A DNA stretch of 33,642 nt, from positions 1 to 33,642 of the forward strand of contig CANQPB010000024.1 in assembly GCA_947625615.1 (NCBI GenBank), given 5' to 3'. The notes beneath the pieces were generated by a model. The model made no database searches. It was not told the DNA's origin and saw nothing but the letters and a program-made list of their open reading frames with translations. A program made the position numbers and the translations under genes. The DNA comes from an uncultured Clostridia bacterium. GTDB taxonomy: Bacteria > Bacillota > Clostridia > Oscillospirales > Ruminococcaceae. This document shows, piece after piece, positions 1 through 33,642 of the stretch. The stretch's first letter is position 1; the number at the start of each line of letters is the position of its first letter.

Positions 1-64
1 ACTTTATTCGCACACTGTAAGTATAATTTATATAATTTTATACTATTTGTAAATAGAAGATGGC

Positions 65-95
65 AAAAAAATCCCCACCGCTTAAGCGATGGGGA
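65..95 (-). terminator. Intrinsic terminator of the ribosomal operon
   Basis: Read on the minus strand, a 24-nt sequence folds as a 10- to 12-bp stem with one G-U pair (arms around a TTAA centre), directly followed by seven T. It lies 16 nt after the rplQ stop codon and ends the S10-spc-alpha transcript. The remaining bases 1-64 are AT-rich with a small inverted repeat at 43-56 and show no gene. Confidence 0.9.
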
Positions 96-110
96 AATTC
101 GAGTTAAAAC

Positions 111-452
111 TCAAACCAGCTCGATGATAGCCATTTCGGCGGCGTCTCCGCGCCTCGGGCCAATCTTTACGATTCTGGTGTAGCCGCCGTTGCGGTCGGC
201 ATATTTCGGTGCTATCTCGTCGGAAAGCTTCTTTGCGACGCCCTCCTTGGTGACATAAGCAAAAATCTGACGCTTTGAATGAAGATCGCCCGCTTTGGCG
301 AGAGTGATCATCTTTTCTGCCATTGCAGAAACCTCTTTCGCTCTCGTAACGGTGGTCTCAATTCTGCCGTTTTCAAAAAGGAAGGTAACCATTGCGCGAA
401 GCATCGCCCTGCGCTGGTCGGTAGTCCTGCCCAGTTTTCTTGAACCGGCCAT
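111..452 (-). CDS. rplQ: 50S ribosomal protein L17
   Basis: This encodes 113 residues, the usual bacterial L17 length. It is a large-subunit protein near the peptide exit tunnel. The N-terminal [18 protein letters not shown] block and the internal [18 protein letters not shown] region are typical of the family. It starts at an ATG preceded by AAGGAG, 21 nt after rpoA, and is the last gene of the operon, as usual in Firmicutes. A strong terminator follows. Confidence 0.97.
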
Positions 453-473
453 TTAATATCAACTCCTTACTTT

Positions 474-1430
474 TTAATCCTCTTCCGAGCTCATCTCATA
501 GCCAAGGGAGCGAAGCTTCTCCTTGACCTCGTCGAATGATTTCTTACCGAGGTTGCGGACTTTCATCATCTCTTCCTCGGACTTTTCAAGCAGATCGTTG
601 ACAGTGTTTATTCCAGCCCTCTTTAGGCAGTTGAACGACCTAACCGACAAGTCAAGTTCCTCAATGGTCATCTCAAGAACTTTTTCCTTAGACTTGTTGT
701 CCTTTTCCGCAAGAATCTTATCCACACCGGTATCTTCGGAAAGATTGACAAACAGGTTAAGATGCTCGTTGAGGAGTTTGGCTGCCATTGAAACGGCTTC
801 CTTGGCGGAGATAACTCCGTCCGTCCACACCTCAAGCGTAAGCTTGTCGAAATCGGTTATCTGGCCGACACGGGTGTTCTCGACGGTGTAATTCACCTTG
901 AGCACCGGTGTATAAATGCTGTCAACCGCAATTACGCCTATAGGAGCGTTGGTCATGAGCGACTTGTTCTTTTCGGCGGAAACATATCCGCGGCCGCGAT
1001 CCAAAACTATCTCCATATAAAGCTTTGCGTCTGCGTCAAGGGTGGCTATGTGCATGCTGGGCACCAAAATCTCAACCTCAGAATCGGTCTTGATGTCGCC
1101 CGCAGTCACTTCGCATTCGCCCTCGGCCTCGATATATACCGTTTTAGGGCCGTCGCAGAAAAGCTTGGCGGTAAGCCCCTTTAAGTTAAGGACTATCTCG
1201 CTGACGTCTTCCTTGACGCCGGGAACGGTGGATAATTCATGGTGTACGCCGTCAATTTTGATAGAGGTGACGGCAACGCCGGGGAGAGATGAAAGCAATA
1301 CACGCCTCAGACTGTTGCCGATAGTAGTACCGTATCCTCTCTCAAGGGGCTCCAGAACAAACTTGCCGTATGTTCCGTTGCTTTTAAGCTCGACTACTTC
1401 TATGTCGGGCTTTTCAATTTTTTCAAGCAT
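474..1430 (-). CDS. rpoA: DNA-directed RNA polymerase subunit alpha
   Basis: The alpha subunit scaffolds RNA polymerase assembly through its N-terminal domain (about residues 1-230) and contacts UP elements and activators through its C-terminal helix-hairpin-helix domain (about 245-312, with the [16 protein letters not shown] motif). The [23 protein letters not shown] dimerisation region is clear. I chose the ATG at 1430 (318 residues) over a TTG two codons upstream because a GGAGG lies 7 nt before it. The 163-nt gap to rpsD is long for this operon and contains a hairpin. Confidence 0.97.
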
Positions 1431-1533
1431 TTGCAAGCCTCCATTTCTTTAGCGGCAGCCTTGTTTTCAAGATATTTTACCACACCCGGAATGTCGCAAA
1501 ATCCCGAAAACGAGGCGCTCTCCCATTTTTTGC

Positions 1534-1569
1534 GGTGTTCGGGCCCGCTTAAAATTGAGCCCGAATACC
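1534..1569 (-). promoter_or_regulatory. Hairpin in the rpsD-rpoA intergenic gap
   Basis: In the minus-strand RNA, 11-nt arms pair with one A/C mismatch, enclosing a 14-nt loop. No T-run follows, so it is not an intrinsic terminator. It may be a regulatory or processing site, since alpha-operon genes are often feedback-controlled by S4. The function is inference. An extended -10-like sequence (TGGTAAAAT) lies further downstream, before rpoA, but no convincing -35 accompanies it. Confidence 0.35.
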
Positions 1570-1593
1570 GACCCGATGAATGACAGCTCCTTA

Positions 1594-2190
1594 TTATTTG
1601 GAGTAAAGCTCGACAATAAGGTGCTCCTCAACCTCATAGTCAAGGTCTTCCTTAACGGGAAGCCTTACAACGCTTGCGGTGAGATTTTCCTTGTTGACGT
1701 CAAGCCAAGTGGGAACGAGCCTGCCGTTGGTGGCCTCGACGATCTCCTGGAACTTGACGCTCTTTTTCGAGCCGTCACGCAGCGAGATGACGTCTGAGGG
1801 CTTTACGCGGTAGGAAGGAATATCCACGCGCTTGCCGTTTACATTGAAGTGTCCGTGGGAGACAAGCTGTCTTGCCTCGCGTCTTGTCATGGAAAGACCC
1901 ATTCTGAAGACTGCGTTGTCAAGGCGCTGCTCTAACAGCGTAAGCAGGTTTGCACCCGCCTGGCCTTCCATTTTTTCGGCCTTTTCGTAGATATGCCTGA
2001 ACTGCTTTTCCTGCACTCCGTAAATAAATTTAAGCTTCTGCTTTTCCTTGAGCTGCCTCTTATAGTCGGATTCCTTTTTCCTGAAGTTGGCGTTGGAATT
2101 TCTCTTGGTTTCCTTGCCGACTCCCATGACCATGGGGCTTATGCCTAAAGACTTGCATTTTTTGAGAATAGGTTCTCTGTTTACAGCCAT
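1594..2190 (-). CDS. rpsD: 30S ribosomal protein S4
   Basis: This encodes 198 residues. S4 initiates 30S assembly by binding 16S rRNA and often represses its own operon. The S4 RNA-binding domain is visible at about 90-155 (LEQRLDNAVFRMGL, then the VSHGHFNVNG turn). The N terminus (MAVNREPILKKCKSLGI) lacks the four-cysteine zinc site of classical S4, so this is the zinc-free variant. It sits inside the alpha operon between rpsK and rpoA. The ATG is preceded by GGAGG. Confidence 0.97.
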   Translation of the reverse strand: MAVNREPILKKCKSLGISPMVMGVGKETKRNSNANFRKKESDYKRQLKEKQKLKFIYGVQEKQFRHIYEKAEKMEGQAGANLLTLLEQRLDNAVFRMGLSMTRREARQLVSHGHFNVNGKRVDIPSYRVKPSDVISLRDGSKKSVKFQEIVEATNGRLVPTWLDVNKENLTASVVRLPVKEDLDYEVEEHLIVELYSK

Positions 2191-2221
2191 TGTGTAAATT
2201 CCTCCGTTTTTAATTTAGTTA

Positions 2222-2268
2222 TCGGGTCTAAAACTGCGCACCCGACGCCGAGCAAACTTAAAACTCGG
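2222..2268 (-). promoter_or_regulatory. Two consecutive hairpins before rpsD
   Basis: The rpsK-rpsD gap contains a 5-bp stem (CCGAG/CTCGG, 2248-2268) followed, on the minus strand, by a 6-bp stem (TCGGGT/ACCCGA, 2222-2245) just upstream of the rpsD ribosome binding site. The position suits an autoregulatory S4 site, but the arms are short and no binding motif was verified. Confidence 0.35.
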
Positions 2269-2279
2269 TCTTGGCAGAA

Positions 2280-2684
2280 TTAAACTCTGCGGCGCTTTGG
2301 CGGACGGCAGCCGTTGTGAGGAATGGGGGTGACGTCCTTGATAAGGCGAACCTCAAGCTCCTCGGACTGAAGCGCTCTGATGGCGGCTTCGCGTCCCTGG
2401 CCGGGGCCGTTCACATATACCTCAACGATCTTGAGGCCGTGCTCCTTGGCGGCTCTGGCTGCGGTTTCGGCAGCGGACTGAGCGGCGAAAGGAGTGGATT
2501 TTTTAGAGCCGCGGAAGCCGAGGCCTCCGGCAGACGCCCACGAAATCGCGTTGCCCTGCATATCGGTGATGGTAACGATGGTGTTGTTGAACGAGGACTG
2601 GATATGAACCTGTCCCTGTTCGATGTTCTTTCTCTCTCTGCGGCGGCGAACGACCGTCTTCTTAGCGGATTTCTGCTGAGCCAT
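2280..2684 (-). CDS. rpsK: 30S ribosomal protein S11
   Basis: This encodes 134 residues, normal for S11, a platform protein of the 30S subunit that contacts mRNA near the E site. The family signature is seen as [18 protein letters not shown]-like (here [18 protein letters not shown]), as are the [13 protein letters not shown] stretch and the C-terminal [16 protein letters not shown] tail. It starts at ATG with an AGGAGG site and lies 16 nt after rpsM. Confidence 0.97.
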
Positions 2685-2700
2685 GGTTTATATCCCTCCT

Positions 2701-3069
2701 TTACTTCTTCTTGTTGGCAATAGTCTTTGCCGGGCCCTTGCGGGTTCTTGCGTTGGTCTTGGTTCTCTGGCCTCTTACGGGCAGACCTCTGCGGTGACGC
2801 GTTCCGCGATAGCAGCCGACTTCGATAAGACGCTTGATGTTAAGCTGAACCTCACGTCTCTTATCGCCCTCAACAATAAGATGATGGTCGATATATTCAC
2901 GAAGCTTGGAAACGTCCTCTTCGGACATGTCCTTGACCCTGACGTCGGGATCGACGCCGGTCTCTTTGCATATCTTGGTCGCGGTCGGCTGGCCGATACC
3001 GTAAATATAGGTCAGAGCGACTTCAATTCTTTTATCTCTTGGCAGGTCAATACTTGCTATACGAGCCAT
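2701..3069 (-). CDS. rpsM: 30S ribosomal protein S13
   Basis: This encodes 122 residues. S13 sits in the 30S head and contacts the P-site tRNA and 50S subunit. The N-terminal [21 protein letters not shown] is diagnostic, as are the [20 protein letters not shown] motif and the basic C-terminal tail. It follows rpmJ closely and precedes rpsK, the standard Firmicute order. Confidence 0.97.
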
Positions 3070-3094
3070 GCTTTAATGCACCTCCATCAGATTT

Positions 3095-3283
<189 letters not shown>

Positions 3284-3502
3284 TCACTTTGTGCGCCAGG
3301 TTATCCTTCCCTTTGTCAGATCATAGGGTGACATCTCGACCTTGACGTTATCGCCGGGGACTATGCGGATATAATTTGTCCTGAGCTTCCCGGAGATGTG
3401 GGCGAGAATCCTGTGGCCGTTGGCCAGCTCTACCTGAAACATTGTGTTGGGCAGTGCTTCCACTACGGTGCCTTCAAGTTCGATTACATCTTCTTTTGAC
3501 AT
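3284..3502 (-). CDS. infA: Translation initiation factor IF-1
   Basis: This encodes 72 residues, the canonical IF-1 length. IF-1 occupies the 30S A site during initiation. It is a single S1/OB-fold domain with the family motifs [34 protein letters not shown] and the ending [12 protein letters not shown]. It follows the KOW-domain gene by 14 nt and precedes rpmJ. Confidence 0.97.
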
Positions 3503-3516
3503 ATTAATCTCTCCAT

Positions 3517-3783
3517 TTAATCTTGGTCGGGATCGTCTCGGCCGTTTCGGGTTAAAAACGCCGAGAGCTGTTTGCGCAGCTGTTTATCTGTCATGCCGGA
3601 TATCTCGAGCACCGCGCCGGTCGGTGAAATGTGTTTGACGTTTTTTCGCTTCGGGGCCTGCATCTTGTGATGCTTGCCGTCCGACACCAAAACGCAGCGG
3701 TCAGAAACTTCCAATGCAACGTAATGGCAGTCTCTGTCGCGGCCGGCGAGGCTTTTGACAACCGAGCCTTTGACAACCTTCAT
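3517..3783 (-). CDS. KOW-domain RNA-binding protein (L14e-like)
   Basis: This 88-residue basic protein begins with a KOW-like motif ([20 protein letters not shown]) and later carries [15 protein letters not shown]. It resembles the L14e/KOW proteins found between map and infA in many Firmicutes, probably an RNA- or ribosome-associated factor of unproven role. I chose the ATG at 3783, preceded by GGAGGG, instead of an in-frame TTG upstream that would overlap map. The assignment to the family is good; the function is inference. Confidence 0.85.
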
Positions 3784-3796
3784 AAACGGCCCTCCG

Positions 3797-4552
3797 TTAC
3801 TGTTCGGCAAGCGTTAGTATCTGCGCGCCCGACGGGGTGATGGCTATTGTGTGCTCAAAATGGGCCGAAAGCCTGCCGTCAAGCGTTTTTACCGTCCACT
3901 TATCCGGAAGAACCTTTACCTTTTCGGTGCCCGCGTTTATCATCGGCTCAATGGCTATAACCATTCCCGCGACAAGCCGCGGCCCATGGCCCGCCCTGCC
4001 GAAATTGGGCACCTCGGGATCCTCGTGAAGATCTCTCCCCACGCCGTGTCCGACATACTGCCTGACGACGGAATATCCCCTTGATTCGTTATACTTCTGA
4101 ATTGCCGCGGAAATATCGCCTATCCTTATTCCCGGCCTTGCCATGGCGATGGCCTCCATAAGGCTCTCCTCTGTCGAGCGCATAAGCGCGGCGGCCTCTT
4201 CGGAAATTTCGCCTACCGCAAAGGTGCGGGCGGAATCGCCGTGGTAGCCGTCGATGTACGCGCCGACGTCTACCGAAACTATATCGCCGTTTCTTATGTG
4301 TTCGGTCTTGGAGGGAATGCCGTGGATAACGGTGTCGTTCACCGAAATGCAGGCGCTTGCGGGAAAACCGCCGTAGCCTAAGAAGGAGGGCTTTGCGCCG
4401 TGGGAGACGATATAATCGTGAATGACCCTGTCGAGATCGTAGGTGGTCATACCGTCGTGTATGGCGGCGCCGGCAGCTTTAAGGGCGCCGCCGGTGATAA
4501 GCCCCGCCTTTCTCATTTTCAGAAGTTCGTTCGATGTCTTTACGGTTATCAT
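3797..4552 (-). CDS. map: Methionine aminopeptidase, type I
   Basis: This encodes 251 residues. It removes the initiator methionine from nascent proteins in the cytosol using a dinuclear metal centre. The five metal ligands of the pita-bread fold are present: Asp95, Asp106, His169, Glu202 and Glu233, and the substrate-contacting His77 lies in NDTVIHGIP. I chose the ATG at 4552, one base after the adk stop; a longer reading frame start lies inside adk. There is no N-terminal zinc-finger extension. Confidence 0.97.
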   Translation of the reverse strand: MITVKTSNELLKMRKAGLITGGALKAAGAAIHDGMTTYDLDRVIHDYIVSHGAKPSFLGYGGFPASACISVNDTVIHGIPSKTEHIRNGDIVSVDVGAYIDGYHGDSARTFAVGEISEEAAALMRSTEESLMEAIAMARPGIRIGDISAAIQKYNESRGYSVVRQYVGHGVGRDLHEDPEVPNFGRAGHGPRLVAGMVIAIEPMINAGTEKVKVLPDKWTVKTLDGRLSAHFEHTIAITPSGAQILTLAEQ

Positions 4553-4553
4553 T

Positions 4554-5186
4554 TTATTCGTTGATTGCGGCAAGAGTCAGACGGCTTGTTTCCGCAACCT
4601 CCTCCTGTCCGATAACCGTTCTGAGCTTTCCGCGCGCCGAATAGAAGTCCTTTAAGGGCGCGGTCTTCTCGTGGTAGACCTTAAGCCTTTCAAGAACGGT
4701 GGCGGGCTCGTCGTCCTTGCGGATAACCACCCTGCCGCCGCAGGCGTCGCAAACGCCCTCGACCTTGGTGGGCTTATAGTCTACATGATAGGAGTTTCCG
4801 CAGGATTCGCAGACTCTGCGTCCGCCGAGGCGTGCGGCTATCTTTTCGTCTGGAACGAAAATTTCGATCACCCTGTCGATCTCGACTCCCATTCTCTCAA
4901 GCGCTTCGGCCTGGGGAACGGTTCTCGGGAAGCCGTCAAGGATAAATCCGTCCTTGCAGTCGGACTCGGAAATTCTGTCCTTGAGAATTCCGATGACAAC
5001 ATCGTCGGGGACGAGTTCGCCGGCGTCCATGTATTTTTTGGCGGCAAGGCCGCTTTCGGTGCCGTTTTTGACAGCCTCGCGAAGCATGTTGCCGGTGGAT
5101 ATCGCGGGGATACCCTTTGCGGCGCAAATTACCTCGGCCTGGGTGCCTTTTCCGGCGCCGGGGGCGCCAAGTAAAATCAAATTCAT
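4554..5186 (-). CDS. adk: Adenylate kinase, zinc-lid type
   Basis: This encodes 210 residues. It interconverts ATP + AMP and two ADP, maintaining the adenylate balance. The P-loop GAPGAGKGT is at residues 7-15, the AMP-binding region TGNMLR at 31-36 and DGFPRT at 84-89. The lid carries Cys126, Cys129, Cys146 and Cys149, a structural zinc site typical of Gram-positive enzymes. It lies between secY and map, as in most Firmicutes. Confidence 0.97.
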   Translation of the reverse strand: MNLILLGAPGAGKGTQAEVICAAKGIPAISTGNMLREAVKNGTESGLAAKKYMDAGELVPDDVVIGILKDRISESDCKDGFILDGFPRTVPQAEALERMGVEIDRVIEIFVPDEKIAARLGGRRVCESCGNSYHVDYKPTKVEGVCDACGGRVVIRKDDEPATVLERLKVYHEKTAPLKDFYSARGKLRTVIGQEEVAETSRLTLAAINE

Positions 5187-5225
5187 GCAGTTAGCTCCTT
5201 TCCAAAACAGGTTTTTTGCCGTAAA

Positions 5226-6521
5226 TTATTCAAGGAAGCCCTTGTGGTGACGCATCATCAGCAGGGATTCAAGCTGTCTTACGGTCTCAAGCGCGACGGA
5301 AACAACGATGAGGATAGAGGTGCCGCCGAGGGCCAGAGAGCCTACGTTTGTGACCTGCGCGAAGATTATCGGGAAGAGGGCGACGATTCCTAAGAAGAGC
5401 GCGCCGACAAGGATAAGCTTCGAGAGGATCCTTGTGATGTAGTCTGAGGTGGGCTTGCCGGGACGTATGCCGGGAACCGCGCCGTTGTTCTGTCTTAAAT
5501 TGTTGGCAATCTCGACAGGGTTATACTGCATCGTAACGTAGAAGTAGCTGAACAGAATGATGAGTATGAAATAAAGGGTTGCGTAGAACGGGTGGGTGGT
5601 GCTGAACAGCCTCATGAAGCCGTACCAGAAGGTGCCCGCCTCCGGCTCGCCGGTGAACATCTCTATCGTCTGAGGGATAGACATGAACGACATTGCGAAG
5701 ATGATGGGCAGAACGCCCGCCATGGCTATCTTTATGGGAAGATAGGTGGACTGGCCGCCGTACATCTTTCTGCCGACTACGCGCTTTGCGTACTGAATGG
5801 GTATCCTGCGCTCGGCGTTATCCATGAAGACTATGAAAGCGATCATGAGAATGAAGATTACGATGATAATCGGTATGAGCGCAATGTAGAAGGCCGAACC
5901 GGTGTCGGCAAGCTGGGCAAACGTGGCGCCGAAGGATTCCGGCAGGTTTGCGACGATACCGGCGAAGAGGAGCATTGAGATGCCGTTGCCGATTCCGTGC
6001 TTGTCGATCTGCGCGCCGAGCCAGATAACCAGCATGGCGCCGGCGGTGAAGCAGCCTATGATTACTATCTCCGCAAGAACCTTAGAGAAGCCTTCGGTAT
6101 AGGTGAGGGCGCCGGAATTCTTGAGGGTGAGGTAATACGCCCACGACTGGAACAGCGAAATGCCGAGGGTGGTATACTTTGTGATCTTATCAAGCTTCAC
6201 GCGGCCGGTCTCGCCCTCCTTGGCCAAACGCTCAAGGGCGGGGATTGCGAAGGTGAGAAGCTGGATAATGATCTGCGCGTTGATGTAAGGGGAGATTGAG
6301 AGGCACATCAGCGTCGCGCGGGAGAAGGTGCCGCCCGAAAGGACGTTGAGGTAGCTGAAGATGTTTCCGCTGTCGCCTATCATATCGCCGATAGCCGAAG
6401 CGTCAAGGAACGGGACGGGGATATATCCGCCCAGTCTGTAGATGACAACGATAAAGAGAGTAAAGAGTATCTTTTTGCGGATATCGATTACTTTCCATGC
6501 ATTTTTTAAAGTTTGGAACAC
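5226..6521 (-). CDS. secY: Preprotein translocase subunit SecY
   Basis: This encodes 431 residues with about ten hydrophobic membrane segments. SecY forms the protein-conducting channel in the cytoplasmic membrane with SecE and SecG. Signature stretches include the N-terminal FIVVIYRLGGYIPVPFLD region, the plug-region serines (GGTFSRATL) and QYNPVEIANNLRQNNGAVPGIRPG-like text (cytosolic loop). The start is a GTG one base after the rplO stop; no ATG is better placed. A purine-rich GAGGTGG inside the rplO end serves as ribosome binding site. Confidence 0.96.
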   Translation of the reverse strand: MFQTLKNAWKVIDIRKKILFTLFIVVIYRLGGYIPVPFLDASAIGDMIGDSGNIFSYLNVLSGGTFSRATLMCLSISPYINAQIIIQLLTFAIPALERLAKEGETGRVKLDKITKYTTLGISLFQSWAYYLTLKNSGALTYTEGFSKVLAEIVIIGCFTAGAMLVIWLGAQIDKHGIGNGISMLLFAGIVANLPESFGATFAQLADTGSAFYIALIPIIIVIFILMIAFIVFMDNAERRIPIQYAKRVVGRKMYGGQSTYLPIKIAMAGVLPIIFAMSFMSIPQTIEMFTGEPEAGTFWYGFMRLFSTTHPFYATLYFILIILFSYFYVTMQYNPVEIANNLRQNNGAVPGIRPGKPTSDYITRILSKLILVGALFLGIVALFPIIFAQVTNVGSLALGGTSILIVVSVALETVRQLESLLMMRHHKGFLE

Positions 6522-6522
6522 C

Positions 6523-6963
6523 TTAGACCACCTCTGCCTCTCCGCCCGCCTTTTCTATCTTCTCCTTAGCAGAGCCTGAGAAGGCAGCAGCCTTGACGGT
6601 GAGTTTTTTGGTCAGCTCTCCGTTACCGAGAACCTTAACGCCGTCATTCTCCTTTTTAATTATGCCGGCGGCCTTTAAAAGCTCGGCGTCCACCACGGTG
6701 CCGTCGACGAACTTTTCGAGATCGCTGACGTTAACGGTGGTATAATCAGTTGCAAAGATGTTTGTGAAGCCCCTCTTCGGGATTCTTCTTGCAAGTCTTG
6801 TCTGTCCGCCTTCAAAGCCCGGCCTTACGCCGCCGCCCGAACGGGCGTTCTGGCCTTTATGGCCCTTGCCGGCGGTCTTGCCCCAGCCTGAGCCGTGGCC
6901 TCTGCCGATCCTGCGGGCTTCGCGGTTTGTACCCGGAGCGGGAGCCAAATCTTGAAGTTTCAT
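6523..6963 (-). CDS. rplO: 50S ribosomal protein L15
   Basis: This encodes 146 residues, the standard length. L15 binds 23S rRNA and is needed for late 50S assembly. The N-terminal half is the glycine- and basic-rich extension ([20 protein letters not shown], then [11 protein letters not shown]), followed by a globular C-terminal domain. It starts at ATG after AAGGAGGTG and is followed immediately by secY. Confidence 0.96.
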
Positions 6964-6982
6964 TTTGCTACACCTCCTTATT

Positions 6983-7159
6983 TTATTCTTCGGTAACTTT
7001 GATCAGGTGTATGATCTTCTGGATTTTACCTTTGGTCTGAGGGTTGTCGGGCTGAACGGTGACGTCCCCTATTTTGCGGAGACCCAGCGCGCCGGCCGTA
7101 GCGATCTGTTCCTTAAGCCTGCCGTTGAGGCTTTTTACAAGTTCGATTTTTATCGCCAT
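6983..7159 (-). CDS. rpmD: 50S ribosomal protein L30
   Basis: This 58-codon gene starts [20 protein letters not shown] and ends HLIKVTEE. L30 is a small alpha/beta protein of the 50S subunit. The ATG overlaps the rpsE stop codon by one base (TAATG), so the two are translationally coupled. It lies between rpsE and rplO, as in the usual spc order. Confidence 0.95.
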
Positions 7160-7680
7160 TACTGCTCTCCTCCTTCAGCCTTCCCGAAAATCTCCTTTAC
7201 GGTCTTGCCTCTCTTGGCGGCCACTTCGTCGGCCGACTTAAGCGACTGAAGTCCGTTGAAGGTAGCTCTGACGACATTGCAGGGATTGTTCGAGCGAAGC
7301 GACTTCGTTCTGATATCCTTTATGCCGGCAGCTTCGATGACCGCGCGAACAGGGCCTCCCGCGATAACTCCGGTACCTGCGGCGGCGGGTCTTAAAAGAA
7401 CTCTGCCTGCGCCGTAAACGCCGACTATCTCGTGGGGAATGGTTGTGCCCTTGAGCGGGATTTTTATAAGGTTTTTCTTAGCGTCCTCAATTCCCTTGCG
7501 AATGGCGTCGGGAACTTCGCTTGATTTGCCTATTCCGAAGCCGACAATTCCGTTGCCGTCGCCGACGACCATAAGCGCGGAGAATTTCATGATGCGTCCG
7601 CCCTTGACGGTTTTGGAAACGCGATTAATTGCAACCGGCTTCTCGACAAGCTCTAATTTTGAAGCGTCAATTATAGCCAA
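7159..7680 (-). CDS. rpsE: 30S ribosomal protein S5
   Basis: This encodes 173 residues. S5 takes part in decoding fidelity and mRNA unwinding at the entry channel. The double-stranded RNA-binding-like N-terminal domain has [20 protein letters not shown], and the C-terminal domain carries [19 protein letters not shown]. It has a good AGGAGG site and overlaps rpmD by one base at its stop. Confidence 0.96.
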
Positions 7681-7697
7681 AATGATTTACCTCCTTT

Positions 7698-8057
7698 TCA
7701 GAACTTCAGGCCGCCCTCGCGGGCGCCGTCTGCCAAAGCCGCAACACGGCCGTGATAAACATAGCCGCCTCTGTCGAAGACTACTTCTTCAATACCCTTG
7801 TCGCGGCAGAGCTTTGCAATCATTTCGCCGACCTTCTTGGCGCCCTCAACATTCGAGCCGCTGCCCTCAAAGCCCTTAGACAGGCTTGAAGCGGCGCAAA
7901 GGGTGGTGCCGGTGGCGTCGTCTATAACCTGAGCATAAATATGCTTTGCCGAGCGGAACACGTTAAGGCGGGGGCATTCGGCCGTCCCGCTTATTTTTGA
8001 GCGGACACGAAGATGCCTGTGAGCTCTTGCCTTGGCTCTGTCAATTATTTTTACCAT
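7698..8057 (-). CDS. rplR: 50S ribosomal protein L18
   Basis: This encodes 119 residues. L18 binds 5S rRNA and helps place it in the central protuberance. The family features are the basic N terminus ([21 protein letters not shown]), [15 protein letters not shown], and the C-terminal [26 protein letters not shown]. It lies 17 nt before rpsE. Confidence 0.96.
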
Positions 8058-8078
8058 AGCTTAAACTCTCCTTAATAA

Positions 8079-8630
8079 TTACTTCTTGCCGCCCTTGCCG
8101 GCCTTACCGGCCTTGCGGACGATGACCTCGCCGTCATAGCGGATACCCTTGCCCTTGTAAGGCTCGGGCGGGCGCTTTGCGCGGACTTCGCAGGCAAACT
8201 GACCTACCTCCTGCTTGTCAATTCCCTTTACGACTATCTGGTTGGGCTGCGGAACCTCAAGCTTGATGCTGTCGGTCTCGCTTACCGTAACCTGGTGGGA
8301 ATATCCGAGGTTTAAGATGACGTCCTTGCCCTGCTTTGCGGCTCTGTAACCGGTGCCTTCTATGATAAGCAGCTTCTGATAGCCGTTTACCACTCCCTCG
8401 ACCATGTTGTGGACAAGGGTTCTTGTGAGGCCGTGGAGCGATTTCGAAAGCTGCTCGTCGTCGGGACGCGCCACCTTGATCTCGCCGTTCTCAACCGCAA
8501 TTGTTAGGGTAGGATTGAATGTTTTTGTTAAAGTGCCCTTAGGCCCCTTGACGGTAACTACGTTGCCGTCGGCTACGGTGACTTCTACGCCTGCGGGGAC
8601 AGTTATGGGCTTAAGTCCAATTCTTGACAT
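8079..8630 (-). CDS. rplF: 50S ribosomal protein L6
   Basis: This encodes 183 residues made of two related domains, the normal L6 design near the factor-binding site of the 50S subunit. [17 protein letters not shown] at the start and [19 protein letters not shown] near the end are diagnostic. The last residues ([11 protein letters not shown]) form a short Gly/Lys tail. It lies between rpsH and rplR. Confidence 0.97.
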
Positions 8631-8640
8631 AACTTCCTCC

Positions 8641-9039
8641 TTACCAGACGAATGCCAAAATCTCGCCGCCGACCCCGAGCTCGCGCGCCTTTTTATCGGT
8701 GACGATGCCCTTAGAGGTGGACACTATCGCGACGCCGAGGCCCTTCATGACCTTGGGCATATCCTCGCAAGAGGAATAGATTCTCAGGCCGGGCTTTGAA
8801 ACCCTTCTGAGACCCACGATAACGGGAGTTTTGTTCTCATCGTATTTAAGTGTGATTCTGATGATCCCCTGCTTGCCGTCCTCGACGACCTGATAACCTT
8901 TGATATAGCCCTCTTCGAGGAGGATTTCGGTTATCGCCTTTTTGACGTTAGACGCGGGAACATCAACAGTAGCATGCTTTGCCGAGCTTGCATTGCGGAT
9001 TCTTGTCAGCAAATCTGCTATCGTATCAGTAATCTGCAT
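8641..9039 (-). CDS. rpsH: 30S ribosomal protein S8
   Basis: This encodes 132 residues. S8 binds the central domain of 16S rRNA early in assembly, and in other bacteria represses the spc operon. [13 protein letters not shown] at the N terminus and [20 protein letters not shown] at the C terminus are the family signatures. Its stop is 10 nt before the rplF start. Confidence 0.97.
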
Positions 9040-9064
9040 ACTGTTTTGCCTCCTTTACTTTCGG

Positions 9065-9250
9065 TTACCAGCTGGCCTTTTTAACGCCGGGTATCTGGCC
9101 GTCGTGTGCGAGCTCTCTGAAGCAGATGCGGCAAATGCCGAACTTTCTGAGATAGGCGTGCGGGCGTCCGCAGATCTTGCACCTGTTATAAGCACGGGAC
9201 GAGAATTTAGGCTTTGCCTGCTGCTTTAAAATCATTGATTTCTTAGCCAT
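9065..9250 (-). CDS. rpsN: 30S ribosomal protein S14, zinc-binding (type Z)
   Basis: This encodes 61 residues, the short zinc form of S14, in the 30S head. The zinc ligands are Cys24, Cys27, Cys40 and Cys43 in the CKICG and CRICF motifs. The gene lies in the usual spc position between rplE and rpsH and starts with an AGGAGG site. Confidence 0.97.
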
Positions 9251-9265
9251 TTTATTTCCTCCTCA

Positions 9266-9805
9266 TTACTTTGCGAACGGAGCGCCGAGCATTGAAAGCA
9301 GCTCTTTTGCCTCTTCGTCGGTCTTGGCGGTGGTGATAAAGTTAATATCCATGCCGCGAACCTTATCTATCTTGTCGAACTCGATTTCGGGGAAGATCAG
9401 CTGCTCCTTGATACCGGTGGAGTAGTTGCCTCTGCCGTCGAACGAATTGGGGTTTATGCCCTTGAAGTCTCTTACTCGCGGGAAGGCGACGTTAAAGAGC
9501 CTGTCGACAAATTCATACATCTTGTCTGAGCGCAGGGTGACCTTTACGCCGATAGGCATTCCCTCGCGGAGCTTGAAGTTTGCAACCGATTTCTTGGCCT
9601 TGCAGACTATCGGCTTCTGGCCGGTGATGGCCGAAAGATCGCTGACTACGGCGTCGACGACCTTGGAATTTTCCTTGGCTTCGCCGCAGCCTACGTTGAT
9701 GACAACCTTGTCAAGCTTGGGGATCTGCATGACGTTCTTGTAGCCGAACTTCTTCATAAGAGCGGGGGCTATATCCTTGACATATAAATCTTTTAATCTT
9801 GCCAT
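9266..9805 (-). CDS. rplE: 50S ribosomal protein L5
   Basis: This encodes 179 residues, the usual length. L5 binds 5S rRNA and contacts the P-site tRNA. The motifs [37 protein letters not shown] and [20 protein letters not shown] are typical. It follows rplX by 14 nt. Confidence 0.97.
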
Positions 9806-9819
9806 AATTTAGCTCCTCC

Positions 9820-10140
9820 TTACTTGATCTCGGCGCCGCAGCGCTTGCAGATTCTTACCTTGCGGCCTTCGTCGTCAAGCTTTACGCCGTATCTTACGCC
9901 GCGGGCGCATTTGGGGCAGTAAAGCGCGACTTTGGACGAATACATAGCCGCCTCGGCCTTGACTATTCCGCCGGTCTCGCCCTGTCTGCGGGGCTTTACC
10001 GACTTTGTCGCCATGTTGCAGCCTTCAACAATAAGCTTTCCCTCTTTCGGGGAAACCGCAAGGACTTTTCCTCTCTTGCCCTTGTCCTTACCGCTGAGTA
10101 TGACTACGGAGTCACCGGTTTTTACGTGAATTTTATTCAT
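9820..10140 (-). CDS. rplX: 50S ribosomal protein L24, zinc-ribbon variant
   Basis: This encodes 106 residues. L24 starts 50S assembly. The KOW motif lies at residues 5-32 (VKTGDSVVILSGKDKGKRGK). The C-terminal half holds Cys75, Cys78, Cys98 and Cys101 (CPKC and CKRC), a probable zinc ribbon that many L24 proteins lack. It is placed normally between rplN and rplE. Confidence 0.96.
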   Translation of the reverse strand: MNKIHVKTGDSVVILSGKDKGKRGKVLAVSPKEGKLIVEGCNMATKSVKPRRQGETGGIVKAEAAMYSSKVALYCPKCARGVRYGVKLDDEGRKVRICKRCGAEIK

Positions 10141-10155
10141 CTTGCGGCTTCCTCC

Positions 10156-10524
10156 TTAAAGTACCTCGGGGGCGAGGGACATGATCTTTACAAAGTCATG
10201 GTCTCTCAGTTCTCTGGCCACAAGGCCGAAGATACGGGTGCCCCTGGGGGTTTTGTCTTCTTTGATTATAACTGCTGCGTTCTCGTCGAAGCGGATATAG
10301 GTGCCGTCGTCGCGGCGCAGTCCCTTGGTTGAACGAACAATTACTGCTTTAACTACATCGCCTTTCTTGACCATGCCGCCGGGGGCCGCCTTCTTAACGG
10401 AAGCCACCACGACATCGCCGACATTGGCGTACTTGCGGCGAGTGCCGCCCAAAACTCTTATGCACATGAGCTCTTTGGCTCCGGTATTGTCGGCAACCTT
10501 GAGTCTGGTCTGCATCTGTATCAC
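10156..10524 (-). CDS. rplN: 50S ribosomal protein L14
   Basis: This encodes 122 residues, the invariant L14 length. L14 forms an intersubunit bridge. [20 protein letters not shown] and the ending [16 protein letters not shown] are diagnostic, as is [13 protein letters not shown]. There is a 45-nt gap to rpsQ with an AGGAGG site at its end. Confidence 0.97.
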
Positions 10525-10569
10525 AGCAAGTTCCTCCTTTCAAAATCTTAACGTATATCGTGTCCCGGC

Positions 10570-10827
10570 TTACTTGGCCTGCTCCACAACTCTTACGAGT
10601 CTCCATCTCTTGTCTTTAGAGAGGGGGCGGGTCTCCATGATTTCAACCTTGTCGCCGGTGTGGGCGGCATTGGTTTCGTCATGAGCCTTGAACTTGACGG
10701 TTCTCTTGATGATTTTCTTGTAAAGCGGGTGCATTACGTTGTCCTCGATGGCGACAACAATGGTTTTGTCCATTTTGTCCGAGACAACCTTGCCCACTCT
10801 TGTCTTTCTAAGCTTTCTTTCGCTCAT
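10570..10827 (-). CDS. rpsQ: 30S ribosomal protein S17
   Basis: This encodes 85 residues. S17 is an OB-fold primary binder of 16S r[39 protein letters not shown] and [20 protein letters not shown] match the family. It lies 18 nt after rpmC. Confidence 0.97.
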
Positions 10828-10845
10828 TTATGATCCTCCTCCCAA

Positions 10846-11037
10846 TCACTCGGATTCCCGCTGGCTGATAAAGGTCATTATTCTGGCAATATCCTTTTTA
10901 ACGGCCTTTATGCGCATGGGGTTATCGAGCTGGTTGACAGTGTGCTGGAAACGAAGGTTGAACAGCTCTGCACGAAGGTCGGCGAGCTTATTCTGCATCT
11001 CGACAAGAGTCATTTCCTTGATTTCACTTGTTTTCAT
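10846..11037 (-). CDS. rpmC: 50S ribosomal protein L29
   Basis: This encodes 63 residues of two helices. L29 sits at the polypeptide exit and helps form the docking site for trigger factor and [23 protein letters not shown] and the RFQHTVNQLDNPMRIKAVKK stretch are typical. The ATG overlaps the rplP stop by one base. Confidence 0.96.
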   Translation of the reverse strand: MKTSEIKEMTLVEMQNKLADLRAELFNLRFQHTVNQLDNPMRIKAVKKDIARIMTFISQRESE

Positions 11038-11468
11038 TATTGCTCACCACCCGTTTCTGAGGCTTCCTTCTTGACGAACTTGCACTTGATGGGCAGCTTG
11101 TGTGCGGCAAGACGCATAGCCTCTCTTGCGACTTCCTCACTTACGCCCGCGATCTCAAACATCACCTTGCCGGGCTTCACGACTGCGACCCAGAACTCGG
11201 GGGTACCTTTACCGGAACCCATTCGGGTGCCGAGCGCCTTGGTGGTAACCGGCTTGTCGGGGAAGATCTTTATCCAGACCTGTCCGCCACGCTTGATGTA
11301 ACGCGTCATGGCGATACGGGCGGCCTCTATCTGGGCAGAAGTGATCCATGAGGGCTCGAGCGCCTGGAGGCCGTATTCGCCGTAGGCGACGAAATTGCCC
11401 CTGGTGGCCTTGCCGGTCATTCTTCCGCGATGCTGTTTGCGGTATTTAACTCTCTTTGGAAGCAACAT
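11037..11468 (-). CDS. rplP: 50S ribosomal protein L16
   Basis: This encodes 143 residues. L16 shapes the A-site side of the 50S subunit. [20 protein letters not shown] and [19 protein letters not shown] are family signatures. It overlaps rpsC upstream and rpmC downstream by one base each, so the three are translationally coupled. Confidence 0.97.
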
Positions 11469-12250
11469 TATTTATTACCTCCTTCTCTTCTCTCGGGTCT
11501 GTCCCCGCGGGGCGGACGGCTGTCGCTGCGGCGGCGGGGTCTGTCGCCGTCGCGTCTGTCTCCGTCGTTTCTCGGGCGGCGGCTGCGGCGGTCGGGCTTT
11601 TCTTCCTGAGCCTGGGTCTCTCCCTTGAGAACTTCGCCCTTGTAGATCCATACCTTAACGCCTATGCGGCCGTAGGTGGTGGCTGCCTCGGCGGTGCCGT
11701 AATCGATGTCGGCGCGAATGGTCTGCAGCGGAATGGTGCCTTCGTGATAGCTTTCGCTTCTTGCTATCTCGGCGCCGCCCAGACGGCCCGAAGCCTTAGT
11801 CTTGATTCCCTTTGCGCCGAGCTTCATGGCTCTGCCGATGGCGCCCTTCATGGCTCTGCGGAACGCGACTCTGTTTTCAAGATCGAGAGCGATTCTCTCT
11901 GCGACAAGCTGGGCGTTAAGATCGGGGGACTTTACCTCGAAGATGTTTATGGCGACAGTCTTGCCTATCTTCTTTTCGATGTCGGCCTTGAGCTTGTCAA
12001 TGGCCTCGCCCCCGCGGCCTATAACGTGGCCGGGCTTTGCGCAGTGAATGTTGATCTTGACCTTATCTGCGAATCTTTCGATTTCGATGCGGGGAACGCC
12101 CGCGGAATAGAGATTCTTCTTGATGTAGTTACGGATATTGTAATCTTCAACAAGGGTGTCGCCGAAAGTGCTCTTATCTGCAAACCAGCGGGAATCCCAA
12201 TCCTTAATGATTCCGACACGCAAACCGTGCGGATTAACCTTTTGTCCCAT
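11468..12250 (-). CDS. rpsC: 30S ribosomal protein S3 with basic/acidic tail
   Basis: This encodes 260 residues. S3 lines the mRNA entry channel. The KH domain is at about 39-107 (with the [14 protein letters not shown] loop at 74-87) and the C-terminal domain at 110-205 ([27 protein letters not shown]). Residues 211-260 form a low-complexity tail of Arg, Asp, Pro and Gly that exceeds the short S3 of many bacteria. It precedes rplP with a one-base overlap. Confidence 0.97.
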
Positions 12251-12270
12251 AGTTTACCTCCTTTGACGAC

Positions 12271-12606
12271 TTATTCCTTTTCCTTGAGGACGAGGGTGAC
12301 ATGGCTCGTTCTCTTGAGGATTCTTGCTCCGCTTCCCTTGGCTCTGGCCTGATATCTCTTTATCGTGGGACCCGGACAAACAAAGCATTCAGAAACATAA
12401 AGACTGTTCTTGTCCATGCTGAAGTTGTTCTCCGCATTTGCTGCGGCCGAGTTGAGGAGCTTGATAAGATATTCGCACGCGGCCTTGGGCGTGTGCTTTA
12501 AAATGGCAAGGGCGGTTTCGTAATCCTTGCCTCTGATAAGGTTGAGAACTATCTCTACCTTACGGGGAGCAATACGCGCATTTCTGAGTATTGCCTTAGC
12601 TTCCAT
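12271..12606 (-). CDS. rplV: 50S ribosomal protein L22
   Basis: This encodes 111 residues. L22 reaches with a beta hairpin into the peptide exit tunnel. The helix-turn region [20 protein letters not shown] and the hairpin region [20 protein letters not shown] are diagnostic. It has an AGGAGG site and follows rpsS. Confidence 0.97.
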
Positions 12607-12626
12607 TTAAATTTCCTCCTTTCGGC

Positions 12627-12908
12627 CTATTTACCGTTGTTAGACGTCTTGGAGCCGGCGTGACCCTTGAAGGTTCTTGTGGGAGCGAACTCTCCCAGAC
12701 GGTGACCGACCATATCCTCGGTGATGTAAACCGGAACGTGCTTGCGCCCGTCGTGAACGGCAAACGTATGACCAACGAAATCAGGGAAGATAACAGAAGC
12801 ACGGCTCCAGGTCTTGATAGCCTTCTTCTCTCCCGTTTCGTTCATAGCGATGACCTTTTTGTAAAGCGATTCCTGTACATAAGGCCCTTTTTTGACGCTT
12901 CTACCCAT
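12627..12908 (-). CDS. rpsS: 30S ribosomal protein S19
   Basis: This encodes 93 residues. S19 partners S13 in the 30S head. [39 protein letters not shown] and [17 protein letters not shown] are standard. It lies between rplB and rplV. Confidence 0.97.
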
Positions 12909-12930
12909 TATTCATCTGCCTCCTCTCGCA

Positions 12931-13764
12931 TTATTTCGCGTTGCGGCGCTTTACGATATATTTGTCAGAGCGGTTCTTCTTAGCTCTTGTCTTATATCCC
13001 AAAGCGGGCTTGCCCCACGGTGTGACCGGTGAGGGGTGGCCGACGGGGGATTTGCCTTCGCCGCCGCCGTGCGGGTGGTCGCAGGGGTTCATGACCGAGC
13101 CTCTGACGGTGGGTCTTACGCCCATGTGGCGCTTTCTTCCCGCCTTGCCGAGGTGGACGTTTTCGTGGTCGATGTTTCCGACCTGTCCTATGGTGGCCAT
13201 GCAGTTGGAGGGGATATATCTCATTTCACCCGAGGGAAGACGTACAAGAACTCTGTCGCCCTCGCGGCCCATAAGCTGGGCCATGTTGCCGGCCGAACGC
13301 ACAAGCTGGGCGCCCTTGCCGGGGTAAAGCTCGATATTGTGGATAAAGGTACCGACGGGAATGTTGATAAGCGGCAGGGCGTTGCCGGGCTTGATGTCTG
13401 CACCGGCGCCGGCGCGGACAACGTCGCCGACCTTAAGGCCGTTGGGGGCGATGATATATCTCTTCTCGCCGTCCTCATACTGCAAAAGCGCGATGTGTGC
13501 CGAGCGGTTGGGATCGTATTCAAGGGTCATGACGGTGGCGTCCATGTCAAGCTTGTTTCTCTTGAAGTCGATCACACGGTATTTTCTTCTTTCGCCGCCG
13601 CCGTGATGACGGACGGTGATCCTGCCATAGCTGTTTCTGCCCGAGGTCTTCTTAAGGGGCTCAAGAAGGCTCTTTTCGGGCGCGACTTTGGAAAGGACGC
13701 TGTAGTCGGTCACGGTCATGCCGCGGCGTCCGTTCGTTGTCGGCTTGTAGCTTTTTATAGCCAT
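12931..13764 (-). CDS. rplB: 50S ribosomal protein L2
   Basis: This encodes 277 residues. L2 is a primary 23S rRNA binder close to the peptidyl transferase centre. The C-terminal signature [18 protein letters not shown], including the conserved catalytic-site-proximal histidine, is intact, as is the N-terminal [20 protein letters not shown]. It begins 97 nt after rplW, an unusually wide gap here, with hairpins. Confidence 0.97.
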
Positions 13765-13794
13765 GTTGTTTCACTCCTAAATCTAAGGTTTTGC

Positions 13795-13843
13795 GGGAGG
13801 CCTGCTCCCATACTTTTGGCTGTTCAGCTTTAACGTAAAGCTG
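13795..13843 (-). promoter_or_regulatory. Hairpins in the rplW-rplB gap
   Basis: On the minus strand the gap holds an 8-bp perfect stem with a 3-nt loop (CAGCTTTA/TAAAGCTG, 13825-13843), then a 5-bp GC-rich stem (GGGAG/CTCCC, 13795-13809). No T-run follows either. They may be RNA-processing or protein-binding sites; the role is unknown. Confidence 0.4.
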
Positions 13844-13861
13844 CGCCGCTTTTAATTTTTA

Positions 13862-14158
13862 TCAGATCATGCCGTCGAAGAACGAGATGGTCTTCGAGCC
13901 CTCGGCCAGGGTGACTATCGCCTTTTTCCAGGCGGGGGTGGTGCCCTCATATCTGCCCATTCTGCGGCTCTTTCCGCGAACGCGGCTTGTGTTTACCTTG
14001 GCGACCTTAACGCCGAATATCTTTTCAACGGCGTCCTTTATCTCGGTCTTGTTGGCGGTCTTCATGACCCTGAAGGTGTATTTGCCCGATCTGAGAGCTT
14101 CCATTGAAGCCTCGGTGATAACGGGCTTGAGAATAATATCCTGAGCGGTCTTAACCAT
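13862..14158 (-). CDS. rplW: 50S ribosomal protein L23
   Basis: This encodes 98 residues. L23 sits at the tunnel exit and docks trigger factor. [21 protein letters not shown] and the [22 protein letters not shown]-like C-terminal part fit the family. Its ATG overlaps the rplD stop by one base. Confidence 0.96.
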
Positions 14159-14781
14159 TAGCAGTATACCTCCTCGATCTTTGTCACGGCGTCCTTGACG
14201 ACGATGAATTTGTCGTGATTCAAGATGTCGTAGACGTTAAGAGTGTTTACCAGCGCGGTTTTAACGCCGGGAATGTTGCGGGCGCTCTTGATGAGCTTTT
14301 CGTCGACGCCGGTATTTACTATCAGCGCCTTGCCCTCGGCACCGAGAGCCTTGAGCATTTCGGTGACGTTCTTGGTCTTTATGGTCTCAAAATCGATGGC
14401 GCTGAGGACGATAACTCCGCCCTCGGCAAGCTTTGAAGAAAGCGCCGATTTCATGGCGAGCCTTCTGACCTTCTTATTTACGGTGAAGCGATAGCTGCGG
14501 GGCTTGGGGCCTAAAGCTATGCCGCCGTGAGTCCACTGCGGCGCGCGGGTGGAACCCTGTCTTGCGCGGCCGGTGCCCTTCTGTCTCCAGGGCTTTCTGC
14601 CGCCGCCCGAAACCTCGGTTCTTGTAAGGGTGGACTGTGTGCCCTGTCTCTGGTTGGCAAGGTAGTTGACCACCATGGTGTGCATTACGGGGACGTTCGG
14701 CTCGATTCCCCAGACAGCGTCGCTAAGCTCAGTGTCGGCAACAACGTTACCCTTGATGTCGTAAACGGAAATCTTAGACAT
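14158..14781 (-). CDS. rplD: 50S ribosomal protein L4
   Basis: This encodes 207 residues. L4 reaches into the exit tunnel and in gamma-proteobacteria represses the S10 operon through the leader RNA. The tunnel loop [19 protein letters not shown] and the following [18 protein letters not shown] are diagnostic. It overlaps rplW by one base. Confidence 0.97.
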
Positions 14782-14799
14782 ATCTGTTTCCTCCTCTCA

Positions 14800-15435
14800 C
14801 TAAGCCTTCTTAACGCTGTCGCGAACGGTGACTATTCCGTTGCGGGGGCCGGGTATGGCGCCCTTGACAGCGATAAGATTGTTTTCTGCGTCGACGCGGA
14901 CAACCTCAAGGTTGAGTACGGTAACCTTTTCGGCGCCCAAATGTCCCGGCATTCCCTTGCCCTTGAAGATTCTCGAAGGGCTCGAGCAGGCTCCCATAGA
15001 GCCGGCGTGGCGGTGTACGGGGCCGGTGCCGTGGGTTTCCTTAAGTCTGTGGTTGTTCCAGCGCTTGATGGTTCCGGCAAAGCCCTTGCCCTTTGAAATT
15101 CCGCTTACGTCAACGATGTCGCCCTCGGCGAATACGTCCGCCTTGACGATGTCGCCCACGTTAAGCGCCGAAGTGTCGGCCAGGCGGAATTCCTTAAGAT
15201 GTTTCTTGAGGGCTACGTCGGCCTTCTTAAAGTGTCCCGCGAGGGGCTTTTTCAGGCTCTTTGCGGTGGCGTCGCCGAAACCGAGCTGCACGGCCTCATA
15301 GCCGTCGTTCTCGGCAGTCTTCTTCTGGACTACCACGCAGGGGCCCGCTTCGATCACCGAGACGGGAATAACCTTGCCCGCGTCGGTGAAAACCTGGGTC
15401 ATGCCGATTTTCTTTCCGATGATGCCTTTTTGCAT
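14800..15435 (-). CDS. rplC: 50S ribosomal protein L3
   Basis: This encodes 211 residues. L3 is an early assembly protein near the peptidyl transferase centre. [20 protein letters not shown] and the central [20 protein letters not shown] loop are diagnostic, as is [20 protein letters not shown]. It follows rpsJ after a 99-nt structured gap, with an AGGAGG site. Confidence 0.97.
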
Positions 15436-15462
15436 TTTTGTTTTCCTCCTATTCGGTTATTG

Positions 15463-15525
15463 GTCGGATCTCTCCGACTTGACCTGTAAGCGTTCTGTCG
15501 CTGAGAAACCTGCGTTTGCGGTTTC
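15463..15525 (-). promoter_or_regulatory. Hairpins in the rpsJ-rplC gap
   Basis: Two stems stand in the 99-nt gap: GAAACC/GGTTTC (15505-15525) and a 6-bp GTCGGA/TCCGAC stem closing a GAGA tetraloop of the GNRA type (15463-15478), just ahead of the rplC ribosome binding site. There is no T-run. A regulatory or processing role is inference. Confidence 0.4.
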
Positions 15526-15534
15526 CTTAGGAAA

Positions 15535-15849
15535 TTACTTGATTTCCATTACGATATCTACGCCGGCAGGAAGCTCAAGATTCTGAAGGGCCGAGGTGGT
15601 CTCGGCGGTGGGGTGTAAAACGTCGATAAGTCTCTTGTGAGTTCTCAGCTCGAACTGCTCGCGGCTGTCCTTATTGACGAATACCGAGCGCAGAACGGTG
15701 ACGATCTCCTTGTCGGTCGGCAGCGGAACGGGCCCGGAGACCTTAGCGCCGCTTCTCTTTGCAGCCTCGACGATTTTCGCCGCGGCGGCGTCGACATTCG
15801 AGTGTTCATAACCCTTGATCTTGATTCTGATTTTTTCATTGACTGCCAT
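15535..15849 (-). CDS. rpsJ: 30S ribosomal protein S10
   Basis: This encodes 104 residues. S10 (NusE) is a 30S head protein and also a component of NusB/NusE antitermination complexes. [38 protein letters not shown] and [20 protein letters not shown] are family signatures. It is the first gene of the operon and has an AGGAGG site following the long leader. Confidence 0.97.
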
Positions 15850-16166
15850 AATTTTGCCTCCTTAAGATTACTTTAATGGGGGCTTTCCCCGCCTGTCCGG
15901 CGGGTTTGTCTGCAACCCTTACACGCTGCCGTGTGTTTCCTCGTTCTCCATAAAAAACACCGGAAATTCCATGTTTTCCGGAAGGCCAGAAACACCGTCA
16001 AGCAATCGGGCTTTTTGCCGCTACGCCTATTCGGCGCCGCAAGACGCGGTCAATAATGCCGGTGCAACCGTTGCAGCCGCCCAATTTTAAATCGGACATA
16101 CTCCGTCAAAATTACCCGCCTGTGGCGGCAACCTTTGACTTCAACGCATATCTTCGCAGTCACGCA
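15850..16166 (-). promoter_or_regulatory. S10-operon leader with candidate attenuator
   Basis: About 315 nt separate the predicted transcription start from rpsJ. On the minus strand the leader contains a CCGCC/GGCGG hairpin (16116-16128), a terminator-like hairpin at 15952-15981 (7-bp CCGGAAA/TTTCCGG stem, two bases, then six T), and a 6-bp CCCGCC/GGCGGG stem (15888-15904) close to the ribosome binding site. The T-run can instead pair with AAAACA in the hairpin loop region, so two alternative folds exist. No ORF with a ribosome binding site is visible in it. Confidence 0.5.
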
Positions 16167-16172
16167 AGGTAT

Positions 16173-16202
16173 AATATACCACCGCAAGCGGGCAATAGTC
16201 AA
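16173..16202 (-). promoter_or_regulatory. Sigma-A-type promoter of the ribosomal operon
   Basis: Minus strand: -35 TTGACT (16197-16202), 18-nt spacer, -10 TATATT (16173-16178). Each differs from consensus at one position. The transcription start should lie near 16166. It is the only strong promoter found for the 32-gene operon. Confidence 0.8.
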
Positions 16203-16282
16203 GTTTTCTCGAAAAATTAGTGTGTAGAACTTTTCCGATATTTAAGCTTTAAAATTGGTCAGATTATACAAATACACTACCC

Positions 16283-16966
16283 TTAGTCGTTCAACCCTGT
16301 TATATCCACAACATTTTCTACCCTATCCACCGAATTTCGGTCTTCTATATATATAGTATAGCTGTGGGTGACGGTTTCGCCGTCGATATTTACGTCGGTT
16401 TTCTGGGTCATGCTGACGAATCCGTCCGAGCCGTCGAAGCGGTATGTCGCGGAAAAGCCGGCAAGCTCGCCCTCGCCGTCATACTCTCCCAGCTTTTCGG
16501 GATCGTATACATAATTTACCACGGTGCCGCCGTCCTCCGAAGCGATCGCGCCCGAAGAAGCGACCCCTTTTTTATAGAAAAGGATAAGCCCCTCGTCTGC
16601 CATGGGGTAGGGGACGTCGCGGGAATAGGCGGTGAACTGCAGGTCTGAGGAATCGAGGGAGGAGACGGCGCCGTTGTCGTTGGTGAACTGCTCGCGGCCG
16701 TTGTTATACTGGGCGATGTATATCCCGTCGCCGGTGCCGACGTAGGAATAGGTCATCAGCCCCTTTTCGTCGTATTTGAAGACGAATTCCTGCTCGGCCT
16801 CGCCGGTGGCGTCGTTCACAACGCTCACCTTGGCGGAATTGAGGGAGGTATACCACTCTCTGGCGTCAAGAATCAGCTGCTCGCCGGGCAGCGGCGAAAC
16901 AGACGCCGCGCAGGAGCAAAGCAGCGCAAGCATGGCGGCGGCCGCGGCTGTGAAAAATTTTCTCAT
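16283..16966 (-). CDS. Putative lipoprotein of unknown function
   Basis: This encodes 227 residues with a signal peptide and a lipobox ending at Cys19 (LLCSC), so the mature protein should be anchored to the outer face of the membrane. The remainder is rich in Tyr, Asp, Ser and Gly with beta-like stretches (FVFKYDEKGLMTYSYVG, THSYTIYIEDRN). I do not recognise a domain; the alternating pattern is reminiscent of lipoproteins that fold as beta sheets. It follows the S1-domain gene past a weak hairpin terminator and lies directly upstream of the S10 promoter. Start: ATG with an AAGGAA site. Confidence 0.75.
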   Translation of the reverse strand: MRKFFTAAAAAMLALLCSCAASVSPLPGEQLILDAREWYTSLNSAKVSVVNDATGEAEQEFVFKYDEKGLMTYSYVGTGDGIYIAQYNNGREQFTNDNGAVSSLDSSDLQFTAYSRDVPYPMADEGLILFYKKGVASSGAIASEDGGTVVNYVYDPEKLGEYDGEGELAGFSATYRFDGSDGFVSMTQKTDVNIDGETVTHSYTIYIEDRNSVDRVENVVDITGLND

Positions 16967-16987
16967 TTCGGTTTCCTTTTTCTGAAT

Positions 16988-17010
16988 ATTAAAGCCCCCG
17001 AAAAGGGGGC
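16988..17010 (-). terminator. Weak terminator between S1-domain gene and lipoprotein
   Basis: Minus strand: a 6-bp GCCCCC/GGGGGC stem with loop TTTTC followed by TTTAAT. The T-run is short, so termination is probably partial and the lipoprotein gene may be read through from upstream. Confidence 0.5.
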
Positions 17011-17049
17011 CGGGCGCATAGCGCGCAGTCTGTAGTCCGTATATCGGAT

Positions 17050-17577
17050 CTATCTTCTGCGGCCGCGTTTTTTTACGTCGACCGTTTTCAGGCCGGACAT
17101 TCTGTCCTCGCTTGACATTTTGAACTTTGAAAGCATGTCTTCAAAGCCCGCGTCGGTGACGGCGGACTTGGGCTCGTAGGCATATTCCAGATCTTCGATT
17201 GAGACGTGTTCCTTTTTAATGGGCTTTTTAGCGGGGTGATGCTGCGGCCTCGGTTCGGGATCTTTGTCCTTGGCCGCCATCTGCTCGGGAGCGGGTCTCT
17301 GTCTTTGGTGCTGCTGCCTTTGCGGCGGGCGGCCGTCCTCCCGCGGGAGGGCGCGTTTCATCGACAGACTTATCTTGCCGTCGTCTGAAATTCCGATGAT
17401 CTTAACCTTAACCGTCTGTCCCTCGGTGACGTGATCCTTGATGTCGTTCACATAGGTAGGCGCAATCTCCGAAATATGCACCATGCCCGACTTGCCCTCG
17501 CCGAGGTCTACAAAAGCGCCGAATTTGAGGATTCCCGTGACCTTACCCTCTAAAATCGTTCCCACTTCAAACTGCAT
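17050..17577 (-). CDS. S1-domain RNA-binding protein (YabR-like)
   Basis: This encodes 175 residues. One S1/OB domain spans about 1-75 (VGTILEGKVTGILKFGAFVD, GKSGMVHISEIA, GKISLSMKRA), like B. subtilis YabR, an RNA-binding protein of uncertain role next to divIC. The C-terminal 100 residues are a low-complexity basic region rich in Arg, Gln, Pro and His, ending in RGRRR. It lies 42 nt after divIC. The family assignment is confident; the function is not. Confidence 0.88.
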   Translation of the reverse strand: MQFEVGTILEGKVTGILKFGAFVDLGEGKSGMVHISEIAPTYVNDIKDHVTEGQTVKVKIIGISDDGKISLSMKRALPREDGRPPQRQQHQRQRPAPEQMAAKDKDPEPRPQHHPAKKPIKKEHVSIEDLEYAYEPKSAVTDAGFEDMLSKFKMSSEDRMSGLKTVDVKKRGRRR

Positions 17578-17619
17578 TGCTAACTGAGTTCCTTTACTTG
17601 AGATGTCCTTGCGTGTAAG

Positions 17620-17922
17620 TTATCCCTTCGATTTTGCGTAGAATCTGCGTTCGCGGGGATAAGCGTAGCCCAGCTTTTCAACGGCGACGGTGAACATATA
17701 CTCTTCCTCGTCGTCGGTGTTGAGAATTCGCTGATACTCGTCGTTTTCCTGGCGGGTCTCAGTGATTTCCGCACGCAGCTTTTCGATCTGGGTTTTCTGC
17801 TCCGCGATGTCCGCCTGGGTCTGGATAATAACGCCCACGGCGTAGATCAGAAGCAGCAAAAACAGCGTAAGCTTTACAAGATCGCCGAAATGCGACCTGT
17901 GTCTGGAATTGGGTTTGGCCAT
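17620..17922 (-). CDS. divIC: Septum formation initiator, FtsB/DivIC family
   Basis: This encodes 100 residues: a short cytosolic N terminus, one membrane helix at about 16-34, then a coiled coil (about 35-70) and a C-terminal part containing EKLGYAYPRERRF, the usual end motif of this family. Such proteins join FtsL and DivIB/FtsQ in the divisome. Placement after yabP-yabQ and before the S1-domain gene matches Firmicute synteny. It has an AGGAGG site and a probable own promoter at 17969-17997. Confidence 0.88.
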   Translation of the reverse strand: MAKPNSRHRSHFGDLVKLTLFLLLLIYAVGVIIQTQADIAEQKTQIEKLRAEITETRQENDEYQRILNTDDEEEYMFTVAVEKLGYAYPRERRFYAKSKG

Positions 17923-17968
17923 TCCGGCGCCTCCTTCACTAACGGTGTTATATCAATACACAGCTTAG

Positions 17969-17997
17969 ATTATACATCAAACATCACGGTCTGTGCA
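17969..17997 (-). promoter_or_regulatory. Candidate promoter of divIC inside the end of yabQ
   Basis: Minus strand: -10 TATAAT (17969-17974), perfect; -35 TGCACA at 17-nt spacing (17992-17997), or TTGCAC at 18 nt. The -35 is poor. A separate vegetative promoter makes sense because divIC is needed in growing cells while yabP/yabQ are sporulation genes. Confidence 0.5.
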
Positions 17998-18441
17998 AGG
18001 TTTTTCGCTCATTTTTTCCTCCTCTCCCTTAAAAAACGGCACCCCGCACAAAAGTTTGGCCGTTTTTTTGAGCAGTTCGCCCAAGCGCTTTAATAATCTT
18101 TTGGCAGAATTTACAACAAACGACACGGCCCTCACGGCAAGCCGTCCGAGCGTTGAAAGATAGGCAAAAAATCCCGCCGCCATAGCCAGAAGGACGAAAA
18201 ATCTCAGCTGCCCGAGGGTGAGCCCGGTGCAGAAGGTGTAAAACGCAAGCCCGAACAGAACCGTAAACGCGGCGTCCTCAAAAAAGACGAGCGGGGAGGG
18301 GTGGCGAAATGTCAGGCGAAGCGCGCGGAGGATATCGTATGCCCCGCCCAAAAGAGCTCCCAGAAGGGCGGCTCCCAAAAACAGCAAAAGCTCATGCCGT
18401 GCCCCCAAAAAACGGGAGGCCAAAATCTCCTCGGCGGTCAT
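17977..18441 (-). CDS. yabQ: Spore cortex protein YabQ-like
   Basis: This encodes 154 residues with about three membrane segments (about 17-38, 53-73, 79-97), GGAYDILRALRLTFRH between the first two (typical of YabQ), and a basic amphipathic C-terminal part. YabQ is a sporulation membrane protein required for cortex formation in B. subtilis. I chose the ATG at 18441, which overlaps the yabP stop (ATGA), over an upstream in-frame TTG. It is coupled to yabP. Confidence 0.85.
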   Translation of the reverse strand: MTAEEILASRFLGARHELLLFLGAALLGALLGGAYDILRALRLTFRHPSPLVFFEDAAFTVLFGLAFYTFCTGLTLGQLRFFVLLAMAAGFFAYLSTLGRLAVRAVSFVVNSAKRLLKRLGELLKKTAKLLCGVPFFKGEEEKMSEKPCTDRDV

Positions 18442-18713
18442 CTCGTCACCTTGCCCCAAAGGCCGAGCTTCTTTTTCCTGTCCTTGTCGCCGTAGACTAT
18501 CGAGCGAATGTCGCCGTCTATCTGCATGTCGCCGGTGTCTACGTTCATCGAGTTTACGTGAAGCGCCTTCCCCCTTATCACCATTTCGCCGAGGGTGGTG
18601 TAAAGGGAGATTTCGTTTTCGTCAAAGCTGTCGACGTCCGTGACGCCCGAAAGCTCCAGCGACGAGCGATCCTGCAAAATTGCGCTGTGGTGGGCGTTAA
18701 GCTGTTCCGTCAA
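18438..18713 (-). CDS. yabP: Sporulation protein YabP
   Basis: This encodes 91 residues. It is a YabP/YqfC-family protein: LELSGVTDVDSFDENEISLY, then TTLGEMVIRGKALHVNSMNV and the DTGDMQIDGDIRSIVYGD end are the family pattern. YabP acts in spore coat assembly. The start is TTG, supported by an AGGAGG 8 nt upstream; no ATG or GTG fits. Its stop overlaps yabQ by four bases. Confidence 0.9.
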   Translation of the reverse strand: MTEQLNAHHSAILQDRSSLELSGVTDVDSFDENEISLYTTLGEMVIRGKALHVNSMNVDTGDMQIDGDIRSIVYGDKDRKKKLGLWGKVTR

Positions 18714-18742
18714 TGTAATTACCTCCTGTCATATGCTAATAG

Positions 18743-18772
18743 ATGTTATGATATCAAGGCAAAAATAATGAC
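18743..18772 (-). promoter_or_regulatory. Sigma-E-like promoter candidate of yabP
   Basis: Minus strand: a TCATTAT -35-like element (18765-18771) and CATAACAT -10-like element (18743-18750), separated by 14 nt. This resembles the sigma-E consensus (KMATATT, CATACAHT) with two differences in each element. Sigma-E control is known for yabP/yabQ in B. subtilis. It lies just after the terminator of the adjacent binding-protein gene. Confidence 0.4.
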
Positions 18773-18790
18773 ATCTTTCGGGCGGCGAGC

Positions 18791-18821
18791 AAAAAGCGGA
18801 CGCGGCCAAAGCCGCGCCCGC
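18791..18821 (-). terminator. Terminator of the 18848-20281 gene
   Basis: Minus strand: an 11-bp GC-rich stem with one G-U pair around a TTTG loop, followed by five T. It separates the solute-binding protein gene from yabP. Confidence 0.9.
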
Positions 18822-18847
18822 AGATATGGGTTCGTTATCTTATAAGG

Positions 18848-20281
18848 TTATCCCATCGCCGCAATCTGGCTGTTGAGGTCGTCGAGGTAATATTGCAGAG
18901 TGTCGGCGTTGGCCTCCTTGCGCTGAGCCCAGGAGGTTTCGGTGGTGGTTCTCGTGAAGTTGATGATTGTGTCTACGGGGGTGGCTGCGTTGCCGAGGCC
19001 GGAGCCGTAGTCTATCAGCGTGTTGTGAGAATGCGCAATTTTATACATCTCGTCCCACATGTCAAGCATCTCGTCAGTCCAGCCCTTCTTTTCCTTGAGC
19101 TGTTTCTTATCGAGATTCACAACCGTCGGATCGACGATCTTGAATCTGTCGCAGGCGGCCAGAAGAGCAACGCCTTCGGGATTCGGGGCGTCCTTTATCA
19201 GGCAATAGCCCTTGGGCTTGGAGTCTATGTAATATTCTCCGTCGCCGTCAGGATCGCGCGGGACGGGGCAGATCATTACTTCGCCGTTGACGATGTCGCC
19301 GTAGGTGGTCTGCATGTCCTCGATGGTTCTGCGCTCGTCAAGGATATAAACGCCGTCCATGCCGAACAGAGTCTTGCCCTGGGCAACGCCGCCGGAATCG
19401 AGCTCGTAGTTGAGCACCCAGCCGTTGTTGTACATCGGGTAGCCGACTTCGTTCTTCTGGAATTCCGCCAGAACGTTGGCGCCCCTCTCAAGTCTCGGGT
19501 CGTCAAGATTCGACTCGAATTTACCCGTCTCGGTGTTGTATTCGACAAGGCCGACGCCGGTAGAGGTCAAAAAAGCGGTGTCGACATGCCAGTTGTTGAA
19601 GGCCCAGCGGCCGTCGTCGGGATCGGTGAAATCAATGGCCATGTCGAGCATGTCGTCCCATGTCCACTCGCCGGCATAGAAGAGCTCGGCGGGATCGTCG
19701 TAGCCGTATTCGTCAAATACTCTGCGGTTGTAGAGCACTATGCTGTTGAACTGCACGTCGGTGATGAACATGTAGGGGTGTCCGCCGAGGGAGAAGAAGG
19801 TGTCGGCGTAATACTTCATCGGCTCCCAGAGGGGATCGCTGTAGTCGACGTAGGGATCTACCGCCTGGAAGACGCCGTTGAGCGAATAGAGCGGGAAATC
19901 GGTGGCCCAGGCCTCGTAGAAGTCGGGGACGTCGTTGGAGAGGACGAGAGCCGCAAGACGGGTGAATCTTTCGTCCCAGGTGCACTCGATATATTCGATA
20001 TCGCTGTGATATTTTTCACGGAACGTCCAGTAGCCGGTCTGGATCATTTCCTCCTCCGAATAGTTCTGGAGGTTGTTCTGATATCCGTACAGTCTTACAA
20101 TCGAATTTGCCCCGGCCGCCGTCGCCTCGTCGGGAAGGTAGATGCCCGCGGCGTTCAGAATCGCCTCGGCGTCTTCCGTAGAGAGAGTGAGCACGACGAC
20201 CTCGCGCTTCTGGGCGCCGCAGCCGACAAGGGCGACGATCACCAAAAGGGCAAGGGCTATAGCCGAAATTCTCTTTAACAT
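18848..20281 (-). CDS. Extracellular solute-binding lipoprotein, paralogue 3
   Basis: This encodes 477 residues. Signal peptide and lipobox end at Cys21 (ALVGCGAQ), so it should sit on the outer membrane face as a periplasmic-type binding protein of the family-1, sugar-binding class (FNSIVLYNRRVFDEYGYDD, EWTWDDMLDMA, and a C-terminal ACDRF region fit). After the lipobox comes the block LTLSTEDAEAILNAAGIYLP, shared with the other two copies. A PDGDG loop near residue 340 resembles a calcium-binding loop. No permease or ATPase gene is adjacent, so the transporter, if any, is encoded elsewhere. The substrate cannot be read from the sequence. Confidence 0.85.
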   Translation of the reverse strand: MLKRISAIALALLVIVALVGCGAQKREVVVLTLSTEDAEAILNAAGIYLPDEATAAGANSIVRLYGYQNNLQNYSEEEMIQTGYWTFREKYHSDIEYIECTWDERFTRLAALVLSNDVPDFYEAWATDFPLYSLNGVFQAVDPYVDYSDPLWEPMKYYADTFFSLGGHPYMFITDVQFNSIVLYNRRVFDEYGYDDPAELFYAGEWTWDDMLDMAIDFTDPDDGRWAFNNWHVDTAFLTSTGVGLVEYNTETGKFESNLDDPRLERGANVLAEFQKNEVGYPMYNNGWVLNYELDSGGVAQGKTLFGMDGVYILDERRTIEDMQTTYGDIVNGEVMICPVPRDPDGDGEYYIDSKPKGYCLIKDAPNPEGVALLAACDRFKIVDPTVVNLDKKQLKEKKGWTDEMLDMWDEMYKIAHSHNTLIDYGSGLGNAATPVDTIINFTRTTTETSWAQRKEANADTLQYYLDDLNSQIAAMG

Positions 20282-20343
20282 TTTTTTATCACTGCCTTTC
20301 GTAAATTAGGCTCGGCGCGTGTGCGGCGCTCTACCTATATAAA

Positions 20344-20372
20344 ATTATACCACTTAAAGTTGATTTTTTCTA
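20344..20372 (-). promoter_or_regulatory. Promoter of the 18848-20281 gene
   Basis: Minus strand: -10 TATAAT (20344-20349) preceded by TGG, an extended -10; -35-like TAGAAA (20367-20372) with a 17-nt spacer. The -35 is weak. Confidence 0.6.
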
Positions 20373-20418
20373 CTGTGAATTATGACAAAAGACAACAATT
20401 CAAATCAGCATTTTGAAC

Positions 20419-20451
20419 AAAAAAGAACAGGGTAAATAAATTACCCTGTCC
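20419..20451 (-). terminator. Terminator of the 20469-21941 gene
   Basis: Minus strand: an 11-bp stem with one wobble (GGACAGGGTAA arm) around a 5-nt loop, followed by six T. Confidence 0.9.
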
Positions 20452-20468
20452 TTAAAATGCTGAATTTT

Positions 20469-21941
20469 TTACCAGACGGTTCCCGAGGTTTCAAACGCCT
20501 CTACCCTTGCGTTGAGGTCGTCAAGATAATATTGCAGCTGATCCGCCGTGTTCTCCTTGAGCTGAGCCCAGGTGCTCGTCGCGGACTGCATGCCGTTTCT
20601 CTCGATGGTCTCGATGGCGCTGCCGACCTGCGAACCGAGGCCCTGCTCGTCGTAGGAAATGAGGACGTTCTCGCTTCTGTTGGCGAGATCGACGCAGAGG
20701 TCGTACATATCCATCATCTCGTCAGTCCAGAGGTATTTCTCTATCTTCTGGAGCCTGTCTATCGACATGACGGTCGGGTCTATCGCCTTGAATCTGTCGC
20801 AGGCGGCCAAAAGTGCCACGCCCTCGGGATTCTCGGCGTTCTTGACTATGCAGTAGCCCATCGGGTCGGATTCGACGTACTGAATGCCGTCGCCGTCGGG
20901 ATCGCGGGGCATCGGGACGAACATGAGCTCGTTCTCGGTGACGTCGGCGTATTCGGCGGAGATTTCCTCAACGGTGCCGGTGATGTGGTAGGGGCCGCCG
21001 CAGCTGAAGAGGAGGTCGCCCTCCTTAAGGCCGTCGCCGAAATCGGCGGCAGAGGAATTGCCCTGGTTGCGAACCTGCCAGCCGTGGTTGTAGTAAGGCC
21101 AGATGCACTCGTTCTTGTTGAGATCGTAAAGAAGATTGCCGGCGCGCTCAAGTCTCGGATCGTCAAGATTGGAGACGAATTTGCCGGTGGCGGTGTCGAG
21201 CGAGACTACCGGCAGACCGCAGGAGCGCTGGAGCGACTTCGAGTAGAACCAGCCGTCGAGGGCATAGCGCTCGTCGTCGGCGTCGGAGAAGGAGGTGGCC
21301 ATGTCGTAGAATTCGTCCCAAGTCCAGTCGTTGTTGTAGAAGAGCTCGGCGGGATCGTCGAAGCCGTATTCTTCGATGATTCTGCGGTTATAGGCCAAGA
21401 TGGAGCCGAAGTAGAGATCGGTGCAGAGAAGATAGACGTCGCCGCCGATGGAGAAGTAGGTGCGCATATAGTCGGCGATATCGGCCCAAAGCGGGTCGTC
21501 AAGGTCTATGTAATCGTTTATGGGAGCAAAGGTGCCGTGGAGGGCGTAGTAGGGGAAGTTCTCGGTCTCGCCGTTGTAGAAATCCGGCGGGGTGCCGCCG
21601 AGCATAAGGGTGGCCAGGCGGGAGAAGCGCTCGTCCCAGGTGCACTCTATGTATTCAAGGTCGCACCCGTATCTCTCGCGGAAGGTGAAGAAGCCGGTGT
21701 TGACAACTTCGCCCTCGGAATAGTTGTGGAACGTGTCGAACCAGCTGTACCACTTAACGGTGGTGCCGGCGCCGGGGGCGGCTTCCGGATCGGGAAGATA
21801 GATGCCCGCGGCATTGAGTATGGCTTCCGCGTCCTCGGTGGACAGGGTAAGCTCAATAGGCTGACGCCTCTGCGCGCCGCAGCCTACAAGTGCGGCTATC
21901 ATCAGAAGCGCAAGAAAAACTGCCGATAGTTTTTTGAACAT
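20469..21941 (-). CDS. Extracellular solute-binding lipoprotein, paralogue 2
   Basis: This encodes 490 residues. The lipobox ends at Cys21 (ALVGCGAQRR), followed by the identical LTLSTEDAEAILNAAGIYLP block. It shares with paralogue 3 the ECTWDERFSRLATL region, an EYGFDDPAELFYNNDWTWDE-type motif, the NLDDPRLER motif and ACDRFKAIDPTV. The RDPDGDG loop lies near residue 344. It is expected to be membrane-anchored and to bind a solute, probably a saccharide, but this is inference. It has its own promoter (22025-22053) and terminator. Confidence 0.85.
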   Translation of the reverse strand: MFKKLSAVFLALLMIAALVGCGAQRRQPIELTLSTEDAEAILNAAGIYLPDPEAAPGAGTTVKWYSWFDTFHNYSEGEVVNTGFFTFRERYGCDLEYIECTWDERFSRLATLMLGGTPPDFYNGETENFPYYALHGTFAPINDYIDLDDPLWADIADYMRTYFSIGGDVYLLCTDLYFGSILAYNRRIIEEYGFDDPAELFYNNDWTWDEFYDMATSFSDADDERYALDGWFYSKSLQRSCGLPVVSLDTATGKFVSNLDDPRLERAGNLLYDLNKNECIWPYYNHGWQVRNQGNSSAADFGDGLKEGDLLFSCGGPYHITGTVEEISAEYADVTENELMFVPMPRDPDGDGIQYVESDPMGYCIVKNAENPEGVALLAACDRFKAIDPTVMSIDRLQKIEKYLWTDEMMDMYDLCVDLANRSENVLISYDEQGLGSQVGSAIETIERNGMQSATSTWAQLKENTADQLQYYLDDLNARVEAFETSGTVW

Positions 21942-22024
21942 TATAATGCCTCCTGAAACTAAAATATGCCGAAGCCCGGCCGATGTCTTTTCCTGCCTTG
22001 CGCCGAAGCTTCAGTCCAAAGTTT

Positions 22025-22053
22025 ATTTTATCATTTTTGAGGTTTATTTTCAA
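22025..22053 (-). promoter_or_regulatory. Promoter of the 20469-21941 gene
   Basis: Minus strand: -35 TTGAAA (22048-22053), 17-nt spacer, -10 TAAAAT (22025-22030) preceded by TGA (extended -10). It leaves a leader of about 75 nt before the ATG, with an AGGAGG site. Confidence 0.75.
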
Positions 22054-22169
22054 TACGCTAAATTTACAAAGCCGTGCAGAAAATTTCAGCACTTTTAACG
22101 AAAAAAGCCGCCATTCACATATCGCAGCTGTCAGGTTTACCATAGGGGCGATATCTTAGCGACTATTTT

Positions 22170-22474
22170 ATTTGCCCCGCTTCGCGCGGCAAATCGGGGA
22201 AAACCCTTTGCAAGGTTTTCCCCGTGCCCTTTTCCGTATGCGAGGCGCCAAAGGCGCCTCGCCGGGGAGACCCCCGGCGAGGGTCTCCCCGCGAAAAAAC
22301 TGTCCACCGGACAGTTTTTTCTCCCTATCCTGCGCTTCGCTTCGCATTAACCGGAGCGTGCCTGCTCGGCACGCTCCGGGGGAATTCCGCGATTGCGATC
22401 GCGGCTCGTAGGCTCTGCCCCCGAGACCCCCGCGGCCTTTTGAAAAAGGCCGGCGAAACCTTTTTTGTTTTCGC
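22170..22474. repeat. Dense cluster of perfect inverted repeats
   Basis: Nine hairpins follow each other in about 305 bp. Approximate spans and stems: 22170-22194 (7 bp), 22196-22223 (10 bp, GGGGAAAACC arm), 22241-22261 (9 bp, AAA loop), 22264-22290 (10 bp, GGGGAGACCC arm), 22294-22320 (12 bp, AAAAAACTGTCC arm), 22351-22379 (12 bp, CCGGAGCGTGCC arm), 22387-22404 (7 bp), 22433-22452 (9 bp), 22453-22474 (6 bp). All stems are perfect; spacers range from 0 to about 30 nt. It lies between the terminator of paralogue 1 and the promoter of paralogue 2. The reading frames crossing it are Arg/Gly-rich and unconvincing. It looks like a composite palindromic repeat element of unknown function. Confidence 0.85.
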
Positions 22475-22488
22475 ACCGTCCGTGGCAT

Positions 22489-22518
22489 AAAAAGGAGCAG
22501 GACATAAAATCCTGCTCC
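22489..22518 (-). terminator. Terminator of the 22536-24038 gene
   Basis: Minus strand: a 9-bp perfect stem (GGAGCAGGA/TCCTGCTCC) with a 7-nt loop and five T following. It adjoins the palindrome cluster. Confidence 0.9.
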
Positions 22519-22535
22519 CGAATATTCCGCTTTTT

Positions 22536-24038
22536 TTACTGCGCGGCGGCCGTGTCGGTGACAGTCTGGTAGCCGTTGGCTATGTAGGCGTCGATCTCGG
22601 CGTTGAGATTGTCGATCTCGTATTGCAGGGTGTCGCCCTGGCCCTCCTTGATCTGCGCCCATGAAAGCGCACCGCCGGCCGAAGTGGCGTGGCCGTTGTC
22701 GTCTACAGTCGTGATTATCGAGCCTATCTTCTCGCCGAGGCCGCCGTTCGAGTCGTCGGCATAGGCGATGATGATGTGGTCGGGATCCGCATTCGCGAGC
22801 GCATAGCACTCGTCGAACATTTCAAGCATCTGCTCGTTCCAGTAGAGCTTCTTCTCATACTGAACGCGGTCAATGTTATCAACGGTCGGGTCGACGGTCT
22901 TGAAGCGGTCGCACATGGCCAAAAGTCCTACGGCCTGAGGATTCTGAGCGCCCTGGATAACCGCATAGCCCGAAGCGGTGGCGTCCATGTAGTAAATGCC
23001 GTCGCCCTGAGGATCGCGGGGCATGGGAACGAACATTATCTCGTTGTTCTTGGTGTCGCCCCAGACGGCAGTGACGGACTCATAGCCGTTAGAGGTGAAG
23101 CCCCAGGCGCCTATGGGCTGGAAGAGGCAGAGGCCTTCCTTCATGCCGCCGCCGTCGGTGCCGTTGCGGAGCGTCCAGCCGTTCCACCATGGGTAGCAGG
23201 TCTCGGCCTTGTTGAGATCGTAAAGAATAGAAGCCGCGCGCTCAAGCCTCGGGTCGTCAAGGTTGGATTCAAACCTGCCGGTCTCGGGGTTAAGGCTTAC
23301 GGTGGAAATGCCGGTCGAGCGCATTATGGCGCGGCTGTAATACCAGCCGTCGAGGGCATAGCGATCCTGGTCGGCGTCGGTGAAGTCGTAGCACATCTCG
23401 GCGAATTTATCCCAAGTCCAGTCGTCGTTGGCATAAAGCTCGGCGGGGTCGTCGTAGCCGTACTCCTCGATAACTCTCGGGTTGTAGGGGCAGACGATGT
23501 TGAACATCATGTCATAGATGATGAAGTATGTCCTGTCGCCGATGGAGAAATATTTCTTTGCGTATTCACCCATGTCGCCCCAAAGCGGATCGCTGTAATC
23601 GACATAGTCGTCGATAGGCTGGATCATTCCTCTTAAAGCTCTCAGCGGGAAGATATCCGCCGAGCTGGGGGTGAAGTCGGGCGAGGAATCGGCCAAAACG
23701 AGGTTGGCGAGGTGGGTGTAGCGCTCCTCCCAGGAGGGGAACTCTATCCACTCGGCGTCGCAGCCGTATCTCTCTTTAAAGGTGAAGAATCCGAGGTTGG
23801 TGAGCTCGTCTTCGGAGTACTGGTAGAAGTCCCAGTTGGAATACCACTTGACGGTGGTGCCGGCGCCGGGCGCTTCTTCAACGGTGGGAAGATGAATGCC
23901 CGCGGCGTTGAGTATGGCCTCCGAGTCCTCGGTGGAAAGGGTGAGTTCAAGGCGCTCACGCCGCTGGCTGCCGCAGCCTATCAGCGCGACTACCATGATG
24001 ACGACAAACGCCACTGCCATAATTCTTTTGATTTTCAT
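22536..24038 (-). CDS. Extracellular solute-binding lipoprotein, paralogue 1
   Basis: This encodes 500 residues. The lipobox ends at Cys22 (VALIGCGSQRR), followed by LTLSTEDSEAILNAAGIHLP, two changes from the block in the other copies. It shares TTVKWYSNWDF, FFTFKERYGCD, EYGYDDPAELYANDDWTWD and NLDDPRLERA with paralogue 2, its closer relative by eye. The Asp-rich loop is altered (RDPQGDG). It is the most upstream of the three on the minus strand and has its own promoter and terminator. Substrate unknown; no transporter partner gene in the window. Confidence 0.85.
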   Translation of the reverse strand: MKIKRIMAVAFVVIMVVALIGCGSQRRERLELTLSTEDSEAILNAAGIHLPTVEEAPGAGTTVKWYSNWDFYQYSEDELTNLGFFTFKERYGCDAEWIEFPSWEERYTHLANLVLADSSPDFTPSSADIFPLRALRGMIQPIDDYVDYSDPLWGDMGEYAKKYFSIGDRTYFIIYDMMFNIVCPYNPRVIEEYGYDDPAELYANDDWTWDKFAEMCYDFTDADQDRYALDGWYYSRAIMRSTGISTVSLNPETGRFESNLDDPRLERAASILYDLNKAETCYPWWNGWTLRNGTDGGGMKEGLCLFQPIGAWGFTSNGYESVTAVWGDTKNNEIMFVPMPRDPQGDGIYYMDATASGYAVIQGAQNPQAVGLLAMCDRFKTVDPTVDNIDRVQYEKKLYWNEQMLEMFDECYALANADPDHIIIAYADDSNGGLGEKIGSIITTVDDNGHATSAGGALSWAQIKEGQGDTLQYEIDNLNAEIDAYIANGYQTVTDTAAAQ

Positions 24039-24085
24039 AGTTGACCTCCATTCATTCCGTACAGTGTGCGGAAATTTGCATAACT

Positions 24086-24115
24086 ATTATACAACAAAAC
24101 CTTATAAATGTTCAA
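24086..24115 (-). promoter_or_regulatory. Promoter of the 22536-24038 gene
   Basis: Minus strand: -35 TTGAAC (24110-24115), 18-nt spacer, perfect -10 TATAAT (24086-24091). The leader is about 45 nt with a GGAGG site. Confidence 0.75.
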
Positions 24116-24227
24116 CTATCAGTTATCACAATTCTGCAATGCCGTTTTTGTGTATTTTATCAATATGCTGTTGATAAAAATTCAACCGCTTTTCGATTCA
24201 AGCCGAAAAAAAACCGCCGTTCAAAAC

Positions 24228-24263
24228 AAAAAAGTCCCGTTTTTTCGCAAAAGCGGGACTTTT
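24228..24263 (-). terminator. Terminator of the SH3-domain gene
   Basis: A 10-bp stem (AAAAGTCCCG arm) with an inner loop, followed on the minus strand by a T-run. It lies 11 nt after the stop codon of the 24275-25306 gene. Confidence 0.85.
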
Positions 24264-24274
24264 GTATGTATCTG

Positions 24275-25306
24275 TCACTCCATGGGTTCCGCGCCCTCGC
24301 CGGTTTCGGTCTCGGGCGGCTCGGTGGCGGTGGTTCGCCTGGTGAAAGCCATCTCCGGCTCGGTGTAGAGGACGCGCTTGGTTGTCTCCTCGGTGGTCTC
24401 TTCGGCCGAGGTCTCCTCCGGCGATGTCTCCGGCTCGGTTTCCGTCGGCGGCTCCGTCTCGGGCGGCTCGGTGGTGGTGCGCCTGGTGGCGCGGGTGGTG
24501 GCCACGGTGTTCTCGCCGAGAAAATCTGCCGAAACATAGGCCACGGAACCGTTATAAAGTATGCTCGCCCAGCCGTCGCCCATTATCTCGATGACGTCTA
24601 CCTCCTGGTTGACGCTGAAATAGCCGAGTATCATCGAATCGGAATCGGGCGAGAGGCGGATATTCAGGGTGTCGGACGCGTACATCACGCGGGTGTCGGG
24701 GATCGTGGGGACGGTCTCCTCGGTGATCGGCGCGCTCGTCGGCGCCTCGGTGGTTTCGGGCGGAGTTGTTACCGCGGGCTCCGTCTCGGCGGGCAGGGTC
24801 ACCTCGGGGACAGCGCCTTCGTCACCGCCGCCGTCTTCCTCGGAAACGTCGGGAATTTCCTCCTCGGCGTCGGGCGCTTCGCAGAAGCCAAGCGACGCCC
24901 CCAGCCGTTTAAACGCGCCGGCAAAGTGCATGCCGTCCTTATAATAGGCCGAAAGCCCGGCGGTATAGCTGCCGTCGGCAAGGTTGTCCTGCCTCAGGCG
25001 GGGAGGGTTTCCCTCGCGCGAGAGAAACGCAAAGCTGAGCGCGAGCATTATCCAGACAAGCGCGACGACCGCAAAATTCAAGAGGCTGAAGCCCGCCGAG
25101 CGGTATTCTCGGGAAAGGCTGCGCAAAAGGCTGTCCGCCTCGGCCGAGGGAGCCGCAGCGGCTTTTGTATATTTAATATCAAATTCGTCGCCCTTAACGC
25201 CTATTTCAAACTTCGGCACCCCCAAGGGGGCGTTTTCCTGCGCGGAGGCGTTTTCCCACCGGGGGTCTTTGCCCGCGGGCTGAGGGCGGCGGCACTTTTT
25301 CGACAT
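24275..25306 (-). CDS. Membrane-anchored bacterial SH3-domain protein
   Basis: This encodes 343 residues: a cytosolic N-terminal segment, one membrane helix (about 74-95, no signal cleavage site, so N-in), an acidic stretch (145-165), a Thr/Pro/Glu stalk (166-203), an SH3_3-type domain (about 207-265, ASDTLNIRLSPDSDSMILGY, then WASILYNGSVAYVSADFL), and a second Thr/Pro/Glu-rich tail (270-340). Bacterial SH3 domains often bind cell-wall peptidoglycan. It follows the MBOAT-like gene by 36 nt and ends at a terminator, so the two form a unit. Confidence 0.8.
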   Translation of the reverse strand: MSKKCRRPQPAGKDPRWENASAQENAPLGVPKFEIGVKGDEFDIKYTKAAAAPSAEADSLLRSLSREYRSAGFSLLNFAVVALVWIMLALSFAFLSREGNPPRLRQDNLADGSYTAGLSAYYKDGMHFAGAFKRLGASLGFCEAPDAEEEIPDVSEEDGGGDEGAVPEVTLPAETEPAVTTPPETTEAPTSAPITEETVPTIPDTRVMYASDTLNIRLSPDSDSMILGYFSVNQEVDVIEIMGDGWASILYNGSVAYVSADFLGENTVATTRATRRTTTEPPETEPPTETEPETSPEETSAEETTEETTKRVLYTEPEMAFTRRTTATEPPETETGEGAEPME

Positions 25307-25342
25307 TCAAATCATCTCCTGACAAACCGATATTCCGGCTTA

Positions 25343-26653
25343 TTATCCCACGGCCGAGGCCAGTGCGCCGATGATCAGCAAAAATACGCAAAAGAGCGTT
25401 TCGGCTATTCTTGAGGCGGCGTAGGCGCCGTCGCTTTCCCGCATGGCCCGGCGGATAAATCCCGCGACGGCCGAGGGCAGGGGCGAGAGCGAAACTATCC
25501 CGGCGGCCAGCCAGGGAAGGCTCCGCCTAAACTCGGCGTTTAGGGCGTAGGTTATATCGTAGTCGTATTTATAATAGTTCAGCGCCGAGAAAAATTTCAC
25601 AAGCCCCTCGGGGCTGCGGCAGCAGAGCATAAGCGCGGCGGCGTTCCAGACTATAAGGGTCAGGATAATGTCCCCTGCCTTTTTGCCGGGAGGAGAGGCA
25701 CCCTCGATAATAAGCCCCGCGACTATCGCCATAAAGCAGGCGGCGGCTCCCGCTCCGAAGCCGAAGAACACCCCCGAGGCCACCGACGCGGCGGCGATCG
25801 CCATGGCAGCCGAGGCGGCAGAGCTTTCGCAGAAGCATTTTGAAACGAACCCGGGCAGGCTCTTCCAGAGGCCGGAAACATGCGTGCCGAGCCTTATGCC
25901 GGGGGTGAACCCGGAAAGCGCGGGTTCGGCGTAAAAGCCGTTCATGAGCTTCATTCCGCAGGACATTGAAAGAAGCCCCGAGACGACTACATAAGCCTCC
26001 AAAGAGGCCGAGGCAAAGAGTATCAGCGCGTTCAGCCAGGGAAAAGCGCTCCCCGAAAGGGCGGCAAGCCTAACCCTGTCAAAGGCGAGGCCCAAAACGG
26101 CGGTCTTTGCAAAGCCCCGAATAAACATGCAGGCCCCCGAGGAGAGGCCCGAAAGGCCGGCGCGGCGCTCGGAAAGCTTGGCGCCGGTGTCGGCATAGTC
26201 GTCAAGAGGGGATATGAGCATGTTCTCGACGGATATGAGATATGCCGCGAGGGCGAAAAAGTCCCGCTCCGGCTCCATGCCCTCCACTATGTTCTTTTCG
26301 TAGAGAATGCATCTTAAGGCGAACAGGCAGAGCCCGACGGATATGAGCATTGAGCCGAGGGAAGCCTCGGCGCCGAGGGATATAACGGCGACGGCGGCAA
26401 AGCAGGACGCAAACGCGCCGGTGACTATTGCGCAGGCAAGGCGGTTCACCCTTTTCGAGAGAAGCCCGAGAATATATATCAGAATAACGGGCAGAATAAT
26501 GAGCAGCCAATACCAGTGTCTGCCCCAGGTGATGAAAATAAGGGAAGCGGCGACGGAAACGGCGTTTTTGGCCCATGCCTCGCGGCAGCAGAAGCTTGCA
26601 ACAAGGTATACCGGCAAAAATGCAAAGACAAAAATGAGATCCGACCAGATCAT
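25343..26653 (-). CDS. MBOAT-like membrane protein lacking the catalytic His
   Basis: This encodes 436 residues with about ten or more membrane segments. By eye its layout follows AlgI/DltB-type O-acyltransferases: the N-terminal WSDLIFVFAFLPVYL, then SLIFITWGRHWYW, a region like the LIAGP motif (SVENMLISPLDDYAD), then LWKSLPGFVSK (about 262-272) in place of the FWRRWHISLS motif, and SGVFFGFGAG (293-302) where active enzymes have a Trp-His pair. Phe296 and Phe297 occupy those positions. I chose the ATG at 26653, after AAAGGAGG and a good promoter; a longer frame would start upstream of that promoter. If the assignment holds it is probably not a functional acyltransferase. Confidence 0.65.
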   Translation of the reverse strand: MIWSDLIFVFAFLPVYLVASFCCREAWAKNAVSVAASLIFITWGRHWYWLLIILPVILIYILGLLSKRVNRLACAIVTGAFASCFAAVAVISLGAEASLGSMLISVGLCLFALRCILYEKNIVEGMEPERDFFALAAYLISVENMLISPLDDYADTGAKLSERRAGLSGLSSGACMFIRGFAKTAVLGLAFDRVRLAALSGSAFPWLNALILFASASLEAYVVVSGLLSMSCGMKLMNGFYAEPALSGFTPGIRLGTHVSGLWKSLPGFVSKCFCESSAASAAMAIAAASVASGVFFGFGAGAAACFMAIVAGLIIEGASPPGKKAGDIILTLIVWNAAALMLCCRSPEGLVKFFSALNYYKYDYDITYALNAEFRRSLPWLAAGIVSLSPLPSAVAGFIRRAMRESDGAYAASRIAETLFCVFLLIIGALASAVG

Positions 26654-26683
26654 CGCGCTTCCTCCTTTCGGGTATTTTTGATA

Positions 26684-26712
26684 AGTATAGCACATCGTGA
26701 AAAAATTATCAA
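26684..26712 (-). promoter_or_regulatory. Promoter of the MBOAT-like/SH3 unit
   Basis: Minus strand: -35 TTGATA (26707-26712), 17-nt spacer, -10 TATACT (26684-26689). The start codon lies about 30 nt downstream, so the leader is very short. This decides the start of the 25343-26653 gene. Confidence 0.85.
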
Positions 26713-26726
26713 GCCCCTTGACACAG

Positions 26727-26750
26727 TGATGTGGCCTGATGGCCACATCA
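26727..26750. repeat. 10-bp perfect inverted repeat upstream of a promoter
   Basis: TGATGTGGCC and its reverse complement flank a TGAT spacer. It lies 15 nt upstream of the -35 of the divergent MBOAT-like gene and about 210 nt before the protease start. It has no T-run, so it is more likely an operator or a protein-binding site than a terminator. The rest of 26751-26874 shows a small ACCCT/AGGGT hairpin and no gene. Confidence 0.6.
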
Positions 26751-26874
26751 AGAAGATAGAAGTTAGAACCCTCCTTAAGGGTGAATTCATAAAAATCCTG
26801 CGATTTACTCCGGGTTTTCGGGTCTCTATCCCCTAATATTCCGCTTTCTTTCATGCAGTTTTCACATACCCGGG

Positions 26875-26880
26875 TATAAT
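26875..26880 (+). promoter_or_regulatory. Possible -10 element of the protease gene
   Basis: A perfect TATAAT stands about 80 nt before the protease ATG. No matching -35 hexamer appears at 16-18 nt, so the call is tentative. Confidence 0.3.
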
Positions 26881-26961
26881 AATAATCACCGAATCAAAAA
26901 ATCCCGCCGCAAAAGGCGCGGCCGGGTAACACGCAAAAGCCCTTTTTCGGAGGTAATTCAG

Positions 26962-28758
26962 ATGTCCGAATTTAATATCAACGACAGCGAGAAGCAGGCG
27001 CAGGCCGCCGAAGAGCAGCCCGAAGCGTCTAATATAAGCTCTCAGGAAGTCCCCTCCGACCCCGTTCCGACCGCCTTTATGCCTGCCGATCAGCCAGACG
27101 CACAAATTTCGGAGGCAGCACAACCGGCCGGCCCGGCCGTGGCAGATGCGGCCCCCGCAGAGGCGCCTTATGCAAATGCGGCGCCTGCAGATACTCCAAG
27201 GCCTATGGACGGCTTTGCGGCTAACCCGCAGCCGGTGCCGGGGCAGATTCCCCAGGCGCCGGAAAGAAACGACGGCTTTGCGGCCCAATACACCCCGCCC
27301 GCAGACGGCTTCGGGCAGAGCGCCGCATATTATTCTCCCTCCGACGCGCAGGGTGCCCAGAACGGCCAGCCCCAGATGAACGCGCCGCGGCAAAATCCCT
27401 ACGGAGCGCCCTCTCAGGGATATTTCAGGCCGCAGACAAACGAATTTGTCTACAGCCCCGATGTTCCCCGGAAAAAGTTAAGCTTCGGCAAGGGCCTGAT
27501 AATCGCGATAGCCTGCGTTTTGGCGGTGTTTATCGTTTCGATAGTTTCAATTTCCGCTTACGGATATTTCACCGGGGCGTATACCCTGAGAAGCCCCTAT
27601 ACCGACAGCCAGGGCAATTCGCTCGACCCTGATAAGCGCCAGAGCGTCGATCTTGACAAGCACGCCTTCAGAAACGAGACCGATTCGGACGAAGACATCG
27701 AAGACGACGACTATGACGATGATGACGACGATTTCGACGACGATGACTTTGACGACGATTACGATGACAGAGACGACGGTGAAGTTCAGGTAATCTCTCC
27801 CGAGCCGATAAGAGACGCCCCCGCAATTCAGCAGGCGGATTCTCAGAGCGGCGAAATGTCCCTGCCGGACATCTACGACAAGGTTATAAAATCCGTCGTC
27901 GGGGTTTCAACCACCGTCAGAAACGGCACCCAGACCGGCACCGGCTTTATAATCAGCGAGGACGGCTATATAGTCACCAACGCGCATGTGATCGAAGATT
28001 ACTCCTCGGTAATGATAGTGGACGAAAACTCTAAGGAATACGAGGCGCAGGTGATAGGCTCGGACGAGCAGACCGACATCGCGGTTTTAAAGATAGACCC
28101 CTCGGGGAGCGATTTACAGCCTGTCGAATTCGGCAAATCGGGGGATTTGAGGATCGGCGATCAGGCGATCGCGATAGGAAACCCCCTCGGATTCGAGCTT
28201 TACGGCACCATGACCACCGGCATAATCTCGGGACTTAACAGAACCGTCACCGTCGGCGACAACACTATGAATCTGTTGCAGACGAGCGCCTCGATAAACA
28301 GCGGCAATTCCGGCGGTCCGCTTATAAATTCCGCGGGAATGGTCGTTGGAATAACCTCTGCCAAGGTCAATTCGATATACGGCGAAAGCCTCGGCTTCGC
28401 GATACCCATAGACGAAGCCCTGCCCATCATAGAAAATCTCATTGAATACGGATATGTTCCCGGAAGACCCTCGTTAGGTCTCAACACCGAGACGATAACC
28501 GACATAATGTCCCTCTACTACAGGATCCCGAAGGGCGTTTACGTCAGATTCGTCACCCCCGGGAGCGGAGCCGAACGCGCGGGTGTTCTTGCCGGCGACA
28601 TAATCATCGGCATTGAAGGCGAAACGGTGGAAGACCCCGACGAGCTGAACGAGATCAAGAACCGCTATGCGGTCGGCGACACCGTCACCCTGACGGTCTA
28701 CCGCGGCGGGCAGAATTTCGACATCGACGTGGTTTTAACCGAAAGCGCGCCCAACTGA
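26962..28758 (+). CDS. HtrA/DegP-type membrane serine protease with PDZ domain
   Basis: This encodes 598 residues. Residues 1-170 are low-complexity Ala/Pro/Gln-rich and cytosolic; a membrane helix follows at about 178-203; residues 241-274 are almost only Asp and Glu with a few aromatics. The trypsin-like domain has the triad His342 (TNAHVI), Asp372 (TDIAVLKI) and Ser450 (NSGNSGGPL). A PDZ domain covers about 505-595 (GAERAGVLAGDIIIGIEGE). Such proteases degrade or refold damaged proteins outside the cell membrane. ATG is preceded by GGAGG with an 8-nt gap. It is transcribed divergently from the MBOAT-like gene. Confidence 0.93.
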   Translation: MSEFNINDSEKQAQAAEEQPEASNISSQEVPSDPVPTAFMPADQPDAQISEAAQPAGPAVADAAPAEAPYANAAPADTPRPMDGFAANPQPVPGQIPQAPERNDGFAAQYTPPADGFGQSAAYYSPSDAQGAQNGQPQMNAPRQNPYGAPSQGYFRPQTNEFVYSPDVPRKKLSFGKGLIIAIACVLAVFIVSIVSISAYGYFTGAYTLRSPYTDSQGNSLDPDKRQSVDLDKHAFRNETDSDEDIEDDDYDDDDDDFDDDDFDDDYDDRDDGEVQVISPEPIRDAPAIQQADSQSGEMSLPDIYDKVIKSVVGVSTTVRNGTQTGTGFIISEDGYIVTNAHVIEDYSSVMIVDENSKEYEAQVIGSDEQTDIAVLKIDPSGSDLQPVEFGKSGDLRIGDQAIAIGNPLGFELYGTMTTGIISGLNRTVTVGDNTMNLLQTSASINSGNSGGPLINSAGMVVGITSAKVNSIYGESLGFAIPIDEALPIIENLIEYGYVPGRPSLGLNTETITDIMSLYYRIPKGVYVRFVTPGSGAERAGVLAGDIIIGIEGETVEDPDELNEIKNRYAVGDTVTLTVYRGGQNFDIDVVLTESAPN

Positions 28759-29042
28759 CAATCTCGGCGTCAACCGGCGCCGAAGGCTTAGGGGGAAGCC
28801 TATTCCCCCGCCAAACGACAAGAGCAAATACCGTGCTTTTTCATATTTTCCCTTTCTTTTGCGCGCCCGAGGCCACCCGGGCTTCGGGCCGCGCACAACC
28901 TTTGCCCTCTTCCAGCATTTTTTAGTGCGCTGTTTTCATTTTTTCCCTCTCGGAAGGCAGTCGGCCGCAAGGCCGGCTGTTTTCCTTTGTACGGATTTTT
29001 TGGAGCGACTCGCCGGTGTCCCGCTCTCCTCTAAATTTATAC
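28759..29042 (+). other. Gene-free interval with several hairpins
   Basis: No plausible gene is seen. The interval holds a CGGCG/CGCCG stem (28765-28782), a GGGGGAA/TTCCCCC stem without T-run (28791-28809), and a large GC-rich hairpin at 28861-28894 (GCGCG and CCCGA arms, one bulge). The last hairpin (28959-28978) is listed separately as a terminator. A short untranslated RNA could be made here, but no promoter was found. Confidence 0.4.
28959..28990 (+). terminator. Terminator-like hairpin before the amidohydrolase promoter
   Basis: An 8-bp stem with one G-T pair (AGTCGGCC/GGCCGGCT) closes a GCAA loop and is followed by GTTTTCCTTT on the plus strand. It is 200 nt after the protease stop and may end that transcript. 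Confidence 0.55.
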
Positions 29043-29071
29043 TTGACAAATCGCGCGGGGCGCATTACTAT
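29043..29071 (+). promoter_or_regulatory. Promoter of the amidohydrolase-metY pair
   Basis: -35 TTGACA (29043-29048), 17-nt spacer, -10 TACTAT (29066-29071). The start site should be near 29078, which rules out an upstream ATG at 29074 and leaves no room for a riboswitch before the first gene. Confidence 0.9.
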
Positions 29072-29103
29072 ATATGAAGACTTTATTCAAGGACGGATCA
29101 CCC

Positions 29104-29904
29104 ATGCCAATTATCGATTGCCACTGCCATGTATACCCCGAAAAGATAGCCGCAAAGGCCGTTGAAAGCATAGGAAGCTTCTACGGCCTGCCGATGAAAT
29201 ATCTCGGCACAGCGGCCGACATGATAGCCAACAGCCGCGCCGCCGGAATCACCCACAGCGTGATATTCTCCGTTGCGACGACGCCCCACCAGGTAAACAG
29301 CATTAACGATTTTATCGCCGAGGAGGTAGCCAAAGATCCCTCGCTCACCGGCCTCGGGGCCGTTCACCCCGAAAGCCCCGACCAGCGCGCCGACATCGAC
29401 AAGGTAGTCTCGCTCGGGCTTAAGGGCGTGAAGCTCCACCCCGATTTTCAGCGGTTTTATATCGACGACCCCCGCTGCATGCGCATCTACGAGCTTTGCG
29501 CAGAGCGCGATCTCACCGTTTTGATACATATGGGGGATCTGAGATACGACTTCTCCCGCCCCGAAAGGCTGATTCCCGTTCTGCGGGAATTTCGGGGGCT
29601 TAAGATAATCGGCGCTCATCTCGGCGGGTGGAGCCTTTGGAAGGACGCCGCCGACCGGCTTAAAGGCTTTGAAGATTTCACCGTCGACTGCTCAAGCTCG
29701 CTCGCGTTCATGCCGCCCGAACAGGCAAGGGATATAATCCGCGGCTACGGCTCGAAAAGGGTGATCTTCGGCACCGACTACCCCATGTGGGATTTCGGCG
29801 ACGAGCTAAAGCGCTTCTACGCCCTCGGCCTCGACGAAAAGGAAAACGAGGATATCCTCTGGAAAAATTCCGCCCGGCTGTTCGGGATAGACGTATCCGA
29901 GTAA
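29104..29904 (+). CDS. Amidohydrolase family-2 (metal-dependent hydrolase)
   Basis: This encodes 266 residues, a TIM-barrel metal-dependent hydrolase of the amidohydrolase_2 (PF04909) type, cytosolic. Metal-ligand motifs are the N-terminal DCHCH (His7, His9), the later IHMG and AHLGG, and the acidic GTDYP near the end. GVKLHPDFQ is also typical. The substrate is unknown; the family holds decarboxylases and hydrolases of cyclic or carboxylated compounds. The ATG at 29104 has AAGGA upstream. It is co-transcribed with the sulfhydrylase gene 34 nt downstream. Confidence 0.85.
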   Translation: MPIIDCHCHVYPEKIAAKAVESIGSFYGLPMKYLGTAADMIANSRAAGITHSVIFSVATTPHQVNSINDFIAEEVAKDPSLTGLGAVHPESPDQRADIDKVVSLGLKGVKLHPDFQRFYIDDPRCMRIYELCAERDLTVLIHMGDLRYDFSRPERLIPVLREFRGLKIIGAHLGGWSLWKDAADRLKGFEDFTVDCSSSLAFMPPEQARDIIRGYGSKRVIFGTDYPMWDFGDELKRFYALGLDEKENEDILWKNSARLFGIDVSE

Positions 29905-29938
29905 ATATAAAGTTTATAAACCGAAAGGAGTTCAATAT

Positions 29939-31219
29939 ATGAAAAATCAGAAAATAGGCACCGTATGCGTTCAGAGCGGCTACCGCCCCAAAAACGGCGA
30001 GCCGAGACAGGTTCCGATAGTTCAGTCGACCACATTTAAATACGACACCGGCGACGACATGGCCGCGCTGTTCAATCTTGAGGCCGAGGGATATTTCTAC
30101 TCGCGGCTTCAAAATCCCACCTGCGACACCGTCGCGGCAAAGATCTGCGAGCTTGAGGGCGGCACTGCCGCCATGCTCACCTCGTCGGGACAGGCCGCCA
30201 ATTTCTTCGCGGTATTCAATATTGCAAATTCCGGCGACCACGTAGTCTCGGTCTCCTCGATTTACGGCGGGACGTTCAACCTGTTCTCGGTGACGATGAA
30301 AAAGATGAATATCGATTTCACCTTCGTCGCCCCCGACTGCTCCGACGAGGAGCTTGAAGCCGCCTTTAAGCCGAACACAAAGGCCGTCTTCGGCGAGACC
30401 GTTGCCAACCCGGCGCTTAGGGTGCTCGACATAGAAAGATTTGCAAACGCCGCCCACGCCCACGGCGTGCCGCTTATCGTGGACAACACCTTTGCAACCC
30501 CGATAAACTGCCGCCCCTTTGAATTCGGCGCCGACATCGTCACCCATTCGACGACAAAATATATGGACGGCCACGGCTCGGCCATCGGCGGAGCGATAGT
30601 CGACAGCGGCCGCTTCGACTGGCTCGCCCACAAAGAAAAATTCCCCGGGCTCACCACCCCCGACGACAGCTATCACGGCATAACCTACGCCGAAAAATTC
30701 GGCAAGGAGGGCGCGTTCATCACAAAAGCAACCGCCCAGCTTATGCGCGACTTCGGCTGCACGCAGTCGCCGCAGAGTGCATTCTACCTCAACCTCGGGC
30801 TGGAAAGCCTTGAAGTCAGAATGAAGCGCCACACCGAAAACGGCCTTAGGGTCGCAAAATTCCTTGAGGGCTGCAAAAACGTCACCTGGGTGGAATATCC
30901 CGACCTTGAAACCAGCCGCGATTACAAGCTCTGCAAAAAATATCTCCCCAACGGAAGCTGCGGAGTTGTCAGCTTCGGCGTTAAGGGCGGCCGCGACGCC
31001 GCCGAAAGCTTCATGCGCCGCCTGAAGCTCTGCTCGATAGTCACCCATGTGGCCGACGCGAGAACCTGCTGCCTCCACCCGGCGAGCACCACCCACCGCC
31101 AGATGTCCGACGCCGAGCTTGAAGCCGCCGGCGTCCTGCCCGATCTTATCCGGCTCTCCTGCGGCCTCGAAAACGCCGAGGATATCATCGAAGATATCCG
31201 CCAGGCCCTCGGGGAATAA
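29939..31219 (+). CDS. metY: O-acetylhomoserine sulfhydrylase (PLP enzyme)
   Basis: This encodes 426 residues of the Cys/Met-metabolism PLP family. It makes homocysteine (or methionine) from O-acetylhomoserine and sulfide. The PLP lysine is Lys207 in HSTTKYMDGHGSAIGG, the ring-stacking aspartate is Asp182 (VDNTF), and YFYSRLQNPTCDTVAAKI, TSSGQAANFFAVF and the SCGLENAEDIIEDI end fit MetY. The length agrees with MetY rather than the shorter cystathionine enzymes. An AAAGGAG site lies before the ATG. Confidence 0.92.
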   Translation: MKNQKIGTVCVQSGYRPKNGEPRQVPIVQSTTFKYDTGDDMAALFNLEAEGYFYSRLQNPTCDTVAAKICELEGGTAAMLTSSGQAANFFAVFNIANSGDHVVSVSSIYGGTFNLFSVTMKKMNIDFTFVAPDCSDEELEAAFKPNTKAVFGETVANPALRVLDIERFANAAHAHGVPLIVDNTFATPINCRPFEFGADIVTHSTTKYMDGHGSAIGGAIVDSGRFDWLAHKEKFPGLTTPDDSYHGITYAEKFGKEGAFITKATAQLMRDFGCTQSPQSAFYLNLGLESLEVRMKRHTENGLRVAKFLEGCKNVTWVEYPDLETSRDYKLCKKYLPNGSCGVVSFGVKGGRDAAESFMRRLKLCSIVTHVADARTCCLHPASTTHRQMSDAELEAAGVLPDLIRLSCGLENAEDIIEDIRQALGE

Positions 31220-31231
31220 CCCCCAAAAAAT

Positions 31232-31272
31232 ATCCTCCTCTTCGCTTTGAAGGGGAGGATTTGAGCTTTTTT
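31232..31272 (+). terminator. Terminator after metY
   Basis: A 12-bp stem with one G-T pair (ATCCTCCTCTTC arm) closes a 5-nt loop; TTGAGCTTTTTT follows. It separates metY from the kinase promoter. Confidence 0.85.
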
Positions 31273-31315
31273 GCGAAAATTTTTCATTTTTTTGGCAAAT
31301 TATTCGCTTTACCCT

Positions 31316-31344
31316 TTGACAAACACATCGTTCCGCGCTATAAT
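31316..31344 (+). promoter_or_regulatory. Consensus promoter of the hybrid kinase
   Basis: -35 TTGACA (31316-31321), 17-nt spacer, -10 TATAAT (31339-31344): both hexamers are perfect. A TAAGGAGG ribosome site lies before the ATG at 31380. Confidence 0.93.
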
Positions 31345-31379
31345 TATACTGATTTTTTTGTTAAGGAGGCATCGGCAGT

Positions 31380-33494
31380 ATGAAGGGCCTTTTCCGAACA
31401 GCTTCTGCGCTTTTGATTGCCGCTTTGCTTATCTGTCTTGCCGCTGTGCAAATTTTTGCGGCAAACAGCATGGCCGCCGTTTCGCTCACCCCCGAGGAGG
31501 AGGCACATGTTGCCTCCCACCCGACCCTTAAAATAGGCTATGTTCAGGATAGGATCCCGGTTTCATTCACCGACGAAAACGGCGAGTTTGCCGGGATTTC
31601 ACGGTATATCTTCGACCGCGTTTCTCAGCTTTCGGGGATAGACTTTGAATATATTCCCCTGCCCGACGGCGATATAACCTACGACTATCTTCTAAGCGGC
31701 GGATTCGATCTTGTGTCGAGCGTGGAATATAACAAGGAAAACCAGACCGCCCGCGGCATTCTGATATCCGACCCTTACCTTTCGAGCCGCAAGGTGGTTG
31801 TGGCAAGGCAGGGCCTTGATTTTCGCTTCGACGCCAACCTTTCCATAGCAATTTCCTCCGGCTCGCAGACAATACGCAAGGTGCTCGGGCAGTCCTACCC
31901 CAATTTCGAAATAGTAGACTACCCGTCCATATCCGCCTGCTTTGCGGCGGTGCGCTCGGGCGAGGCCGATCTTCTGATGCAGAACCAGTACGTCGTGGAA
32001 TACTGGATATCCGAACCGATTAACGAAAAGCTGAACGTCATACCCGTGCTCGGGCTTGACGACCAGCTCTGCTTCTCCGCCGTGGTGGCCTTCGGCGACA
32101 ACGCGGGCCCCTCTCAGCAGGACGGCGAGGTGCTTATAGAAATACTCAACAAGGCGATATCCATGCTCACCGAGGACGAGCTCGGAAGCTTCACCATAAA
32201 GGCGATAATGGACAACCAATACCGCTATACCTTCAGAGACTTTCTCTACCGCTACCGCCTCGCGGCGACGGTGTTCGTGATATCCGCCATCGTCATCGTC
32301 GTGCTTGTGGGGCTTTTGCTCCGCCAGCGGATAAGGATAGCCGAAAACAAGGCGGACGACAAGGCGCGCAACCGCTTCTTATCCACCATGAGCCACGAGA
32401 TTCGCACCCCGCTGAACGGTATCCTCGGCCTGAACTATCTGATGTCGCAGACCGAAGACGGCGCGAAGGTAAAGGAATATCTCAAACAGTCCGACGTGAC
32501 GGCGACATATCTTCTTTCGCTGATAAACGACATGCTCGACATGTCGGGCCTACAGAGCGGCAACCTTGAGCTTTCGGCTGCGCCGGTAGATCTCAAACTC
32601 GTTTTGGACGCGGTAAATTCCATCGCCGAAAACGAGATGCAAAAAAAGAATATAACGTATTCCGCCGACGCAAAGCTCGACTGGCCCTGCGTTTCGGGGG
32701 ATCAGGTGAGAATACAGCAGGTGCTTCTGCATCTTTTGGACAACGCCAAAAAGTTCACCTCGGAGGGCGGAAAAGTAGAGTTCAGGCTTGCGCAGCGGCT
32801 TTTGCCCGACGGCAGGGTGCTCATCGAGGCCGAGGTGACCGACAACGGCCGCGGCATGAGCGAGGATCTGCAAAAGCACATCTTCGACGCATTTGTAAGG
32901 CAGCTTGACACCGTTTCAAAGGGCACGCAGGGCGCCGGCCTCGGCCTAAGCATAAGCCGCCAGCTTGCAAGAATGATGGGCGGCGATTTGACGGTTGAAA
33001 GCCGCCCCGGCGAGGGGAGCACATTTAAATTCACCTTTACGGCAGACCCCGCCGAGCTCCCCGAAAGCGGCGCCCGCGCAAACACGGATCACGAAAGCAT
33101 TCGGGTGCTCGTCGCCGAAGACAACGAGCTGAACGGAGAGATTATTTTAGAGCTTCTCAGCGAGCACGGCTACGCGGCAGATCTCGCCGAAAACGGCAGG
33201 GTGGCGCTTGAGATGTTCTCGGAATCCGCCCCGGGGTGGTACGGTGTGATTCTCATGGATCTTCTGATGCCCGAGATGGACGGCTTTGAGGCCGCCATGG
33301 CGATACGCCGGCTCGACCGCGACGACGCCGAGCGCGTGAGCATCTTCGCCTGCTCGGCAAACTCGACCGACCAGGATCGCCAGAAGGCCGCCGAAAGCGG
33401 CATGGACGGCTTTATAACGAAGCCCGTCGACGTAAAGCTGATGCTTAAGATGATAGAAGAGGCGAGGGGTTCAAAGAGGAAGACGGGGAAATAA
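31380..33494 (+). CDS. Hybrid sensor histidine kinase with solute-binding sensor domain
   Basis: This encodes 704 residues: a signal peptide (1-28), a periplasmic-side solute-binding family-3 sensor domain (about 35-280, LKIGYVQDRIPVSFTDENGE), one membrane helix (294-315), a HisKA domain with phospho-accepting His339 in STMSHEIRTPLNGI, an HATPase domain (N box with Asn455, DNGRGMS with Asp488, GTQGAGLGLS), and a C-terminal receiver domain with Asp627 (LMDLLMPEMDG), Asp581 and Lys681. This architecture resembles EvgS/BvgS-type sensors, without Hpt domain or DNA-binding output. No partner regulator is in the window. It probably senses a small molecule outside the cell. Confidence 0.95.
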   Translation: MKGLFRTASALLIAALLICLAAVQIFAANSMAAVSLTPEEEAHVASHPTLKIGYVQDRIPVSFTDENGEFAGISRYIFDRVSQLSGIDFEYIPLPDGDITYDYLLSGGFDLVSSVEYNKENQTARGILISDPYLSSRKVVVARQGLDFRFDANLSIAISSGSQTIRKVLGQSYPNFEIVDYPSISACFAAVRSGEADLLMQNQYVVEYWISEPINEKLNVIPVLGLDDQLCFSAVVAFGDNAGPSQQDGEVLIEILNKAISMLTEDELGSFTIKAIMDNQYRYTFRDFLYRYRLAATVFVISAIVIVVLVGLLLRQRIRIAENKADDKARNRFLSTMSHEIRTPLNGILGLNYLMSQTEDGAKVKEYLKQSDVTATYLLSLINDMLDMSGLQSGNLELSAAPVDLKLVLDAVNSIAENEMQKKNITYSADAKLDWPCVSGDQVRIQQVLLHLLDNAKKFTSEGGKVEFRLAQRLLPDGRVLIEAEVTDNGRGMSEDLQKHIFDAFVRQLDTVSKGTQGAGLGLSISRQLARMMGGDLTVESRPGEGSTFKFTFTADPAELPESGARANTDHESIRVLVAEDNELNGEIILELLSEHGYAADLAENGRVALEMFSESAPGWYGVILMDLLMPEMDGFEAAMAIRRLDRDDAERVSIFACSANSTDQDRQKAAESGMDGFITKPVDVKLMLKMIEEARGSKRKTGK

Positions 33495-33526
33495 TAATTA
33501 GGCAGGCGGGGCTTTAGGCCAAAACA

Positions 33527-33580
33527 GCTTGCTCCAAAAAGAAAAGGCACCTGACGGTGCCTTTTCTTTTTGGAGCAAGC
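33527..33580. terminator. Bidirectional terminator palindrome overlapping tRNA-Gly 3' end
   Basis: A perfect 25-bp inverted repeat (arms 33527-33551 and 33556-33580) has a 4-nt TGAC centre. The core (GGCACC/GGTGCC) flanked by A/T-rich runs works as a terminator in both directions. It ends the kinase transcript and the tRNA transcript. The outer ten bases of the far arm are the last bases of the tRNA gene, including the CCA end. Confidence 0.85.
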
Positions 33581-33642
33581 GACGGGAATCGAACCCGCAC
33601 GGTCAGCTTGGGAAGCTGAAGTTCTGCCACTAAACTACGCCT
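33571..33642 (-). tRNA. tRNA-Gly (CCC), missing the first two bases
   Basis: Read on the minus strand: acceptor 5' strand from position 3, D stem GTTT/GAAC, anticodon stem TCAGC/GCTGA with loop TTCCCAA, so the anticodon is CCC (Gly, GGG codons). T stem GCGGG with TTCGATT loop and CCCGT follows, then acceptor CGCTTGC, discriminator T, and encoded CCA. The first two bases lie beyond the window edge; pairing predicts G and C. Confidence 0.92.

Follow-up and report, generated by a model that had tools for sequence, protein, structure and literature searches.

The window analyzed here, a stretch of 33,642 nucleotides (33.6 kb) from an uncultured Clostridia bacterium, carries two minus-strand genes of solute-binding proteins at 20469-21941 and 22536-24038 (both PF01547, the latter scoring under the family cut-off), which are separated by a 300-bp chain of hairpins. 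The chain is non-coding; in plus-strand order its ten hairpin slots are called A, A2, B, C, D, E, F, G1, G2 and H (Table 1). Most stems were obtained with an inverted-repeat search, in which slot A was 91% complementary and the stem of slot H covered 22433-22452, and slots G1 and G2 were identified directly from the sequence letters. Seven of the ten slots are perfect in this copy (A2, B, C, D, F, G1 and H); A has one mismatch, G2 has two and E consists of a 4-bp stem only. The original prediction of nine or more perfect palindromes was thus right about the array and slightly too high in number, as nine is reached only if the terminator of the neighboring gene and an alternative stem are counted. 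That alternative stem (22257-22282) belongs to a pair of mutually exclusive stems predicted at 22261-22290, which the inverted-repeat search recovered at 22257-22291; it depends on slot B, which is missing from several copies, and stem C is kept in the type I copies (see below) printed from 12 relatives. Two modules had been credited with terminator form, which was recognized by eye. The hairpin at 22494-22518, formerly regarded as the terminal module and gene terminator, does look like the terminator of the neighboring minus-strand gene but lies outside the repeat, since no BLAST match of any other copy passes 22478.

Table 1. Features of the hairpin chain in the window (positions of the window).
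Feature	Position	Strand	Basis
Whole repeat copy (ends approximate)	22166..22466	-, folded strand probably minus	own-genome copies align to this span; mismatch bias
Slot A hairpin, ATTTGCC..GGCAAAT, variable loop	22170..22194	-	inverted repeat; L086 has ATTTACC..GGTAAAT
Slot A2 hairpin	22195..22224	-	inverted repeat; absent from short copies, A joined to C at shared CGGGGA
Slot B hairpin, 3-nt loop highly variable	22240..22262	-	inverted repeat; loops compared
Slot C hairpin, conserved loop CCCGGCGA	22263..22291	-	inverted repeat; pair counts; loops
Slot D hairpin, apex GTCCACCGGAC (minus strand GTCCGGTGGAC)	22293..22321	-	inverted repeat; stems, pair counts, genome scan
Conserved linker and slot E (TCCTGCGCTTCGCTTCGCA)	22322..22349	-	alignment A1
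Slot F hairpin, loop TGCTC (its inverse, GAGCA, in four other copies)	22351..22379	-	inverted repeat; loops
Slot G1 hairpin, loop TGCG	22387..22404	-	sequence; stems across copies
Slot G2 hairpin, two mismatches here	22405..22425	-	sequence; stems across copies
Slot H hairpin and constant right end GGCGAAA(A/C)CTTTT	22433..22466	-	inverted repeat; copies compared
Hairpin of neighboring gene (22536-24038), probably its terminator, outside the repeat	22494..22518	-	inverted repeat; matches of other copies end by 22478

Folding of 22165-22470 as RNA gave z values of -10.6 for the plus and -9.4 for the minus strand, and none of 100 shuffles folded as well on either strand. Strong hairpins (stem of at least 9 bp, loop of at most 10) numbered 12 in the whole window, eight of them inside 22195-22518, where the last one, 22494-22518, no longer belongs to the repeat; each of ten block-shuffled windows had zero to two. 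The hairpin chain is hence confirmed as real and beyond chance. Elsewhere, the window holds an S10-Clostridia leader (16074-16152) and a tRNA-Gly gene cut by the window end (33571-33642), at the 3' end of which a perfect 25-bp hairpin (33527-33580) has the longest stem among the strong hairpins listed.

In the genome from which the window was taken (G000, 2.17 Mb in 58 contigs), BLAST revealed at least 40 copies of about 200-310 bp, a lower bound, as 40 of 130 candidates were scored, and a single-copy oddity is thereby ruled out. According to a rough codon-score gene caller trained on the 12 genes of the window, none of the 40 copies overlaps a called gene, and the neighboring genes are divergent around 12 copies, both on the minus strand around eight, both on the plus strand around eight, convergent around six and unclassified around six, so that among the 34 classified copies no clear preference for an orientation emerged. 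A position between a terminator and a promoter, as it had been described for the window, is therefore not general. No Pfam family was detected in two open reading frames crossing the repeat and the copies differ by small indels, on which grounds a protein-coding reading was rejected, in agreement with the non-coding character claimed at the outset. The right ends of the copies are constant, followed by divergence, and the left ends are variable, being either truncated or marked by a T run ahead of slot A. Slots A2 and B are absent from six short copies (L011, L013, L015, L016, L021, L029), joined at the repeated CGGGGA. Several copies lie at contig ends (L003, L011, L018, L020), and the repeat therefore probably breaks assemblies.

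Other repeats were seen, by eye, to be inserted into copies of this mosaic repeat, some of them within hairpin loops. An insert of about 100 bp (ACGCTGCGCTCGG..CTATAA) lies within GGGGNAACC..GGTTNCCCC hairpins in four copies (L017, L024, L031, L032), a repeat starting with GCGCAACGCGAAAG replaced parts of slots C or F-H (L018, L025, L027, L033-L036), and a MITE-like insert whose terminal repeats (TGCACGCGGGGTTTTGT..ACAAAACC..TTGCA) are imperfect occupies slot G2 in L014 (two copies), L102, L110 and L113. A second palindrome-rich family of the same genome (L027:1100-1372 and L138-L167; 40 of 95 candidates scored) is often situated left of the mosaic repeat; it holds CCCCCTCTCCC..GGGAGAGGGGG.CAGGGGGTGAG, a sequence resembling the BoxC/TM triplex motif.

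Across the copies, C, D, E, G1 and H have almost invariant loops and linkers. The stems occur as alleles whose two arms vary jointly, and these alleles are combined differently from copy to copy. With allele classes defined by us for the own genome (two each for C, D and G1, three each for F, G2 and H), 28 of the 40 copies could be typed at all six slots and displayed 15 combinations; the other 12 were not fully typable. The four-gamete test was passed by 13 of 15 slot pairs, the exceptions being the neighbors C-D and G1-G2. One copy (L031), read by eye, begins slot D as allele D1 and finishes it as D2, the outcome expected of a crossover within the slot. D1 has an A6-stem-T6 form, and in D2 the stem is kept and the T run lost. 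The many copies with reshuffled modules that a BLASTN search had been expected to uncover, had the array been a structured repeat family, were thus found.

In alignment A1 95.3% of cells pair, and 131 cells are changed on both sides versus 45.5 in shuffles, a value attained by none of 500 shuffles; the covariation score of 0.279 (shuffles 0.110, sd 0.008; partners slid along the alignment 0.041-0.109) was likewise reached by 0 of 500. Pairs with a both-side change (9 versus 7.4 in shuffles, 35 of 500 as high) and further pair types (19 versus 19.8, 414 of 500 as high) do not stand out, so that three of five measures of paired-column covariation lie beyond all 500 shuffles and two do not. These measures indicate that few positions vary, but that both sides change together where they do, and to this extent the covariation anticipated by the original prediction is present. 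Template switching could yield the same covariation as a structured RNA. Slots D, G1 and H show four mismatches in 2214 pairs, and 25 of 94 copies carry a bulged base after the apical stem of D.

The remaining mismatches show a strand bias. In a strict count, which admits each combination of slot, place and pair a single time, the kinds A.C, C.T, C.C and A.A on the plus strand make up 32 of 44 mismatches (p 0.004), corresponding to G.T, G.A, G.G and T.T on the minus strand, although the events are not fully independent. A laxer count, in which inherited mismatches were counted more than once, gave 50 of 64, with C.T 25 versus A.G 4, A.C 18 versus G.T 6 and C.C 6 versus G.G 0, and the A.A/T.T class running in the opposite direction (1 versus 4). 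Control hairpins outside the element at the same loci leaned in the same direction, but less (23 of 36; C.T 8, A.G 2, A.C 5, G.T 7, C.C 5, G.G 4, A.A 5, T.T 0), and three copies of relatives left out by the filter (L078, L080, L117) have T.G on the plus strand in D, which amounts to one opposite event. Judging from this bias it is probably the minus strand which folds, a lean rather than proof. On that strand wobble pairs are rare: 14 of 1143 cells at fixed columns (1.2%), and 23 of 4901 pairs (0.5%) according to a finder that recognizes Watson-Crick pairs only and hence undercounts. In 14 tRNAs of the fetched loci 21 of 307 pairs are G.U (6.8%), and a wobble several times rarer than in tRNAs points to maintenance at the DNA level.

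The loops behave in two ways. The loop of slot F reads TGCTC in 30 copies and its reverse complement in four (L022, L028, L029, L036), and in genome G022 the loop of slot B is GAA in three copies and TTC in two. Loop inversion together with changes in both arms is described as a signature of template switching (PMC8794818), and the inverted loops of F and B, two slots of lower conservation, are taken here as its mark. The loop of D in the 40 own copies is ACC in 36, ACA in four and inverted in none, and no inverted D loop was present in 92 typed loops overall, where the relatives were partly chosen by that very loop. All 28 own copies (of 40) whose C loop could be typed have it forward; the H loop is forward in 65 of 94 copies and was not seen inverted in any. 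In L078, L080 and L117 slot D reads ACAATTC-ACC-GGATTGT, a new stem with the old loop. As no inverted loop of C, D or H was observed, these loops appear to be held by something else, most simply by recognition on the folded strand.

The same ordered hairpins were observed in 13 of 31 genomes of the genus. By BLAST 16 of the 31 genomes matched, 13 of them with many matches (the own genome, G017-G027 and G029) and three weakly (G001, G002, G028), and 15 gave none. A covariance model of the E-D-C core (R1), built from 50 of 93 copies, matched 14 genomes, with 73 matches in the own genome (a count which may include both strands, since the core is palindromic), 9-67 in twelve others and one in G028, and had no match in 17. 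For the family as a whole, under stricter filters, it gave matches in 62 of 395 genomes, from 24 of 126 genera. The distant copies display two architectures sharing D and often also G1, G2 and H: type I, the architecture of the window, and type II, in which the C hairpin (GGGGACGCCCT..AGGGCGTCCCC) and the linker are different ones and to which L038 of the own genome belongs. Between genera the linkers stay alike while the stems change. The site itself is not shared, as a scan with the D pattern found no copy at the position of the window in the six nearest relatives of gene 20469-21941 (69-76% amino acid identity), and G022 has one copy on the other side of the gene; no empty site was encountered in a near-identical strain. 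Neither phage nor plasmid collections contained a match to the repeat, and no viral contig contained a 22-base stretch of D.

The apex of D ranges more widely. A scan of the order found its pattern ACWGTCCRCHGGACWGT in 87 of 394 genomes, representing 47 of 168 genera, and the reversed pattern was absent among the matches listed. Outside the genus 38 loci were read: seven are type I, 20 include a gene for tRNA or tmRNA within the sequence retrieved, one is seemingly coding and ten are unassigned, several of the latter with T-arm-like sequence. D hairpins accompany tRNA genes at L219/L223, L220, L221, L224, L225, L226, L228, L233, L234, L241 (tmRNA), L244, L245, L248, L251, L252 and L254-L258. 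In the loci read closely (L220, L225, L244, L254, L255 and L258 among them) a short unit beyond the gene's 3' end contains the hairpin, which lies between halves of the gene's own T arm; L234 instead repeats the 5' end of tRNA-Leu, and tandem units exist at L223, L224, L226 and L233. In 19 of the 20 tRNA-linked units it is the tRNA sense strand that reads GTCC-GGT-GGAC, and the same strand seems to fold in the mosaic repeat. The apical D hairpin was also noted in 49 viral contigs (L259-L307) in several unrelated contexts, some with T-arm-like flanks, many of them being other repeats or possibly coding; a control pattern, similar to and not an exact reversal of the apex and hence rough, gave none. 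We tentatively suggest that there may be an order-wide class of mobile hairpins in Clostridia, in which the D apex (ACAGTCC-ACN-GGACTGT) would be portable, recognized on one strand and shared by the mosaic repeat (types I and II) and the T-arm units of tRNA and tmRNA genes, with one enzyme reading the folded single strand and the arms matched by template switching.

With regard to a mobilizing enzyme, the Y1 transposase (PF01797) is absent from the own genome and present in seven of 13 element-rich genomes versus one of 18 others (Fisher p 0.004, which ignores kinship and includes some fragmentary hits), an association that may be due to kinship alone. An IS200-like (Y1) mobilizer was rejected, as the own genome has none and the ends of the relatives' loci are, by eye, unlike those of the repeat. 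IS200-like elements with hairpin ends, some adjoining terminator T runs, were recorded at L130-L136 in G022, G023 and G027. In 23 copies with both ends the summed longest shared words, 145 versus 139 when shuffled (p 0.135), gave no overall sign of target duplication, in a test limited by T-rich ends (L021 and L031 share 10 and 12 T-rich bases), and the left (TTTTATTTGCC) and right (GCGAAAACTTTT) termini are by eye not complementary.

Taking together the intergenic copies with their ordered slots and constant right end, the reassorted alleles with matched arms, the strand bias of mismatches and the inverted loops of F and B, all of them observed directly, we read the stretch in the window as one copy of a dispersed, non-coding, non-autonomous repeat with the behavior of mobile DNA, which would act when folded as a single strand, most probably the minus one, and give this reading a probability of about 0.5. 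The copies would exchange modules by recombination with one another, and template switching or the repair of hairpins would keep the two arms matched, a process placed at the DNA level because wobble pairs are rare. The fixed loops of C, D, G1 and H and the linker E may be recognized by a protein or enzyme on the folded strand, as the want of inverted C, D or H loops suggests, and the repeat would putatively spread via a single-stranded intermediate with the enzyme supplied in trans. The preference voiced in the original prediction for a structured or mobile repeat over coding sequence is borne out by the at least 40 copies, the reassorted modules and the frequent changes on both sides.

The same folded minus strand could also be an RNA: once transcribed, its hairpins would serve as structured non-coding RNA or as an untranslated element, perhaps returned to DNA in the manner of a short retroelement. 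This would account for the strand bias of mismatches and for the D hairpin on the tRNA sense strand, and one constant and one variable end would fit reverse transcription. We nevertheless consider it rather unlikely, for wobble pairs amount to 0.5-1.2% compared with 6.8% in tRNAs, and the genes around the 34 classified copies are divergent in 12 cases and otherwise of mixed orientation (8, 8 and 6). Moreover, no Rfam family attained its gathering score within 22166-22466, the best below it being RNAI with 34.3 of 47 bits; such sub-threshold matches were judged to be chance, and a known RNA was rejected.

Template switching, which forms part of the preferred reading, might by itself maintain neutral, self-correcting palindromes spread by chance recombination and devoid of a recognized function. 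The lack of inverted D loops (with the reservation that relatives were partly chosen by the loop), the H loop, forward in most copies and inverted in none, the C loop, forward wherever typed, and the linkers that stay alike between genera while stems change all argue against so simple an account, which we hold to be improbable even though it explains the matched arms, the multi-base changes in both arms and the inverted and very variable loops of F and B. A role as bidirectional terminators or insulators between operons seems very improbable: the D1 allele has the appropriate form and several copies adjoin terminator-like hairpins (by eye), but D2 has dispensed with the T run and retained its stem, the neighbor in the window has a terminator-like hairpin of its own, and copies also occur between divergent genes.

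The related genomes offer the same hairpins with alternative stems in hundreds of natural replicates. They make it testable whether bacterial palindromes are kept matched by selection on structure or by template-switch correction, and what moves palindromic repeats without an obvious transposase. Found in many related gut-type Clostridia, the repeat is a good natural system for studying how hairpin repeats spread and stay paired; no Rfam family covers it, and it can also be misread as RNA genes or as coding sequence.

No description of the repeat, of the D apex or of tRNA-linked palindromes was found in the published literature as far as covered, i.e., in titles and the beginnings of abstracts, nor did the Clostridia passages of RepRanger (PMC12306157) and of a stem-loop survey (PMC2267715), located by word search, describe the repeat. 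Hairpins produced by template switching show multiple compensatory changes and loop inversion as seen here, but lie in rRNA and microRNA genes and not in a dispersed repeat (PMC8794818), and the intrastrand triplex repeats TM_ECO/BoxC are likewise G/C-rich conserved palindromes of many bacteria, characterized by a fixed triplex pattern CCCTCNCCC..GGGNGAGGG..GGGNGAGGG (PMC4666352).

By the features tested, the repeat is neither a REP/BIME element nor a MITE, the two models to which it had initially been likened. REPINs are grouped with the former. As with the GTAG and CGTC superfamilies of REP/BIME (PMC3733652), there are many dispersed, composite intergenic palindromes whose stems vary between families; in contrast, the 40 own copies by eye have no conserved GTAG or CGTC at the hairpin foot, up to ten different hairpins follow each other in order, and no Y1 transposase was found in the own genome. 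With MITEs the mosaic repeat shares that it is short, non-coding and dispersed, but its ends are not mutual inverted repeats and target duplication was not found overall. The repeat thus lacks the tag and transposase of the tagged REP families and the terminal repeats and target duplication of MITEs, and it would seem to work like a bacterial interspersed mosaic element. BOX, NIME, ERIC and other composite intergenic repeats are likewise built of modules between genes with optional middle modules; what sets the present repeat apart from them is that each slot has several whole-stem alleles, which reassort.
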